A DNA stretch of 64,000 bases, from assembly GCF_900188275.1 (NCBI RefSeq), contig NZ_FZNY01000001.1, forward strand, positions 248,001 through 312,000, read 5' to 3'. Below are positions 1 through 64,000 of this stretch, one piece after another (position 1 is the stretch's first letter; the number at the start of each line of letters is the position of its first letter). This DNA comes from Dokdonia pacifica. Lineage in GTDB: Bacteria; Bacteroidota; Bacteroidia; Flavobacteriales; Flavobacteriaceae. Below the pieces are notes generated by a model. It ran no database searches and was not told where the DNA came from. It worked only from the letters and a program-made list of their open reading frames with translations. Made by a program: the position numbers and the translations under genes.

Positions 1-2567
1 AAATTCAAGAACGTACCTCCAATAATAAAGTCTTCACTAAACCTATGCTCTACATTAAGTCCTGTAAAACGTTTGTTTTGCTGTCCAAAAACAGCATTAT
101 TCTCTACAGAAGCGGTGATAGGAATACCTGAAGCTTCAAGAGATTTATCTAATATGATAACACGTCCTAACTGATAATTAACAGTATAGTCTAACCCTTC
201 AACTAACGGACGTCCACCTGCTGTTACTGTAACTGATCCTTGAGGAATATTAAATGCTCCTAAAGATATTCCTTGCTCTTGAGTAGACTTATAACGTCCT
301 TTAAGCAGGAACTTATTTTTTTCAGCATTATCACGTGCTATTGTTTTGGTAGACTTGTAAAGTGTCCTGTATACATATTCTTCCTGATGAGGGTTGAATG
401 TATTTAACTCATTATCTGAGTTTGCAATACCATCATCATAAACCTCAGAATCATCACTACGAAGGATATTAAATAAGTGTTCTCCAAAAGGCTCTACAGT
501 TGTAAACACGATACTTCCATTTTGCACATGAACTGTGGTTCCTGGAACAAAATCAAAGAAACCATCTCCACCTACCTGAGGGTCTCCAAAAGCAGTTAAA
601 CGATCTAAGTTAAATAATCGCAATAATGTATTAGATTCTAACGCTCCTCGATCTGCATTACTACCTGATTCTCCTGGATCTGTATTTCCATTAAATAAAG
701 TTGGTAACGTAGCTCCTGGAACAGGTGTAATAAAGTTTAAGGGAGAAGGATCGGCATATACGATATTCATACGGAAACCATCTTGCTCTAATTGAAAAGC
801 ACCTAAAGGGTAAATGTTTTTCATCATTAAGTCCCATACAGGTTCTTGTACGTTTGTCAAATTACTTTTAAGCATTTTAACAACAAGATTCTGAGGACTT
901 CCTGCTTGACCTGCTGGAATTACAGTATCCAAAATACCATTTCCATCTGCATCTTGTCCATTAGGGACACCATCTCCATTAATATCAGCATCGGCATCAT
1001 CAGCAATTCCATCATTATCTTGATCGGGTCTAGTCACTGGGCTATCTGCATCTGCAATATCAGGAATACCATCTCCATCTGCATCAGGACGATCTCCATT
1101 TGTTGCTTCTACACCATCATTTGCAAATTCTCCAACTTGAAATACCTGACCTCCCACTGTATATTGGAATGCAACCCCAAGTACTTCATCATTATTTAAT
1201 CGCTGATTTAATGAGACATACCCTAATCTAGGGTATAATGTATATTGGTTAGGTTGTAGTTTACGTGCATTTTCTAATAACACATAATCAACTCCGTCAC
1301 TTACTTGTACGCCACCAAATCCCTGTTGTACTGTTGCCACATCTCTAATAGAGCTATTTAGTACAGATTGCACACTAGGATTTGTAATTCCCCTAGGGTT
1401 AAAATCATTATTAGAATTATCTGGAAAAGCAGATGCAGGACTATTTATAAATCCTGTAGGAGGAAAATCCAAACCAATATTAGTTGGGTTTGCTTCCCCT
1501 ATATCCTGAATCGCAACAATATTACGTGCATCCTGAGTTTGGTTTTGCCTATTGGTTATCCAAACTTCCATACGTGTAATCTGGATGTTGTTATTTACAA
1601 ATGGATAATTCCTTAGAGACTCATCATAAGTATCTCTAAAGTAGTGTGCTAAAAAGAAGTGTCTGTTTTCGTCATAATCTAATGCTGCCACTTCAAAATC
1701 TTGAACAGTTGCTCCTCCTTCTGCAGTTACTGTACGAGGTTGTGATCTATTCTCAGCAAAAACAGCTGTTATGCTTGTTTTCCCAAATTGCAATTCGGTT
1801 TTTACCCCAAACAAACTTTGAGACCCTTGTATCAAGGAGCTATTAAGTGGCATTGCCACATTACCTACTTCTATTTTTTGAATAATATCATCTTCTGTAG
1901 GCGTATATTCTAATTTAATTTGGTTTTGAAAATCAAAAGTAGATTCTGTATCATAGTTTGCCGTTACTTGCAAACGCTCTCCTACTTTTCCAAGTAAACT
2001 CAAACTAATACGTTGATCAAAATCAAAGGTTAAGTTACTTCTATTACGAGGTGAAAAGGCGGGGTTATCTTGTTTAGTAAATAAGACACCTAGATCCATT
2101 TCTACAGATCCTTGAGGTGTAAATTCTATTTCATTTCCTCCAAATATAGTTTCAAAAAGATCAGATTTTACATATAGTGTTGGTATTAAACTCTTTTGAG
2201 CATCTTTTCCTTCATCTGTTCTTCCATCTAATGCTGCTACTTTCTCATCAAAATATTGTTTCATTTGCTCATCTCTGAGGCGACGAAAATATTCTTCAGG
2301 TGTTAAAATAAGTGGATAATTAATATTAAAAGACCCTAATTGTTCTGTATACACGTATCGATCTGTTTCTGGATCATAGGTATATTTTGTAACAATACTA
2401 TTAGGATTAGGCAAGGACAAGTTTCCAAAAGAAAATGTAGTTGGTACTGAATCTTGCACTGTTGGTTGGTTACCTTCTTGAGCCATTAATGAAGAGGTTC
2501 CTAAGAAGAACATTCCTATAATAGCTAATAAACGTATATGTAATTTTAAGTAATATTTTGTCCCCAA
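1..2567 (-). CDS. sprA: SprA, type IX secretion outer-membrane translocon (N-terminal part; gene runs off the left edge)
   Basis: The minus strand is open from about 2567 to the window edge, giving about 855 residues of the N-terminal half of SprA. SprA (Sov) is the very large outer-membrane barrel through which type IX secretion substrates leave the cell; it is needed for gliding in flavobacteria. Recognition rests on family-like stretches (LVVKMLKSNLTNVQEPVW, VWDLMMKNIYPLGAFQLE) and on ruvA next door, a usual flavobacterial arrangement. No ATG precedes the signal peptide: a TTG at 2567, 7 nt after the ruvA stop, gives KYYLKLHIRLLAIIG...SLMAQ, while the first ATG (2513) would cut the signal peptide. 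I therefore prefer the TTG, with moderate certainty. Residues encoded at about 931-1089 are an Asp-rich, thrombospondin-type-3-like segment (DADGDGIPD, DQDNDGIADDADAD, DINGDGVPNGQDADGNG) that I do not recall from other SprA proteins. Confidence 0.9.
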   Translation of the reverse strand, partial: MGTKYYLKLHIRLLAIIGMFFLGTSSLMAQEGNQPTVQDSVPTTFSFGNLSLPNPNSIVTKYTYDPETDRYVYTEQLGSFNINYPLILTPEEYFRRLRDEQMKQYFDEKVAALDGRTDEGKDAQKSLIPTLYVKSDLFETIFGGNEIEFTPQGSVEMDLGVLFTKQDNPAFSPRNRSNLTFDFDQRISLSLLGKVGERLQVTANYDTESTFDFQNQIKLEYTPTEDDIIQKIEVGNVAMPLNSSLIQGSQSLFGVKTELQFGKTSITAVFAENRSQPRTVTAEGGATVQDFEVAALDYDENRHFFLAHYFRDTYDESLRNYPFVNNNIQITRMEVWITNRQNQTQDARNIVAIQDIGEANPTNIGLDFPPTGFINSPASAFPDNSNNDFNPRGITNPSVQSVLNSSIRDVATVQQGFGGVQVSDGVDYVLLENARKLQPNQYTLYPRLGYVSLNQRLNNDEVLGVAFQYTVGGQVFQVGEFANDGVEATNGDRPDADGDGIPDIADADSPVTRPDQDNDGIADDADADINGDGVPNGQDADGNGILDTVIPAGQAGSPQNLVVKMLKSNLTNVQEPVWDLMMKNIYPLGAFQLEQDGFRMNIVYADPSPLNFITPVPGATLPTLFNGNTDPGESGSNADRGALESNTLLRLFNLDRLTAFGDPQVGGDGFFDFVPGTTVHVQNGSIVFTTVEPFGEHLFNILRSDDSEVYDDGIANSDNELNTFNPHQEEYVYRTLYKSTKTIARDNAEKNKFLLKGRYKSTQEQGISLGAFNIPQGSVTVTAGGRPLVEGLDYTVNYQLGRVIILDKSLEASGIPITASVENNAVFGQQNKRFTGLNVEHRFSEDFIIGGTFLN
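931..1089 (-). other. Asp-rich TSP3-like segment inside sprA
   Basis: The translated minus strand holds a run of DxDxDG units: PDADGDGIPDIADAD, then DQDNDGIADDADADINGDG, then PNGQDADGNGILDT. The spacing is that of thrombospondin type-3 repeats, which bind calcium. The segment lies between the SprA-like text QVFQVGEFANDG and NLVVKMLKSNLTNV. That it is an insertion relative to other SprA proteins is from memory, not from an alignment. Confidence 0.7.
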
Positions 2568-2574
2568 AATGGCT

Positions 2575-3156
2575 TTATAATTTTTTTAATGCTTCTTTTA
2601 TAATCATCTCTACACTAGCATCCGGCTTTTCTTTAAGTATTTGCATACAAACTTTTTCGGATTGTTTTCTTGCAAAACCTAATGTTTCTAATGCTGATAA
2701 CGCTTCATCTTTGTGTGTATTGCTCTGTAAGGCAGAATTGACATCCAAATCAAACACTTTTAAGATTTTATCTTTTAAATCTAAAATAACTCGTTGCGCC
2801 GTTTTTGCCCCTATTCCTTTGATTCCTTGTATAGTAGCCACATCATTTGATGCTATTGCTTGTTTTATTTGATCAGGATGTAAAGAAGACAACATTGTCC
2901 TAGCTGTACTTGTCCCAATTCCAGAAACAGAAATCAACAATCTAAATATCTCACGCTCCATCACATCCATAAACCCGTATAAGGTATGACTATCTTCTTT
3001 AACTTGAAGGTGTGTATAAATAGATATGGCTTCTGCTTGTGGTAAAGCAGAAAACGTGTGCAGTGATATATTAACAAAATACCCAACCCCATTGCAGTCT
3101 ACGACCACATAGGTTGGATTCTTTTCGATAAGCCTACCCCTTAAATGAGTAATCAT
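2575..3156 (-). CDS. ruvA: Holliday junction branch migration protein RuvA
   Basis: The product is a 193-residue RuvA, the tetrameric protein that holds Holliday junctions and loads the RuvB motor in recombinational repair. The N-terminal OB domain begins MITHLRGRLIEKNPTYVVVD. The helix-hairpin-helix region is seen in ISVSGIGTSTARTMLS and IQGIKGIGAKTAQRVILDLK. The C-terminal RuvB-binding helices (ALSALETLGFARKQSEKV) follow. Length is normal for the family. ruvB is not adjacent; it lies at 15184-16206 on the same strand. The stop codon is 7 nt from the proposed sprA start, so the two are probably co-transcribed. Confidence 0.97.
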   Translation of the reverse strand: MITHLRGRLIEKNPTYVVVDCNGVGYFVNISLHTFSALPQAEAISIYTHLQVKEDSHTLYGFMDVMEREIFRLLISVSGIGTSTARTMLSSLHPDQIKQAIASNDVATIQGIKGIGAKTAQRVILDLKDKILKVFDLDVNSALQSNTHKDEALSALETLGFARKQSEKVCMQILKEKPDASVEMIIKEALKKL

Positions 3157-3236
3157 CTTTATTTCTAGTGTTAAGCCCGTAAATGTAAGAAAATATCTTT
3201 ACCGAGAGTCATCATTACGGATAGATTCTTAATGAG

Positions 3237-3256
3237 TACGCTTTCGCGAAAGCATA
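3237..3256. repeat. CGCGAAAGC palindrome, copy 1 (intergenic)
   Basis: The sequence is tacgctttcgcgaaagcata, 19 of 20 bases identical to TACGCTTTCGCGAAAGCGTA. It lies between ruvA and maeB, downstream of the maeB stop in the direction of transcription. Confidence 0.95.
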
Positions 3257-3271
3257 CTTAGAAACAATATA

Positions 3272-5554
3272 TTACATACCGTGCTTTTCTTTCTTTTGAG
3301 CATCTATCACCGCAATCGCAGCCATACTCACCATCTCATCAACGCTAGCTCCTAATTGCAGCACGTGAACAGGTTTACGCATTCCAAGCATAATTGGTCC
3401 GATATTCGCTGCTTTTTCAAGCTCTTTTACCATTTTATAGGTAATGTTTGCACTCTCTATATTTGAAAACACCAAAGTATTTACTTTTTTACCTGCTAGT
3501 TTAGAAAACGGGAATTTGCTTTGTAACATATCCTTATTAAGTGCAAAATCTGCCTGTACTTCTCCATCTACAATAAGATCTGGATAATGCCTATGTAAAT
3601 AAGCTACCGCATCACCTACTTTTGTTGCTTTCTCATTGCTAGAAGATCCGAAGTTTGCATAACTTGTCATAGCAACTACGGGTTCTAAACCAAACATTTT
3701 TACTGTAGTAGCGGTCATGTGAGCAATATATGCAAGTTCTTTTGCTGTAGGATCAATATTTATAGAAGTATCTGCTAAAAATAAAGGACCTCGTGATGTA
3801 ATCATTAAGTTACAAGCTGCTACTTTCTGTACACCTGGCGCTGGGCCTATTACCTCTAATAAAGGTTTTACTACAGATGGATAACTTCTACTATGCCCAG
3901 ATAACATTCCGTGGGCATCTCCTTCATTAACCATCATTGCGGCAAAATAATCACGCTGTCTTAATAATTTTTTTGCTTCAAACAAGGTAATTCCTTTACG
4001 CTCGCGCGCTTTCCAATAAATCTCTGCATATGCATTTACTTGCGGCACTTGCTCTTTAGATTTTGGATCTATAATTTCTACATCTGCATCAAAATCTATC
4101 TCTTCTTTTAGTTCTAGAATCACTTCTCTATTTCCTAGCAATACAGGAATTGCAATCCCTTCATCATGTACAATCTGAGCAGCTTTCAAGACATCTAACT
4201 GATCTGATTCTGCAAAAACAATACGTTTAGGATCACGACGTGCTCTATCTAATAAGAGTCTCACTATCTTATTATCTTCACCTAATCTTTCTAATAATGC
4301 ATCTTCATAGGCATTCCAATCTTTAATAGGTTCTTGTGCAATACCACTCTCCATTGCTGCTTTTGCAACTGCAGGAGGCACTGTAGTAATTAATCTAGGA
4401 TCAAAAGGTTTGGGTATGATATAGTCTCTTCCAAAAGTAAAGCGAGTTTCTCCGTATGCAATATTTACTTGTTCAGGAACAGGCTCTTTAGCTAATTGTG
4501 CCAATGCCTTTACAGCAGCCATTTTCATTTCCTCATTAATTCCTGTTGCTCTTACATCTAGGGCTCCTCTAAAGATAAATGGAAATCCTAATACGTTATT
4601 TACTTGGTTAGGATGATCAGAACGACCTGTAGCCATAATAATATCTTTACGAGTACGACAGGCAAGGTCATACGCAATTTCAGGATCTGGATTTGCCATG
4701 GCAAAAACTATTGGGTTTTCTGCCATAGAAAGTATCATTTCTGGCGATACGATATCTGCAATAGAAAGACCTACAAAAACATCGGCATCTTTCATCGCCT
4801 CGTCCAAAGTATCTATTTTTCTATGTGTAGCAAACTCATCTTTTTCTTTAGATAAGACGTCTCTATCTTTTCTGATAACACCCTTGCTATCCAGCATTAC
4901 TATATTTTCACTACGTGCTCCAAATGCCTTATACAAGCGAGTACAAGAAACAGCCGCGGCTCCTGCACCACTTATGACAATACGTACTTCTCCTATTTTT
5001 TTATCCGCAATCTCTAATGCATTTAACAATGCCGCTGCAGAAATAATAGCAGTTCCATGTTGATCATCATGCATCACTGGAATATCAAGCTCTTCTTTAA
5101 GTCTACGTTCTATTTCAAAAGCTTCTGGTGCTGCAATATCTTCTAGATTAATTCCTCCAAAGGTAGGCGCTATATTCTTTACCGTTTCTACAAATGCATC
5201 TACATCTTTTGTATCTACTTCTATATCAAATACGTCTATCCCTGCAAAAATTTTAAAGAGCAATCCTTTTCCTTCCATTACAGGTTTTGACGCTTCAGGA
5301 CCAATATCTCCTAGACCTAAAACGGCTGTACCATTAGAAATAACTGCTACTAAATTTCCTTTTGCTGTATACTTATATACATTTTCTACATTTTTGTCTA
5401 TTTCTAGACAGGGTTCTGCTACTCCTGGAGAATATGCTAATGCAAGGTCTCTTTGAGTTGCGTATTTTTTTGTGGGAACGACAGCAATTTTACCAGGCAT
5501 TGGTTTTGCGTGATATACTAATGCTTCTCGACGTTTATTATTGTACTTCTTCAT
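3272..5554 (-). CDS. maeB: NADP-dependent malic enzyme with C-terminal phosphotransacetylase-like domain
   Basis: The product has 760 residues, the usual length of MaeB-type malic enzymes, which turn malate into pyruvate, CO2 and NADPH. The N-terminal catalytic half (about 1-430) has malic-enzyme stretches such as [25 protein letters not shown], the NAD(P)-binding [12 protein letters not shown] and [20 protein letters not shown]. The C-terminal half (about 430-755) resembles phosphotransacetylase ([35 protein letters not shown]). In this family the second domain is thought to be regulatory, sensing acetyl-CoA, rather than catalytic. The gene stands alone between ruvA and the sugar operon. The ATG at 5554 precedes a normal N-terminus. 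Confidence 0.96.
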
Positions 5555-5623
5555 AGTTGGTAATTGACTTGCAAAAATAAGATATTCTAATGGCTCATAG
5601 GTTGCTTAATTATAAACAAGAGC

Positions 5624-6571
5624 TTATGTAATTCTCAATAATTCTGAAAGGACATCCATATTGGGTGGTAATCTACCTACATTTTGCAATTTAATGGCTG
5701 CTAATGTCAGCGCAATTTTAAGGCATCTTTCTACAGGAAATTCTTTTAGATAAGCAAACAAAAAGCCACTCCAAAAAGCATCTCCAGCTCCTGTTGCATC
5801 CATGATATTTTCCACTTTTTCGGCAGGAAGGGTGATAGGTGTTTTATGCTTTCGCGAAAGCGTAACTCCTTTACTTCCCAATGTTAAACACACTGTGGTC
5901 ACATTAAGGTGATCATGAAAAAATGTAAAGATTTCTTCATGAGAAAGGTGCTCTTCAAAAAGGCGTTCCATATCATCTTCACTAATTTTCACCAAAGGGT
6001 CATACTGACAATATGTTTTAATTGTCTCCATTGCCTTTAACCTGTCTGGCCATATTCTGGGAGAATAATTAATGTCAATACTTAGGGTAACCCCTAGCTC
6101 ATGCGCTTCTTTTGCCTTTGCTAAAATGGTATTACGAGAAGGGTTTTTACTTAAAGCAAAAGCCGTTGTGTGAAAAATACGCGTATTTTCAAGTACTTCT
6201 GTAGGAATCTGATTTTCAGTAATCATGGTATCTGCCTTTCGAAAAGGGATAAAATCAGGGGTTCCTTTTGTTTTAGAAACAAATATGACAGATGTAGGCT
6301 GTATGGCATCTTTACGCACATACGTTGTATTTACTCTATTATCTTTTAGTTTATCTAATATATAAGTTCCAAATCCATCTTCACCAATGGTACTTGCCAA
6401 GCAAACTTTGACACCTAACCGAGTCATGTTCATCGCTACATTGGTAGGAGAGCCTCCTAAATAACGATGATAATCTTTTGTTTCTTCTATAGCAACTTCT
6501 TCTTGATGTCCTATAAAATCAATAAGAGTTTCCCCTACACAAAAAATATCTATGTTGTCTGTATGATTCAC
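5624..6571 (-). CDS. PfkB-family sugar kinase, probably fructokinase
   Basis: This is a 315-residue ribokinase-fold (PfkB) kinase. The start FCVGETLIDFIGHQ, the substrate lid region LGGSPTNVAMNMTRLG and the C-terminal ATP/catalytic motif MDATGAGDAFWSGF (the Asp before AFWSG is the catalytic base in this family) are all present. The neighbouring invertase-like glycosidase, trehalase and disaccharide-type MFS transporter favour a fructose or glucose kinase. The substrate is inference; other sugars or 2-keto-3-deoxygluconate are possible. It ends the operon and lies 3 nt from the upstream glycosidase. A copy of the CGCGAAAGC palindrome lies inside the gene and encodes LSRKH in a non-catalytic stretch. 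Confidence 0.85.
   Translation of the reverse strand: MNHTDNIDIFCVGETLIDFIGHQEEVAIEETKDYHRYLGGSPTNVAMNMTRLGVKVCLASTIGEDGFGTYILDKLKDNRVNTTYVRKDAIQPTSVIFVSKTKGTPDFIPFRKADTMITENQIPTEVLENTRIFHTTAFALSKNPSRNTILAKAKEAHELGVTLSIDINYSPRIWPDRLKAMETIKTYCQYDPLVKISEDDMERLFEEHLSHEEIFTFFHDHLNVTTVCLTLGSKGVTLSRKHKTPITLPAEKVENIMDATGAGDAFWSGFLFAYLKEFPVERCLKIALTLAAIKLQNVGRLPPNMDVLSELLRIT
5845..5864. repeat. CGCGAAAGC palindrome, copy 2 (in PfkB kinase)
   Basis: The sequence is tatgctttcgcgaaagcgta, one base off the 20-bp palindrome. On the coding strand it is read in the frame that gives LSRKH, between VTLGSKGV-like and PITLPAEK text. Confidence 0.95.
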
Positions 6572-6574
6572 GTA

Positions 6575-7744
6575 TTACACTAGTAATTTATTATTATTTA
6601 ATGTTTGCTCAAGCAATACACTTCCTGCGGCGCTCCAAGTGCAAAACGGAACTCCATTAGGGGCTCCTTTTTCAGAGTTGAAGTTTTCGTAAAAACTCCA
6701 ATCTTCTATTTGATTTAACTGTTCAATTTGAGCATGTACTTGTCTTGCTTTATCTTTTTCTCCTTGTATTACTAATCCCACTCCATAAAACCCATTTACC
6801 ATTTGCCATGTTCCGCCATTATGGAATTCATATGGGTAATTACGAAATTCGTATTTACAATTATTGGTGAGCCATTTCCAATCTTCATCCCCTTCTTTTA
6901 TAACTGGCCAAAAAGCTGGGACAAGTTGCAAATCTAATGAAAGACGAAGTGTTTCTGTATAGTTTATCAATTCTTTATGATCTTGGGGAGTTCCTACATT
7001 TAACAGAAGTGCTAGACTTGATGCAAACGCGTCAAATTGTGTTTGATAGCCTGCAGGTTCTAAAGAGGCTACCCAGTATGGTGTAGCTTTCAGGTTTTGA
7101 TATGCTTTAGGATGATACCGATTTTCTTTGGTATCGCTTTTCTTATAATTGGCGCGTATTTTTTGTGTAATCGCTTTTTCTTTTTCTTGTAAAACTACAT
7201 CTTTATCAAAGTGCAAATAAGATCGCAACGCCCACAATCTTAGCAATTGGTCATATAGAATAAATCCTTGTGTAGGATACTCATCTGCCCAATTACCACT
7301 ACGAGGCACATACATTAAATCTCCAGCATTGTATTCCCAACTTTGTTGAATTTGAAATCCTTTATGAATATGCGGTTGTAATTGGTGTAAAAAAGAGGTG
7401 TCGCCAGTTTTATATACATATTGACACACCCCTATGATAAACCATGCAACAGTATCTACACGTCCAGCTAGCCCTCCATAACTCACCGAAGATTTTCCTT
7501 CTTCAAAATACACATTAGAAGGAATCATCCCATTTTCATGCTGATGATTTGCCAATGTAAGCAAGGTGTTTTTCATTGTAGCGACAAGCATTTCATCACC
7601 ATCTAATAATCCTGCCAAACCGCATATCACCCCATCACGAGCCCATACGCGTTTATAATTTGCAATATCGTTAGCACTAGCTAAAAAGCCCTGAGGCGTT
7701 GCTACTTTTTTTAGAAGTTCTATGGAATGTTGGTATGGAGTCAT
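6575..7744 (-). CDS. (alpha/alpha)6-barrel glycoside hydrolase, possibly a GH100-type invertase
   Basis: The 389-residue product has no signal peptide and is probably cytoplasmic. Stretches such as YKRVWARDGVICGLAGLL, HENGMIPSNVYF, GRVDTVAWFIIG and YEFHNGGTWQMVNGFYGVGL are those of (alpha/alpha)6 glycosidases. The HNGGTW and GRVDxxxW motifs recall GH100 neutral/alkaline invertases, but amylo-alpha-1,6-glucosidase-like annotation is also possible. The adjacent fructokinase-like gene and a SLC45-like transporter gene in the operon make sucrose cleavage attractive; this is inference from context. Candidate catalytic acids are the Asp in WARDG and the Asp in GRVDT. The gene is 3 nt upstream of the kinase. 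Confidence 0.75.
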   Translation of the reverse strand: MTPYQHSIELLKKVATPQGFLASANDIANYKRVWARDGVICGLAGLLDGDEMLVATMKNTLLTLANHQHENGMIPSNVYFEEGKSSVSYGGLAGRVDTVAWFIIGVCQYVYKTGDTSFLHQLQPHIHKGFQIQQSWEYNAGDLMYVPRSGNWADEYPTQGFILYDQLLRLWALRSYLHFDKDVVLQEKEKAITQKIRANYKKSDTKENRYHPKAYQNLKATPYWVASLEPAGYQTQFDAFASSLALLLNVGTPQDHKELINYTETLRLSLDLQLVPAFWPVIKEGDEDWKWLTNNCKYEFRNYPYEFHNGGTWQMVNGFYGVGLVIQGEKDKARQVHAQIEQLNQIEDWSFYENFNSEKGAPNGVPFCTWSAAGSVLLEQTLNNNKLLV

Positions 7745-7748
7745 TATT

Positions 7749-8282
7749 TTACTTCTTTTCTAAAAAGGAGATATTATTTGATTTTAAAAGTCTTTCAAAT
7801 CTTGAAACTTGACTTTCCAATTTAAAATATGCTACTACATATATAATTAAGCCCCATAAAATGGGTATTCCAATAAAAAATAGTATTTCAAAACTGAAAG
7901 CAAGTGAATTTACAGTATATAAATATGAAATAAGTAAAAACACCATAAAAGCTAAAAAAAGAGGAAACCAAAAATGAAAATAGAATGTTTTCCCTAGCCT
8001 TTTTTTGACCTTTAAACTACTTATTTCTTCCTCGAATTGAGTACTTTTTTTTAAATGTACTTCCAAAAAAACTAATGGACCAAAGGAGGGTTTCAAAACC
8101 ATAAAAGAAAATTGATCTTTTAATACATAAGACATACTTCCTTGATATTCTCCTGAAAAATTAAATTGCTTACTTGTAAAAGTAGCATCTATTTCTTCTC
8201 GAATTGTTTTTTCGACAGTATCTACTGAATGATTTGTATTAAAAACCTCAGATTCTTCTTTTATTTTTAATAAATGCAACAT
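7749..8282 (-). CDS. Hypothetical membrane protein
   Basis: I do not recognise this 177-residue protein. It has two clear hydrophobic segments near its C-terminal half (FWFPLFLAFMVFLLISYLY and ILFFIGIPILWGLIIYVVAY), preceded by about 110 hydrophilic residues, so it is probably a small inner-membrane protein with a cytoplasmic N-terminal domain. It sits in the sugar operon, 4 nt from the glycosidase and directly abutting the trehalase gene, so it is co-transcribed with both. Nothing in its sequence shows a sugar-related role. Confidence 0.7.
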   Translation of the reverse strand: MLHLLKIKEESEVFNTNHSVDTVEKTIREEIDATFTSKQFNFSGEYQGSMSYVLKDQFSFMVLKPSFGPLVFLEVHLKKSTQFEEEISSLKVKKRLGKTFYFHFWFPLFLAFMVFLLISYLYTVNSLAFSFEILFFIGIPILWGLIIYVVAYFKLESQVSRFERLLKSNNISFLEKK

Positions 8283-10157
8283 TTAAAACAAGGTGTCAGG
8301 ATCTATTAACTGATCTAGTTTATTTCTTAAATCAGGATGTAACAAAGAGAGTCCATATTGGTAAGATGCATTCATCCATCCAAAACCACTGGTAGTAATA
8401 TAATCAAACTCAGTTCCTACATTACCATACTCTGCATATACTTTATGGGTACAAGCAACTACATCGTATTTTTCTGGAATTGTTCCGTTATAATCGACGG
8501 CATTACGAGTAATCATCCATAGCCATCTATAAATAAGTTCTTGTAGTGCTTCTTCAAAGTTATAGTTTTTAAGGCCTCTCCAAATCATCATTTGATGTGG
8601 CGCCCATCCGTTAGGATAATCCCATTGGCGTTGTACAGCTCCTTCCAGAACTTGATCATTCATCTTTTTAGAAGTTCCTGCAACCCCACCTTTTTCTTTC
8701 AAGTCATTCATTAGAGATTGCAACATCTGACTTGCATCTTTCTCACTTGCTATTCCTGCCCAAAGGGGTATATAATTAGAAGCGCTTTCAAAGTGCGTTT
8801 GTTCTTTGGTTTGGATGTTATAGTCAAAGTATTGCCCTCGCTCTTCATTCCACATCAACATATTCATACGCTCAATCCTTTGTTGTGCTACCATTTTCCA
8901 ATGAGATTCTTGATATCCTTCAAACACTCCATTAAAATAGGTGTCAATGAGGTAGGCAAAGTCTATTTCATATTTATATAATAAACTATTTATATCTACT
9001 GTATTCAAGTCGGCGCATACATCATCGAGTCGCCACGAAGTATCATGTCCACTTTCTCGTAGGCTTCGGTCGTGCGTAAAATAGCTATCTAGCTTTGGTT
9101 CTTTTAGTGCTCCAGATTGGTACAGTTCCACATATGCTTTGATTGAAAAGAGGCCCCCTTCATTGTCTGTGCGACTCGCACTTTTCGCGAAAGCGGATAA
9201 TACATCATCAAAATGCCCTTCTTCAGTCTCAGGAGGAATCCCAACACCTTGTGCATAATAGCGATTCAATCCATTTTCTGTAAGACGAGGTGCCTGCATC
9301 CAAACGGTTTCATATTCTTGAATTGCCACCTTTAAAACACTCGCTAACCATTCTTTTCCAATAGAAGGAGCTGCTTCATATACTTCACGAATAAACGAAC
9401 TCAAAAAAGGCGGTTGCGTTCTGGTAAGGTAATACGATCGATTTGCATTTAATATTTTACCATAGTGTGTAATTTGATAACAGAAGTTATCTACCATGGC
9501 TTTGGCAAGATCAATACGCCCATCAAGAATAAGTCCTACCCCTTCAAAATAACTATCCCACCCATACATTTCATTAAATCTTCCTCCAGGCACTACAAAT
9601 GGGACACCTTTCCCTTCTTGTAACGCTAATGCTAGAACACCTGGTTTTTCATTAATTGATTTTACATATGTTGGCGTAATTTCTTTTGGAAGTATCACAA
9701 CTTCCAGATTCGGAAATTGCTGTTGTATGTTTTGATAATAAGCCACGCCTTCTGCATCTGTTATGGGCACATATAATCGTTGTGTGGCATCTGTTGCCTT
9801 GTCATCTCCTAGGCTTTTACGCAAGCCTTCTGCATCTAATGTACGCGTTAAATCATCCCAAAAATAATCTTTAATCATCCTAGAAACACGTGCAGTTGGC
9901 GCCTCTTCTATTTTAGATAATGGAATAATGGCTTCGGTCTTTCCAAGAGCTTTTTCTAAGGCAAGTTCTTGTAGAAAGTTTGATAAGTAATAGGTGCCTT
10001 TTATGACATACGCTTTCGCGAAACCATCCTCAGAAAGAAGATCTATTGTAAATGCTTTAGGTCCTTTATCTTCTATCGTAATTTTTTTATCTCCATCAGT
10101 ATCTTCTTGAGATAGTAACCGCTGAAGAGTCTCTTCTATATTACCCTTGAACTGCAT
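8283..10157 (-). CDS. Neutral (Ca-binding, fungal-type) trehalase, GH37
   Basis: The 624-residue product hydrolyses trehalose to two glucose molecules. Both trehalase signatures are present: PGGRFNEMYGWDSY (190-203) and QWDYPNGWAP (511-520). The likely acid/base pair is D372 (in ESGHDTSW) and E562 (in IPEKYDV). The N-terminal 170 residues are not those of bacterial TreA/TreF: residues 19-30 (DTDGDKKITIED) form an EF-hand-like loop and are followed by GPK, as in the calcium-binding domain of fungal neutral trehalases. ILNANRSYYL and GIPPETE also match the fungal enzymes as I remember them. There is no signal peptide, so it is cytosolic. Two CGCGAAAGC palindromes lie in the gene, at residues about 45-49 (GFAKA) and 321-326 (SAFAKS). 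The 5' end overlaps the upstream MFS gene by 17 nt. Confidence 0.93.
   Translation of the reverse strand: MQFKGNIEETLQRLLSQEDTDGDKKITIEDKGPKAFTIDLLSEDGFAKAYVIKGTYYLSNFLQELALEKALGKTEAIIPLSKIEEAPTARVSRMIKDYFWDDLTRTLDAEGLRKSLGDDKATDATQRLYVPITDAEGVAYYQNIQQQFPNLEVVILPKEITPTYVKSINEKPGVLALALQEGKGVPFVVPGGRFNEMYGWDSYFEGVGLILDGRIDLAKAMVDNFCYQITHYGKILNANRSYYLTRTQPPFLSSFIREVYEAAPSIGKEWLASVLKVAIQEYETVWMQAPRLTENGLNRYYAQGVGIPPETEEGHFDDVLSAFAKSASRTDNEGGLFSIKAYVELYQSGALKEPKLDSYFTHDRSLRESGHDTSWRLDDVCADLNTVDINSLLYKYEIDFAYLIDTYFNGVFEGYQESHWKMVAQQRIERMNMLMWNEERGQYFDYNIQTKEQTHFESASNYIPLWAGIASEKDASQMLQSLMNDLKEKGGVAGTSKKMNDQVLEGAVQRQWDYPNGWAPHQMMIWRGLKNYNFEEALQELIYRWLWMITRNAVDYNGTIPEKYDVVACTHKVYAEYGNVGTEFDYITTSGFGWMNASYQYGLSLLHPDLRNKLDQLIDPDTLF
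9178..9197. repeat. CGCGAAAGC palindrome, copy 3 (in trehalase)
   Basis: The core is cttttcgcgaaagcg. It encodes SAFAKS on the minus strand, in a region of the trehalase that looks variable (between HFDDVL and the stretch leading to KAYVELY). Confidence 0.9.
10009..10028. repeat. CGCGAAAGC palindrome, copy 4 (trehalase N-terminus)
   Basis: The sequence begins tacgctttcgcgaaacc: one arm is intact, the other has diverged. It encodes GFAKAY, just before the VIKGTYYLSN stretch of the trehalase. Confidence 0.85.
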
Positions 10158-11370
10158 TACTTTTCTTGATTAGTTTTTTAATAAAAATCACAGATAGTAT
10201 TAGTAATATTATTGGAATAATCAAGAAGTAAAAGGCCTTTACTCCTCCAATACTTTCAAACAATTCTCCAACTATCCTAGAGCCAATAGTACCACCTAAT
10301 GCTGAAAAAACAATAATTAATCCAGACATAGGGGAATGGAGATTTTTAGGTAAATTACTTAAAACTGTAGAATTTAAAAGTGGGTAAATTGGAGCTATAA
10401 ACAAACCTATTAATGGCAGAATAAATCCTAACATAGGCACATCTTCTAGCGCTGTTAAAATTAAACTGTCTCCACTTGGTTTCAATTGCGGTAATACACT
10501 AAGTAATATTATCACAGAAATAATAGAGCAAACAATGACTATTTTTTCCCAAGCAATTTTTTTAGACACCCAACCTGCTATAAATCTACCGGCAGCTAAT
10601 GACAATGCAAGTATTGAAGCCATTTGCACACTTAATTTTTCTGAAAAAGAAAATATTTTCTCATTAAAACGTGGTAACCAAGTCATAATTCCTTGTTCTA
10701 CCATAACAAAGAAAAATGCAGAAAAAATAAATATTAAAACAAGCGGAATCACTAATAGCCCTATCGAATTTTTAATATCGCTTTTTAAATCGTTTCCAGA
10801 TGTTTCAATTGGAATATCAATTTTTGAAAAAAGTAATAATATGAATGAAAAACCAATTAGAGCACACAATACTGGATATACATTGAGCCAAGAGTTTGGA
10901 TCTTCACTATAAAAAGCAGGAAAAATAAAATATGCAGAAGCGATACCCACCATAAAGAAACCTTCTATAGAACTCATCAATGACGAATGTTCCCTAGAAT
11001 TATTGGTAATAACTCCTATAAGACTATATACCGATAACTTTATGAGAGCAAAACTGATCCCTACTGACATAAATAATAACTTAGCGGTATCAAATGTATT
11101 TCCATAATACATACCTATACAGCCTAGAAAAACAATTGCTAAGGCAATTAGCATTGCTTTTTTATAACCAAAACGAGGTAGAAATGATGCTACGATAAAA
11201 GAAACTATCGCAATAGGCATGTCTTTAAAAGCTTCCAAAACAGAAGCATCGCCTTCACCAATATTATAAACATTAATAGATTTGGAAATCACAATCCCAA
11301 CACTATTTAGCAAGATTGCAAAAACAAAATAATTTAGATAGAGAGAGATCTTTATTCCTATATTTTTCAT
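10141..11370 (-). CDS. MFS transporter, sugar-permease-like
   Basis: This 409-residue protein has about 12 hydrophobic segments and the topology of a major facilitator. Examples are VFAILLNSVGIVIS, PIAIVSFIVASFLPRFGYKK and the final FYFLIIPIILLILSVIFIKK. RFGYKKAM resembles the loop 2-3 motif of MFS proteins. It resembles the FucP-like sugar:proton branch, but the substrate cannot be read. It overlaps the trehalase start by 17 nt and follows the second MFS gene by 12 nt, so it is translated as part of the same operon. Glucose or another monosaccharide is a reasonable guess. Confidence 0.85.
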   Translation of the reverse strand: MKNIGIKISLYLNYFVFAILLNSVGIVISKSINVYNIGEGDASVLEAFKDMPIAIVSFIVASFLPRFGYKKAMLIALAIVFLGCIGMYYGNTFDTAKLLFMSVGISFALIKLSVYSLIGVITNNSREHSSLMSSIEGFFMVGIASAYFIFPAFYSEDPNSWLNVYPVLCALIGFSFILLLFSKIDIPIETSGNDLKSDIKNSIGLLVIPLVLIFIFSAFFFVMVEQGIMTWLPRFNEKIFSFSEKLSVQMASILALSLAAGRFIAGWVSKKIAWEKIVIVCSIISVIILLSVLPQLKPSGDSLILTALEDVPMLGFILPLIGLFIAPIYPLLNSTVLSNLPKNLHSPMSGLIIVFSALGGTIGSRIVGELFESIGGVKAFYFLIIPIILLILSVIFIKKLIKKSNAVQG

Positions 11371-11382
11371 AGCATTACTAAT

Positions 11383-12714
11383 TTATAATTCAGTCACTGA
11401 CTCAGATACTGATGGTTTTAATCTCAATGCCAAAAAAGCTGCTATTGCAAAGAATACACCCCCAAAAAGAATAGCATTAATTGCATTACCTCCTAATAAA
11501 TATTTATAAATAGGTCCAAAAGTTACTGTTTCTATACCCATTGGAATAACGATCATCATATTAAGTATTCCCATATAGATTCCTCGTTTGTTTTGAGGAA
11601 CAATTTTAGACACCATGGTATAAGGGATTCCCATCATTGCTGCCCAACCTATTCCAAATAGAGTCATAGGAACTAGTAATAATATAGGATCATTTACAAA
11701 AGGAATTATAAAAAGTGCTACTGCCGTACCAACTAAGCTAGCTGCATATATTTTTCTCCCACCAAACTTTAGTGTTAAAGGAACTAAAGCAAGAGCTACT
11801 ATCATCGTCACCGAATTGTACGTTAAACTCATCTTAGCAGCTTGAGAAGTAGCCTCTCCAATACTAAAGTTTAATGTATTTTTTAGCAGCGGCACTATAT
11901 ATTGCCAGTATACAAACAAAGCGTACCATTGAAACAAATACACACCAGCAATTTTCCACATGAACTTAGGCATTGTTTTTACAGTCTGCGCAATTTCCAC
12001 AAAGGGCTGCTTAAATTTATCCTTTAATGATAATTTTCTAAATTGATTAATCTCTTCCATTTCCTCTTCAGTAGGCGGTATTTCTTTTGTTTTGCTAATA
12101 GACCACAGAACTGTCGTAATAGATAAGATAGCTCCTACGAAAAAGGCATAATAGAGCCACTTAGGAATAGTACCAGCCTCTTCTTCCACTAAACCAAAAA
12201 TATCTTGAAAATATATAATTGATATCATAGCAATTAGTGTGCCCGCACCTACAAATAGACTTTGCATCTGATACCCAAAGCTCAATTGTTTTTTTTGTAA
12301 TTTATCTCCTATAAGAGCCCTATATGGCTCCATTGCCATATTGTTTCCGATATCTAAAATCCATAACATTAAAACAGCCACCCACAATACTGGGCTAAAA
12401 GGAAAAGCAAATAAACATAAGCTCCCAATGATTGCCCCTATCAAGAAAAAAGGTTTTCTACGTCCAAATTTTGGAGACCACGTCTTATCACTTATTGCAC
12501 CAATAATAGGCTGTACAATGAGTCCCGTAACTGGTCCTGCAATATTCAATATAGGAAGAAGATCTTCTGTAGCTCCAAGGTATAAGAAAATAGGATTAAC
12601 CGCACTTTGTTGCAAACCAAAACTAAATTGAATTCCAAGAAATCCAACATTCATATTCCATATTTGCCAAAAAGAAAGTTTAGGCTTTTTAATGTTTTTA
12701 AACATACTGCTCAT
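11383..12714 (-). CDS. MFS disaccharide transporter, SLC45/sucrose-proton symporter type
   Basis: The 443-residue product is a 12-helix transporter. The N-terminal half has features of the glycoside-pentoside-cation/SLC45 group: GLIVQPIIGAISDKTWS followed by FGRRKPFFLIGA, and WILDIGNNMAMEPYRALI, where the conserved PYRAL follows an Asn/Met-rich helix. Members move sucrose, maltose or similar disaccharides with protons. Here it is the first gene of an operon that contains a trehalase and an invertase-like hydrolase, so trehalose and/or sucrose are the likely cargoes. A LacI-type operator lies about 105 nt upstream of the start. Confidence 0.87.
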   Translation of the reverse strand: MSSMFKNIKKPKLSFWQIWNMNVGFLGIQFSFGLQQSAVNPIFLYLGATEDLLPILNIAGPVTGLIVQPIIGAISDKTWSPKFGRRKPFFLIGAIIGSLCLFAFPFSPVLWVAVLMLWILDIGNNMAMEPYRALIGDKLQKKQLSFGYQMQSLFVGAGTLIAMISIIYFQDIFGLVEEEAGTIPKWLYYAFFVGAILSITTVLWSISKTKEIPPTEEEMEEINQFRKLSLKDKFKQPFVEIAQTVKTMPKFMWKIAGVYLFQWYALFVYWQYIVPLLKNTLNFSIGEATSQAAKMSLTYNSVTMIVALALVPLTLKFGGRKIYAASLVGTAVALFIIPFVNDPILLLVPMTLFGIGWAAMMGIPYTMVSKIVPQNKRGIYMGILNMMIVIPMGIETVTFGPIYKYLLGGNAINAILFGGVFFAIAAFLALRLKPSVSESVTEL

Positions 12715-12818
12715 TTTTAAGAAAGGAAAAAATGCTATTTATATATCATAAATGCATTTTTGTAGTAGTAATATCTGGATTTTTTCTGAAACTATATAGG
12801 TTTTATAGTAAATACTCA

Positions 12819-12834
12819 ACGAAAACGATTTCGT
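12819..12834 (-). promoter_or_regulatory. Putative LacI-family operator before the disaccharide operon
   Basis: The sequence acgaaaacgatttcgt is an even palindrome centred on CG with one mismatched pair, the form usual for LacI/PurR operators. It lies in the gap between queG and the first MFS gene, where the promoter of the minus-strand operon must be. No LacI gene is adjacent; the nearest in the window is at 45320. Regulator identity is inference. Confidence 0.55.
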
Positions 12835-12867
12835 AAATTCTCCTTTAAAATCTCGTAAAAAATGGTG

Positions 12868-13794
12868 TTATTCTTTTAGAAACTGAATGTTACGAAGTAA
12901 TCCTGTATACTTTGTTCGCTTTACTGCCGATTTTTTAAATACTTCCGAAAAGACTTCTTGTGTGATTTCTTCCCAGTCTTTTTTGGTATACTCTAATAGT
13001 TTAGGATGAGGATTGAACAGAGGCTCTTTATGGGATGTGCTAAATCGATTCCATGGGCATACGTCTTGACATACATCACAACCAAACATCCAATCATCAA
13101 AGCTTCCTTTTACAGAAGTAGGGATTGCTTCTTTTAACTCTATGGTAAAATAACTGATACATTTACTCCCATCTACCTTATAAGGCTCTACAATTGCTTG
13201 AGTGGGGCATGCATCAATACATGCTGTACAATTCCCGCAATGATCAGTCACAGGGGTGTCATATTCCAGATCAAGATCAATAATCAATTCGGCAATAAAA
13301 TAAAAAGAACCTGTTTTTTTGGAAAGGACATTACTATGTTTTCCCATCCATCCGAGGCCACTTTTTACAGCCCATGCTTTATCAAGCACTGGAGCACTAT
13401 CTACAAATGCACGTCCGCCTACTTCGCCTATTTCTGCTTGGATATAATGTAATAATTCTTTGAGCTTATCCTTGATTACAAAATGGTAATCGGTACCATA
13501 TGCATATTTTGAAATCTTATAGGAGTCTGCTTTTTGAATCTCACTAGGATAGTAATTCAACAATAATGAAATCACACTTTTGGATCCTTCTACTAGTTTT
13601 GTTGGATCTAGACGCTTATCAAAATGGTTTTCCATATACTGCATCTCCCCATGCATATTGTTAGCTAGCCATTGTTCAAGTCTAGGTGCTTCTTCTTCTA
13701 AAAATCCAGCTTTAGAAATACCACAAGACATAAAACCCAAACGTTTTGCTTCGGCTTTGATGAGCGCGGTATATTTTGCTCGATTTTCTATCAC
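12868..13794 (-). CDS. queG: Epoxyqueuosine reductase QueG
   Basis: QueG is the cobalamin- and iron-sulfur-dependent enzyme that makes the last step of queuosine in the tRNA wobble position. The 308-residue protein has the expected two 4Fe-4S motifs, [12 protein letters not shown] (C186, C189, C192, C196) and [13 protein letters not shown] (C239, C242, C246), with C212 likely completing a cluster. VDSAPVLDK holds the conserved Asp (D132) thought to donate the proton. Length and start are normal. It is 4 nt downstream of the P450 gene, which suggests co-transcription without any functional link. Confidence 0.96.
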
Positions 13795-13798
13795 TTAG

Positions 13799-15127
13799 TT
13801 AACGAGGTATAAATTCTAAAATCGCATTTTCAGGCTTTAAGGTAATCAAAGGTTTGATTTCTATAGGAGTCTCTTTTTTCTTTATTTTATACTGTTGTAT
13901 AATTTCCGTAATTGCGAGTACCATTTCATACATAGCAAAATTATTTCCAATACACATTCTAGGACCTGCTCCAAAAGGGAAATATGCTTTGTGTTTCATT
14001 CCTGCATTATTTGCAAAACGGTCTGGATTGAAAACCTCTGGATCTTCCCAAAAATCTTTATGTTTATGTATTTCTATAATGGAGAATAATAGATTTGATT
14101 CTTTCGCTATCTGTATACCATCAAATTCATCTTCTTCATAATTAACACGATCTACAAAATAAGCAGGCGGATACAATCGCATGGATTCTTCTATCACTTG
14201 CTTCGTATACTCGCAATGTTTTATGTAGGGTAATAAAGAATCTGTGTTTGCTTTCGCGAAAGCGTACTCTTCATAAATCTTTTCTTGAACATCAGGGTGC
14301 TTTGCAAGAAGTTCCAGGGTAAATGTAAGCGCATTTGACGTAGTTTCATGGCCTGCCACAAATAGAATTAATATTTCATCTATTAATTGTGATTCTTCCA
14401 TTCCTGTACCATCTTCATAACGGGCATCCAGCAACATATCTAACAAATCGTTTTGTCGCTCTCCACTTTCCCTACGTTCATTCACAAGTCTTTTTAGAAT
14501 TCCTCGAGCTTCTATAGTGAGATCAACGTGTTTTTTAATTGGCCCTCCATATTTAAAATACAACGCTTTAAACGGTTGTCTTAATTCCTTAACAAGCATT
14601 TGCTGTGCTGCTTCAGTAATGTGCTGTAGTCTTTTAATAACCGCAGGATCAATCTGAGTTTTAAATAACGCTTTTGCTACGGTTTGAAAAGCAAGATCAT
14701 TTAATATTGGGAAGATATCTATCTCTTTATTCGGTTGGATAGTACGCACCTCTATACGTATAGCTTCCAAAACAGTTTCCAATAACTGTTCTAATTGTTT
14801 TTTATGGAATGCTGGCTGTATAAGCCTACGTTGTTTTTTCCAGAGTTCTCCTTCTGAAGTAAGCAATCCCTTCCCAACGTACTTAGAAAGGTCTTTTGTC
14901 TGAATTTTAGATTTTGTGTAATTACGTTGATTCTTTTGCAAGGTATATAATGCAAATTCAGGGTTTCTAGAAAATATAACCGAGTTACCTAGTCCAAGTT
15001 TTAAGCGAAATGTATCTCCTTTTCCTTCAAAATTTTTATGATGAAATGGCAATGGGTTCTTAACAATCTTACTTGCGTTTTTAAGAAAGCTGAAAAAAGA
15101 AACAGTAGGAATTTTTTTTTCTTTCAA
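13799..15127 (-). CDS. Cytochrome P450
   Basis: The 442-residue product is a soluble bacterial P450. The I-helix oxygen-binding motif is AGHETTS (258-264), the K-helix ExxR is E314-R317 (EESMRLYPP), and the haem-binding loop is FPFGAGPRMCIGNNFA with Cys392 as the haem ligand. It resembles the group often called fatty-acid or CYP102-like/CYP4-like in annotation, but the substrate is unknown. No ferredoxin or reductase gene is nearby, so the electron donor must be encoded elsewhere. A CGCGAAAGC palindrome encodes AFAKA at residues 289-293, in the J-helix region. It sits between ruvB and queG. Confidence 0.95.
   Translation of the reverse strand: MKEKKIPTVSFFSFLKNASKIVKNPLPFHHKNFEGKGDTFRLKLGLGNSVIFSRNPEFALYTLQKNQRNYTKSKIQTKDLSKYVGKGLLTSEGELWKKQRRLIQPAFHKKQLEQLLETVLEAIRIEVRTIQPNKEIDIFPILNDLAFQTVAKALFKTQIDPAVIKRLQHITEAAQQMLVKELRQPFKALYFKYGGPIKKHVDLTIEARGILKRLVNERRESGERQNDLLDMLLDARYEDGTGMEESQLIDEILILFVAGHETTSNALTFTLELLAKHPDVQEKIYEEYAFAKANTDSLLPYIKHCEYTKQVIEESMRLYPPAYFVDRVNYEEDEFDGIQIAKESNLLFSIIEIHKHKDFWEDPEVFNPDRFANNAGMKHKAYFPFGAGPRMCIGNNFAMYEMVLAITEIIQQYKIKKKETPIEIKPLITLKPENAILEFIPR
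14247..14266. repeat. CGCGAAAGC palindrome, copy 5 (in P450)
   Basis: The sequence tttgctttcgcgaaagcgta matches one full arm of the palindrome and 7 bases of the other. It encodes YAFAKA in the P450. Confidence 0.95.
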
Positions 15128-15183
15128 AATACGATGGTTATATAATTATGCATCTAGCATTTTTTTATATTAAGTATACTGGC

Positions 15184-16206
15184 TTAAAATAGTCCTCCTT
15201 GTACAGGCCCTTTAGTTCTTCCTAAATGACGATAGGCTTCTTCGGTCACTTCTCTTCCTCTAGGCGTACGCATAATAAACCCTTGTTGTATTAAAAAAGG
15301 TTCATATACTTCTTCTATGGTTTCTGCACTTTCTGATACGGCAGTAGCTAGTGTGGTAATTCCTACAGGACCGCCTTTAAATTTATCTATAATGGTAGCT
15401 AGTATTTTATTATCCATTTCATCTAGTCCGTGTGCATCTACATTGAGCGCTTTTAAACTAAATCTGGCAATCCCTATATCAATAGTTCCGTCGCCTTTTA
15501 TTTGAGCAAAATCACGTACACGACGTAATAATGAATTTGCTATACGAGGGGTTCCTCTACTTCTTCCTGCTATTTCTATAGCCGCTTCCATAGAGATAGG
15601 AACACCTAAAATATGAGCACTACGCTGTACAATAGAGGTAAGAAGTTCTGTACTATAATATTGTAATCTAGAAGAAATCCCAAAACGAGCTCTCATAGGT
15701 GCCGTAAGCAGTCCAGATCGCGTTGTTGCGCCTACAAGTGTAAACGGACTTAAATCAATCTGTACGGTACGTGCGTTTGGCCCTGTTTCAATCATAATAT
15801 CAATACGATAATCTTCCATCGCCGAGTATAAATACTCTTCTACAATTGGACTTAAACGGTGTATTTCGTCTATAAATAGTACATCTCTTTCTTCAAGATT
15901 TGTAAGTAATCCTGCCAAATCTCCTGGTTTATCTAATACGGGACCTGATGTGATTTTAATATTTACATCTAGTTCATTTGCAAGAATATTTGCCAGTGTA
16001 GTTTTCCCAAGACCTGGAGGTCCATGAAAAAGAGTATGATCTAATGCCTCTCCTCTTAGATTAGCGGCTTGTACAAAGACTTGAAGGTTTTCTAACACTT
16101 GATCCTGACCTGTAAAATCTTCAAAGGATAACGGGCGTAATGCACGTTCTACATCCATCTCTTCATGAGAATATTTATTACTTGTTGGATCTAAATGTTC
16201 ATTCAT
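15184..16206 (-). CDS. ruvB: Holliday junction branch migration helicase RuvB
   Basis: RuvB is the hexameric AAA+ motor that works with RuvA to move Holliday junctions. The 340-residue product begins with the usual [20 protein letters not shown], has Walker [10 protein letters not shown] (62-70), Walker [10 protein letters not shown], sensor 1 in [20 protein letters not shown] and the C-terminal winged helix with [19 protein letters not shown]. It is complete. RuvA is encoded 12 kb away on the same strand, so ruvA and ruvB are separated here, as is common in this phylum. Confidence 0.98.
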
Positions 16207-16253
16207 AGTATGATTGAATAATACGTATTACACAAATATAAGGATTGTCTTAG

Positions 16254-16273
16254 TACGCTTTCGCGAAAGCGTA
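16254..16273. repeat. CGCGAAAGC palindrome, copy 6 (intergenic, perfect)
   Basis: The sequence is the perfect 20-bp palindrome TACGCTTTCGCGAAAGCGTA. It lies about 48 nt upstream of ruvB, in the 280-bp gap that separates it from ctaD. Apart from this and the terminator at 16433-16466 I see nothing in the gap. Confidence 0.97.
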
Positions 16274-16432
16274 AAAAGTATCTCACAAACTTTATAACTA
16301 GCTTTCTTAAATCCACATTATGTAATAGAGAATCTATTCCGTCTTGTAACTACTGCAAAATATAGCATTACGTTATATTTTATTGCTGTTTCAACCTTCA
16401 TAACGAAGTTCTATCACATAATGCGGGTTAAA

Positions 16433-16466
16433 ACAAAAAACCCATTCTGATGAGAATGGGTTTTTG
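16433..16466 (-). terminator. Intrinsic terminator of the act-cta operon
   Basis: On the minus strand an 8-bp stem (cccattct/agaatggg) with a 4-nt loop is followed by a T-run. It lies 20-50 nt after the ctaD stop. Confidence 0.9.
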
Positions 16467-16486
16467 GAATATTTATATCACTTGTA

Positions 16487-18313
16487 TTAGTGATTCATTT
16501 CTTCTTCATTGTCTTGCAATGGTATATGCTGTGGTGCAAAATCTTGACCTGGTATTACATAGTCAGATTCGTCCTTATTTAATTTACTATAATCATAAGC
16601 CCATCTGTGTACTTCAGGGATAGGTCCATCCCAGTTTCCGTGAATATGCTTTACTTCTGCAGTCCACTCTAATGTATTAGATTTCCAAGGGTTTTTCGGC
16701 CCTTTCTTACCATAGAACATAGAGTGAATAAAGTTGTATAAGAATACTAATTGCGCTGCTCCAGTAATTAATGCAAATATGGTAATAGCAACGTTTACAT
16801 CAGAAAGATCGTCAAAATAAGGGAAAGCAGTATTTGTATAGTAACGTCTTGGAAGACCTGCCATACCAATAAAGTGCATTGGGAAGAAAATTCCATAAGC
16901 TCCTATAACGGTTACCCAAAAATGTACATATCCTAAATTCTTATTCATCATTTTCCCTTCAAACATTTTAGGGAACCAATGATATACTCCTGCAAATAAT
17001 CCATACAATGCAGATATACCCATTACTAAGTGGAAGTGAGCTACTACAAAATAAGTATCATGCACATTAATATCTAATGTACTATCACCTAATATAATTC
17101 CTGTTAAACCTCCAGAGATAAATGTAGATACTAATCCAATAGAGAATAACATTGCAGGGTTAAATTGCAGATTTCCTTTCCAAAGTGTGGTGATATAGTT
17201 AAACGCTTTTACAGCAGAAGGAATCGCAATTAATAATGTTGTAAATGTAAATACTGACCCTAAGAAAGGATTCATTCCTGAGATAAACATGTGGTGACCC
17301 CAAACAATTGTAGATAAAAATGCAATTGCAAGAATAGAGGCAACCATGGCTCGATATCCAAAAATTGGCTTACGAGAGTTTGTAGCTATAATCTCTGATG
17401 TTATTCCTAAGGCTGGTAATAATACAATATATACTTCTGGATGTCCTAAGAACCAAAATAGGTGTTCAAATAATACTGGCGAACCTCCTGAGTTATGTAA
17501 TACTTCTCCACCTATATAAATATCTGAAAGGAAGAAGGATGTTCCAAAACTCCTATCCATAATAAGCATTAATGCTGCAGATAATAAAACTGGGAATGAT
17601 ACTACTCCAATAATTGCAGTTACAAAAAACGCCCATATTGTAAGCGGAAGACGTGTCATTGTCATTCCTTTTGTACGTAAGTTTAATACGGTTACAATGT
17701 AGTTAAGAGAACCTAAAAGTGATGATGCAATAAATATTGCCATAGACACTAGCCATAAGGTCATCCCCATTCCTGATGAAGAAATACTATTAGGAAGTGC
17801 ACTTAAAGGAGGATAGATTGTCCACCCTGCTGCTGCTGGTCCTGACTCTACAAAAAGAGAAAGTACCATGATGATTGAAGAAAGGAAAAACAACCAGTAA
17901 GATATCATGTTTAAGAATCCTGACGCCATATCTCTAGCTCCAATCTGTAATGGAATTAATAGGTTACTAAATGTTCCACTAAGACCTGCTGTTAATACAA
18001 AGAATACCATGATCGTACCATGTATTGTAATAAGCGCAAGATATACGTTAGGATCCATTACTCCATCTTTACCCCAATCACCTAACAATACTTCATAAAT
18101 AGTAAATTTATGATCAGGCCAAGCCAATTGTAAACGGAAAAGTAACGACATTGCGATACCAATAATACCCATGATCAAACCAGTTATTAAATACTGCTTT
18201 GAAATCATTTTATGATCTGTACTAAAGATATACTTTGTTACAAATGTTTCTTTATGATGATGATGTCCGTGATCGTCGTGTGCGTGATCTAATCCTGCTG
18301 CGTGTGCTGACAT
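16487..18313 (-). CDS. ctaD: Cytochrome c oxidase subunit I (aa3 type)
   Basis: This 608-residue protein is the catalytic haem-copper subunit that reduces oxygen to water and pumps protons. The usual text is visible: TIHGTIMVFFVL (low-spin haem His in helix II), FWFLGHPEVYIVLLPALG (CuB His and cross-linked Tyr), VWGHHMFISG (CuB His pair) and VHDTYFVVAHFHLVMG (haem ligands). The N-terminus is His-rich (HAHDDHGHHHHKE). It is the last gene of the act-cta operon and is followed by a terminator. In flavobacteria this oxidase forms a supercomplex with alternative complex III, as the gene order suggests. Confidence 0.98.
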   Translation of the reverse strand: MSAHAAGLDHAHDDHGHHHHKETFVTKYIFSTDHKMISKQYLITGLIMGIIGIAMSLLFRLQLAWPDHKFTIYEVLLGDWGKDGVMDPNVYLALITIHGTIMVFFVLTAGLSGTFSNLLIPLQIGARDMASGFLNMISYWLFFLSSIIMVLSLFVESGPAAAGWTIYPPLSALPNSISSSGMGMTLWLVSMAIFIASSLLGSLNYIVTVLNLRTKGMTMTRLPLTIWAFFVTAIIGVVSFPVLLSAALMLIMDRSFGTSFFLSDIYIGGEVLHNSGGSPVLFEHLFWFLGHPEVYIVLLPALGITSEIIATNSRKPIFGYRAMVASILAIAFLSTIVWGHHMFISGMNPFLGSVFTFTTLLIAIPSAVKAFNYITTLWKGNLQFNPAMLFSIGLVSTFISGGLTGIILGDSTLDINVHDTYFVVAHFHLVMGISALYGLFAGVYHWFPKMFEGKMMNKNLGYVHFWVTVIGAYGIFFPMHFIGMAGLPRRYYTNTAFPYFDDLSDVNVAITIFALITGAAQLVFLYNFIHSMFYGKKGPKNPWKSNTLEWTAEVKHIHGNWDGPIPEVHRWAYDYSKLNKDESDYVIPGQDFAPQHIPLQDNEEEMNH

Positions 18314-18351
18314 AATCTTAATACTTTATACTTAAGTTAGTTTTCTTTTTC

Positions 18352-19428
18352 TTATTCGTTATTAGCGGCTATACTCTTTCCAAATGTTTTTTGTTGCGCC
18401 ATCCAAGCATCATACTCTTCTTGCGTTTCAACAACAATCTTCATTTGCATATTGTAGTGTGATGCACCACAAATTTTATTACATAGCAAATAATAGTCAA
18501 ATTCGTTATACTCATCGATTTCACCATTTCCATCGGCAAGAGACTTTTTGTTCTTCTCTCTTCTAATTTCTTTAATCACCTGCATCTTATCTTTCATGTA
18601 CTGTGTCTCACGAATTTCAGCAGTTGTTTTTGAAGGTGTAAATGAGAATTGTGTAATCATACCTGGAACTACGTTCATTTGTGCACGGAAGTGAGGCATG
18701 TATGCAGAGTGTAATACATCTTGTGATCTTAATTTAAAGATTACTTGACGTCCAACAGGCAAATGTAATTCTGATGTAATCACATCATCCATTGCATCTT
18801 GGTCACTCATATCTACTCCTACTGTATTTGCTCCTTCTATAAAACGCACATTTGCATTTCCTAAAATATTATCTTCTCCAGCATAACGAGCTTCCCATGC
18901 AAAACGCTTTGCATATAGTTCTACTACAATAGCATCTTCTTCTTCTTCAAAGTTCATGATATCAGACCATGTAAATAGTCCATAAATGATAAGACCTGCA
19001 AGAACAACAACTGGAATAATTGTCCATATAAATTCTAACTTATCATTATCTGCATAAAATAATGCGCGATTCCCTTTTTTACCTTGATACTTGTATGCAA
19101 AGTAATGAAGTAATGCTTGTGTGATTACTTGCACTACCATAATAAGTGCAAGTGATATAAACATTAATGTATCATAACTAGAACCATGCTCTGAAGATGC
19201 TTCTGGCAAGTAAAACTTACTATAATTCCAGAAACAATATATTGTTATAAAATACATGAAGATAAGGAACATAATCATCAACTTCCCGTTAACACGGTTG
19301 TCCTTATCATTTGCTATTTGTCCGTTCTCACTATTCCCTTTAAGTTGAGACAACTTAAAGATTTTTGACATTTGCCAAATTGTAACTACAAATAGAATTA
19401 CTACGATGAGTGCTAATAAACCTGTCAT
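18352..19428 (-). CDS. ctaC: Cytochrome c oxidase subunit II
   Basis: The 358-residue protein carries the binuclear CuA centre that accepts electrons from cytochrome c. Two or three N-terminal membrane helices (LLALIVVILFVVTIWQM; MIMFLIFMYFITIYCFW; and a third around IPVVVLAGLIIYGLFTW) precede the cupredoxin domain. The CuA motif is CNKICGASHYNM (Cys, Cys, His, Met) plus an upstream His in DVLHSAYMPHFRAQ. An extra acidic/basic stretch (MQVIKEIRREKNKKSL) lies just before the copper loop. It is 27 nt downstream of actF and 38 nt upstream of ctaD. Confidence 0.97.
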   Translation of the reverse strand: MTGLLALIVVILFVVTIWQMSKIFKLSQLKGNSENGQIANDKDNRVNGKLMIMFLIFMYFITIYCFWNYSKFYLPEASSEHGSSYDTLMFISLALIMVVQVITQALLHYFAYKYQGKKGNRALFYADNDKLEFIWTIIPVVVLAGLIIYGLFTWSDIMNFEEEEDAIVVELYAKRFAWEARYAGEDNILGNANVRFIEGANTVGVDMSDQDAMDDVITSELHLPVGRQVIFKLRSQDVLHSAYMPHFRAQMNVVPGMITQFSFTPSKTTAEIRETQYMKDKMQVIKEIRREKNKKSLADGNGEIDEYNEFDYYLLCNKICGASHYNMQMKIVVETQEEYDAWMAQQKTFGKSIAANNE

Positions 19429-19455
19429 TGCTTTCTAACTTCTTTTATCTATATT

Positions 19456-20826
19456 CTAATAGTGAAAATGTTTACTTTCTTCAATAAGCGGGTTACGCTT
19501 AGGCTCTAATGGACGTTTTGAAAGTGATCTAAATACCACAAAAATGAACAATCCAAGGAAGAATAATAATGATCCTATTTCAACAAAACCAAACGACCAA
19601 GACTTCCCTACAGTTGCTGGCATAACCATATTAAATAAATCTACATAGTGTCCCAGTAAAATTACAATACCTGCCATCACCACAAACCAATTTACTCGTT
19701 TGAAATCACTATTCATTAATAATAATAATGGGAAAACGAAATTCATACCTAACATTGCAAAGAAAGGAAGGTTGTAATCTTCTATTCTTGTAATAAAGTA
19801 GGTTACCTCTTCTGGAATATTCGAATACCAGATAAGCATAAACTGAGAGAACCAAAGGTATGTCCAGAAAATACTAAAAGCGAACATAAACTTTGCTAAA
19901 TCATGAATATGACTATCATTTACTTGTTTTAAATATCCTTGAGATTTCAATACGATCGTTACTAATGCTATTGTTGTAATAGCGCATACCATCATTCCCG
20001 CAAATACATACCATCCAAATAAGGTACTAAACCAGTGTGGATCTAATGACATAATCCAATCCCAAGACATGATTGATTCTGTGTATATAAAGAATACAAG
20101 AAACATTGCTGCAGCCTTAAAAGATTTTTTGTGCCATCTGTTATCAGTTGCTTCATCTTGATTCTTACTAAACTTTAAAGCAAAATATCTATAAAGGTTC
20201 CAACCTATAATAAAGAATGCGGCTCTTCCTAAGAAAAAAGGAATATTTAAGTATCCTGATTTACCATCTATTAATTTATCATAATGAGCATTATCTGGAT
20301 CTGTTATACCTTCAGCCATCCAATGAAACATATGATTTACATGAGAACTTGATAAGCATAGTAATATAAACATGATAATACTACCTGGTAATAAGTAAGC
20401 AGTAATCCCTTCCATTACTCGAAGTACTAATGGTGACCAACCTGCTTGTGATGCATATTGTATTGCATAAAAAGCAAGACAAGCTAATGCTATCATAAAG
20501 AAGAAGAATGCTGCAATATATATAGCAGACCAAGGCTTATTTTGATACTGTCCTAATACGTGCTCATTATGTTCTTCTGGAGTCATTTCGTGACCTCCCT
20601 CACTGTGAGAAGATGTTTCTCCATGAGCAGCAGCCTCCCCATGACCATTGTCATGTGTTGCTTCTGTTTCGTGACCTCCTCCGTGACCATCACCATGTGC
20701 AGCTTCCATAGCGGCTACTTCTTCTGTAGTGCTAGGTAAATTATAATAATCTACTGCAAACAATATCGCACCAACAGCCATAAAAATAAATGCTGTAAGT
20801 TTTAAGTTTTTAGATAATGTATACAT
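19456..20826 (-). CDS. actF: Alternative complex III subunit ActF
   Basis: ActF is a quinol:cytochrome c oxidoreductase membrane subunit related to ActC/NrfD. The 456-residue product has about ten membrane helices. Residues about 38-92, between the first and second helix, form a very His/Glu-rich loop (HGDGHGGGHETEATHDNGHG and onwards). That loop could bind metal or proton-buffer the site, which is inference. The operon order actA-B-C-D-E-F-ctaC-ctaD matches flavobacteria in which complex III and the aa3 oxidase form one supercomplex. Confidence 0.93.
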   Translation of the reverse strand: MYTLSKNLKLTAFIFMAVGAILFAVDYYNLPSTTEEVAAMEAAHGDGHGGGHETEATHDNGHGEAAAHGETSSHSEGGHEMTPEEHNEHVLGQYQNKPWSAIYIAAFFFFMIALACLAFYAIQYASQAGWSPLVLRVMEGITAYLLPGSIIMFILLCLSSSHVNHMFHWMAEGITDPDNAHYDKLIDGKSGYLNIPFFLGRAAFFIIGWNLYRYFALKFSKNQDEATDNRWHKKSFKAAAMFLVFFIYTESIMSWDWIMSLDPHWFSTLFGWYVFAGMMVCAITTIALVTIVLKSQGYLKQVNDSHIHDLAKFMFAFSIFWTYLWFSQFMLIWYSNIPEEVTYFITRIEDYNLPFFAMLGMNFVFPLLLLMNSDFKRVNWFVVMAGIVILLGHYVDLFNMVMPATVGKSWSFGFVEIGSLLFFLGLFIFVVFRSLSKRPLEPKRNPLIEESKHFHY

Positions 20827-20859
20827 ATCTTTCTGTTATCGCTTTTTCAGTTAGTGTGT

Positions 20860-21549
20860 TTAGTGCTCTGTACCGTGATCTTCTTTAATAGTAGTATGTT
20901 CATCAGTATCATGACTTCCTTCATTGTCATGAGTTTCTTCTACATGAATTTCTTCTTCTACTACATCGTATGCACGAGGTTCTTTCTTATCTAATTTATC
21001 TTTTAGAGACATTACATAATGATCTACCATCCACATCTCTTCTTCAGTCATTTGAGAAGCGTAAGATCCCATCGTATTAATTCCATAATACATCACGTGA
21101 TAAACACTTCCTTCAGTAATTGCTCTACCTTCATCATTATATGCTGGTACACCTAGTATCTTTTCACGCTCTACAAGTGTCCCATTACCATCTCCTTTTT
21201 TACCATGGCAAATACCACAATAAATATCATAAAGCTCTTGTCCTTTTGCTTCAGTTTCTTCTGTAAAAGGGAGTTTATTTTTAAGATTTGCTTTTGCAAA
21301 CTCTTTCCCTTCATTGGTGTTTTCTATCTCGTAAGGCATCCATCCCCTAGCAATTGAGCCTTCTGCTGGTTTCATAGCAGATGATCCACCTGTTACAGTT
21401 TCAAATACTTCGTAATCACCATAGGTTTCATACCCCGCTGATTCATACATATTAGGCATATACTGATAGTTAGGCTTATTATCTTCCTGACAAGAACCTA
21501 AACTTATAATGGCAATAAGTACGATAGCTATTTTGAATATATTCTTCAT
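20860..21549 (-). CDS. actE: Alternative complex III subunit ActE, monohaem cytochrome c lipoprotein
   Basis: The 229-residue protein starts with a lipoprotein signal (IAIISLGSC, acylated Cys20). One haem-binding motif, CGICH (111-115), lies in a class I cytochrome c domain that is followed by MEEEMWMVDHYVMSL-like text. ActE is the monohaem cytochrome of alternative complex III, probably handing electrons towards the oxidase. The C-terminal 35 residues are an acidic His-rich tail (HVEETHDNEGSHDTDEH) with no counterpart in the haem domain. It is 9 nt from actD and 33 nt from actF. Confidence 0.93.
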   Translation of the reverse strand: MKNIFKIAIVLIAIISLGSCQEDNKPNYQYMPNMYESAGYETYGDYEVFETVTGGSSAMKPAEGSIARGWMPYEIENTNEGKEFAKANLKNKLPFTEETEAKGQELYDIYCGICHGKKGDGNGTLVEREKILGVPAYNDEGRAITEGSVYHVMYYGINTMGSYASQMTEEEMWMVDHYVMSLKDKLDKKEPRAYDVVEEEIHVEETHDNEGSHDTDEHTTIKEDHGTEH

Positions 21550-21558
21550 TGCGTATCC

Positions 21559-22095
21559 TTATTCTTCGTTTGCTACTAAATTAATTTCTGTTGCTCCAGT
21601 TCCTACTAGAAAATCTGCTAGTTCTTGAGCATCGTGTCCTGATGCATCAATTTCCATTAAGAAATGATCATCTGTTGTACGTACATCTGGGTTTTCTGCT
21701 TTCTTAAACGGCCAAAGTCTACTACGCATATAAAAAGTAATAACCATTAAATGGGCCGCAAAAAACACTGTAAGTTCAAACATAATAGGAACAAATGCTG
21801 GCATATTTTCTATATAACTAAAGCTAGGCTTACCTCCAATATTCTGAGGCCAATCTTCAATCATAATGAAGTTCATCATTGTAATAGCAACTGTAAGTCC
21901 AACACATCCATACATAAATGCAGTAATGGCTAATTTTGTAGGAGCTAATCCCATTGCTTTATCAAGTCCGTGCACAGGAAACGGAGTGTACACCTCATTT
22001 ATATGTAAGTGCTTCTTCTTTGCTTCCTTAACGGCGTTCATTAAAACGTCGTCATCTGTATAAAGTGCGTGTATAACGTGTGATCCCGTACTCAT
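21559..22095 (-). CDS. actD: Alternative complex III subunit ActD (DUF3341)
   Basis: ActD is a small membrane subunit of alternative complex III with two helices (LAITAFMYGCVGLTVAITMM and FVPIMFELTVFFAAHLMVIT). The best start is the Met of MSTGSHVIHALYTDDD at 22095, 1 nt after the actC stop, which gives 178 residues. An in-frame upstream ATG at 22137 would overlap actC by 41 nt and add residues not typical of the family. The protein is complete and resembles the DUF3341 family. Confidence 0.92.
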   Translation of the reverse strand: MSTGSHVIHALYTDDDVLMNAVKEAKKKHLHINEVYTPFPVHGLDKAMGLAPTKLAITAFMYGCVGLTVAITMMNFIMIEDWPQNIGGKPSFSYIENMPAFVPIMFELTVFFAAHLMVITFYMRSRLWPFKKAENPDVRTTDDHFLMEIDASGHDAQELADFLVGTGATEINLVANEE

Positions 22096-22096
22096 A

Positions 22097-23866
22097 CTAG
22101 TTGTTATTAAGTTTTGCTGCCTGTCCTGCCCAATCATCGCGTTCTGCTCTTCCTGGGAATGAACCTGTAATACTATCTAAAAGGTCGTACTCTCTTTGAG
22201 TCATTTTTGCTACTTGAGCAAATGTGAAGATACCAAGCTCATTAAGCTTTTCTTCCATTTTTGGACCAATACCATTTATCTTCTTAAGATCATCTGCTTG
22301 TTGTGTACTTGCATCAAAGATTCCAAGTGAACCAACAAGATCTTCAACACTACCTGAAGGAGGCTCAACTAATGGTTGTCCATCATCCAGTTTTTGTGTT
22401 GCTACTATTGTTTCGTGATCTCCTAGATTTATTTTTACAGGACCGCCTGAAGTACGTGGATCAGCACCCGTACCTAATAATGATTGTCCAGATTCTCTTA
22501 AATTCTTATAACGCTCACCAGAAGACTTCATAATTGTTTTTACTTCTGCTTGTGCAATTACAGGGAATGTACGTGCATACAACAAGAAGAGTACAAAGAA
22601 GAATCCAATAGTTCCTATAAAGATTCCTATATCTACAAATGTAGGTGAGAACATTGTCCAAGAAGATGGAAGGTAATCACGGTGAAGTGATGTTACAATA
22701 ATCACAAAACGCTCAAACCACATCCCTATATTTACTACAATTGAAATTACAAATGAGAACATAATACTTCTTCTCAATTTAGGGAACCACATAAATTGTG
22801 GTGAGAATACATTACAGATCATCATACTCCAGTATGCCCAAGCATAAGGTCCTGTAGCACGATTTAAGAATGCATATTGCTCATACTCTACTCCAGAATA
22901 CCATGACATAAATAGCTCCGTAATATAAGCTACCCCTACGATAGAACCCGTAATCATAATGACGATGTTCATCAACTCAATATGCTGTAATGTAATATAG
23001 TTTTCTAAATTAGACACTTTACGCATTACAATAAGTAATGTATTTACCATTGCAAATCCTGAGAATACCGCTCCTGCAACAAAGTAAGGAGGGAATATTG
23101 TGGTATGCCATCCAGGAATTACTGAGGTTGCGAAGTCAAAAGATACAATAGTGTGTACAGAAAGTACCAGTGGTGTTGCAAGACCTGCAAGTACTAGAGA
23201 TACTTCCTCAAAACGTTGCCAATCTTTAGCACGTCCAGACCATCCAAATGATAATAAACTATATATTTTCTTTTGAAAAGGCTTTACTGCACGATCACGT
23301 ATCATTGCAAAATCAGGAAGTAACCCTGTCCACCAGAATACTAATGAAACCGATAGATATGTTGATATTGCAAATACATCCCAAAGAAGTGGTGAATTAA
23401 AGTTTACCCATAAAGAACCAAATTGATTTGGAATAGGTAATACCCAGTATGCTAACCAAGGACGTCCCATGTGAATGATTGGGAATAATCCTGCCTGAAC
23501 TACTGAGAAGATAGTCATCGCCTCTGCAGAACGGTTAATCGCCATACGCCACTTCTGACGGAAAAGTAATAATACCGCCGAAATCAGTGTTCCTGCGTGA
23601 CCGATACCTACCCACCATACAAAGTTGGTAATATCCCAAGCCCATCCTACAGTTTTATTAAGACCCCAACTACCTATACCGTTTGATATGGTATAAATAA
23701 TACAGCCTATTCCCCACAGAAATGCAGCTAAAGCAATAGTAAATACTATCCACCAAGATTTATTTGCACGCCCTTCTACAGGAGCTGCAACGTCTAAAGT
23801 TACATCGTGATATGTTTTATCGCCGGTAACTAGTGGTCTTCGTATAGGTGCTTCGTAATGCGCCAT
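22097..23866 (-). CDS. actC: Alternative complex III subunit ActC (NrfD-like) with C-terminal HhH extension
   Basis: ActC is the NrfD/PsrC-type quinol-binding membrane subunit of alternative complex III. About ten membrane helices fill residues 40-450 (for example TNFVWWVGIGHAGTLISAVL and WWTGLLPDFAMIRD). The last 70-75 residues form a separate module: DDLKKINGIGPKMEEKLNEL followed by GIFTFAQVAKMTQREYDLL and PGRAERDDWAGQAAKL. This is the helix-hairpin-helix-like domain found at the ends of NADH dehydrogenase or ribosomal L21-like proteins. A fusion of it to ActC is noted as unusual. Total length is 589 residues. It is 35 nt from actB. Confidence 0.93.
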   Translation of the reverse strand: MAHYEAPIRRPLVTGDKTYHDVTLDVAAPVEGRANKSWWIVFTIALAAFLWGIGCIIYTISNGIGSWGLNKTVGWAWDITNFVWWVGIGHAGTLISAVLLLFRQKWRMAINRSAEAMTIFSVVQAGLFPIIHMGRPWLAYWVLPIPNQFGSLWVNFNSPLLWDVFAISTYLSVSLVFWWTGLLPDFAMIRDRAVKPFQKKIYSLLSFGWSGRAKDWQRFEEVSLVLAGLATPLVLSVHTIVSFDFATSVIPGWHTTIFPPYFVAGAVFSGFAMVNTLLIVMRKVSNLENYITLQHIELMNIVIMITGSIVGVAYITELFMSWYSGVEYEQYAFLNRATGPYAWAYWSMMICNVFSPQFMWFPKLRRSIMFSFVISIVVNIGMWFERFVIIVTSLHRDYLPSSWTMFSPTFVDIGIFIGTIGFFFVLFLLYARTFPVIAQAEVKTIMKSSGERYKNLRESGQSLLGTGADPRTSGGPVKINLGDHETIVATQKLDDGQPLVEPPSGSVEDLVGSLGIFDASTQQADDLKKINGIGPKMEEKLNELGIFTFAQVAKMTQREYDLLDSITGSFPGRAERDDWAGQAAKLNNN

Positions 23867-23901
23867 AATCCTATATAATTAGTTCTTTTGATTAGTTATT
23901 T

Positions 23902-26900
23902 TTATGCTTCTTTTGTATTTCTCACTTTCGTTTGGTAGAATACATTTGGTTTTGTTCCTACGCTTTCAAGTAAGTGATACATTCTATCATCTTGTGATTG
24001 GTGATACACCTCACTAGACTTATCATTTACATCTCCAAAGGTTAATGCTCCACTTGTACATGCATTTGAACATGCTGTTGCAAACTCTCCATCTTTGATC
24101 TCACGACCATCACGCTTAGCATCTAGAATTGTTTTTTGTGTCATTTGCATACACATAGAACATTTCTCCATAACCCCACGAGAACGTACTGTCACATCAG
24201 GATTAATTACCATACGCCCAAGGTCATTATTCATATAATAATCAAACTCATCATTACCATTATATAAGAACCAGTTGAAACGACGTACTTTATAAGGACA
24301 GTTGTTTGCACAATAACGTGTACCTACACAACGGTTATACGCCATATGGTTTTGACCTTGACGACCGTGTGATGTTGCAGCTACTGGACATACAGTCTCA
24401 CAAGGAGCATGATTACAGTGCTGACACATTACTGGCTGGAATGCTACTTGTGGATTTGCAGCCGGATCTTCCATTTCTCCAAATCCGCCTAAAGATCCAT
24501 TTTCACCCCATAGACCATCCATATCATCTTTCTGCTGATCATCACCTGCAAACGTATTATTAGAAGAGTAATATCTATCTATACGTAACCAATGCATATC
24601 ACGGCTACGACGTACTTCAGATTTTCCTACTACAGGAACATTATTTTCAGCATGACAAGCGATGACACAAGCTCCACATCCAGTACATGCATTTAAATCT
24701 ATTCCTAGATTAAAATGATGTCCTATAGAACGATCAAACTCATCCCAAAGATCTACTTCTGGAGAAGTTACTTCATACTCTTGATGATCTTTAGATACTG
24801 TAGGAACTGCATTCCAAAAACTTTTATCTTTAGTATTAAAGATCTCAAGTCTTGTTTCTTTTACAATATCACCACGCCCCATTAAGGTATTGTGTAATTG
24901 TATTACAGCAAACTCATGCATTCCATCTACTTTATCAATAGAAACACCTCCTTGTGTCATACTACCATTAAGCATTAATGGATATGCATTTACACCTGTT
25001 TGCATTTCTTCTTGAATAGACGTTGTTCTACCATAACCAACAGCAAGACCAATAGATCCTTTTGCTTGACCAGGCTGCACCATTACAGGAGCAATTAAAG
25101 AAACTCCATTTACAGTTATTTTTGCAAGGGTTCCATTTAAACCTCCATTAGCATCATGGCGTGCTTCTGTAAAGAATGTGCTACGATCTAACCATAGTCC
25201 TTTATCTTTAGCATCAGCTTCAGACATAGTAATGTAGTTATCCCAGGTAGCTCTTGTAATAGGATCTGGCATCTCTTGCAACCAAGGATTGTTTGCTTGA
25301 TTACCATCTCCCATTGATGTTTTTGTATATAAGGTCAATTCAAAACCTCCACCTTGGAACGTTGTTGAAGCACCTGCATCTTCCGTTATGGAAGTATCTG
25401 TATTTGTTGAAACCGCTTTCGCGAAAGCGTCTGTCATCACAACCCCATCATGTACCGCTTTATTAAAAGAGATACCTGCATTGGTCATTGTAGACTTCAT
25501 GTAATCATAATAAGACTGATCACTCTCCATCCACTTTAATAAACTGTCTTGGAATTGTCTTGTATCGAATAAAGGACGAATTGTAGGTTGTGTAATACTT
25601 ACCTCTCCTTGCTTGATTTGAACATCACCCCATGCCTCAAGATAATGAGGAACTGGCGCAATATGTGTTGCTACAGAAGCTGTTTCATCTGCACGCATAG
25701 AACACGCTACAGACACTGCTACTTTAGCAAGTCCTGTATTAAATGCCGCTGCATTAGGAAGTGTGTATGAAGGATTTACTCCAGCCATCACTAACATTCC
25801 TACACTTCCAGCATTCATATCTTTAATAAGCTGATTTACCTTGCGGATATCTCCAGAACGCGTCATTCTTGGAGCAGCAACATCTATCACCTCACTGTTT
25901 GCATTTACTTCTAACGCTTTAGTTTGAGAAGGCACATCTTGTAATCCTGTTACAACAATACCCTTACTACCTGCAGCTCTTAGTTCACTTATCGCGGCAC
26001 TAACAGCTTTCTTTGCATGCTCAGGAACTCCAGACATTGAACCTCCAGCCAACGCGCTTAATATTGCTTTCTGCTGAGAAGGTGTTACAGGAACACGCAC
26101 ATCTGCATTAGCTCCCGACAGTGACATATTTGCCTCAAACTGGAAATGACGAGACATCTTACCTTCTGTAGGAATACGTCCTTTTGCATATCCGGCATCA
26201 TAGCCTCCACCATTCCAATCTCCTAAGAAATCTGCTCCTACAGACACTATCACTTCTGCTTTTGAGAAGTCATAATCTGCAAGGGCACGCACACCATACT
26301 TTACTTCGAAAGCATCTAGTGCAAATTGCTCTCCTACTGCATCATATGCAACATGAGAAACATTTGGATATTTTTCTACAAACTCAGCAATAAGCTTATC
26401 AGTAGAAGGACTTGCAAATGTTTGTGTTAATAACACTACTTGCTTCCCACTATTTAGCTGCGCCATCACGCCTGTATCAATATCACTCCAAGAAACTGCC
26501 TCACCAGAAGCAGTTGGCCCTTGTGCACGATTTTGATCATACATAGACAACACAGAAGCGTGCACACGAGCATTTGCTCCGTACCCAGCTTTTGCTAGTT
26601 TATTATTTTCAATCTTTATAGGTCTTCCTTCACGAGTTTTTACAAGCACACTTGCAAAATCAAATCCATCTGCGATTGTAGATGCATAATAATCTGCAAC
26701 TCCAGGAACAATCTGTTCTGGCTGCACTACATAAGGAATGGATTTCTTAACAGGACCTTCACAAGCCGCAAGTGATGCTGCTGCTGTAGTGAAACCTACG
26801 TACTTTAAGAAGTCACGACGTGTTGTTTGAGACGTTTCTAAGGTTTCTTTATCACCTAAAAACTCATCCGTCGGAATTTCTTCTACAAACTCATTCTGTC

Positions 26901-26970
26901 TTAGTGTTTCAACTAACGGACTTCCGTTTAGCTCATCGACACTTTTCCAGTATTTCTTGTTTGATGACAT
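23902..26970 (-). CDS. actB: Alternative complex III subunit ActB, fused molybdopterin-like and iron-sulfur protein
   Basis: The 1022-residue protein has a Tat-type signal with lipobox (TTRRDFLKYVGFTTAAASLA then AACEG), so it is exported folded and may be lipid-anchored. The first two-thirds are a molybdopterin-oxidoreductase-like domain; in this family it carries no cofactor. The last third has ferredoxin motifs CTGCGACVIACHAENNVP, CQHCNHAPCETVCP, CVGTRYCANNCPYKVRRFN and CSMCMQMTQ with CSNACTSGAL. These clusters carry electrons within alternative complex III. A CGCGAAAGC palindrome encodes TDAFAKAVS in the first domain. The protein is complete. Confidence 0.96.
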   Translation of the reverse strand: MSSNKKYWKSVDELNGSPLVETLRQNEFVEEIPTDEFLGDKETLETSQTTRRDFLKYVGFTTAAASLAACEGPVKKSIPYVVQPEQIVPGVADYYASTIADGFDFASVLVKTREGRPIKIENNKLAKAGYGANARVHASVLSMYDQNRAQGPTASGEAVSWSDIDTGVMAQLNSGKQVVLLTQTFASPSTDKLIAEFVEKYPNVSHVAYDAVGEQFALDAFEVKYGVRALADYDFSKAEVIVSVGADFLGDWNGGGYDAGYAKGRIPTEGKMSRHFQFEANMSLSGANADVRVPVTPSQQKAILSALAGGSMSGVPEHAKKAVSAAISELRAAGSKGIVVTGLQDVPSQTKALEVNANSEVIDVAAPRMTRSGDIRKVNQLIKDMNAGSVGMLVMAGVNPSYTLPNAAAFNTGLAKVAVSVACSMRADETASVATHIAPVPHYLEAWGDVQIKQGEVSITQPTIRPLFDTRQFQDSLLKWMESDQSYYDYMKSTMTNAGISFNKAVHDGVVMTDAFAKAVSTNTDTSITEDAGASTTFQGGGFELTLYTKTSMGDGNQANNPWLQEMPDPITRATWDNYITMSEADAKDKGLWLDRSTFFTEARHDANGGLNGTLAKITVNGVSLIAPVMVQPGQAKGSIGLAVGYGRTTSIQEEMQTGVNAYPLMLNGSMTQGGVSIDKVDGMHEFAVIQLHNTLMGRGDIVKETRLEIFNTKDKSFWNAVPTVSKDHQEYEVTSPEVDLWDEFDRSIGHHFNLGIDLNACTGCGACVIACHAENNVPVVGKSEVRRSRDMHWLRIDRYYSSNNTFAGDDQQKDDMDGLWGENGSLGGFGEMEDPAANPQVAFQPVMCQHCNHAPCETVCPVAATSHGRQGQNHMAYNRCVGTRYCANNCPYKVRRFNWFLYNGNDEFDYYMNNDLGRMVINPDVTVRSRGVMEKCSMCMQMTQKTILDAKRDGREIKDGEFATACSNACTSGALTFGDVNDKSSEVYHQSQDDRMYHLLESVGTKPNVFYQTKVRNTKEA
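25412..25431. repeat. CGCGAAAGC palindrome, copy 7 (in actB)
   Basis: The core gctttcgcgaaagc is intact with one more base on the left arm and two on the right. It encodes DAFAKA in the first domain of ActB. Confidence 0.95.
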
Positions 26971-27046
26971 ATAATTGATTTTATACTATTTGCACCTCGC
27001 TATGCTCAGTGACCTTATATTATACTAATTTAAAGTGGCGTCCTTA

Positions 27047-28357
27047 TTAATAATGACATTTACCACACTCAAGACCGCCCATTTGAGCTGCCGTAAGTTT
27101 ATCAACTCCGTACTTTTTAGAAAGTTGCTCGTGTATCTTTTCGTAATACGCGTTTCCTTCTACTTTTACGTTTGTATCACGGTGACAGTTAATACACCAA
27201 CCCATTGTAAGTGGTGAATGCTGCTCCATAATCTCCATCTCCTCTACAGGACCGTGACATTTCTGACATTCTACACCAGCGACACTTACATGCTGCGAGT
27301 GATTGAAATATGCAAAATCTGGAAGGTTATGAATACGAACCCACTCTACAGGTTTTGTCTCTCCTGTATACGATTGTGTAGCTTCATCCCAACCTACAGC
27401 GTCATATAATTTTTTAATCTCGTCATTATAATTAACTCCATATTCACTCTTACCTTCTGCTTGTGTAGCATCAGCAACTTCACTAATAGATTTATGACAG
27501 TTCATACAAACATTAAGCGAAGGTATCCCTGAATGCTTACTCACTCTTGCAGAAGAGTGACAATATTTACAATCTATCTCGTTATCACCTGCGTGAATTC
27601 TATGTGAATAGTGAATTGGCTGCACAGGAGCATATCCTTGATCAACGCCTACTTGAGACATCCATCCATATGCAAAGTATGCACTTCCTAAAAGAAGAAA
27701 GATCACAGACACTAATACTAAGAATTGATTTTCAACAAAAGCTTTCCAGATTGGCTTACGACCTTCTTTTTCCTCTACCTCTATCCCTTGTGCTTCTGCA
27801 AACTTCTTAAGTGTATTATTTACAATAAACAATACAGCTACAAGAAGCAGTAACACCAATCCTAAAATAGAAAGGATAATCTCATTAGAGACACCATCGC
27901 CTCCACCTCCACCTCCTCCTTTGCAGGATTCTGGATTTGCAATACACGGATCAATAGGCTCCGGCTTTTCAGTATTGGTATACGCAAGGATATTACTAAT
28001 ATCTGCATCAGTAAGTGCAGGAAAAGGATTCATAACTTGCCCTCCATTTTCTTCATACACTTTTACAGCTCTAGCATCTCCTGCCTTAACAAGCGCTTGT
28101 GAGTTTCTTATCCATTTTCCTAACCACTCATAATCTTCATCATACCTCTGAACCACATCATAAAGAGCAGGCCCAGTAGCTTTCTTGTACAATTTGTGAC
28201 AAGCAGCACATTGCGTTTTAAATAATGCTTTCCCAGCATCTGCATCGCCAGTAGCGGCATCTATTTGAGCAAAAAGGGAAGAAGAAAAAGCGAGCAAGAA
28301 TGCTGCGCATAATGTGATAATTCTCGAAAATGAGTTACGGCGATTCACCTGTATCAT
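27047..28357 (-). CDS. actA: Alternative complex III subunit ActA, multihaem cytochrome c
   Basis: The 436-residue protein begins with a signal peptide (CAAFLLAFSSSLFA, then Gln31). Six CXXCH motifs are visible: C50AACH, then C263KYCH, C284MNCH, C364QKCH, C388INCH and C431GKCH. The last five form the pentahaem domain of ActA. The first lies in a separate class I cytochrome c domain (37-128) with a possible Met ligand in GGQVMNPFPALTDADI. A Gly-rich linker (147-153) and two hydrophobic segments (about 160-180 and 210-231) lie between the two parts. It is the first gene of the operon; a -7 box is at 28450-28457. Confidence 0.95.
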   Translation of the reverse strand: MIQVNRRNSFSRIITLCAAFLLAFSSSLFAQIDAATGDADAGKALFKTQCAACHKLYKKATGPALYDVVQRYDEDYEWLGKWIRNSQALVKAGDARAVKVYEENGGQVMNPFPALTDADISNILAYTNTEKPEPIDPCIANPESCKGGGGGGGDGVSNEIILSILGLVLLLLVAVLFIVNNTLKKFAEAQGIEVEEKEGRKPIWKAFVENQFLVLVSVIFLLLGSAYFAYGWMSQVGVDQGYAPVQPIHYSHRIHAGDNEIDCKYCHSSARVSKHSGIPSLNVCMNCHKSISEVADATQAEGKSEYGVNYNDEIKKLYDAVGWDEATQSYTGETKPVEWVRIHNLPDFAYFNHSQHVSVAGVECQKCHGPVEEMEIMEQHSPLTMGWCINCHRDTNVKVEGNAYYEKIHEQLSKKYGVDKLTAAQMGGLECGKCHY

Positions 28358-28449
28358 AATTGGTATTGAATTAGCTTCAAAAATTTGGCACGATTATTAC
28401 AATATAACTGCTGTTAATAAACTGTTAACCGAGCGCTTCAAATCGTATG

Positions 28450-28457
28450 CAAAAATA
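28450..28457 (-). promoter_or_regulatory. Putative -7 box of the actA-ctaD operon
   Basis: On the minus strand the sequence is TATTTTTG, matching the Bacteroidota -7 consensus TAnnTTTG. It would start transcription about 85 nt before the actA ATG. No good -33 element is seen. Confidence 0.45.
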
Positions 28458-28552
28458 ATACTTAGAAGTCATTTTTGAAGAATGCAAAAGCGCTAGTTTT
28501 TAATTTATAATTATTCTAAATAACAAATTATTCTATTTTTCGTTTATTCATT

Positions 28553-28560
28553 TACCTTTG
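28553..28560 (+). promoter_or_regulatory. Putative -7 box of the SPOR protein gene
   Basis: TACCTTTG matches TAnnTTTG exactly and lies 22 nt before the ATG at 28583, in the divergent promoter region with actA. Confidence 0.6.
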
Positions 28561-28582
28561 CCATGCAAATTATATTTTTAAG

Positions 28583-28975
28583 ATGAGAATACACCCTAAT
28601 ATTAAAGCACTTACATTATTCGTTTTTCTGTCTTTTTACGCTTTCGCGAAAGCGCAAACAGCACAAGTAAACGTTTCTCAAGATGCAAAAATTCCACAAT
28701 TACTTGAATTAAAGAATGAATTAAGCAACGACAACGAACTAGGAGACCACTATAAAATCCAGATCTATTCTGGAAATTCTGCGCAAGCTGGAACCATGCT
28801 TAAACGATTTAGAAATAAAGTAGGTACTTGGAAATCAGATATAGAATATGAAACACCTAACTATAAAGTATGGGTAGGCAGTTTCAGAAACAGACTTGAA
28901 GCAGACAGAGCCCTTATAGAAATCAAAAAGGAATTCCCTAATGCGTTAATCTTTAAACCAGACGTAAAGAGATAA
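28583..28975 (+). CDS. Secreted SPOR-domain protein
   Basis: The 130-residue protein has a signal peptide (KALTLFVFLSFYAFAKA) followed by Gln, then about 30 residues and a SPOR domain (YKIQIYSGNSAQAGTMLKRF ... YKVWVGSFRNRLEADRALIE). SPOR domains bind denuded peptidoglycan glycan strands, so a periplasmic, wall-associated role is likely; the precise function is unknown. It is a single-gene unit between actA and infB, with a good -7 box and a shared terminator. The CGCGAAAGC palindrome supplies the last codons of the signal peptide (AFAKA before Q). Confidence 0.88.
   Translation: MRIHPNIKALTLFVFLSFYAFAKAQTAQVNVSQDAKIPQLLELKNELSNDNELGDHYKIQIYSGNSAQAGTMLKRFRNKVGTWKSDIEYETPNYKVWVGSFRNRLEADRALIEIKKEFPNALIFKPDVKR
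28637..28656. repeat. CGCGAAAGC palindrome, copy 8 (in signal peptide of SPOR protein)
   Basis: The sequence tacgctttcgcgaaagcgca is 19 of 20 to the palindrome. It encodes YAFAKAQ, i.e. the predicted signal peptidase site. Confidence 0.95.
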
Positions 28976-29091
28976 CAGAATAACATTAAAGCAAACTACA
29001 TTAGAGCAAGACTAAGAGGCATTTATACAAAACTGAATTTTAACACAAATCTCAGATTATTAAATCCTTTGGCGGCGCCAATAAAGTACAC

Positions 29092-29128
29092 TAAAAAAGC
29101 CTTTCTAATAATTTAGAAAGGCTTTCTT
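29092..29128. terminator. Bidirectional terminator between SPOR gene and infB
   Basis: An 11-bp stem (agcctttctaa/ttagaaaggct) with a 4-nt loop is flanked by an A-run on the left and T-rich sequence on the right, so it can end transcription of both convergent genes. Confidence 0.9.
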
Positions 29129-29147
29129 TTATTTATGATAAACTTAA

Positions 29148-31949
29148 TTATTTAAGTTTTTTCTTAACAGCTACTTCTTGGAAGGCTTCGATTACATCAT
29201 CAATCTTGATATCATTGTAGTTTTTAATTTGCATACCACAATCATATCCTTTACTCACTTCCTTCACATCATCTTTAAAACGCTTAAGCGTTGCTAATTC
29301 ACCCGTATATACAACAACAGCGTCACGTATAATACGGATATTAGAGTTTCTAAAGATCTTACCATTAGTTACCATACAACCTGCAATGGTTCCAACTTTA
29401 GAGATCTTGAAGGTCTCTCGTATCTCCGCCGTACCTGTGATCTCTTCACGCATCTCAGGAGACAACATTCCCTCCATTGCATCTTTAAGATCATTAATTG
29501 CATCGTATATAATTGAATACATACGGATATCGATTTCTTCTTTATCTGCTACCTGTCTAGCATTACCAGCAGGCCTTACATTAAATCCGATAATAATCGC
29601 ATCAGATGCTGAAGCAAGAAGCACATCACTTTCTGTAATTGCCCCTACTCCTTTATGTATAATATTTACTGCAATCTCTTCTGTAGATAGTTTTTGGAAA
29701 CTATCAGTAAGTGCCTCTACAGAACCATCCACATCTCCCTTAAGGATAATGTTAAGTTCTTTAAAGTCTCCAAGTGCAATACGTCTTCCTATTTCATCTA
29801 ATGTAATATGACGTTGTGTACGAACATTTTGCTCACGCTGTAATTGTGTACGCTTAGAAGCAATATCTTTTGCTTCACGCTCATCATCCATTACATTGAA
29901 TTTGTCACCTGCTTGTGGCGCTCCATCAAGACCTAATACAGATACTGGCGTAGATGGTCCAGCTTCTTTAATTTTCTTACCACGCTCATCATGCATTGCC
30001 TTCACCTTACCTGAACATGTACCTGCTAGAAGATAATCTCCCACACGTAATGTTCCTCCTTGCACAAGCACCGTAGAAACATATCCACGTCCTTTATCCA
30101 AGAAAGCTTCCACTACTGTACCTGTAGCATTTTTCTTAGGATTTGCTTTAAGCTCTAGCAATTCAGCTTCTAGTAATACTTTTTCAAGAAGTTCATTTAC
30201 TCCAAGACCCGTTTTGGCAGAAATATCATGAGATTGAATTTTACCTCCCCAATCTTCAACTAATAAATTCATACCAGCTAATCCTTCTTTAATCTTATCA
30301 GGATTTGCCGTAGGTAAGTCTACTTTATTAATAGCAAACACAATAGGAACATTAGCTGCTTGCGCATGAGCTATTGCTTCTTTTGTTTGCGGCATAATAT
30401 CATCATCTGCAGCAACTACAATAACAGCTATATCTGTTACTTGAGCTCCACGAGCACGCATCGCTGTAAAGGCTTCGTGACCTGGTGTATCTAAGAATGC
30501 TATTTTCTGACCGCTTTCTAGAGTCACTCCATACGCACCAATATGCTGCGTAATTCCTCCACTTTCTCCAGCAATTACATTTTCACTACGCACATAATCA
30601 AGGAAAGATGTCTTACCATGATCTACGTGACCCATTACTGTTACAATAGGAGCTCTTTCTAATAAATCTTCAGGAGCATCTTCTACTTCTACAATAGCTT
30701 CTTCTAGATCTGCAGTTACAAACTCTACTGTGTATCCAAATTCATCAGCAACAATAGTAAGTGTTTCAGCATCTAAACGCTGATTCATCGTTACCATCAT
30801 CCCTAAAGACATACATGCTGAAATAATACCTGTAACAGGTACATCCATCATAATAGCAACCTCACTTACCGTAACAAATTCTGTTACTTTAAGGATTTTA
30901 CTTTCTATTTCTTGAGCTGCAAGTTCACCTTCCGTTTTTTGACGGTGCTGATCTCTTTTATCTCTACGATATTTTGCTCCTTTACCTTTATTAGATTTCC
31001 CTTGAAGTTTTTCAAGAGTTTCTCTAATTTGCTTTTGTACTTCTTCTTCAGTAGGCTCTACTTTAGCAACCGCTGGTTTACGTTTATTATTTCCACCTCG
31101 GTTACCTCCTTGTCTATTACCACCTTGTCTATTGCCTCCTTGCCTATTATTACCTCCTTGACCTGAATTATTATTACCTCCAGGTTTAGAAATACGCTTA
31201 CGACGCTTTTTCTTAGCATCTTCTGCACTTTCTTTTTTCTTTTTCTCAGGTTTTTTAAACTGAGTAAGATCAATCTTTTGTCCTGTAAAATTAGGTCCGT
31301 CTAATTTCTTATAATCGGTCTTAAGAACTTCATCTCCTAATCTAACTGGAGTTTCGGCAGCGGCTTCAGTTTTTGGAGTTTCTTTCTTAGGAGCCTCTTT
31401 TTTAGGCGTTTCTTTTTTAACGGGAGCTACCTCTTTTTTCACAACAGGCTTCTCCTCTACTTTTACAACCTTTTCTTCCTTAACAGGTTGTTCAGGAGCA
31501 GCCTCTTCTTTCTTAGGAGTTTCCTCTACAGGTTGTTTTACCTCAGCAGCTTCTTCTTTTTTAGGCTCTTCCTTTTTTTCTTCAGGCTGAGCTTTATTTG
31601 ATTGATCAAGATCGATTTTTCCTACCTGCTTTGGACCACTAAGGCTTGCTTTCGCTTTTACAACTTCAGGTTTTTTAGACTCGTGCTTTGCCTCGATTTC
31701 TTCTTCTCGAGCAATACGCAATGCCTCCTTCTCCTTAAGCTTTTCTACAGCGACTTCCTTAGAAGCTACTTTCTTACTAGCGTCTGTCTGAAACTCATCC
31801 GAAAGTACATTATAAATCTCTTGAGAGATTTTTGTAGTCGGACGCGCCTCTATCTCGATACCTTTAGAGTTTAGATGCTCCACGGCACGATCTAGAGAGA
31901 TATTGAGCTCCCTTAACACCTTATTTAATCGCATTGTTGCTGCTGCCAT
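29148..31949 (-). CDS. infB: Translation initiation factor IF-2
   Basis: IF-2 is the GTPase that places fMet-tRNA on the 30S subunit. The 933-residue protein has the IF2_N domain at the start ([20 protein letters not shown]), a long low-complexity region (about 80-330) rich in Lys/Glu/Pro and then Gly/Asn/Arg/Gln with repeated GGNRQ units, and the G domain with [19 protein letters not shown] (G1), DTPGHEAF (G3) and NKVD (G4). Domains III-IV follow and end KKKLK. The gene is the last of the rimP-nusA-infB operon. Confidence 0.98.
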
Positions 31950-32003
31950 AAACTGCTTTAATTTATTCTTTTCCTACCCCTTATATATTACGAGCAGGCA
32001 TTG

Positions 32004-33236
32004 TTATTCTTCAAACTCTTCTTTGAGAATGCGCATCACATCAAGAACAGTTTCCTCTTCCAAGTCCGTACGTCTTACTAAATCATCTACATCTTGTTCT
32101 AAGATACTTCTAGCAGTATCAAATCCAATTTTTGCAAATGCTTCAATAATCCATCCTTCGATCTCATCAGAGAATTCTGTAAGCTCTACATCTTCTTCTA
32201 CCCCTTCACGATATACATCAATCTCATATCCTGTCAATTGTCCTGCAAGACGAATATTATGTCCTCCACGTCCAATTGCTTTACTCACTTCTTCTGGCTT
32301 AAGGTATACTTGAGCCGTTTTATTTTCATCATCTAGCTTTAAACTAGTGATACGTGCCGGACTTAACGCACGGCTTATATATAGATTAAGATTATTTGTA
32401 TAATTAATCACATCTATATTTTCATTTCCTAATTCACGTACAATTCCATGGATACGAGATCCTTTCATCCCCACACAAGCTCCTACTGGATCTATACGAT
32501 CGTCATACGAATCTACGGCTACTTTTGCTTTTTCACCTGGAATTCGCACTACTTTTTTAATGGTAATTAAGCCATCAAACACTTCTGGTATTTCCGATTC
32601 AAATAATTTCTCCAGAAATATAGGTGCCGTACGCGACATAACTATAGAAGGTTTATTCCCTTTTAACTCTACGCTTTCAATGACTCCTCTTACATTCTCT
32701 CCTTTTCTAAAGAAGTCAGATGGAATCTGGCGATCTTTAGGAAGTATAATTTCATTTCCTTCGTCATCTAGCAAGATGATTGCTCTATGTCTTATATGGT
32801 GTACTTCTGCTGTATACAATTCACCTTCAAGCTCTTTAAAGTGCTTATAGATATTTGTATTATCATGCTCATGAATCTTACTTATTAAGTTTTGGCGTAG
32901 TGCTAAAATAGAACGGCGCCCTAAATCAATAAGTTTCACTTCTTCAGACACATCTTCACCTACTTCAAAATCTTCTTCAATTTTGCGTGCATTTGTAAGT
33001 GATATTTCTGCATTATCATCTTCTACTTCTCCATCTGCCACCACAACACGGTTACGCCAGATTTCAAGATCTCCTTTATCAGGATTAATAATAATATCAA
33101 AATTATCGTCACTTCCAAAACGTCTTTTCAACGTGCTCCTAAAGACATCCTCTAAGATAGCCATAAGAGTTACACGATCTATTAATTTATCGTCCTTAAA
33201 TTCCGAAAAAGAATCGATTAACGCTAAATTCTCCAT
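32004..33236 (-). CDS. nusA: Transcription termination/antitermination factor NusA
   Basis: NusA binds RNA polymerase and tunes pausing, termination and antitermination. The 410-residue protein has the N-terminal polymerase-binding domain, an S1 domain (about 130-200), and two KH domains with RIPGEKAKVAVDSYDDRIDP, GACVGMKGSRIHGIVREL and KAIGRGGHNIRLAGQLTGYE. It stops shortly after the KH region, without the C-terminal acidic repeats of enterobacterial NusA; this is common outside Proteobacteria. It follows rimP by 12 nt and precedes infB by 54 nt. Confidence 0.97.
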   Translation of the reverse strand: MENLALIDSFSEFKDDKLIDRVTLMAILEDVFRSTLKRRFGSDDNFDIIINPDKGDLEIWRNRVVVADGEVEDDNAEISLTNARKIEEDFEVGEDVSEEVKLIDLGRRSILALRQNLISKIHEHDNTNIYKHFKELEGELYTAEVHHIRHRAIILLDDEGNEIILPKDRQIPSDFFRKGENVRGVIESVELKGNKPSIVMSRTAPIFLEKLFESEIPEVFDGLITIKKVVRIPGEKAKVAVDSYDDRIDPVGACVGMKGSRIHGIVRELGNENIDVINYTNNLNLYISRALSPARITSLKLDDENKTAQVYLKPEEVSKAIGRGGHNIRLAGQLTGYEIDVYREGVEEDVELTEFSDEIEGWIIEAFAKIGFDTARSILEQDVDDLVRRTDLEEETVLDVMRILKEEFEE

Positions 33237-33248
33237 ATCAACATATTG

Positions 33249-33713
33249 TTAAAATTTAATCATCACTTTTGCTTCTACTATATTTTCATAAGGAATCACT
33301 TCTGTTTTTTGAACAGTCACTTTTCCTTTACCAACAGGTTTAGGCTCTCTAGCTTTCCAAGTTAGCGTCACATTTTCATCTGTGGCTTCTGCTAACGTTC
33401 CTTCTAATTTTGCACCTGTTGTTGTTTTCACTTCCAGAGAACGTCCTATATTTTTTTTATACTGCCTTTTTTGCTGAAGAGGCGTTGTAGCTCCAACAGA
33501 CATTACTTCCAAAGAAAAATCTTCTTCTTCTCGATCTAGATTGTGCTCTACTTTTCTACTTACAGCAATACAATCCTGAACGGTAACACCTTGATCACCA
33601 TCTATTGTGACCTTAATTTCATTGTTACCTTGTATGTCTAAACTTATCAAAAAAAGGGCTGGATTTTCATCCATTGCTTCTTGAAGGAGTTGGGTTACTT
33701 TTTCTCTCAACAT
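33249..33713 (-). CDS. rimP: Ribosome maturation factor RimP
   Basis: RimP helps assemble the 30S subunit. The 154-residue product has the N-terminal alpha/beta domain with KVTIDGDQGVTVQDCIAVSR and LDREEEDFSLEVMSVGA, then the C-terminal SH3-like barrel. It is the first gene of the rimP-nusA-infB operon. A strong hairpin followed by T5 ends 7 nt before the start codon, in the place of an attenuator. A -7 box (TACATTTG) is at 33772-33779. Confidence 0.95.
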   Translation of the reverse strand: MLREKVTQLLQEAMDENPALFLISLDIQGNNEIKVTIDGDQGVTVQDCIAVSRKVEHNLDREEEDFSLEVMSVGATTPLQQKRQYKKNIGRSLEVKTTTGAKLEGTLAEATDENVTLTWKAREPKPVGKGKVTVQKTEVIPYENIVEAKVMIKF

Positions 33714-33720
33714 CTTAGCC

Positions 33721-33748
33721 TATAAAAAGAGGGGACCGCTGTCCCCTC
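33721..33748 (-). terminator. Terminator-like hairpin in the rimP leader (possible attenuator)
   Basis: On the minus strand GAGGGGAC pairs with GTCCCCTC across a 4-nt loop (AGCG) and is followed directly by TTTTTATA. The RNA then runs 7 nt to the rimP ATG. The 8-bp GC-rich stem plus U-tract has the form of an intrinsic terminator, yet it stands at the 5' end of the operon. On the plus strand no T-run follows, so it is not a terminator for that direction. Confidence 0.75.
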
Positions 33749-33771
33749 AATACTCGTTTCTTTCAATGGTG

Positions 33772-33779
33772 CAAATGTA
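33772..33779 (-). promoter_or_regulatory. Putative -7 box of rimP-nusA-infB
   Basis: The minus strand reads TACATTTG, an exact TAnnTTTG match. It would start the RNA about 50 nt before rimP, so that the hairpin at 33729-33748 is within the leader. Confidence 0.55.
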
Positions 33780-33882
33780 ATACAAATTATCCATTTATAA
33801 AAGTCCATCAAACTGCTTATTATTTTGTAAATTGAAGACGGTTACTATTTTGAACACAGTTATTCACAAAAACCCCACGCAT

Positions 33883-34719
33883 ATGATTAAAAAAATACTC
33901 GTCCCCACAGATTTTTCAGAACAAGCAGAAAACGCTTTACGTGTTGCTGCCGATCTTGCTAGAAAGTATGGAAGTGAAATCAATTTATTGCATATGCTTG
34001 AACTTCCCATGCAACTTGTAGATGGTGCTACCGGAGGTTCAAAGAGCGATCTTCCAGAAGCCATTTTCTTTATGAAACTAGCGCATCAGAAGTTTGAAAA
34101 TATGATGAACGCTCCTTTCCTTGAAGGCATTACCGTGCATGAAACTGCAGAATTTGATGGTGCTTTTGAAGGAATTATAGAGTACACAGAAAAGTACCAG
34201 GCAGATTTAATTGTCATGGGATCACATGGAGCTACAGGACTTCAAGAGCTACTTATTGGATCAAACACCGAGAAAGTAGTGCGAAATTCAAAAGTACCTG
34301 TACTTGTTATTAAAAGACGTCATGAAAATTTTGCAATTGAAAAGTTTATTTATGCTACTAATTTTAGAGAAGAGAATCACACTTCTTTCAAACAAGCATT
34401 TTCATTTGCAAAAGATAATGGTGTAAAATTACACATGCTCTATATCAATACGCCTAATAATTTCCAGACAACTCATGAAATAGAAGCAAAGATGAAAGCA
34501 TTCATGGATCAAGAGCCCGAATGCACCGATTACACTCTCAATATCTACAATGACGATTCTGTAGAAAAAGGGATTCTTCATTTTGCAGAAACCATAGGAT
34601 CTGGATTAGTAGGTATAGGAACACACGGAAGAAGCGGACTCGCACATTTCTTAAATGGCTCTTTAAGCGAAGGTCTTGTAAATCATGCCCAACGCCCTGT
34701 TATTACATTTAAGATATAA
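33883..34719 (+). CDS. Tandem universal stress protein
   Basis: The 278-residue protein contains two UspA domains: the first (MIKKILVPTDFSEQAENALR ... ADLIVMGSHGATGLQELLIG, then SNTEKVVRNSKVPVLVI) with a good ATP-type G-x2-G-x9-G motif, the second (IYATNFREENHTSFKQAF ... GLVGIGTHGRSGLAHFLNGS) likewise. The most natural start is the ATG at 33883 (MIKKILVPTDFS); an in-frame ATG at 33832 would add 17 residues unlike the family. Such proteins bind ATP or AMP and respond to stress, but the role here is not known. It is monocistronic and followed by a terminator. Confidence 0.92.
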   Translation: MIKKILVPTDFSEQAENALRVAADLARKYGSEINLLHMLELPMQLVDGATGGSKSDLPEAIFFMKLAHQKFENMMNAPFLEGITVHETAEFDGAFEGIIEYTEKYQADLIVMGSHGATGLQELLIGSNTEKVVRNSKVPVLVIKRRHENFAIEKFIYATNFREENHTSFKQAFSFAKDNGVKLHMLYINTPNNFQTTHEIEAKMKAFMDQEPECTDYTLNIYNDDSVEKGILHFAETIGSGLVGIGTHGRSGLAHFLNGSLSEGLVNHAQRPVITFKI

Positions 34720-34747
34720 AGTAGCTTTATTATCTATTTCAGTGTAT

Positions 34748-34777
34748 TTTTATACGCTTTCGCGAAAGCGTATAAAA
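34748..34777. repeat. CGCGAAAGC palindrome, copy 9 (intergenic, extended to 30 bp)
   Basis: This copy contains the perfect 20-bp palindrome (34753-34772), and perfect pairing continues to 30 bp through flanking TTTTA/TAAAA. It lies 28 nt after the stress protein stop and before the terminator. Confidence 0.97.
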
Positions 34778-34794
34778 GCAAAACGTATTACAAT

Positions 34795-34829
34795 AAAAAA
34801 GTCCTAATCGTAATGATTAGGACTTTTTA
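34795..34829 (+). terminator. Intrinsic terminator after the stress protein gene
   Basis: A 9-bp stem gtcctaatc/gattaggac with a 5-nt loop is followed by TTTTT and preceded by A6. Confidence 0.92.
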
Positions 34830-34837
34830 AATTTATA

Positions 34838-34855
34838 GTTGGCCTACTAGGGCTC
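34838..34855 (-). repeat. 18-bp copy of the tRNA-Gln 3' end
   Basis: The sequence gttggcctactagggctc is identical to 34943-34960, the last 17 nt of the tRNA-Gln gene plus one flanking base, in the same orientation and about 105 bp away. It is directly followed by a cccttcgactacgctcagga motif (34855-34874) of the kind scattered in many Bacteroidota genomes. Confidence 0.85.
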
Positions 34856-34899
34856 CCTTCGACTACGCTCAGGATAAACTTCTCCCCATTATTCTGATA

Positions 34900-34933
34900 A
34901 AAAAGAAAAACCCGATTCAAAACTTGAATCGGG
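34900..34933 (-). terminator. Intrinsic terminator of tRNA-Gln
   Basis: A 10-bp stem cccgattcaa/ttgaatcggg with a 3-nt loop precedes, on the minus strand, TTTTTCTTTT. It starts 11 nt after the tRNA. Confidence 0.92.
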
Positions 34934-34943
34934 AATTTACCTG

Positions 34944-35016
34944 TTGGCCTACTAGGGCTCGAACCTAGACTCTTCTGGACCAAAACCAGACGTGTTGCCA
35001 GTTACACCATAGGCCA
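34944..35016 (-). tRNA. tRNA-Gln (anticodon TTG)
   Basis: The minus strand folds as a tRNA of 73 nt. The acceptor stem is TGGCCTA/TAGGCCA with discriminator A, the anticodon arm is TCTGG-TTTTGGT-CCAGA with anticodon TTG, and the T arm is CTAGG-TTCGAGC-CCTAG. CCA is not encoded. A terminator follows. Confidence 0.97.
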
Positions 35017-35168
35017 CTATCTCATTAGCGGATGCAAATTTAAACCAAACTTTTTGGTATGCAAACTTATTTCGAAAAATATTACAACTTTTTTATACGT
35101 TTTGAAAAAATTAACGCTGAAGTTGCCTGATATTCTTAACTTCGCCACATTGCAAAAAAAATAAGAAC

Positions 35169-38100
35169 ATGACAGAATTCAACTTTAAGAAGTGGAATAA
35201 AATAGTCGGATGGAGTGTTTTTGCCATCGCATTGCTTGTATACTCGCTTACTGTAGAGCCTACAGCAAGTTTTTGGGATGCAGGAGAATACATCTCAACA
35301 TCTTCCAAATTAGAGATAGGGCATCCACCTGGAGCACCTCTTTATCAAATATTAGGAGCCTTTGTTTCTATTTTTGCACCAGATAGTACGTATATCGCAC
35401 TAGCTGTAAATTACCTTTCATGTTTAACAAGTGCCTTTACCATTCTTTTTATGTTTTGGTCACTTACGTTATTAATCAAAAAAGTATTACATATAAATAA
35501 TGAAGTAATTACCACTTCAAAGCAATATGCAGTACTCGGTAGTGCTGCTATAGGATCATTAGCTTTTAGTTTTACAGATAGTTTCTGGTTTAATGCAGTA
35601 GAAGCCGAGGTATATGCCCCAGCAGCTTTCATTCTCTCTGTACTCTTTTACCTAGGTCTTCTTTGGGAGCGTGACATGCATAAACCACGTGGGAACAGAT
35701 GGCTTATTCTGATTGCCTTTATTGTAGGACAATCGTTTGGAATTCACTTTATGGGACTTCTTACCATACCTGCTATTGGATTATTATATTATTTTAAAAA
35801 CACTGAAAAGGTTACTGTTAAAAATTTCATTATTGCGCTTGTCGTTGTAGTAGCCGTATTACTATTTATATTCAAATTCTTATTACCATTTACACTTGCT
35901 GTATTTGGTCATTTAGAAGTATTCTTTGTAAATACTATAGGGCTTCCTTTTAATAGCGGAACTATTATCGCAGGACTCATATTTACTACATTGTTTTACT
36001 TTGGGTTTACGCTTTCGCGAAAGCATAACAAACCTGCTTTAAACACAGCTTTACTATGTATCCTTTTCATTTTTATAGGATTTTCTAGTTGGCTGATGTT
36101 ACCTATAAGAGCTAATGCTGGAACTACAATCAATGAAAACAACCCTAATAATGCCCGTGAGCTATTAGCTTATTATAATCGTGAGCAATATCCAGAAACA
36201 AAACTCTTTTACGGACCTCAGTTTACTTCTGATTATTCTGGTTTAGATCCAGACAGACCTTATATAGATGAGAAGAAAAAATATGAGAAAGATGAAAAAT
36301 CTGGTAGATATATTATTGTAAATGACTGGCGTAATGCTGGGCAGAATCTAGATGATGCTCATAAAGCTTTCTTACCCCGTATGTGGAGTCCTGAACATAA
36401 TGCAAATTACATGCAATATACAGGGCCACTTAAGTTTGGTATCAAAGCAGAATATGCAGGAAATCCAGAATTACAAGAAATTGTTACTCAATTTAAATTG
36501 GATTATGCACAAGGAAAAGTAGACTATAAAGGCTATAATGCTTTCTTGAAAAGTGAAATAGGACAATACTATCTTGATGTTGAAAAACCATCTTTTGGAG
36601 ATAATATCACCTATATGTTTAGTTATCAGTTCGGGTATATGTATTGGCGTTATTTTATGTGGAATTTTACAGGGCGTCAAAATGATATTCAAGGACAAGG
36701 TGATGACTTTAATGGAAATTGGATAAGCGGGATAGATTGGATCGATAGTTTATTTATAGGATCTCAGGATAATTTACCTTCTGATGTACTAAAAAATAAA
36801 GCGCGTAATACTTATTTCTTCCTACCACTACTCTTAGGGTTGTTAGGATTATTATTTCACGCAAGTAAAGACTGGAAGAATTTTATTGTACTTCTTGTAT
36901 TTTTCTTATTTACAGGTTTAGCACTTAAAGTATACCTTAATGAGCGTCCGTTTGAACCTAGAGAACGTGATTATGCGCTTGTAGGCTCTTTTTATGTCTT
37001 TGCCATGTGGATTGGTTTTGGAGCATACGCATTGTTTGATATACTTAAAGAAGCCATTAAACCTAAAGTCGCTTTACCTATAGCGATGGTTGTATGTTTA
37101 TTTGCAGCACCCGTATTATTAGCTAAAGAAAACTGGGATGATCATGATCGTTCTGGTCGTAAAACAGCACTAGCCATGGCTCGGAAATATCTAGATTCGG
37201 TAGATGAAAATGCCATTTTATTTACCATAGGTGATAACGATACTTTTGCACTTTGGTATGTCCAAGAGATTGAAGGGTATCGTACAGATGTGCGTGTTGT
37301 AAATACGAGTCTCATTAATACAGATTGGTATATGGATCAAATGAAAAGCAAAGCTTATCTGAGTGATCCTGTTCCTAGTACACTTACGCATGAGAAGTAT
37401 CGTTACGGTACACGTGATGCTATTTTCTATTCTCCTATTAAAGAGGTGGATGATATTACACCTGTAGACAAATGGCTTAATTGGATTGCTCTTGATGATC
37501 CTAGAACACAAGAAGAACTCAGGAATGGGAAATATGTAAATACCTTCCCTAGTAAGAAAATAAGAATTCCAGTAGATAAAAATGCTGTACTTGAAAACAA
37601 CATTGTTCCAGAAAGAGATGCAGAAGAGGTTGTACCATATATAGATATAGAATTAAAGAGTGATATCTTATATAAAAACAGACTCCTTATGATGGATATT
37701 CTCGCGACCAATAATTGGGAACGTCCTATCTACTTTACAGGAGGTAGTTTTGGAGATGATGATTATTTATGGATGAAGGATTACTTACAACTAGATGGTG
37801 TTTGTTTTAAATTAATCCCAATTTATACTCCTGTAGATGAACGCAATCCATATGAAATGGGACGTATAGATTCTGAGAAATCTTACGAAATTATCAAAAA
37901 CTGGTATTGGGGTAATAGTGGTGATCCTGACATATATCATGATCGTGAGACTCGATCTAATGCCATTACATACCGCGGTAATATAGCACGTGTAGTTGAG
38001 CAACTTATTATAGAAAGTCAACCAGACAAAGCCAAAGAACTTATGGATCTGGCTATGGAAAAAATGCCTGTAGATATCTTTGAATTCTATACCTTATTAG

Positions 38101-38477
38101 AGCCATACATAAGTGGCTATTATGAAATAGGTGAAACACAAAAGGCAAGAGACTTATGGGAGCAAGTTGCTACAAAATATCAAGAACAGCTTACGTATTT
38201 TAGTGGTCTTACTGAAAATAGACAGTATGATTATGCAGAAGAAATTATCACTAATATAGAGAAGTATAGAAATCTTATAGATTTATTAGTAGCAAATCAA
38301 GATGAAGAACTCGTAGAAGAAAAAGCTCAAGAATTCAATAATTACCTACGTGCATTCTCTTTCTTTTATGATGATGACGAAGAAGAAAATATTGAAAGTA
38401 TAGAAGATATACTTAATGATGATTCTATTTCAATACCTGCAGATACTACAGAAAGTGACACGACTCTAAAGAATTAA
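35169..38477 (+). CDS. DUF2723 multi-pass membrane protein, glycosyltransferase-like
   Basis: The 1102-residue protein has a membrane part (about 1-280 and again 540-680) and a long soluble C-terminal part. The N-terminus (VEPTASFWDAGEYISTSSKL followed by EIGHPPGAPLYQIL) is that of DUF2723, a family related to GT-C enzymes such as protein O-mannosyltransferases. The DAGE acidic pair early in the first loop fits a GT-C catalytic Asp. Family members are widespread in Bacteroidota and their acceptor is unknown. It is 1 nt upstream of the polysaccharide deacetylase gene, so a joint cell-envelope glycan role is likely. A CGCGAAAGC palindrome encodes LSRKH between two helices. Confidence 0.88.
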   Translation: MTEFNFKKWNKIVGWSVFAIALLVYSLTVEPTASFWDAGEYISTSSKLEIGHPPGAPLYQILGAFVSIFAPDSTYIALAVNYLSCLTSAFTILFMFWSLTLLIKKVLHINNEVITTSKQYAVLGSAAIGSLAFSFTDSFWFNAVEAEVYAPAAFILSVLFYLGLLWERDMHKPRGNRWLILIAFIVGQSFGIHFMGLLTIPAIGLLYYFKNTEKVTVKNFIIALVVVVAVLLFIFKFLLPFTLAVFGHLEVFFVNTIGLPFNSGTIIAGLIFTTLFYFGFTLSRKHNKPALNTALLCILFIFIGFSSWLMLPIRANAGTTINENNPNNARELLAYYNREQYPETKLFYGPQFTSDYSGLDPDRPYIDEKKKYEKDEKSGRYIIVNDWRNAGQNLDDAHKAFLPRMWSPEHNANYMQYTGPLKFGIKAEYAGNPELQEIVTQFKLDYAQGKVDYKGYNAFLKSEIGQYYLDVEKPSFGDNITYMFSYQFGYMYWRYFMWNFTGRQNDIQGQGDDFNGNWISGIDWIDSLFIGSQDNLPSDVLKNKARNTYFFLPLLLGLLGLLFHASKDWKNFIVLLVFFLFTGLALKVYLNERPFEPRERDYALVGSFYVFAMWIGFGAYALFDILKEAIKPKVALPIAMVVCLFAAPVLLAKENWDDHDRSGRKTALAMARKYLDSVDENAILFTIGDNDTFALWYVQEIEGYRTDVRVVNTSLINTDWYMDQMKSKAYLSDPVPSTLTHEKYRYGTRDAIFYSPIKEVDDITPVDKWLNWIALDDPRTQEELRNGKYVNTFPSKKIRIPVDKNAVLENNIVPERDAEEVVPYIDIELKSDILYKNRLLMMDILATNNWERPIYFTGGSFGDDDYLWMKDYLQLDGVCFKLIPIYTPVDERNPYEMGRIDSEKSYEIIKNWYWGNSGDPDIYHDRETRSNAITYRGNIARVVEQLIIESQPDKAKELMDLAMEKMPVDIFEFYTLLEPYISGYYEIGETQKARDLWEQVATKYQEQLTYFSGLTENRQYDYAEEIITNIEKYRNLIDLLVANQDEELVEEKAQEFNNYLRAFSFFYDDDEEENIESIEDILNDDSISIPADTTESDTTLKN
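36008..36027. repeat. CGCGAAAGC palindrome, copy 10 (in DUF2723 gene)
   Basis: The sequence tacgctttcgcgaaagcata is 19 of 20 to the palindrome. It encodes TLSRKH in a loop between membrane segments. Confidence 0.95.
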
Positions 38478-38478
38478 T

Positions 38479-39144
38479 ATGGGTGTATTTATCCCACTTC
38501 CTATACGGGTGCCTTCGTTTATAAAATGGATGCACCCGTCTTGGTATATATGGGACAAACCCTCTCAAAAAAAAGTAATTTATCTCACCTTTGACGATGG
38601 CCCTATTCCAGAAGTAACAGAATGGGTATTGGCACTTCTTAAACAAAGAGATATAAAAGCAACTTTCTTTTGTATTGGGGATAATGTACACAAGCATCCA
38701 GACATTTTTAAGCAAATTTTTGACGATGGACATACTATTGGTAACCATACGCAACACCATCTAAAAGGATGGAAGCATACGAAAGAAAAGTATCTATATG
38801 ATGCAGAATTGGCTGAAACAACAATGACTCATGCTTTACAGCTTGAAGAAAGACATCTTCCAAACTTCCTTCTTTTTAGACCTCCTTATGGAAAAATAAA
38901 AAGGAAACAAGCAAAAGGGCTTCGCAAGAAAAACTATCAAATCTGCATGTATCGCACTGTAGCTTATGACTGGGATGCTTCGGTTACACCAGAACAGTGC
39001 TATATGAATATAGTTAAAAACACAAGAGGTGGGGATTTAGTCGTTTTTCACGACAGTGTAAAAGCTTCAAAAAATATGAAGTATGCGCTACCTAAAGTTA
39101 TTGATTTCTTTTTGGAAAAGGGATATCGTTTTGAATCTATGTGA
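38479..39144 (+). CDS. Polysaccharide deacetylase (NodB domain)
   Basis: This 221-residue protein is a carbohydrate esterase family 4 enzyme. The catalytic motifs are present: TFDDGPIPE (metal Asp pair), HTIGNHTQHH (two metal His), and RPPYGK. It ends with a conserved AYDWDASV stretch and VVFHDS (His). There is no signal peptide, which leaves the location open. It would remove N-acetyl groups from a glycan or glycolipid. It begins 1 nt after the DUF2723 gene stop. Confidence 0.9.
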   Translation: MGVFIPLPIRVPSFIKWMHPSWYIWDKPSQKKVIYLTFDDGPIPEVTEWVLALLKQRDIKATFFCIGDNVHKHPDIFKQIFDDGHTIGNHTQHHLKGWKHTKEKYLYDAELAETTMTHALQLEERHLPNFLLFRPPYGKIKRKQAKGLRKKNYQICMYRTVAYDWDASVTPEQCYMNIVKNTRGGDLVVFHDSVKASKNMKYALPKVIDFFLEKGYRFESM

Positions 39145-39151
39145 GCGTTCT

Positions 39152-39451
39152 TTAAGATGCATATTCCTGCATAATACCTATAAGTGTATTAGCATCTTGT
39201 TCTCCACTCTGGCGCCATTTCATTTCGCCATTCTTGTATATAATAAGCGTTGGTAGTGATTTGATACGAAGCGCTTCTGCAAGCTTATTATTCTTATCTA
39301 CATCAATTTTAATTACCTTTCCTTTATCTCCCATAGCCGCAGCTACATCCCTAAGCACAGGATGCATAGATACAGAATCTTCATTCCATTCGGTATAAAA
39401 ATCCAGTAGAACGGGAACGTTTAAGTCTATTAATTCGCCAAATTTTGACAT
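39152..39451 (-). CDS. Thioredoxin-fold protein lacking the CxxC motif
   Basis: The 99-residue protein has the thioredoxin layout: FYTEWNEDSVSMHPVLRDVA in place of the WCGPC region, KIDVDKNNKLAEALRIKSLP with the cis-proline (P67), then TLIIYKNGE. The two redox cysteines are replaced (WNEDSV at 22-27), so it cannot act as a disulfide reductase. It could be a chaperone-like or binding member of the fold. It is convergent with the deacetylase gene and 66 nt downstream of the phosphoesterase gene. Confidence 0.87.
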   Translation of the reverse strand: MSKFGELIDLNVPVLLDFYTEWNEDSVSMHPVLRDVAAAMGDKGKVIKIDVDKNNKLAEALRIKSLPTLIIYKNGEMKWRQSGEQDANTLIGIMQEYAS

Positions 39452-39517
39452 AACCTTTACGATTTAGTACTTCACAAACGGGGGAATATCCTTATCAAAT
39501 ATACCATTTTATCTTCA

Positions 39518-40744
39518 CTATGCTGTTTTAGAGCCTTTTTTAAGCTCTATAACAGTAATTTCTGGCCATATTCCAACTCTTCCAGGAAAAGCCAAATATC
39601 CAAAACCTCTATTGACATTAATGTATTGTCCTTTCTCTTTATAGATTCCTGCCCAATGCTTATAACGCCATTTTACAGGACTCCATTTTATCCATCCAGG
39701 AATCTCTATCCCAAATTGCATTCCGTGTGTATGACCGCTTAATGTTAAGTGAAAATGGTCTTTATGAGAAACAACCTCATTATCCCAATGGGATGGATCA
39801 TGACTCAATAATACTTTAAAATCATCTGAAGCTATATTTTCAATAGCCTTATTTAGATCTCCTGCTTTTTTAAATCCTCCTGCTCCCCAGTTTTCTACAC
39901 CTACCAGTGCAATACGTTGTCCATCTCTTTCTAAAAAACGACTGTCATTTAAAATGAGATCAAATCCTATTTCTTTCTGTATCTCTTTAAGACGATCAAG
40001 ATTTGCTGCTTTTTGCTCATCTGACTCCCATGAGACATAATCGCCATAGTCATGATTTCCTAATACCGAGAATTTGCCATCTTTTGCTTTTAGTTTACTA
40101 AAGATGTCCATATAAGGCTCCATTTCTTTGGCCTCATTATTCACCATATCTCCTGTAAACAAGATCGCATCACTAGCTTGTTCATTAATAAGATCTATCG
40201 CATAAGATACTTTCTCTTTATTATCAAAACTCCCGCTATGAATATCGCTTATCTGTGTAATACGATACCCATCAAAAGCATCTGGTAAATCTTCATAGTG
40301 CAATGTATACTTCAATACTTTAAAATTATACCGCCCTTTAATCACTCCATAGAGAATCGAAGCAAATGGTATTGCCGCTAGTCCTAATGCTATTTGACTT
40401 ACAAATTTACGTCGTGACGGCAATGTATAGGAAGTATTTTTGCCAGACAATTTATAATAAAGTCCTTCTAAGCTTCGGAAGATATCTTCTCCAAACATCA
40501 CAGCAATAAGCACCATTTTAGAGAGTATCATAATAATAAACGTCACAATAAAGAACTGTGTCATAGCTGACCAACTACGCCTATCTCCTGTGGCAAACTG
40601 TAAAAATAAACCTCCAATAACAAGTACTGTAATAAGAAAATATAATACGGTTCCCCAACGTCCTTTTACTAAAAAACGAAAGGCTTGATATGCATAAATA
40701 TCAAGTACAATAACAAATGCGATAAATAAAATGAAACGAATCAT
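39518..40744 (-). CDS. Membrane-anchored metallophosphoesterase
   Basis: The 408-residue protein has three or four N-terminal membrane helices (up to about residue 130), then a calcineurin-like phosphoesterase domain with the standard metal motifs: QISDIHSGSFD, FTGDMVN, LGNHDYGDY, LLSHDPSHW and LSGHTHGMQ. All metal ligands are in place. Related proteins (YaeI-like) are lipid-related phosphodiesterases, but the substrate is not readable. It is on the minus strand with a 66-nt gap to the thioredoxin-like gene. Confidence 0.93.
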   Translation of the reverse strand: MIRFILFIAFVIVLDIYAYQAFRFLVKGRWGTVLYFLITVLVIGGLFLQFATGDRRSWSAMTQFFIVTFIIMILSKMVLIAVMFGEDIFRSLEGLYYKLSGKNTSYTLPSRRKFVSQIALGLAAIPFASILYGVIKGRYNFKVLKYTLHYEDLPDAFDGYRITQISDIHSGSFDNKEKVSYAIDLINEQASDAILFTGDMVNNEAKEMEPYMDIFSKLKAKDGKFSVLGNHDYGDYVSWESDEQKAANLDRLKEIQKEIGFDLILNDSRFLERDGQRIALVGVENWGAGGFKKAGDLNKAIENIASDDFKVLLSHDPSHWDNEVVSHKDHFHLTLSGHTHGMQFGIEIPGWIKWSPVKWRYKHWAGIYKEKGQYINVNRGFGYLAFPGRVGIWPEITVIELKKGSKTA

Positions 40745-40842
40745 TAAACAAATTTTAACAAAAATAAGATGTAGGTAGCGAGTGTGCTATCTTTTCACGT
40801 TTATTTAACCTAATCCTAATCATAAGTAATGTGGTTTCTAGG

Positions 40843-40862
40843 TACGCTTTCGCGAAAGCGTA
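40843..40862. repeat. CGCGAAAGC palindrome, copy 11 (intergenic, perfect)
   Basis: A perfect 20-bp TACGCTTTCGCGAAAGCGTA. It lies in the gap between the phosphoesterase start and the glycerate kinase stop. No clear terminator is seen there, so the palindrome's hairpin may partly serve as one. Confidence 0.97.
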
Positions 40863-40921
40863 TACAGCATATCACTCATATCCATAAACATCTTTCACAC
40901 ATACATCTAATTATAAAATGT

Positions 40922-42049
40922 TTATGATTTAAGAGCTCTTGCAAAATTATAGCTAGCCATCACAAGATTTTCATAACTATGCGCTATGGCTTTTTGAAGT
41001 GTCATGGCTCCTGAAGTAATAGCTGTCACATAAGCTAATCCCATATCTTCTTGATCCTGTATAGATATATCGACACTTCCACAAAGAGCAGCTACAGGTA
41101 TTTTATGTTTTTTTGCAGTTTCTAATACTCCAGAAATGGTCTTTCCAGAGACAGTCTGTTCATCTAGTTGTCCTTCGCCGGTGATAATCCAATCGGCTCC
41201 TTGAACAGCTTCTTCAAACACCGCCAATTCTTTTATCAGGTCAATACCAGAAGTAAGTGTTGCTTTTAAAAACACATGACTTCCTACACCCATTCCTCCA
41301 GCAGCGCCACCACCTTCAATTTCTTGCACATTACTATTTACAAATGCATTTACTACAGTCGCATAGTGTCTTAAGCCTTTATCTAATGCTAGCACCTCAG
41401 CTTCTGAGGCTCCTTTTTGCGGTCCATAAACATGCGCTGATCCATTAGGTCCGTATAATGGATTTGTTACATCGCAAGCCACTAGAAATGTGATATCTCG
41501 TAATTCAGGTAGTACTCTTGAATCATTTATATGCGCTACATGGATAAGGTTTGCGCCTATAGGAGATAATACGTTTCCTTGTGTATCTAAAAAATCATAT
41601 CCCAAAGCATGCGCCATACCCATACCCGCATCACAAGTAGCACTTCCTCCTATACCTAAAATAATCTTAGACGCTCCTTTTTGTATGGCATTTACAATAA
41701 GTTCTCCCGTACCATAGGTAGTTGTATACATACAATTACGTTCCTCTTGATTCAGTAATTTTAATCCAGAGGCTTCTGCCATCTCTACAAAAGCAGTTTC
41801 AGATGCTTCATTATACAAATAACTGGCCTCTATTTTTCTAAATAGCGGATCATTTACCGCTACCTTCTGCGTATTCCCATTTAGATAATGACCTATGATT
41901 GCAATGGTACCATCCCCTCCATCTGCTAGTGGTTTTTTAATAATTTCAGCATTTTGAAAAACACGTTTAAGTCCTTCTTCTACAGCATCACAGAATTCAA
42001 AACCTGATAGCGAGTCTTTGTATTTATCAGGAGCGATTACAAATTTCAT
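40922..42049 (-). CDS. glxK: Glycerate kinase (GlxK/GarK family)
   Basis: The 375-residue protein is a class of glycerate kinase that phosphorylates D-glycerate. Family stretches include MKFVIAPDKYKDSLSGFEFC, KKPLADGGDGT, GIGGSATCDAGMGMAHALGYDF, and GGGAAGGMGVG. This is the GlxK/GarK fold; enzymes of this group usually make 2-phosphoglycerate. It is 10 nt downstream of the symporter gene and two genes downstream of the GH63-like hydrolase. The combination suggests that the hydrolase liberates glycerate, which this enzyme feeds into glycolysis. Confidence 0.93.
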   Translation of the reverse strand: MKFVIAPDKYKDSLSGFEFCDAVEEGLKRVFQNAEIIKKPLADGGDGTIAIIGHYLNGNTQKVAVNDPLFRKIEASYLYNEASETAFVEMAEASGLKLLNQEERNCMYTTTYGTGELIVNAIQKGASKIILGIGGSATCDAGMGMAHALGYDFLDTQGNVLSPIGANLIHVAHINDSRVLPELRDITFLVACDVTNPLYGPNGSAHVYGPQKGASEAEVLALDKGLRHYATVVNAFVNSNVQEIEGGGAAGGMGVGSHVFLKATLTSGIDLIKELAVFEEAVQGADWIITGEGQLDEQTVSGKTISGVLETAKKHKIPVAALCGSVDISIQDQEDMGLAYVTAITSGAMTLQKAIAHSYENLVMASYNFARALKS

Positions 42050-42059
42050 TTCTTTTATT

Positions 42060-43664
42060 TTATCCTAACAAGGTAGGTAACATCAAACTAAATATTAAAA
42101 TACACACAAAATATCCTACGAGTAATAGTACTTCTTTTTTACCAGAATGGTACACCACTTCTACATTTTCTTTTACCTCTCTTTTAATAATATAACTCAC
42201 ACCTAATGCTACAACAATGGTCATAATACATCCTAATGCATTCCACCAGAACCAGAATATTTCGGGTACATATAGCCATAAGTAGGCATTAAACAGTACG
42301 CCAACTACAATACCAATATTTGCTCCTAAGGCATGTGTTTTTTTAGTAAGGATTGCTAGCATAAATACCGCTAAGATGGGTCCATAAAAAACAGAGCTTA
42401 TTTTATTAATCACCTCAATGACTGTTCCTTCTATATTGCCTGCAAAAAAGGCAAAAAACAAGCATACAAGACCCCAAAAAACAGACAATAGTCTTGACGT
42501 ACTTATATACTTTTTATTATCCATATTTGGTTTGAAACGCTTTACAAAATCTTCCATAGTCACAGCCGAAAGTGAATTAACTGTAGAGCTCAAGGAAGAC
42601 ATTGCTGCCGACATAATAGCAACTATCAAAATACCTATCACTCCATTAGGTAAATATTGAATAATAAAAACGGGCACCATTAAGTCTGCTTTTTTTCCTT
42701 CTAGTGTTCCAATATTAGCTTGATATACATTTTCCATAGCTACTTGAAAACTTGTGTCCTGAAATAACAATGTTCCTAGTACTAACCCCATAATACAATA
42801 CACCAATGTGATTGGAAATCTAAAAAGGCCATTGGCTAATAATAGCTTTTTAAGAGTAGGCATATTCTTAGCAGATAGTAATCGTTGTGATTGTGTTTGG
42901 TCAGTTCCATAATAAGAGGCATACAAAAAGAACCCTCCTATCACCATAGGCCAAAATCCAAATGCATCATTCCCATCGGCATTATTAAATCCCCATTTGG
43001 AAAAATCTACTGTGTTGATTCTATCTTTATCTACATGCGTCAAGAAATTATCAAATCCCCCTAGCTCGCTCAGTCCATAAAAAAGACAGATCACAATCCC
43101 TAGAAATAATATCGTCATTTGTATCACATCTCCCCAGATTACGGCTTTCATCCCGCCTTGAAAAGAGTAAATCATGGTAATGATTCCTATAATAGCTACT
43201 GATATCCAGAAATCTAATCCAATCGTTGCTTGTAAAATAAGTGCCATGGTATACACCATAACCCCTGTTGCTACAGAGCGACTTATTTGAAACACAAAAC
43301 TGATTAACAATCTTGAAGACGCATCAAATCGTTTTTCCAAGTACTCATACACACTTACGATACCCGACTTATATAAGCTTGGCAATACTGCAATCAGTAA
43401 GAAAGCCATTGCGAGTGGTACCCCAAACTCATAGGTAAGCCATTGCAATCCACCGCCATCTTTTAAACCTACAAATGCAGGAGCAGATATAAAACTAATG
43501 GCAGATAATTGTGTTGCCATCGTAGACAGGCTTAATGGCAACCAGGAGATACTTCTCCCGCCTAGAAAGTAATCACTAGAGGTTTTATTTTCCTTAAAAA
43601 CATATCCAAGTCCCAAAAATCCTATTAAGTAAATAACAATAACTAGATAGTCTAAATAATTCAT
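42060..43664 (-). CDS. Sodium:solute symporter (SSS family)
   Basis: The 534-residue protein has 13 or so membrane helices and text of the SSS/SLC5 family: SDYFLGGRSISWLPLSLSTM, ATQLSAISFISAPAF, YEYLEKRFDASSRLL and YYGTDQTQSQRLLSAKN. It probably takes up a solute with sodium ions. From the operon the solute is most likely the substrate of the GH63-like hydrolase (glucosyl- or mannosylglycerate), which is inference. It lies 10 nt before glycerate kinase and 166 nt after the hydrolase, a gap that holds repeats. Confidence 0.9.
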   Translation of the reverse strand: MNYLDYLVIVIYLIGFLGLGYVFKENKTSSDYFLGGRSISWLPLSLSTMATQLSAISFISAPAFVGLKDGGGLQWLTYEFGVPLAMAFLLIAVLPSLYKSGIVSVYEYLEKRFDASSRLLISFVFQISRSVATGVMVYTMALILQATIGLDFWISVAIIGIITMIYSFQGGMKAVIWGDVIQMTILFLGIVICLFYGLSELGGFDNFLTHVDKDRINTVDFSKWGFNNADGNDAFGFWPMVIGGFFLYASYYGTDQTQSQRLLSAKNMPTLKKLLLANGLFRFPITLVYCIMGLVLGTLLFQDTSFQVAMENVYQANIGTLEGKKADLMVPVFIIQYLPNGVIGILIVAIMSAAMSSLSSTVNSLSAVTMEDFVKRFKPNMDNKKYISTSRLLSVFWGLVCLFFAFFAGNIEGTVIEVINKISSVFYGPILAVFMLAILTKKTHALGANIGIVVGVLFNAYLWLYVPEIFWFWWNALGCIMTIVVALGVSYIIKREVKENVEVVYHSGKKEVLLLVGYFVCILIFSLMLPTLLG

Positions 43665-43763
43665 AATAGTTGATTATTAATTAGCTGTATGCATTTGTTT
43701 CCTCTTTCTAAAAAGGAGTATTCTTTTATAAGCTTTAACGTTTCACTCTCCCTAAGGTCGTGA

Positions 43764-43785
43764 ACCTGCCTGCCGGTAGGCAGGT
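43764..43785. repeat. CCTGCC palindrome (short REP-like repeat)
   Basis: CCTGCCTGCCGGTAGGCAGG lies in an imperfect 22-bp palindrome. Motifs of this form recur in many Bacteroidota genomes between genes. It sits 9 bp from a degenerate CGCGAAAGC palindrome, so two repeat families meet in the hydrolase-symporter gap. Confidence 0.8.
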
Positions 43786-43793
43786 CTCGAAAG

Positions 43794-43813
43794 CTCGATT
43801 TCGCGAAAGCGTA
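43794..43813. repeat. CGCGAAAGC palindrome, copy 12 (intergenic, left arm decayed)
   Basis: The right arm (tcgcgaaagcgta) is intact, while the left arm reads ctcgattt. It is in the 166-bp gap between the hydrolase stop and the symporter start. Confidence 0.85.
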
Positions 43814-43830
43814 TATCATATATTTTAAAA

Positions 43831-45141
43831 TCATTCATGTAGCAAATCAATTAAAAGTGCTGCACTCCAAGAGAAATTATTCCCTCCATAGGCTCTACTA
43901 TCTCCAGATGGCAATTCTTTTCTAGCATCAAAATATTCATAAAATCCTGAAGTCTCTATAAGACTAATAGAATCCATTTTTACAATGGCCGCAGCTTCTT
44001 CAAAACCGTATCGCTTAAGTCCTTTATAAAGTATCCAATTCAAGTTCATCCATATAGGGCCTCGCCAATACTTTTTAGGGTTATATAAGGGACTTGTTGG
44101 ATCAAAAGAAGCGCAGAGGTATTGTCCTTCTCCTCTAAATTTTTGCAACAACACGTTTAAAAGTTGCTTTGCCTGATCTTCATTAGGAATCCCAGCATAC
44201 AAAGGAGCAAAAGAAGAAGAGGTGATATAGGGCATCGGTTGATCATTTCTCATATCATAATAGATATAAGCCCCTAATGTCTCATCAAATAGTTTTTCAT
44301 TAAACCTTGCTATACTTTTGGCTTGATATTTTTTGAGATAAGCAATTTTTTCTTCATTATTCCCAATACGCTCATATAGTGCTATTAAAGATTCATTAGA
44401 TTTAATAAGCATTGCATTAAAAAGAGGATCTTGTATTAATAAGGGAGAATGTGCTGCTATTTTTTGATCGTTATACTGATGTGATTTTGCAATCTCGATA
44501 ATATGTAAATAGTGATTGTATTCTCTATTTGAAGGTCTTTGCGATGGGTCTACATGTGTGGTATCTCTTCGTTCAAAAGTATATTCAGGAGCTTCAACAT
44601 CTTCCCATATTTCATCCCAAACTGGAGAGTTATCTGTTCCCGATTCCCAATTGTGATAGATATACACCAACCCTTCTTGATGAGGGTCTCTGTTTTTATA
44701 GAAATACACATGATTAGCAAACACCTTATCAATATGTGCTTTTATAAAAGAGAGCATATCACTATCATCTTTTGAGATTCTCAACATTTCTTCAAGCACA
44801 AACCCCAATACAGGAGGCTGCGTCATTCCAGTAGTTTTATACTTTTTTGAGGACAAAGGATGTAAATGAGATTGATGAAAATCTGCTCCTGGAAAATAAG
44901 TATCACTCTCATTATGGAAAACTATATGAGGAACAAATCCATTTTCCCATTGCGCATCTAGTAGTGTGGCAATTTCTTGCTTTGCTTTTGTAGTATTATA
45001 ATGAGCTAACCCTATCGCAATAAACCCTGAATCCCATTTCCACTGAAAAGGATATAATCCTTTACTTGGAATGGTGAACCCACCCTCTTGATAGTTTGCA
45101 TCTAATACCTGTTTTGCCCTTTCTAGTAACGCTTCTTTCAT
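43831..45141 (-). CDS. GH63-like hydrolase, probable glucosyl/mannosylglycerate hydrolase
   Basis: The 436-residue, signal-less protein has the (alpha/alpha)6 text of the GH63/MGH1-like group: GLYPFQWKWDSGFIAIGLAH, WENGFVPHIVFH, WESGTDNSPVWDEIW and YWRGPIWMNLNWILYKGL. Candidate catalytic acids are D170 (in ESGTDNS) and E402 (in GFYEYFDA), in positions comparable to those of known mannosylglycerate and glucosylglycerate hydrolases. It is followed by a symporter and a glycerate kinase, exactly what such a hydrolase would need. Trehalase-like or kojibiose-type activity cannot be excluded. It is divergent from a LacI-type regulator. Confidence 0.85.
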   Translation of the reverse strand: MKEALLERAKQVLDANYQEGGFTIPSKGLYPFQWKWDSGFIAIGLAHYNTTKAKQEIATLLDAQWENGFVPHIVFHNESDTYFPGADFHQSHLHPLSSKKYKTTGMTQPPVLGFVLEEMLRISKDDSDMLSFIKAHIDKVFANHVYFYKNRDPHQEGLVYIYHNWESGTDNSPVWDEIWEDVEAPEYTFERRDTTHVDPSQRPSNREYNHYLHIIEIAKSHQYNDQKIAAHSPLLIQDPLFNAMLIKSNESLIALYERIGNNEEKIAYLKKYQAKSIARFNEKLFDETLGAYIYYDMRNDQPMPYITSSSFAPLYAGIPNEDQAKQLLNVLLQKFRGEGQYLCASFDPTSPLYNPKKYWRGPIWMNLNWILYKGLKRYGFEEAAAIVKMDSISLIETSGFYEYFDARKELPSGDSRAYGGNNFSWSAALLIDLLHE

Positions 45142-45264
45142 ATGTAATACACTTCACAGAAAGATGACACGTCCATATGCATTACATCTTCTGTATTTTT
45201 AAGGAGTACTTAAAATTATAAGAATATCTTATTGGCATTACAGAAATAGCTTCAAAAATGTATT

Positions 45265-45274
45265 CAAACGTTTG
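45265..45274. promoter_or_regulatory. Putative LacI-family operator in the divergent promoter
   Basis: The sequence caaacgtttg is a perfect palindrome centred on CG. It lies between the GH63-like gene and the lacI-type gene, 45 nt before the proposed regulator start, next to a proposed -33 TTG. Confidence 0.6.
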
Positions 45275-45283
45275 CGGGAATAA

Positions 45284-45313
45284 TTGCAGAATTCTTTTTT
45301 TGACCTATCTTTA
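45284..45313 (+). promoter_or_regulatory. Putative promoter of the LacI-type regulator
   Basis: TTG (45284-45286), 19 nt, then TATCTTTA (45306-45313) fits the Bacteroidota -33/-7 promoter with a one-base deviation from TAnnTTTG. The start of RNA would be about at the ATG at 45320, giving a leaderless message. Confidence 0.5.
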
Positions 45314-45319
45314 ATTCTT

Positions 45320-46345
45320 ATGAATAAAAGAAAAGCAACGACACTCAAAGAAATTGCAAAAAAGTTAGACATCTCTATCTCTACGGCATCAAGAGCATTA
45401 AATAACCATCCGGACATTAGTGATGCTACTAAAGAAAAGGTACAGCAACTTGCAGAAAAACTACACTATTCTCCTAACTTATTTGCGCAGGGTTTTAGAA
45501 CACAACGAAGTCATATTTTGGGGGTAATTGTTCCTAATATTGCGCATTATTTTACATCAACAATTCTAAAAGGCATTCTTGAAGAAGCAGAAACAAAAGG
45601 ATATAAAGTCATTGTCTCAGAGTCTAACAACAATGAAAACAAACAATCAGAAATGCTACGCACTATGAGTCAGTTTGGAGTAGATGGTATCCTATTAGCC
45701 TTATCACGTAAAACAACATCTGTAGATAGCATTCTCAACACCTTAGATACAGTTCCCTTAGTACTTTTTGATAAAGTCTCTCATAAAATTCCATGTACAC
45801 AAGTAGTTGTAGACGAAGAAATAGCCGCTTTTAATGCTGTAGAACATCTCATCAATACTGGCAAAAAACGTATTGCTATTATTAAGGAAACAGAAAACTC
45901 ATTCAATTCAGAAAAAAGATTTGCGGGATATCTAAGAGCACTAAAAGAACATCATATTGAGGTAGATAAAAAAATAATCTTAAGTACAGAAGATGTTTCA
46001 TTATACAAAGGACGTATGATGACCAATATCTTATTAAGTCTTAAGGAAAGACCTGATGCAATTTTTGCTATTACAGATACCGCTGCTATTGGAGCTATTA
46101 AAGCCTTGCATAAATACAACATAAAAATACCTGAAGAGATTGCTGTTGTAGGATTTAGTAATTCCATACATGCTACCATCATACAACCATCACTTACAAC
46201 TGTAGATCAACCTGGGGAAAAAATTGGAAAAACAGCCGTCACGTATTTAATCAAAGAGATTGAAAGCAACAAAAATGAAATAACCACAAAAACAGTTACT
46301 GTAAAAACACATCTTATCGTTAGAGATTCTTCTTTTAAAGTATAG
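45320..46345 (+). CDS. LacI-family transcriptional regulator
   Basis: The 341-residue product has the helix-turn-helix at its very start (KATTLKEIAKKLDISISTAS then RALNNHPDIS) and a periplasmic-binding-protein-like ligand domain (HILGVIVPNIAHYFTSTIL and NGILLAL-like text, ending VGFSNSIHATIIQPSLTTVD). I choose the ATG at 45320 (MNKRKATTLKEIA) rather than the in-frame ATG at 45284, since the latter would add 12 residues before the HTH and put the -33/-7 elements inside the gene. The divergent GH63 operon is its likely target; the ligand may be glucosyl/mannosylglycerate or a breakdown product (inference). Confidence 0.93.
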   Translation: MNKRKATTLKEIAKKLDISISTASRALNNHPDISDATKEKVQQLAEKLHYSPNLFAQGFRTQRSHILGVIVPNIAHYFTSTILKGILEEAETKGYKVIVSESNNNENKQSEMLRTMSQFGVDGILLALSRKTTSVDSILNTLDTVPLVLFDKVSHKIPCTQVVVDEEIAAFNAVEHLINTGKKRIAIIKETENSFNSEKRFAGYLRALKEHHIEVDKKIILSTEDVSLYKGRMMTNILLSLKERPDAIFAITDTAAIGAIKALHKYNIKIPEEIAVVGFSNSIHATIIQPSLTTVDQPGEKIGKTAVTYLIKEIESNKNEITTKTVTVKTHLIVRDSSFKV

Positions 46346-46411
46346 AGGTTATTACCGTTTTCCATTTTCTAAAAAATCAATATAAGTGTATAGAAAAAGC
46401 ATCACAACTGC

Positions 46412-46419
46412 TACCTTTG
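46412..46419 (+). promoter_or_regulatory. Putative -7 box of the ABC ATPase gene
   Basis: TACCTTTG matches TAnnTTTG and ends 7 nt before the ATG at 46427, so the RNA probably starts at or next to the start codon. Confidence 0.55.
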
Positions 46420-46426
46420 CAATTAT

Positions 46427-47386
46427 ATGCTTCGTATTACCAATGTATCTTATAGCATTTCTGATAGGTTTTCCTTACAGAATCTAAACCTTCAGATAGA
46501 AGAAGGCACACACGTTTCTATCATTGGAGAAAGTGGCTGTGGAAAAACCACTTTACTAAAATTAATTTACGGTCTTTATGACACCGATACGGGCACTATC
46601 TTTTGGAAAGACCACCAGATCACAGGGCCTAAAGATCATTTAGTACCTGGCATGCCATTTATAAAACACCTTTCTCAAGATTTTGATTTGATGCCCTTTA
46701 TTTCGGTAGAAGAGAACATTAAAAAATTTCTGTCGCGTTTATACCCAAAAGAAAGTGAGCAACGCACCCAAGAATTATTAGAGGTGGTGGAGATGTCCGC
46801 TTTCGCGAAAGCGCATGTAAAAACACTCTCTGGAGGACAGAAACAGCGAGTTGCACTAGCGCAATCTCTCGCTAAAGAGCCTAAAATTTTATTGCTTGAC
46901 GAACCCTTTTCTCACATTGATAATTTTAGAAAAAACAGACTGCGAAGAAAACTCTTTTCATACTTAAAAAAACAACATATTACCTGTATCGTAGCGACTC
47001 ATGATAGTACCGATATTCTGTCTTATATGGACCAGACAATTGTGATTAGAGAAGGTGAAATTATTGCAAATGCACCTACAAGAGAGCTCTACAAAAACCC
47101 AAAAACTCATTATATCGCTTCGCTTTTTGGAGAAGTAAATGAGATTCCTGCTCATTGGCTAGACACTACAATCACAGACTCTAATACACTAGCATTACTA
47201 TATCCTTATCAAATTATTGCAGCAAACACCGGACTTGATGTAACTGTAAAACAAAGTTATTTTAAAGGCGGATACTATCTAATAGAAAGTATGCATAATG
47301 ACACCCCTATCTTTTTTGAGTCTTCAAAAGAATACTTCCCTTCTGATCAAATAAAACTTGCACTAAAGACTCTCTTGATGGACTAA
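46427..47386 (+). CDS. ABC transporter ATP-binding protein (orphan)
   Basis: The 319-residue ATPase has Walker A GESGCGKTT (34-42), signature LSGGQKQR (134-141), Walker B LLLDEPFSHID (155-165) and an H-loop VATHDS. The C-terminal 100 residues (after about 215) form an extension that resembles a regulatory or TOBE-like domain of import ATPases. No permease or binding protein is adjacent, so the partner is elsewhere. The CGCGAAAGC palindrome encodes SAFAKA directly before the signature loop. The 3' end overlaps the convergent methyltransferase-like gene by 24 nt. Confidence 0.92.
   Translation: MLRITNVSYSISDRFSLQNLNLQIEEGTHVSIIGESGCGKTTLLKLIYGLYDTDTGTIFWKDHQITGPKDHLVPGMPFIKHLSQDFDLMPFISVEENIKKFLSRLYPKESEQRTQELLEVVEMSAFAKAHVKTLSGGQKQRVALAQSLAKEPKILLLDEPFSHIDNFRKNRLRRKLFSYLKKQHITCIVATHDSTDILSYMDQTIVIREGEIIANAPTRELYKNPKTHYIASLFGEVNEIPAHWLDTTITDSNTLALLYPYQIIAANTGLDVTVKQSYFKGGYYLIESMHNDTPIFFESSKEYFPSDQIKLALKTLLMD
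46796..46815. repeat. CGCGAAAGC palindrome, copy 13 (in ABC ATPase)
   Basis: The core gctttcgcgaaagc is intact. It encodes SAFAKA eight residues before LSGGQ. Confidence 0.95.
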
Positions 47387-48037
47387 GAGTATTTGGTAAG
47401 CATCTATTAATACTTCCCATCCTTTCTGTTCCATATAGGGAACCACTGTTTTTCCTTTTCCGCCTCCAGGCAATCCACAATCATCTATTAATACAATAGT
47501 ATCTTTATGTAATTGCGACTCAATAGCCATAAATTCTTTTAAGTGATGCTCTTGGCTTTTTAGTTGGATATCTGTGTCTACACGACAATAATCATAACTA
47601 TCTAAATATAGAAAATCTACGGTTTCTTCAAATGCATCTAAGAATTGTAAAGAGTCATCTAACACAACAGTAACCGTATCTTGAAGTTCTTGGTTTTTTA
47701 CCTCTACGCTACACTCTTTTACAGCACTTTCATTAATATCTACAGAAAATAATTTTGCATTATTTTCCATAGCCCATTTCCCAAAAACAAACGTACCCGC
47801 GCCATCTCCTCTTGTCGCAGACAATCCATTTCTAGAAGTTCCGGTTTCTACAATATTCTTTGCATTTCGTTCTGATAATAACTGAAGTGTTTTTGCAAAA
47901 GTATCTCTGCGGCGTCTAAAATTATACTTGAACGGCATAAAAGGGTATAGCGATTTATGCTTTAAAAACTTGAATGAATAATGGGTTAAAAGTCCTAAGA
48001 ATGCAGCAATTCCTAGGTACATTAGAAAATAATCCAT
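47363..48037 (-). CDS. SAM-dependent methyltransferase-like protein with N-terminal membrane segment
   Basis: The 224-residue protein starts with a hydrophobic segment (YFLMYLGIAAFLGLLTHY) and continues with a Rossmann-like domain: IVETGTSRNGLSATRGDGAG (motif I-like), LFSVDINESAVKEC (acid at the end of strand 2), and DFLYLDSYDYCRVD, with VLIDDCGLPGGGKGK later. This is the class I methyltransferase fold as seen in TylF-like and similar small families. The substrate is unknown. It is convergent with the ABC ATPase and divergent from the barrel gene. Confidence 0.75.
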   Translation of the reverse strand: MDYFLMYLGIAAFLGLLTHYSFKFLKHKSLYPFMPFKYNFRRRRDTFAKTLQLLSERNAKNIVETGTSRNGLSATRGDGAGTFVFGKWAMENNAKLFSVDINESAVKECSVEVKNQELQDTVTVVLDDSLQFLDAFEETVDFLYLDSYDYCRVDTDIQLKSQEHHLKEFMAIESQLHKDTIVLIDDCGLPGGGKGKTVVPYMEQKGWEVLIDAYQILLVHQESL

Positions 48038-48168
48038 GTATAGTAAGAGAGGTTAGTTAGGCTGCGAATGTACTCTAAATTATATACACCAAATAATTAA
48101 TCATCTTATTCATTTTAATTAAAAACTAAAAAACACTTCACTCATTCAAACAACTACTTCACTCATTG

Positions 48169-48203
48169 TTTGTTTTTATCTGCCAAGAGTCAAATTACTT
48201 TTG
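48169..48203 (+). promoter_or_regulatory. Putative promoter of the barrel/macroglobulin pair
   Basis: TTTG at 48169-48172 and TACTTTTG at 48196-48203 fit the Bacteroidota -33/-7 elements, although the spacing of 23 nt is a little long. The start codon follows 23 nt later. Confidence 0.45.
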
Positions 48204-48226
48204 GTCACATCTAAAACAATCAACTC

Positions 48227-50635
48227 ATGAGGAGTATACTACTTATAAGCACTTTACTAATTACCTCCCTTGTTTTTTCACAAAGAGGCACCATTACTGG
48301 AACATTAGAAGAAGAAGGTGGGCCATTACCTGGTGCAACTATTATGGTAAAAGGAACCTTAAACGGCACTCAAACTGACTTTGATGGTAACTACTCGATA
48401 GAATGTAATGTAGGAGATATTCTAGTGATCGATTACATAGGATTTGTCACAAGAGAAATTGTAGTAACAGCAGCTATGTTTGGCGGTGATGGCATTGCGT
48501 ATAGTGCTCCTAAAGTAGAAGTAAAACCTATACAAAATAGTGCGTATGCTAATGCTCTGAAAAAACAAAAAACAGGTAATCTCTTTCCTAATATTGCAAG
48601 TACACCTTATACCTACACAAAAGAAACTGGGTATCGTTCGTTCTCAAGAATACAAAATATCAACACCAAAAAAAATGTCGTATACCTCACCTATTTCAAA
48701 CCAGACATTTATATAGATGGAAGTTTAAATAACAAACTAGCTATTAAAAATATTCAATCTGGTAATTTACCTAATAATCAGAATACACTTTTTCAAACGG
48801 TGTTTAGAAATAATCATGATGCACGTTTTTCAATAGTCTCTGAAAAATTTCAAAGTACCATCAATGCATCATTATCCACAGGGCGCAATCTATATAACAG
48901 TAATAGTACTACAGAAAAAGCTGTAAGCGGATTATTTGGTTACGAAAGTAAAATCCCTTTAACTATTAGAGTAAACGCATCCTCACATATAGATAACCTT
49001 GCAAACATAAATGGATTCCAAAACCTATTGATTCAGAATCAATTTATTGAACCTACAAATGCGCTAGATACAACAGCATCACTTTTAAATACCACTAGAA
49101 GTAAAAAAACACAAAATCATTTTGATTCTTCTTTGACGGCTTCATATTCGATCATAGATGAAATAGATTTAGAATCTCAATCCAGCATTACGATAGATAC
49201 CGCTAGAGAGCAGTATGAAGCTCAAGCTGGCACCCTAGGTTTTGAAAATGCATATACCTCAACAAAAGAAATAACCACACATCAATTTCAATCGAATCTT
49301 TCTGCAAACACAGATTTTTATATCTCAGATTGGATTGGAGTAGATACCAGTACAAATGGGAAATATATATTTAACCGTCTTGATTATAATTTTATAGAAC
49401 GCAATGGCGATATACCACTTCGTATTCCAAATGATCTCACAAAACAAGTATTCGAATTAAAAAACAATGCGACTATAGACTATGATAACTTTCTATTTCT
49501 TACACTGTCTAATGTAAGCTACACAAGTTCTATTCAAGAAAGTGATTGGTGGATCCCACAAGCTATGCTATCATTTGTACCTACAGCAGCTTTTTATGAC
49601 ATACGATCTAATTTCTTTAACTACGCAAATCTCTCTGTACGATATGGAGAAACTGTAAAAGATAGCCCTTTACTATATCGTAACTATAGCCATAATGCAC
49701 TTGCAATCACTCCTGAAAATGTAACTCAATTTTCAAATAGAATAGACTTATTTTTTAATCCTGATCTTCAATTAGAACAAGGGAAAAGTTTTGAAGTTGC
49801 AGCATCTTTTAAATTTATAAGACATCGATTGTTACTTGATATCGCTTATACAGAAGAGGAGAATGAAAAAGGCGTGTTTCCCATATTAGAAGGAGGTACA
49901 TTTAATCTAAAAAATAGCGCAAACACCTCATTTCATGGCTTAGACATAGAACTCACGTCTGACCACATTAAAAGCTATGATGACAACTTTAATTGGAGTA
50001 CAAGTGTTTCGCTTTCGCGAAAGCGTATAAAAGTATCTAAGCTCTTAATAGATCAACCAAGAATACCTGTTTCTGGGTTTTCTACAATCAACACAAACTT
50101 AATTGAAGGAGCATCTCCAGGAGTTATCGTAGGGACTGCATTTGCAAGAGGTGAAGACAATACCATTCTCACAGATGAAAATGGAAACGCATTGGTAGCA
50201 GATCAACCGCAAATTATAGGAGATCCCATTCCTGATTATAATATAGGACTTTCAAATACTTTTTCTTATAAACGATTTGAATTAGGCTTTACGCTAGACT
50301 ATCAAAAAGGAGGAGACATTTGGAACGGAACCCAAAAAGCCATAGAAGGTTTTGCAGGTATCGATGAGAGCTTTATTGAAGATGGGACTTATCTAAATCT
50401 TAAGTCAATTACTGCCTCTTATGAATTTATTGATAAAAACAGTAACCGCACACACGACCCATTTATTACGTCATTAAAATTAAGTGTATACACTCATAAT
50501 ATCGCTACTTGGAGTGCTTTTAAAGGTGCTACTCCATACAGTACATTTTTTGATGGCGCAAGTAGTCAAGGATTCAACTTTTTTAATACGCCCATCACTT
50601 CTCAAACGGGTATCCAAATCATTGCAAAAATATAA
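48227..50635 (+). CDS. SusC-like outer-membrane beta-barrel protein without a recognisable plug
   Basis: The 802-residue protein has a signal peptide (MRSILLISTLLITSLVFS, then Gln) and a carboxypeptidase-regulatory-like domain (about 22-85: GTITGTLEEEGGPLPGATIM and DFDGNYSIE ... VIDYIGF), as SusC/RagA proteins do. After it the plug is missing: there is no RGxxS, VDGVP or NGVIxVxT text. Residues about 150-190 (DIYIDGSLNNK) might be a remnant. The rest looks like the SusC barrel with alternating strands, ending in FINTPITSQTG-like aromatic text and a final short strand. The next gene, 4 nt downstream, carries a full plug. A CGCGAAAGC palindrome encodes LSRKR in a strand. Confidence 0.85.
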   Translation: MRSILLISTLLITSLVFSQRGTITGTLEEEGGPLPGATIMVKGTLNGTQTDFDGNYSIECNVGDILVIDYIGFVTREIVVTAAMFGGDGIAYSAPKVEVKPIQNSAYANALKKQKTGNLFPNIASTPYTYTKETGYRSFSRIQNINTKKNVVYLTYFKPDIYIDGSLNNKLAIKNIQSGNLPNNQNTLFQTVFRNNHDARFSIVSEKFQSTINASLSTGRNLYNSNSTTEKAVSGLFGYESKIPLTIRVNASSHIDNLANINGFQNLLIQNQFIEPTNALDTTASLLNTTRSKKTQNHFDSSLTASYSIIDEIDLESQSSITIDTAREQYEAQAGTLGFENAYTSTKEITTHQFQSNLSANTDFYISDWIGVDTSTNGKYIFNRLDYNFIERNGDIPLRIPNDLTKQVFELKNNATIDYDNFLFLTLSNVSYTSSIQESDWWIPQAMLSFVPTAAFYDIRSNFFNYANLSVRYGETVKDSPLLYRNYSHNALAITPENVTQFSNRIDLFFNPDLQLEQGKSFEVAASFKFIRHRLLLDIAYTEEENEKGVFPILEGGTFNLKNSANTSFHGLDIELTSDHIKSYDDNFNWSTSVSLSRKRIKVSKLLIDQPRIPVSGFSTINTNLIEGASPGVIVGTAFARGEDNTILTDENGNALVADQPQIIGDPIPDYNIGLSNTFSYKRFELGFTLDYQKGGDIWNGTQKAIEGFAGIDESFIEDGTYLNLKSITASYEFIDKNSNRTHDPFITSLKLSVYTHNIATWSAFKGATPYSTFFDGASSQGFNFFNTPITSQTGIQIIAKI
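50008..50027. repeat. CGCGAAAGC palindrome, copy 14 (in barrel gene)
   Basis: The sequence ttcgctttcgcgaaagcgta carries one full arm and most of the other. It encodes SLSRKR in the barrel. Confidence 0.95.
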
Positions 50636-50639
50636 ACTC

Positions 50640-53600
50640 ATGATAAAGAAATATGTATATACCTTATTGTTGATATGCGTAAGTGCTATAACATTAGGTC
50701 AAGAAGAGCTATTAGGTATAAGTGAAGCTGATTATATTGAAAAAACGTATACTCATACAGATCGTCCTTTCTATTTTCCTGGAGAAACAATTTGGTTTAA
50801 AACCTATATAACCAATGCGCATCAAGAAATAACATCCTTAAGCGATATTGTTTATGTAGAGCTTCTATCTCCAGAAGGAAATAGCATTCAAAAAGGAGAA
50901 TACCGTATTCAAAATGGGTATGCCTATGGCCAATTTAGTCTTAATGCTGATTGGGTAGGTGGTATATACACTATAAAGGCATATACCAAATGGATGCTTA
51001 ATAATGGAAATGCTTCTTTATTCTCCAAAAAAATTACTGTTCAAAAGATAGTAGAGCCTCGCTTGCAGATGAAATTTGACTTTAAAAAAGAAGCCTACGG
51101 ACCAGGAAGTAATGTGCAAGCTACAGTCGTATTAAAAGACCTAGAAAACAATGTGCTAAAAAACAAAAAGTGTTCTTACACATTACGTATAGGAGGAAAA
51201 ACACTCTCAAAAAATGAGGTCATCTCTGATGATGAAGGTAAATTAGCTATAGCATTTTTATTACCTGAAAATTTAAATACAACAGATGCTATTGTAAATG
51301 TACTCATACCTCACTTGGGGAATACAGAATCTATTTCAAGAAGTATTCCTGTAACATTAGATAATATTGATCTACAATTTCTTCCAGAAAGCGGCGTGCT
51401 TTTAGAAGGCTATAAAAATACCATTGCTTTTAAAGCTACAAATGCATATGGGAAACCAGCAGATATACGTGGGGTTATTAAAAATACACAAGGAGAAATT
51501 GTGGCTAATTTTAATAGTTTTCATAATGGCATGGGAAGCTTTGAACTTACCCCTAAAAATGGAGCGCATTACACAGCTCATATCTATGAACCTTTTACAT
51601 CTAAAATCATCTATACTATTCCTGAAGCGCAAAACCAAGGAATTAGCATTCACCTTGATCATATAGAGAATGAACTCGCAACTTTTACGGTCACAAGTTC
51701 CAAAAATCAAAAAGTAGAATGGTGTGCGAGTGATGTAAAACAAACATTATATAATGATCAAATTCAACTTAAAAAAGGAACACAACAACTTGTCGTAAAT
51801 ATAAATGACTTCCCACAGGGTATTACAAAATTTACAATCCAAACTATAAATGGTCGCTTTATTGCAGAACGTCTTGCTTTTTTAAATTATAATAGAAAGC
51901 TATCTATTGAGATCACTACAGATAAAACATCTTATAGCACTCGCGAGAAAGTTCAAGTAGCTATTCTCACAAAAGATCAAAATGGCAAACCCGTTCCTTC
52001 CAATTTATCACTTGCTGTTGTAGACAATAAGCTTATGAGTTTTGCAGATGACAGACAAGACAACATAGCCTCTTACTTACTTATGTCTAGCGAACTAAAA
52101 GGGAGTATTTACAAGCCTAATTTTTACTTTAATCCAAAAGAAGACAAAGCAGAAAAGGCTTTAGATTATGTATTACTCACGCATGGTTGGAGAAGTTATT
52201 TAACCGAAAAAATAGGAGATGTTCACACAGCACAATACCCACCTGAAAATTTCTCTATTCAAACTGGCGTTGTTATCAACCAAAAGAATGAGCCTACTCC
52301 GGCCAAGCTATTGTTATTTGACACTTATGGTGATGATGTATTACCATTTAACACCAATAATAAAGGAGAATTTTTCTTTAAAATGGTAGATGGTGTACAT
52401 TATACATTACTTGCATATAATGACGCAGGAGACAAGTTGACTATTATATCAGGAAGTGTACATAGTACCAATAATTGGGAAGAATTAAGAAGGCAAGAAG
52501 AAAAAAATAAAAAACAAGAAGAAATCGCCACAAAAAAACTAGCAAAGCCTACGGCAAAACCGATAACTAAGAAAGTTGTCAAAAAAGATAAAACTGCTTC
52601 CAAAAATGTCTCTACTATTTTACAATCAGACAATCAACTGGATGAAGTTGTTGTTACTGCACAAGGAATACGAAGAGAGAAAAAAGCACTTGGATATGCC
52701 GTAAGTGAAGTTTCGGGTGAAGATGTAGGAACCGAAGGGGATGTAGGGCGAATTTTATCTGGAAAAGCAAGTGGTGTAGCAATTACAAATCAAAGCGGTT
52801 CTTCAGGTAATGCAACTAATGTGGTGATAAGAGGGTACAACTCTATAAGTGGTAATAATCAAGCTCTCTTTATAGTTGATGGTGTTCCCTACACAGAAAG
52901 CATTGATAGATCATTAAATCTTGACCCTAATAACATAGAGTCTATAAACATTTTAAAAGGATTAGCAGCAACAACATTATATGGTACCGCAGGCAGAAAT
53001 GGCGTTATTATTGTAAACACAAAAAACAATAGATACTATTCCTCATATGGGAAAAAGAGACTTAATAATTCTAAGTATCGTAATTATGTAATACAGAAGT
53101 TCTCTTCTCAAAATTATAGATACTATACCCCAAGTAAGAAGTTTTATGTTCCTGTATATGACAACACGATTCAACTCTCTGAAGAGCGTACCGATTTTAG
53201 ACAAACTATCTATTGGAATCCTATAGTACAAACAGGTAATGATGGGAAAGCTACTTTACATTATTACAATTCTGATGCGGTTACTTCTTTTAACATTATT
53301 GCAGAAGGCATCAGTGCCTCTGGAGAAGTAGGGCGTAAAGAATCATCTTATCATGTTATAAATCCTATTACGGTTGATTATAAAACACCGGCATATATGT
53401 CTGTAGGTGATGAAGTCCTTTTGAATGTATCTATACAAAATAACACAGAGGAGCTTATTACTGGTATTTTTTCTATAGACTTACCTAAAGAGATACAGTT
53501 TTCAAAAAATTATGTTCCTCAAGAAATAACAATAGCACCAAAAAGTTTTACCCCAGTATATATCCCAATTCGTACGATTCAAAAATCTGAAGAAGCAATC

Positions 53601-55259
53601 ATAAAAGCACTCTTTACAAATGACACATACACAGATTTTTTAACTACATCTACTACCATTGTAAGCCCTTATTTTCCTACAAAAGCATCATTATCTGGAG
53701 TTAAAAATGAATCTTTTGAATTCTCTTTAGATCATGTAGTTCCAGGTAGCATGGTAGCAGAATTTAATTTATACACAGATGTTGTGGGTGAAGTTATGGA
53801 CGGAATATCCTCTATTATACGCAAGCCGTATGGATGCTTTGAACAAACTTCTTCTAGTACATATCCTAATGTCATGGTTTTAAAATACCTAAGAGAAAGT
53901 GGCAAATCAAATCCTGAAATAGAAGCAAAAGCATTAGACTTTATAAAGCAAGGATATAAAAGGCTTATCAGTTTTGAAACGAAAAAAGGAGGATTTGAAT
54001 GGTTTGGACATACACCTCCACACGAAACATTAACCGCCTTTGGGATTCTTGAGTTTACAGAAATGAAAGAAGTATATCCAGATGTAAATGAGAAAATGAT
54101 CATGCGTACGGTAGACTGGTTAATGAGTAGAAGAGATGGAAAAGGAGGTTTCCATAAGAGTAAAAAAGGATACGATAGCTTTGCTAGTTCTCCTCAAGAT
54201 GTGGCAAATGCTTATATCGTATATGCCTTAAGTGAAGCTGGTATTAAAGTAGATATCCAGAAAGAATATAGCACTGCTTATCAAGACGCGTTAGAAAGCA
54301 ATGACAGTTATAAAATGGCGCTTATGGCTTGTGCTGCATTTAATCTCATTCAACAAGAAGATGCACAACAACTTTTAAGCAAAATACAAGCAAACATTGA
54401 AACTTTTGGATTTGATGACCTTCCAGTTACAAATACGATTACTAGATCTTATGGTAAGGATAAGAAAACAGAAACACTGGCCTTTACGATCCTAGCCTTA
54501 TTAAAACAGCAACAACAAGATTTAATTCAAATAAACAAAGCCGTAGAGCAATTAGTAAGTAATAGAAAAAATGGAGGGTTTGGAGCAACTCAAGCAACCG
54601 CAATGTCTCTTAAAGCATTAATTGCATATACAAAGACACAAAAAGCAAAAATAATAGCAGAAGATGATCTCATAACCATTACTATTAATGGAAAATCCTA
54701 CAAGTCTAAACTAAAGGCTTCTTCCAATGGAAAAATAACTATCGCAGATCTTGAAAAAGATTTTACGCGTGGCACTAATACAATTGATGTTATTTTTTCT
54801 GATTCAAAAAAACAATTTCCATATAGTCTTACTTTAGATTGGGATAGTACATTACCAGAATCTGCAGAAAATCGTCCCTTAGAAATAGCTACTACAGTTA
54901 TAGACCGAGCGTATACAATTGGACAAACTATAAGACATAGCACTACTATAAAAAATAAAAAAGATAATGGGCTTGGAATGGTCACTGCTATTATTGGAAT
55001 TCCATCAGGAGCATCTGCACAACCATGGCAACTTAAAGAGTTAATAGAAAAGGATCATGTTGCTTTTTATGAAGTATATGACAACTATGTGGTCTTGTAT
55101 TGGCGTTCATTTAAAGAGCTTGAAGAAAAAACAATTCATTTAGACTTAAAAGCAGAAGTCGCGGGGTCATATACCGCGCCTGCGAGCACAGTATATCTAT
55201 ATTATGGAGAAGAGTATAAACACTGGATAAAAGGAACACACATTGAAATAGAAAAATAA
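50640..55259 (+). CDS. Alpha-2-macroglobulin-like thioester protein with embedded SusC-type plug domain
   Basis: I start at the ATG at 50640 (MIKKYVYTLLLICVSAITLG, then Gln), 4 nt after the barrel stop; an upstream in-frame ATG would lie inside the barrel gene. The 1539-residue protein has MG2-type text (THTDRPFYFPGETIWFKTYI, about 30-53), further MG domains to about 520 (DYVLLTHGWRSY), a carboxypeptidase-regulatory-like domain and a Lys-rich linker. Residues about 663-797 are a TonB-dependent-receptor plug (LDEVVVTAQGIRREKKALGY, NVVIRGYNSISG, ALFIVDGVPY, RNGVIIVNTK). Then come an A2M domain (FRQTIYWNPIVQTGNDGKA) and a thioester domain with GCFEQ (C1066, Q1069). Thioester macroglobulins trap proteases or attach covalently. 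The secretion signal is not a lipobox. Confidence 0.92.
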   Translation: MIKKYVYTLLLICVSAITLGQEELLGISEADYIEKTYTHTDRPFYFPGETIWFKTYITNAHQEITSLSDIVYVELLSPEGNSIQKGEYRIQNGYAYGQFSLNADWVGGIYTIKAYTKWMLNNGNASLFSKKITVQKIVEPRLQMKFDFKKEAYGPGSNVQATVVLKDLENNVLKNKKCSYTLRIGGKTLSKNEVISDDEGKLAIAFLLPENLNTTDAIVNVLIPHLGNTESISRSIPVTLDNIDLQFLPESGVLLEGYKNTIAFKATNAYGKPADIRGVIKNTQGEIVANFNSFHNGMGSFELTPKNGAHYTAHIYEPFTSKIIYTIPEAQNQGISIHLDHIENELATFTVTSSKNQKVEWCASDVKQTLYNDQIQLKKGTQQLVVNINDFPQGITKFTIQTINGRFIAERLAFLNYNRKLSIEITTDKTSYSTREKVQVAILTKDQNGKPVPSNLSLAVVDNKLMSFADDRQDNIASYLLMSSELKGSIYKPNFYFNPKEDKAEKALDYVLLTHGWRSYLTEKIGDVHTAQYPPENFSIQTGVVINQKNEPTPAKLLLFDTYGDDVLPFNTNNKGEFFFKMVDGVHYTLLAYNDAGDKLTIISGSVHSTNNWEELRRQEEKNKKQEEIATKKLAKPTAKPITKKVVKKDKTASKNVSTILQSDNQLDEVVVTAQGIRREKKALGYAVSEVSGEDVGTEGDVGRILSGKASGVAITNQSGSSGNATNVVIRGYNSISGNNQALFIVDGVPYTESIDRSLNLDPNNIESINILKGLAATTLYGTAGRNGVIIVNTKNNRYYSSYGKKRLNNSKYRNYVIQKFSSQNYRYYTPSKKFYVPVYDNTIQLSEERTDFRQTIYWNPIVQTGNDGKATLHYYNSDAVTSFNIIAEGISASGEVGRKESSYHVINPITVDYKTPAYMSVGDEVLLNVSIQNNTEELITGIFSIDLPKEIQFSKNYVPQEITIAPKSFTPVYIPIRTIQKSEEAIIKALFTNDTYTDFLTTSTTIVSPYFPTKASLSGVKNESFEFSLDHVVPGSMVAEFNLYTDVVGEVMDGISSIIRKPYGCFEQTSSSTYPNVMVLKYLRESGKSNPEIEAKALDFIKQGYKRLISFETKKGGFEWFGHTPPHETLTAFGILEFTEMKEVYPDVNEKMIMRTVDWLMSRRDGKGGFHKSKKGYDSFASSPQDVANAYIVYALSEAGIKVDIQKEYSTAYQDALESNDSYKMALMACAAFNLIQQEDAQQLLSKIQANIETFGFDDLPVTNTITRSYGKDKKTETLAFTILALLKQQQQDLIQINKAVEQLVSNRKNGGFGATQATAMSLKALIAYTKTQKAKIIAEDDLITITINGKSYKSKLKASSNGKITIADLEKDFTRGTNTIDVIFSDSKKQFPYSLTLDWDSTLPESAENRPLEIATTVIDRAYTIGQTIRHSTTIKNKKDNGLGMVTAIIGIPSGASAQPWQLKELIEKDHVAFYEVYDNYVVLYWRSFKELEEKTIHLDLKAEVAGSYTAPASTVYLYYGEEYKHWIKGTHIEIEK
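52629..53030 (+). other. TonB-dependent receptor plug domain inside the macroglobulin gene
   Basis: This stretch, residues about 663-797, begins with DEVVVTAQG (the TonB-box-like start of SusC plugs), continues with GRILSGKASGVAITNQSGSS and RGYNSISGNNQALFIVDGVP, and ends NGVIIVNTK. It is a complete plug with no barrel of its own in this protein. Confidence 0.88.
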
Positions 55260-55299
55260 CGTCGTATTGACAAAAAGAGTGTTTAGTTGGTTTGTTAGG

Positions 55300-55340
55300 A
55301 GATCCGCATATATGTTTTTAGGAGGACATTATGCGGATCT
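55300..55340. repeat. Perfect 11-bp inverted repeat downstream of the macroglobulin gene
   Basis: The arms agatccgcata and tatgcggatct pair perfectly across 19 nt. No T-run follows, so it is not a typical terminator. It lies 40 nt after the stop codon. The rest of the 261-bp gap (55341-55520) shows nothing further except taaacgttta at 55451-55460, a short palindrome centred on CG. Confidence 0.7.
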
Positions 55341-55520
55341 ATCGTATACTAAAACAAGAAACCACTTCCATTATCTCATGCTATACGTATACATAAAAAT
55401 CCTGCCGAAAACTCTTATCGGGGTTTACGAAACTATATAATATCACTGCGTAAACGTTTATAAAATAACACCTTATAAAATCCATTTTATTAGACCTTAG
55501 GGTATCAATCATAAAAAACA

Positions 55521-56744
55521 ATGGATATGAAAAAACAACTATTTTTAATTGCAGTAATGATCACACTAACTACAGTGGGTCAAACATTTACAAATTATAC
55601 TGAAGCAGATGGACTTTTTCCAAGCTTAGTAAATGAAATCATAGAAGATGATGATGGTGATATCTGGTGTGTAGGATGGCTAGATGCCACTAGCCCAGGT
55701 ATTGCAAGATTTAATGGTGAAAGCTGGGAGCTTTTCGGAAATGATGATGATGGACCACATAGTAATACATTTATTAGTCTATTACAAGACAAAACTGGGG
55801 CATATTGGTTTGGAAGTGTCCCTTCTGAAGGAAATCAAAATGGTGCTAGTAGGTTTAATGGTTTTGCTTGGGCATACTTTCCTGAAAATGTTTTTGCAGG
55901 TACTGCTATAGAAGATATCGCAGAAGGTAGCTTTAACGATTTGTGGTTTGCTACAAATGGAGGGCTCACAAAATTTGATAGCAATATTTTTACAAGCTAT
56001 ACTATAGAAGATGGACTTCCTAGTAATAGCATCACATCAGTTATCCAAGATAAAAATGGCGATATATGGGTAACTACATTTGATGGTGGTGCCTCAAAGT
56101 TTGATGGAACTACATTTACAAATTATACGGTAGACGACGGACTTGCATCTAACGAGCTCACAAGAGTCTTTGAAGATAGAAGCGGAAATATATGGTTTGC
56201 GTCTGGCTTTAGTAATGCAGGTTTAACTCGTTTTGACGGTAACTCTTTCACTATTTTCACAACTGCAGATGGGCTTGCCGCAAACAATGTACGAGAAATT
56301 GCACAAGATGACGATGATAATTTATGGTTTGCAGGAAGTGCTGGTGTGACAAGATTTGATGGCGAAAACTGGTTAATATTAAATGAAAGCAATGGACTTC
56401 TAAGTAATTTGGTAAGAGGCATTGAACCAGATCGAGATGGAAATATCTGGTTTGGAACTTTAGAAGGTGTGAGTGTTTTAGAAGCCGGATCACTATCTGC
56501 TGGTGAGGAAAATCTAACTACATTTTCTGTTTTTCCAAACCCGGTGGAAGATCAACTTATGATACAAACCCCAAATACATCTGAAATATTAAAAGTAAAC
56601 CTATATAGTGTACTGGGTGAGTTAATTGCATCACAAGACAATACCGCAAACGTAGACATGTCTACCCTTTCCTCAGGAATTTATTTTGCTGAAATCTTAG
56701 GAACCAATCAACAATCGCAGACTATAAAAGTTATTAAAAAATAA
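55521..56744 (+). CDS. Secreted two-component-regulator-type propeller protein with type IX sorting domain
   Basis: The 407-residue protein has a signal peptide (KKQLFLIAVMITLTTVG, then Gln) and about seven propeller repeats of the kind found in hybrid sensor kinases (GDIWCVGW, GAYWFGSV, NDLWFATN, GDIWVTTF, GNIWFASG, DNLWFAGS, GNIWFGTL, each with a following TRFDG- or KFDG-like text). The last 75 residues are a type IX C-terminal sorting domain (FSVFPNPVEDQLMIQTP ... TLSSGIYFAEI ... IKVIKK). It is probably secreted via the SprA translocon. A second Met (55527) could be the start. It has no kinase part. Confidence 0.87.
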   Translation: MDMKKQLFLIAVMITLTTVGQTFTNYTEADGLFPSLVNEIIEDDDGDIWCVGWLDATSPGIARFNGESWELFGNDDDGPHSNTFISLLQDKTGAYWFGSVPSEGNQNGASRFNGFAWAYFPENVFAGTAIEDIAEGSFNDLWFATNGGLTKFDSNIFTSYTIEDGLPSNSITSVIQDKNGDIWVTTFDGGASKFDGTTFTNYTVDDGLASNELTRVFEDRSGNIWFASGFSNAGLTRFDGNSFTIFTTADGLAANNVREIAQDDDDNLWFAGSAGVTRFDGENWLILNESNGLLSNLVRGIEPDRDGNIWFGTLEGVSVLEAGSLSAGEENLTTFSVFPNPVEDQLMIQTPNTSEILKVNLYSVLGELIASQDNTANVDMSTLSSGIYFAEILGTNQQSQTIKVIKK

Positions 56745-56770
56745 TACCTATTCCTATTTATTTAAATACC

Positions 56771-56806
56771 AAAGGTGTTTTCATAAAATACATTGAAAAC
56801 ACCTTT
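56771..56806. terminator. Bidirectional terminator
   Basis: A 13-bp stem aaaggtgttttca/tgaaaacaccttt with a 10-nt loop lies between the propeller gene and the convergent GreA-like gene. A-runs and T-runs flank it. Confidence 0.88.
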
Positions 56807-56813
56807 TACTTAC

Positions 56814-57272
56814 TTAATAAATTGTATGGATAGTGAGTACACTTTCGCGAAAGCGTACCTCATCTCCTTCCTGCTTGCCAAGTAGTAATTGTCCTATAGG
56901 CGACTGTATACCAATAGCGTAGAAAACATCTTTCTCTATCTTAATTTCCCCAACAGGAATACTGATAAAATAAGTATGCTGAGAAGTCATAACAACACTT
57001 CCCAAATGCACAGGGCCAGAAGATATCTTTTTAGAAACACGATCAAGAATGACTTCTAGCTTTTCTATTTCTGCGAGTTGTTTTCCTGCATTTTCTCGCT
57101 CTAACTGAAGCATTGCTCTACCTGTCTCATGCTTATCTCCTGCAGAGCTTTTGGTCTCTTCTTTAAGAGATACTGCAATATCAGCAAGTGTTTTATCTAC
57201 TGTCGCACGTCGTACTGCTAGTTGAGAGGTACATTGTTTCAATAGTGCTTCTTTTAATGCTTGTTTTTTCAT
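56814..57272 (-). CDS. GreA/GreB-like transcription factor family protein
   Basis: The 152-residue protein starts at the ATG at 57272 (MKKQALKEALLKQC); an in-frame TTG at 57287 would add five residues. The N-terminal half is a coiled coil and the C-terminal half an FKBP-like fold (SVVMTSQHTYFISIPVGEIK, IGIQSPIGQLLLGKQEGDEV), the layout of GreA/GreB factors that enter the RNA polymerase secondary channel. The coiled-coil tip does not show the usual D/E pair convincingly, so function as a cleavage factor is uncertain. A CGCGAAAGC palindrome encodes VRFRESV in the last strand. Confidence 0.8.
   Translation of the reverse strand: MKKQALKEALLKQCTSQLAVRRATVDKTLADIAVSLKEETKSSAGDKHETGRAMLQLERENAGKQLAEIEKLEVILDRVSKKISSGPVHLGSVVMTSQHTYFISIPVGEIKIEKDVFYAIGIQSPIGQLLLGKQEGDEVRFRESVLTIHTIY
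56838..56857. repeat. CGCGAAAGC palindrome, copy 15 (end of GreA-like gene)
   Basis: The sequence tacactttcgcgaaagcgta is 19 of 20 to the palindrome. It encodes VRFRES in the last 15 residues of the protein. Confidence 0.95.
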
Positions 57273-57328
57273 GTATACTAATCTCAATTACGAATAAAAC
57301 GTATTATGGTATTAAATAGACCATGTTC

Positions 57329-57604
57329 TTCCTACTTGATTTTAAGAATAGAGTAACGGAAAATTCTTTTCTTTTTGTATCCTAAAAATTACAAAAACAA
57401 AAGAACAACCACCCCTTCATAGGTTATTCAGAAAACAGATTAATCTCTTACCAAATCGGCCAAGTCTCTTCCTACTTGACTCTGAAACCAAGATAACGGA
57501 AAGTAATTTCTAAAAAAGCGAAAAAGCTTCTTTTTTAAAATTACAACCACCCCTCATGGGTTATTCAGAAAACAGATTAATCTCTTACCAAATCAGCCAA
57601 GTCC
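57329..57604 (-). repeat. Tandem ~138-bp repeats (ghost copies of the oxidoreductase 3' end)
   Basis: Two units, starting at 57329 and 57468, repeat with a period of 139 and 137 bp and lead into the same sequence in the true gene (57605). Each holds a stretch that on the minus strand reads SQVGRDLADLVRD plus stop or close to it, followed by the same AATAACC-CATGAGGGGTGG-type tail. The 13-residue text of the unit at 57436-57480 differs from the true gene only by synonymous bases. The 304-bp gap between this and the GreA-like gene contains nothing else. Confidence 0.88.
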
Positions 57605-58695
57605 CTTCCTACTTGACTCCCGATAGCCACACCCATGCCACCTAGGCGCACACCTACGTGTATGCTATGAGAAAGGGTCTTAACAATAGGTTTTTTTTGT
57701 GTCCCTACACCCATAATACCGCTCCATCGTCTATCAATTTCAAAAGGAGTTTCTGGTAAAATAACGTCTTTCAATACCTCTTCCAATTTGTTTTGAACTA
57801 CAACTGTCTGACCTAAATCTGTAGTCTCTTCGGCGGCGAAATCTAAATTACGGCCCCCTCCAAAAAGAATACGGTTATCTATATTTCTAAAATAATAATA
57901 CCCTTTATCCAGATGGAATGTCCCTTTTATTTTTAAATCAGGAATTGGTTTTGTAATCAATACCTGTGCTCTCGCAGGTTTTACTTGCTGTAATCCTAAT
58001 TGAGAAGCAAAGCCATTAGTTGCTATAAATAGTTGCTTACTCTCTAAAGAAAATTTGTTTGTTGTAACTGTGATCGTATTCTCTTTTTCTTCAAAAGCTT
58101 CCACCTGAACTCCATTCATAATTTTAATTCCTTTTTGAATGGCGAGTTGTAATAAATTTCCCATCATCGCTCCCGTATCAATCTGTCCTTCAAAAGCATT
58201 ATAGATATAACGCTCTTGAATATGGTTAAATCCAAATACGTTTTCTTTTGTACTATATACCGGAGCATTAAAAATAGGATATAACAATGCATTTATGCGA
58301 TCTATATGCTGTAAGCAATGTTGGTACAAAGCAGCATCTTCTTGGGTAAAAAGTTCATAACCTCCTAATTCTTGATAATCTAATGTTGTATCGCCTACCG
58401 TTGCTCTCAATAGTTTTAACCCATCAATACGTTTCTTAACAAGTGCTACTACTTCTGCTTCAGAATGGGAAGTAAGATCATCCAGAATTTCAGAAAGGCT
58501 TCCAAAACAAGCAAAACCAGCATTTTTTGTACTGGCGCCCTGTGGCAACATCCCTTTTTCTAAAATAAGAATACGAGCCTTGGGAAACTTTTCGCGTAAG
58601 CGTAATGCACAATTTAATCCCACAATACCACTTCCTATTATGGTATAATCAATGTGAGATAACCAAGATTTATATTCCCAATAACTTAAACTCAT
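57577..58695 (-). CDS. FAD-dependent oxidoreductase (DadA/glycine oxidase-like)
   Basis: This 372-residue protein has the dinucleotide-binding motif YTIIGSGIVGLNCALRLR followed by ILILEKG, and the DAO-type text GASTKNAGFACFG and VGVRLGGMGVAIGSQVG. It belongs to the glycine/D-amino-acid oxidase superfamily; the substrate is not clear. The 3' end is duplicated downstream. Near the start, KFPKARILILEKG is read through a degenerate CGCGAAAGC-like sequence (58585-58604). Confidence 0.9.
   Translation of the reverse strand: MSLSYWEYKSWLSHIDYTIIGSGIVGLNCALRLREKFPKARILILEKGMLPQGASTKNAGFACFGSLSEILDDLTSHSEAEVVALVKKRIDGLKLLRATVGDTTLDYQELGGYELFTQEDAALYQHCLQHIDRINALLYPIFNAPVYSTKENVFGFNHIQERYIYNAFEGQIDTGAMMGNLLQLAIQKGIKIMNGVQVEAFEEKENTITVTTNKFSLESKQLFIATNGFASQLGLQQVKPARAQVLITKPIPDLKIKGTFHLDKGYYYFRNIDNRILFGGGRNLDFAAEETTDLGQTVVVQNKLEEVLKDVILPETPFEIDRRWSGIMGVGTQKKPIVKTLSHSIHVGVRLGGMGVAIGSQVGRDLADLVRD
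58585..58604. repeat. Degenerate CGCGAAAGC palindrome (in FAD oxidoreductase)
   Basis: aaacttttcgcgtaagcgta matches the 20-bp palindrome at 15 positions. It encodes RLREKF in the first alpha/beta unit of the Rossmann fold. Confidence 0.5.
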
Positions 58696-58854
58696 ACTTG
58701 TAAAGCTTTAGGTAAAAATAAGCATCATCATTTACTTTATGATATTTTCTGCGAGATGATCTATACTTTCTTTCTGGCATGTCAAAAACAAAAAAAATAT
58801 TTTTCTGTTAGCCTCTCAAAGTATTTACGTCTAAGCAAGCCTAACGACATCAAC

Positions 58855-59337
58855 ATGACATCATATTTACTCATCTTATTTTTATGGATTTCGCCCTCCA
58901 CAAATGAGAATGCCGTACGTATGTATAGTAAAGAATATTATACCAATGGTAATCTTAAGTCAGAAGGTTGGGTTATGGGGAGTGATAAGACCAGTTATTG
59001 GTATTATTATCACGAAAACGGCAAGCTTGCTTCAAGAGGACATTATAAGGCTAATCATAAAACTGAATACTGGTATTATTATGATAAAAACGGCGCTTTA
59101 GAGAAAGAAGGGCATTATAAAAAAGGAATCGCCGAAAATTGGTGGATTTTTTACGATCTTGCAACCCAAGAAAAACGCAAAACACAATACCAAAACAATA
59201 AGAAAAACGGATTTAGTTTAATATATCAGAAAAATAAACTCATAAAAGTGGAAAAATACATACAAGACGTATATAAAGGTATGTGGACCAGTATTAGTAG
59301 TTTTAGGCGTGACAACCCTGATGTAAAGATGTACTAG
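58855..59337 (+). CDS. YwqK/MORN-like repeat protein with signal peptide
   Basis: I use the ATG at 58855 (MTSYLLILFLWISPS) as the start; an in-frame ATG at 58756 would add 33 residues that do not look like a signal. The 160-residue product is made of MORN-like repeats of the YwqK type: EYYTNGNLKSEGWVMGSDKT, YWYYYHENGKLASRGHYK, and YWYYYDKNGALEKEGHYK. Annotated as 'antitoxin component YwqK', the family has no proven function in Bacteroidota. It lies 15 nt upstream of the glycosyltransferase operon and is likely part of it. Confidence 0.82.
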   Translation: MTSYLLILFLWISPSTNENAVRMYSKEYYTNGNLKSEGWVMGSDKTSYWYYYHENGKLASRGHYKANHKTEYWYYYDKNGALEKEGHYKKGIAENWWIFYDLATQEKRKTQYQNNKKNGFSLIYQKNKLIKVEKYIQDVYKGMWTSISSFRRDNPDVKMY

Positions 59338-59352
59338 ATTTGTTGCCTAATT

Positions 59353-60045
59353 ATGAATCCCATCATCAAAGTTATCATTCCGGCTTATAATGAGCAAGAT
59401 TCTATAGGTCTGGTCATTAACGATATTCCAGATAGTGTACAGGAAATTATTGTTGTGAGCAATGCATCTACAGATCAAACAGATGTCGTTGCAAAAGAAG
59501 CAGGAGCCACTGTATTAAGAGAAAATACGCCTGGATATGGAAATGCCTGTTTAAAAGGAATGGATTATGTAGCAAACTCATCAGACAAAACAGATATTAT
59601 TGTTTTTTTAGATGGTGATTATAGTGATTATCCCGAGCAATTGCCATTATTGATTACGCCTATTATTGAAGATGGATGTGATATGGTAATTGGAGCACGA
59701 GATAAACGCTTTCGCGAAAGCGGATCCATGACCGTTCCCCAAATATTTGGAAATTGGTTAGCCACTACCTTAATGCGTCTCTTTTTCAGAGCTCGTTTTA
59801 CAGATTTAGGCCCTTTTAGAGCAATGAAGTATGAAAGTTTGCTCGAATTAGAAATGGAAGACAAGACCTATGGCTGGACCGTAGAAATGCAGCTTAAGGT
59901 CTTGAAAAAGAAAATGAAATACACAGAAATCCCTGTAAAATACCGTAATCGTATTGGGGTTTCCAAAGTTTCTGGAACAGTAAAAGGTGCTATCTTTGCT
60001 GGCATAAAAATTTTAAGTTGGATATTTAAATATAGTTTTAAATAA
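59353..60045 (+). CDS. Family 2 glycosyltransferase, polyprenyl-phosphate sugar synthase-like
   Basis: The 230-residue protein is a GT-A fold enzyme with VIIPAYNEQDSIGLVINDI, NASTDQTDVVAKEAGA, and FLDGDYSDYPEQLPLLI (the DxD site). It resembles dolichyl-phosphate mannose/glucose synthases. It overlaps the next gene by 1 nt (TAATG). The operon suggests it makes a lipid-linked sugar that is used by the downstream membrane enzymes (inference). A CGCGAAAGC palindrome encodes RFRES. Confidence 0.9.
   Translation: MNPIIKVIIPAYNEQDSIGLVINDIPDSVQEIIVVSNASTDQTDVVAKEAGATVLRENTPGYGNACLKGMDYVANSSDKTDIIVFLDGDYSDYPEQLPLLITPIIEDGCDMVIGARDKRFRESGSMTVPQIFGNWLATTLMRLFFRARFTDLGPFRAMKYESLLELEMEDKTYGWTVEMQLKVLKKKMKYTEIPVKYRNRIGVSKVSGTVKGAIFAGIKILSWIFKYSFK
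59705..59724. repeat. CGCGAAAGC palindrome, copy 16 (in glycosyltransferase)
   Basis: aacgctttcgcgaaagcgga has 17 of 20 matches. It encodes KRFRESG, at the spot where related enzymes have a short loop after the GAR motif. Confidence 0.93.
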
Positions 60046-61535
60046 TGCTGTTAGAATTCACAATCATCACGATTTATACCATCGCGCTACTCATCATATT
60101 TGCATATAGTTTATCGCAACTAAATTTGCTATTTAACTATTTACGGGCACAACGTAAAAAGGATGATTCGCCAAAATTTGACATGTCAGACCCTGAACAA
60201 GTCCCTTATGTAACCATACAACTTCCTGTGTATAATGAGTTGTATGTCATGGAACGTTTATTAGATAATATCGCATTATTAGAATATCCGAAAGACAAAT
60301 TAGAAATTCAAGTACTGGATGATAGTACAGATGAATCTTTACAAACTACAAAAGAGCATATCGAGCGTTTACAAAAAACGGGACTTGATATAAAACATGT
60401 AACTCGTGAAGATAGATCTGGATTTAAAGCAGGTGCTCTTAAAGAAGGACTTACCCAGGCAAAAGGAGAGTTTATTGCTATTTTTGATGCCGATTTTCTT
60501 CCAGAATCAAACTGGTTACAACGTACTGTACCGTATTTTATAGATCGTAATATCGGAGTAGTACAAACCCGATGGGGACATATAAATAGAGATTACTCAC
60601 TACTTACCAAAGTACAAGCTTTTGCTCTCGATGCGCATTTTACATTAGAGCAAGTAGGAAGAAACAGCAAAGGTCATTTTATTAATTTTAATGGTACTGC
60701 TGGATTGTGGCGTAAACAATGTATTATCGATGCTGGAAATTGGGAAGGTGATACACTTACAGAAGATTTAGACTTAAGCTATAGAGCACAACTTAAAAAC
60801 TGGAAATTCAAATATTTGGAAGATGTAGAGACTCCTGCAGAATTACCAGTAGTTATTAGTGCTGCACGCTCTCAACAATTTAGATGGAATAAAGGAGGGG
60901 CTGAAAACTTCCAGAAAATGGCTTCAAAAGTTGTGAATAGTAAAAACCTATCTACAAAAACAAAGTTTCACGGCATCTTACATTTATTAAATAGCACCAT
61001 GTTTTTAAATGTATTGATTGTTGGCCTATTAAGTATTCCTATGCTTTATATCAAAAATGAATATGGGCATCTTAAAACTTACTTTGTAGTGATGAGCTTC
61101 TTTGTCACAAGTACCGTGATTTTCTTTATTTGTTACTGGTATATGTTTAAGAATATCTATGGAGGCGGCTTTAAACAGTTTATACGATATATAGGGATGT
61201 TTTTTACCTTTTTCAGTATCGCGATGGGCTTCTCATTACATAATTCTATTGCAGTAATTGAAGGACATATTGGAAAACGAAGTGATTTTATACGTACGCC
61301 AAAGTTTAATATAAATAACCTTAAAGATAACTGGAAAGGCAATAAATATCTTAAGAAAAAAGTCTCCTTAAATGTTTTTATCGAAGGAGCACTTATGCTT
61401 TATTTTGCTTTTGGAATGTACAGTGCTTTTATTGTGGGAGATCAAGGAGGTGACTTTGGATTATTCCCTTTTCACTTAATGCTTTTTATAGGGTTTGGAT
61501 TTGTATTCTTTAAATCATTAACCTCTAAAGTGTGA
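60045..61535 (+). CDS. Cellulose-synthase-like processive glycosyltransferase (GT2)
   Basis: The 496-residue protein has an N-terminal membrane helix, a GT2 domain (YVTIQLPVYNELYVMERLLD, VLDDSTDES, IFDADFLPESNWL, TEDLDLSYRAQL, QQFRWNKGGAEN) and four or so C-terminal helices. D, DxD, ED and QxxRW motifs are all intact, so it is a functional processive or large-polysaccharide type enzyme. The overlap with its neighbours (1 nt and 4 nt) shows tight coupling. The product is unknown. Confidence 0.92.
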   Translation: MLLEFTIITIYTIALLIIFAYSLSQLNLLFNYLRAQRKKDDSPKFDMSDPEQVPYVTIQLPVYNELYVMERLLDNIALLEYPKDKLEIQVLDDSTDESLQTTKEHIERLQKTGLDIKHVTREDRSGFKAGALKEGLTQAKGEFIAIFDADFLPESNWLQRTVPYFIDRNIGVVQTRWGHINRDYSLLTKVQAFALDAHFTLEQVGRNSKGHFINFNGTAGLWRKQCIIDAGNWEGDTLTEDLDLSYRAQLKNWKFKYLEDVETPAELPVVISAARSQQFRWNKGGAENFQKMASKVVNSKNLSTKTKFHGILHLLNSTMFLNVLIVGLLSIPMLYIKNEYGHLKTYFVVMSFFVTSTVIFFICYWYMFKNIYGGGFKQFIRYIGMFFTFFSIAMGFSLHNSIAVIEGHIGKRSDFIRTPKFNINNLKDNWKGNKYLKKKVSLNVFIEGALMLYFAFGMYSAFIVGDQGGDFGLFPFHLMLFIGFGFVFFKSLTSKV

Positions 61536-62920
61536 TCGCCCAGATTTGGAAATATCACAAACTTCCGCTTCTTCTTGCTTTACTATCACTGGTATTCTAT
61601 TGGGTATTTACGTATGATCTCGTACGTAATGATTTTATAAAATTATTCACCTTATATAGCGCACTATTTTTTCTATTCTACAAAATCGTACAACTAGGGA
61701 AAACTGATTTTTGGTTATTAGCGTTTATTGCATTTGTTTTTAGGCTTATTTTCCTTCCAGCAATCCCTAACCTCTCTCAAGATTTTTATCGCTTTATATG
61801 GGACGGCAGATTACTATTAGAAGGTTTTAATCCTTACCTAACTACGCCTCTGAGTTATGTGGAGTCTGGCACAATGGATATTGTATCACAAGCCGATGCG
61901 CTCTACAAAGGTATGGGCGAACTTAATGGAAGTCATTACACCAATTACCCGCCTATTAATCAATTATGTTTTGCGATTGCTGGGCTTTTTTCTGGTAATA
62001 GTATTACAGGTGCTGCAGTAGTTTTTAGAATTCTGATTCTTATTGCAGACATGGGTATCATCATACTAGGGAAAAAACTCCTTCAACGTATGGGATTACC
62101 CATTCATGCTATCTTTTGGTATGCGCTCAACCCATTTATTATCATAGAAATGACGGGCAATTTACACTTTGAATCGGTGATGCTCTTTTTTGTGATATGG
62201 TCTCTCTATCTTTTGCATAAAGGAAAATGGATAGGAAGTGCTGTTTTATTAGCGCTTTCTATTTCTATTAAATTATTACCCTTATTATTCTTACCGTTAT
62301 TATTTCAGTTTTTGCTTTCGCGAAAAGCTATACAAGGAAAAAACCTATTTCTATCATGGAAGGGTTGGAAACAAGCTGCGTTGTATTACTTAGTTGTTTT
62401 AGGAACCGTAGCACTTACCTTTGCGCCTTTCCTTACGGGTGAGTTTGCCGAAAATTTCGGGGCTTCTATCGCACTTTGGTTTAAGAAATTTGAATTTAAT
62501 GCAAGTATCTACTATGTAATACGCTGGATAGGTTTTAAAGTAGTGGGATGGAATATTATAGGAGATGTTGGTCCTTTGCTACCTCGCTATGTTGTTGGAC
62601 TATTACTACTATTTGCATTCTTTAGAAAAAACAGAACCCTTAAAGCCACCATTACCGCCATACTCCTAGGGATTTCATTTTACTTTTTACTTTCTACCAC
62701 AGTACATCCTTGGTATGTAGCAACGCCACTTATTTTATGTGTATTTACAAAGTATCGTTTCCCATTGGTATGGAGCTTTACGATTATACTCAGTTATTCG
62801 GCATATGGCCCAGATGGTTTTAAAGAAAATTTATGGCTTGTCGCTACCGAATACCTGCTTGTATTAGGTGTATTCCTTTGGGAGGTTTTTAGAAAAAGTA
62901 AGAAGCCTATTGTTGTATAA
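61532..62920 (+). CDS. GT-C type integral membrane glycosyltransferase (GT87-like)
   Basis: The 462-residue product has about ten membrane helices. It starts with GTG at 61532, overlapping the previous stop by 4 nt. The text NLSQDFYRFIWDGRLLLEGF with Asp-Gly and NGSHYTNYPPINQL in the first large loop is that of polyprenol-phosphate-dependent mannosyltransferases (DUF2029/GT87 type). It would use the lipid-linked sugar presumably made by the first gene. A CGCGAAAGC palindrome with one base changed encodes LLSRKA. Confidence 0.87.
   Translation: MIAQIWKYHKLPLLLALLSLVFYWVFTYDLVRNDFIKLFTLYSALFFLFYKIVQLGKTDFWLLAFIAFVFRLIFLPAIPNLSQDFYRFIWDGRLLLEGFNPYLTTPLSYVESGTMDIVSQADALYKGMGELNGSHYTNYPPINQLCFAIAGLFSGNSITGAAVVFRILILIADMGIIILGKKLLQRMGLPIHAIFWYALNPFIIIEMTGNLHFESVMLFFVIWSLYLLHKGKWIGSAVLLALSISIKLLPLLFLPLLFQFLLSRKAIQGKNLFLSWKGWKQAALYYLVVLGTVALTFAPFLTGEFAENFGASIALWFKKFEFNASIYYVIRWIGFKVVGWNIIGDVGPLLPRYVVGLLLLFAFFRKNRTLKATITAILLGISFYFLLSTTVHPWYVATPLILCVFTKYRFPLVWSFTIILSYSAYGPDGFKENLWLVATEYLLVLGVFLWEVFRKSKKPIVV
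62311..62330. repeat. CGCGAAAGC palindrome, copy 17 (in GT87-like gene)
   Basis: tttgctttcgcgaaaagcta carries the core with one base inserted in the right arm. It encodes LLSRKA in a cytoplasmic loop. Confidence 0.85.
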
Positions 62921-62940
62921 CAGCTTTATGAAATATAAAA

Positions 62941-63828
62941 TCACTCATTCAAGCTATCAATGATTTGTTTTAATGCTCTTTTTGCTTCCTGCATTACGGG
63001 AAGGAATGGCCAAATATGAGGCATCTTTTCTCCTTCAATAATAGCTACCTGAGTATTCGTTTTTATTAATTTTTCAATAGTTAGTTTTTGATCCGGATAG
63101 GTAATATCATAGGTTGCCGCATATAAAATAGTATGAGGGAAATTTTCAAAGCTTCCATACAATGGGGAAATCATTGTGTTTTTTAGATCTTTATCTTCAG
63201 CACACATTTGCTTTGCGCTAAGTACCCCTTTTTTAGATAACATAGGATCACGAGGATCTATTTTTTCTATATCAGGATTTGATAAGGTAGCGTCCATTAC
63301 TGGAGAGACTAGAATAATTTTAGCGGGTAATTCCATGTCTTTTTGAACTAACCTTTGAACTAAAGCTGTAATCAATGTACCTCCTACAGAGTCCCCAATG
63401 CAAGAAATCTGATGTGCACTGTATGTTTTTAGAGCTATATTATATACCTCGTCTATATTTTGAGATATCAGTGAAATCTTATGTTCAGGTGCTTTTGGAT
63501 AATCACACATCCAGACAGTATGATTTGTTTGCTTAACGATAGTCTTTATAGTATCCCAATGATGTTTTGCTGGACCAGATATAAAAGCACCTCCGTGAAT
63601 AAATAATACTAATTTACCTGAAGCCTTGTTTGACGTAATCTCTGTAATCGAAGTATTTAGAATAGTAAATGTACGTGTTTGATGCTTCTTAAAGAACGTT
63701 CCTTTTACTTCACGTACATCTTCTTTCCGTATTTTTTTATAATCTATTGGATCTTGACTAAAGTCTTTTTTTAATCCTTTTAGTTTAATAATAAATAACG
63801 TAATATAATAGGTGAAGCTTTGTTTCAT
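62941..63828 (-). CDS. Alpha/beta hydrolase of the HSL/acetyl-hydrolase type
   Basis: The 295-residue enzyme has the oxyanion motif FIHGGAFISG, nucleophile GDSVGGTL, acid in YAATYDITYPD and His in EKMPHIWPF. These are those of hormone-sensitive-lipase-type esterases (Aes-like). There is a short hydrophobic N-terminus (FTYYITLFIIKL) that may anchor it. The ATG overlaps the stop codon of the upstream partial gene by 1 nt. Confidence 0.9.
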   Translation of the reverse strand: MKQSFTYYITLFIIKLKGLKKDFSQDPIDYKKIRKEDVREVKGTFFKKHQTRTFTILNTSITEITSNKASGKLVLFIHGGAFISGPAKHHWDTIKTIVKQTNHTVWMCDYPKAPEHKISLISQNIDEVYNIALKTYSAHQISCIGDSVGGTLITALVQRLVQKDMELPAKIILVSPVMDATLSNPDIEKIDPRDPMLSKKGVLSAKQMCAEDKDLKNTMISPLYGSFENFPHTILYAATYDITYPDQKLTIEKLIKTNTQVAIIEGEKMPHIWPFLPVMQEAKRALKQIIDSLNE

Positions 63829-64000
63829 TATTTATTATTTTTAATAGCTACTTTAAGTTCGAATAGGGAAAGGATGACTATAAGTAATACCTCAACACAA
63901 ATATACACCCATCCTAAAATTGTGACCGTATCTATATGATACATTGCACATCCTATAGACATACAACAATACAGTAAATTAAGTATTGCAATTATTTTTA
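63828..64000 (-). CDS. Partial membrane protein (C-terminal end only)
   Basis: The last 56 residues of a protein that runs off the right edge are visible, ending LFELKVAIKNNK. Two hydrophobic stretches (LNLLYCCMSIGCAMY and LGWVYICVEVLLIVILSLF) show an integral membrane protein. I do not recognise it. The stop overlaps the start of the hydrolase gene (TAATG on the minus strand), so the two are an operon. Confidence 0.7.
   Translation of the reverse strand, partial: KIIAILNLLYCCMSIGCAMYHIDTVTILGWVYICVEVLLIVILSLFELKVAIKNNK

What the first reader, a model, noticed from the sequence alone, without database searches (positions are those of the whole stretch)
48227..55259. Plug-less SusC-like barrel paired with a thioester macroglobulin that carries the missing plug
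Seen: the first gene has a signal peptide, a carboxypeptidase-regulatory-like domain and a barrel, but no recognisable plug. The second, 4 nt downstream, has macroglobulin domains, a GCFEQ thioester motif, and in its middle a full SusC-type plug (DEVVVTAQG to NGVIIVNTK). Known: SusC plugs normally sit in the barrel of the same chain; bacterial thioester macroglobulins are protease traps in the periplasm. Inferred: the plug is supplied in trans, so that the barrel is closed or opened by a protein which can bond covalently to a target. This could be an outer-membrane defence or a route for surface display of the macroglobulin.
Basis: partly seen in the sequence, partly recalled or inferred. Interest (0 to 1): 0.85.

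Follow-up and report, generated by a model that had tools for sequence, protein, structure and literature searches.

The report
Macroglobulin carrying an outer-membrane barrel's plug
In many Bacteroidota, an outer-membrane channel that has lost its built-in plug sits in a two-gene operon with a covalent protein trap that carries the plug instead, which suggests a new kind of plugged, possibly self-triggering trap at the cell surface.

Summary
Gene 1 (48227-50635) encodes a SusC-type barrel with NTE domain but no plug; gene 2 (50640-55259) a thioester macroglobulin holding a SusC-type plug with Ton box. They match non-overlapping stretches of one SusC model. The barrel is predicted with 22 strands and no plug. 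The pairing is conserved: a barrel without plug-profile hit lies directly upstream in 76 of 76 assessable loci (of 80) and in 13 of 13 carriers among 299 family genomes. In a class-wide sample drawn with a query lacking the plug, 3 of 4 macroglobulins with a SusC-type plug had the barrel, against 0 of 56 assessable ones without. The plug lies where relatives have a bait-like linker. Best reading: a split TonB-dependent receptor whose trans plug stands in the bait region and docks the trap at the outer membrane. Binding, trigger and cargo are inferred. Against: the barrel does not track the plug beyond shared ancestry; one plug-bearing macroglobulin has no visible barrel. No matching paper was found in the open library searched.

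The parts
48227..50635 (+). Plug-less SusC-type barrel gene (802 aa)
48290..48472 (+). NTE (CarboxypepD_reg-like) domain of the barrel protein, residues 22-82
   Evidence: PF13715 24-82 and PF13620 22-80
48473..48706 (+). linker, residues 83-160, where an ordinary SusC carries Ton box and plug; partly low-confidence in the model (93-122)
48707..50629 (+). 22-strand barrel, residues 161-801 (I counted strands of 10 or more residues in the DSSP list)
50640..55259 (+). Thioester macroglobulin with embedded plug (1539 aa from ATG 50640)
50745..50996 (+). MG2 domain, residues 36-119
   Evidence: PF01835
52473..52634 (+). Lys-rich disordered linker before the plug, residues 612-665; start of the bait-region position
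   Evidence: pLDDT below 50 over residues 612-687; relatives
52641..52655 (+). Ton box DEVVV, residues 668-672 (compare DEVVVTG of Bt1763)
   Evidence: PMC7782687 passages
52632..53030 (+). SusC-type plug, residues 665-797
   Evidence: PF07715, TIGR04056, TIGR04057
53205..53459 (+). A2M (PF00207) domain, residues 856-940, after the plug and a second linker
53772..54629 (+). Thioester (TED) domain, residues 1045-1330
   Evidence: PF07678
53832..53846 (+). GCFEQ thioester motif, residues 1065-1069
54657..55256 (+). C-terminal macroglobulin part, residues 1340-1539
   Evidence: alignment; bMG10 only weak (E 0.017)

Best explanation
It is a split TonB-dependent receptor combined with a covalent trap. 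The first protein is a SusC-type barrel with its NTE domain but no plug. The second is a secreted thioester macroglobulin in which the bait-region position holds a SusC plug with its Ton box. [quoted passage not shown] Pulling on the Ton box by TonB, displacement of the plug by cargo, or cutting of the linkers beside the plug untethers the bait segment, which exposes the thioester and couples the trap to whatever is coming through the pore (an incoming protease, bacteriocin or other protein). Shown: domain content, thioester motif, conserved two-gene unit, co-occurrence of plug and plug-less barrel, position of the plug. Inferred: insertion in this barrel, periplasmic orientation, the trigger, the cargo.
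For: Non-overlapping coverage of one SusC model by the two proteins: 64-205 and 311-860. Predicted 22-strand barrel without plug, mean pLDDT 87; ranks 1-22 in the PDB are SusC-type entries. Barrel directly upstream in 76 of 76 assessable loci of 80, none with a plug-profile hit (in L150 the barrel's start is off the contig, in L155 the barrel frame is broken in two); distance -1 to 6 nt in 58 of 76. Of 299 family genomes 13 carry the macroglobulin (in one, G079, the contig ends before the TED), and all 13 have the barrel adjacent. Class sample drawn with a query lacking the plug: SusC-type plug present 3 of 4 with barrel, absent 0 of 56 (Fisher p 1.2e-4, phylogeny ignored). Split barrels separate from 25 sampled ordinary SusCs by one label change (24 of the 25 are SusCs of genomes of the window's family). 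Plug Arg of the IRG motif in 77 of 77 paired macroglobulins, 10 of 20 in the TED-less group. In 55 of 62 class-sample genes the stretch at the plug's place is 61-149 residues shorter, and in 3 of 4 printed it is a Lys/Arg/Ala-rich linker. In E. coli A2M untethering of the bait region exposes the thioester (PMC4498604, passages).
Against: Distance matrices of 80 pairs: barrel and plug are not linked beyond shared ancestry (partial r 0.09, 114 of 2000 permutations as high; 0.03 without the Dokdonia clade), while the barrel tracks the N-terminal MG domains better (partial r 0.45) and the A2M part (0.26). Two of three acidic barrel positions that are E in 23-24 of 24 ordinary SusCs are relaxed in split barrels: position 517 E in 58 of 76, position 523 E or D in 38 of 76; position 573 is E or D in 74 of 76. 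One macroglobulin with SusC-type plug (L242) shows no barrel in 2.7 kb upstream and no split barrel was found in its fragmented genome. Other plug types occur in macroglobulins without a barrel seen beside them (L196, and L241 with only 1 kb upstream). The complex was not modelled, and the plug itself is modelled with low to medium confidence. No cargo, regulation or expression evidence.
Confidence: 0.65

Rival explanations
1. The plug in the macroglobulin is a module for ordinary SusC barrels or for TonB itself (a decoy or tether), and the neighbouring plug-less barrel is closed by something else or serves as an open or self-gated channel.
For: Plugs of macroglobulins mix with ordinary SusC plugs in the tree (6 label changes over 98 tips); the window plug is sister (support 0.86) to and 81% identical with the plug of an own-genome SusC that is followed by a SusD gene. 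No plug-barrel co-evolution signal. One plug-bearing macroglobulin without visible barrel. TED-less macroglobulins keep degenerate plugs; none of the 16 loci L078-L093 shows a SusC barrel.
Against: Barrel adjacent in 76 of 76 loci and 13 of 13 family genomes and in none of 56 relatives without a SusC-type plug. An unplugged 22-strand pore would be expected to leak (inference).
Confidence: 0.15
2. Nutrient or protein import: the macroglobulin is a periplasmic receiving domain that covalently holds large cargo drawn through the barrel by TonB, for feeding and not for defence.
For: Ton box positions kept: 669 E or D in 74 of 77, 670 V or I in 76 of 77, 671 V or I in 76 of 77; barrel is SusC-like.
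Against: No SusD among the three flanking genes scanned in the window and no conserved third gene: the most frequent further neighbour family occurs in 21 of 76 loci (relatives were not scanned with a SusD profile). A one-shot covalent trap is wasteful for feeding (inference).
Confidence: 0.1
3. Export or surface display: the barrel is a secretion port that passes the macroglobulin, the plug acting as its substrate signal.
For: A TonB-dependent transporter (Oar) is required for secretion of the protease PopC in Myxococcus (PMC6434023, listing and start of abstract only; also named in a passage of PMC11658791).
Against: Both plug ends face the periplasm in a SusC; the plug is flanked by domains on both sides; conservation of plug and Ton box fits insertion better (inference).
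Confidence: 0.06
4. Artefact: frameshift, assembly error or decaying SusC gene beside an unrelated macroglobulin.
For: The window barrel is shorter than most (802 aa) and lacks two segments that relatives keep; one relative, L155, does have a broken barrel frame.
Against: Same arrangement in all assessable loci of several orders, thioester motif in 80 of 80.
Confidence: 0.01

Closest known systems
SusC/RagA-type TonB-dependent transporters (e.g. Bt1763, RagA)
   Same: NTE domain, 22-strand barrel, plug sequence with Ton box; ranks 1-22 in the fold search. In Bt1763 the plug can leave the barrel in vitro (PMC7782687, passages).
   Different: Barrel and plug are on two chains; no SusD beside it in the window; plug sits inside a macroglobulin.
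Bacterial alpha-2-macroglobulins (E. coli ECAM/YfhM, Salmonella SaA2M)
   Same: MG domains, TED with thioester motif; structural matches 4ziq, 5a42, 4u48.
   Different: [quoted passage not shown] here no lipobox in the window protein by eye (2 of 80 relatives have a weak pattern), a plug at the bait position and an outer-membrane barrel partner.
TED-less macroglobulins of about 820-930 aa with degenerate plug (Bacteroidota)
   Same: MG N-terminal domains followed by a plug-like stretch and the start of the A2M domain.
   Different: No TED; plug Arg in 10 of 20 rows (9 of 18 without the two cut rows); no SusC barrel in the 16 loci L078-L093. L130's lies beside a complete pair.
SprA with its Plug protein (type IX secretion); FhuA plug and barrel expressed separately (both recalled, from no call)
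   Same: Large outer-membrane barrel closed by a separate polypeptide.
   Different: Those plugs are not parts of a macroglobulin; the FhuA case is engineered.

Membership tests
SusC/TonB-dependent transporter (barrel protein) | 22-strand outer-membrane barrel of SusC type | tested here: met
SusC/TonB-dependent transporter (barrel protein) | plug domain in the same chain | tested here: not met
   no PF07715 in the window protein nor in any of the 10 barrels of A2; 0 of 76 relatives by plug profile
SusC/TonB-dependent transporter (barrel protein) | Ton box in the same chain | tested here: not met
   strict pattern in 1 of 76 barrels (L167, residue 80, end of the NTE by position) against 56 of 80 macroglobulins; the window barrel's REIVVTA at the end of the NTE lines up by eye with the last NTE strand of an ordinary SusC, before its true Ton box
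SusC/TonB-dependent transporter (barrel protein) | SusD partner gene next to it | tested here: not met
   three flanking genes of the window scanned, no SusD; no third gene conserved; relatives not scanned with a SusD profile
SusC/TonB-dependent transporter (barrel protein) | TonB-driven transport | not testable with these tools
   needs experiment
Bacterial alpha-2-macroglobulin (gene 2) | MG2 and A2M domains and TED | tested here: met
   10 of 10 members of A1
Bacterial alpha-2-macroglobulin (gene 2) | CxEQ thioester motif | tested here: met
   80 of 80 loci
Bacterial alpha-2-macroglobulin (gene 2) | disordered bait region before the A2M domain | tested here: inconclusive
   plug plus a disordered linker at that place
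Bacterial alpha-2-macroglobulin (gene 2) | covalent trapping of a protease | not testable with these tools
   needs experiment

The most novel reading that the evidence does not exclude
The plug is the bait: an outer-membrane pore is closed by the bait region of a thioester macroglobulin, so that any event that pulls or cuts the plug (TonB force, an incoming toxin or protease) both opens the pore and arms a covalent trap directly beneath it. TonB-system parts seem to have been recruited to this bait position more than once: SusC-type plugs, a plug of another type, and TonB C-terminal domains.
Probability: 0.33. Interest if true: 0.93.

Novelty: categorically new. Interest (0 to 1): 0.82.

Why it matters
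If true, it is a natural split TonB-dependent receptor whose gate belongs to a complement-like covalent trap. It would link two fields: outer-membrane transport (how a plug moves and what TonB pulls on, now testable because gate and pore are separate chains) and bacterial macroglobulins (what triggers them and where they act). It would also suggest a function for plug domains in bacterial macroglobulins and a possible outer-membrane defence of Bacteroidota against proteases or bacteriocins.

Tried and rejected
Plug hidden in the barrel protein: rejected. Plug-barrel co-evolution by distance matrices: no signal beyond shared ancestry; plug exchange with ordinary SusC genes may be the reason, which is inference. 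A conserved third gene: none; the best neighbour family is in 21 of 76 loci. Orphan split barrels: none among the matches at E up to 1e-150 in 299 family genomes, but that threshold also missed the window's own barrel and that of G922, so a divergent orphan could be missed. Split barrel in 20 genomes with relatives of the macroglobulin (19 without SusC-type plug, and G846): the matches all have open frames of 1032 aa or more and start at model position 156 or later, as in ordinary SusCs. Structure of the complex: not possible with the single-chain tool and length limit. Published description: searches found 0 papers, one search found 13 (noise: 'susc' also matches 'susceptible'), one search found one unrelated paper; two searches listed 15 of 88 and 15 of 836 papers, none with a fitting title. 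A published case of FhuA plug and barrel expressed apart was sought and not found; it is recalled only. A first plug tree had dropped the own-genome SusC by my length filter; it was rebuilt with it.

Rows dropped before counts: 4 of 80 loci (L123, L135, L162, L164) begin at or inside the macroglobulin and were not counted for adjacency. The structure alignments hold 66 of 76 barrels (near-duplicates, the cut L150, the broken L155 and a few others left out) and 54 of 80 macroglobulins. In the class sample 1 of 63 loci (L246) held only a fragment and 4 of 62 had under 2 kb upstream. 'Without SusC-type plug' there rests on a profile built from 8 ordinary plugs; of those 60 genes only L189, L196, L238, L241, L243 and L204 were scanned with Pfam. 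The TED-less group of 20 includes L034, a paired protein cut by a contig end, and a cut row of L089 without the plug stretch. The plug tree left out 7 of 25 ordinary SusCs and 1 of 81 macroglobulins. The locus sets overlap in part (for example L156 and G922 share sequence).

Full report
What is there. Two genes on the + strand are 4 nt apart. Gene 1 (48227-50635, 802 aa) has a signal peptide-like start and an NTE (CarboxypepD_reg) domain at 24-82; Pfam finds no plug at E up to 1 and the SusC model TIGR04056 matches only from position 311 on. Gene 2 (50640-55259, 1539 aa) has MG2, A2M and TED domains, GCFEQ, and at 654-796 the stretch 64-205 of the same SusC model, that is Ton box (DEVVV) and plug. 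In Bt1763 the Ton box is DEVVVTG and the plug can leave the barrel in vitro (PMC7782687, passages read).

Structure. The barrel modelled with 66 relatives has mean pLDDT 87.1; I count 22 long strands, an NTE, a low-confidence linker at 93-122 and no plug. Ranks 1-22 in the PDB are SusC-type entries (TM to query 0.58-0.67), ahead of siderophore and heme receptors. The macroglobulin fragment 21-1055 has mean pLDDT 79.2, with a stretch below 50 at residues 612-687 and a plug of low to medium confidence; it matches complement C3, CD109 and bacterial A2Ms. The complex could not be modelled.

Conservation of the pair. In 149 genomes of the family, one per genus, 8 (own included) had a barrel match below 1e-50; in all 8 the macroglobulin follows directly. 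A scan of GTDB species genomes with the macroglobulin alignment found 515 relatives and kept the best 80 loci. 76 have upstream sequence, and all 76 have a SusC barrel ORF directly upstream without plug-profile hit. In L150 the barrel's start is off the contig, so its plug-less state is not seen; in L155 the barrel frame is broken into two overlapping ORFs. Distances are -1 to 6 nt in 58 of 76; 11 are longer overlaps, which the mechanical choice of the farthest start may explain, and 7 are gaps of 12-66 nt. Record titles name Flavobacteriaceae, Chitinophaga, Niastella, Saprospiraceae, Xanthocytophaga, Desertivirga, Labilibacter and Bacteroidales, among others. The ranking favours proteins like the query, so two less biased samples were made. 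(a) 299 family genomes: 13 hold the macroglobulin (in G079 the contig ends before the TED); all 13 have the barrel adjacent. (b) 395 class genomes searched with the A2M-TED part only: 65 matched; besides own and G127, 63 loci were fetched, 62 with a whole or nearly whole gene. A SusC-type plug is in 2: L240, with barrel, and L242, without a barrel in 2.7 kb upstream. Of the 60 others, 56 have 2 kb or more upstream and none has a barrel. With own and G127 this is 3 of 4 against 0 of 56 (Fisher p 1.2e-4, ignoring phylogeny). A relative from another group without plug-profile hit, L077, also has no barrel.

Where the plug sits. In 55 of the 62 class-sample genes the stretch between the N-terminal part and the A2M part is 61-149 residues shorter than in the window. 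Of four such stretches printed, three are Lys/Arg/Ala-rich linkers as expected for a bait region, and the fourth (L244) is Ser/Tyr-rich; L077 has a longer linker of similar kind. That these are disordered is my reading of their composition. In the pair, linkers and plug lie at the same place. For E. coli A2M, cutting the disordered bait region untethers it, and this exposes the thioester (PMC4498604, passages). I infer that plug displacement or linker cutting could do the same here.

Constraint on the plug. The Arg of the IRG motif is present in 77 of 77 paired macroglobulins, but in 10 of 20 rows of the TED-less group with degenerate plugs (9 of 18 without two cut rows). Ton box positions 669-671 are E/D, V/I, V/I in 74, 76 and 76 of 77. 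In the barrel, the E of the GxE motif (573) is E or D in 74 of 76 split barrels and E in 24 of 24 ordinary SusCs; two other acidic positions, E in 24 and 23 of 24 ordinary SusCs, are relaxed (517: E in 58 of 76; 523: E or D in 38 of 76). A review describes conserved plug-barrel salt bridges to E522 and E571 in FhuA (PMC11658791, passages); that the GxE position is E571 is my recollection of the FhuA sequence, not a test.

Evolution. Split barrels are separated from 25 ordinary SusCs (24 from genomes of the window's family, 1 from L145) by one label change, whereas plugs of macroglobulins and of ordinary SusCs mix: 6 label changes over 98 tips, 18 of them ordinary (5 over 93 in a first tree that lacked the own-genome SusC). 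The window plug is sister to that of an own-genome SusC (support 0.86), 81% identical over 134 residues (72% over a longer gapped alignment); that SusC has NTE and plug and is followed by a SusD gene. Identity to the plugs of the 80 loci has a median of 42%, at most 68%. So plugs seem to be replaced from ordinary SusC genes from time to time, which suggests they still work as plugs. Distance matrices of 80 pairs show no plug-barrel link beyond shared ancestry (partial r 0.09; 114 of 2000 permutations as high; 0.03 without the Dokdonia clade), while the barrel tracks the N-terminal MG part (0.45) and the A2M part (0.26). This is evidence against tight plug specificity; a barrel-MG contact is another way to read it.

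Context. No third gene is conserved; the most frequent neighbour family is in 21 of 76 loci. The pair is patchy: 13 of 299 family genomes.

Wider pattern. In five class relatives scanned with Pfam because of a long stretch at this place, four hold a TonB C-terminal domain there (L189, L238, L241, L243; PF03544 above cut-off) and two a plug of another type (L241 E 7.7e-10; L196 marginal, E 5e-5). No SusC barrel was seen by them, L241 having only 1 kb upstream.

Function. Most likely the plug closes its neighbour barrel in trans and holds the trap at the inner face of the outer membrane; the thioester then couples to something that comes through or cuts the plug. Cargo and trigger are open. Novelty: no relevant paper in the open library searched; most papers of subscription journals and all bioRxiv preprints are not held, so a description elsewhere is possible. 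I rate it categorically new as a system, while both proteins are built from known families.

Noticed in passing
L189:4715-9682, L238:792-5933, L241:762-5765, L243:789-5471: Thioester macroglobulins of other Bacteroidia carry a TonB C-terminal domain (PF03544, above Pfam cut-off) at the bait-region position; L241 also has a plug of another type.
   Followed up: partly
L041:4573-11049 (own genome C17): A second, 2158-aa macroglobulin of the same genome without a GCxEQ motif carries a CarboxypepD_reg domain followed by a short plug remnant (VVITAQGIKREKKALGYAVS by eye; profile hit 1296-1327; no Pfam Plug hit) before its A2M domain.
   Followed up: partly
window 52632-53030 and L250:7060-10305: The plug of the window macroglobulin is sister to and 81% identical with the plug of an own-genome SusC, closer than to the plugs of the 80 related macroglobulins (at most 68%): likely plug replacement.
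   Followed up: yes
L078-L093, L130:1982-4783, L251: Macroglobulins of about 820-930 aa without TED that keep degenerate plugs or plug-like stretches; no SusC barrel was seen in the 16 loci L078-L093.
   Followed up: partly
L242:1-4403: Macroglobulin with a good SusC-type plug but no barrel in 2.7 kb upstream (an MlaE permease gene is next); the contig ends inside its TED, so the downstream side is unseen.
   Followed up: partly
window 48227-50635: Barrels of the Dokdonia-like clade (window, L094, L112, L156) are 780-806 aa; the window barrel lacks two segments (after the linker and near residue 706) that relatives in the alignment keep.
   Followed up: partly
L155:5367-7897: The barrel gene of this Niastella locus is broken into two overlapping reading frames.
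   Followed up: no
window 55521-56744: Next gene downstream: Reg_prop propeller repeats with a type IX secretion sorting tail; weak similarity to PorZ.
   Followed up: no
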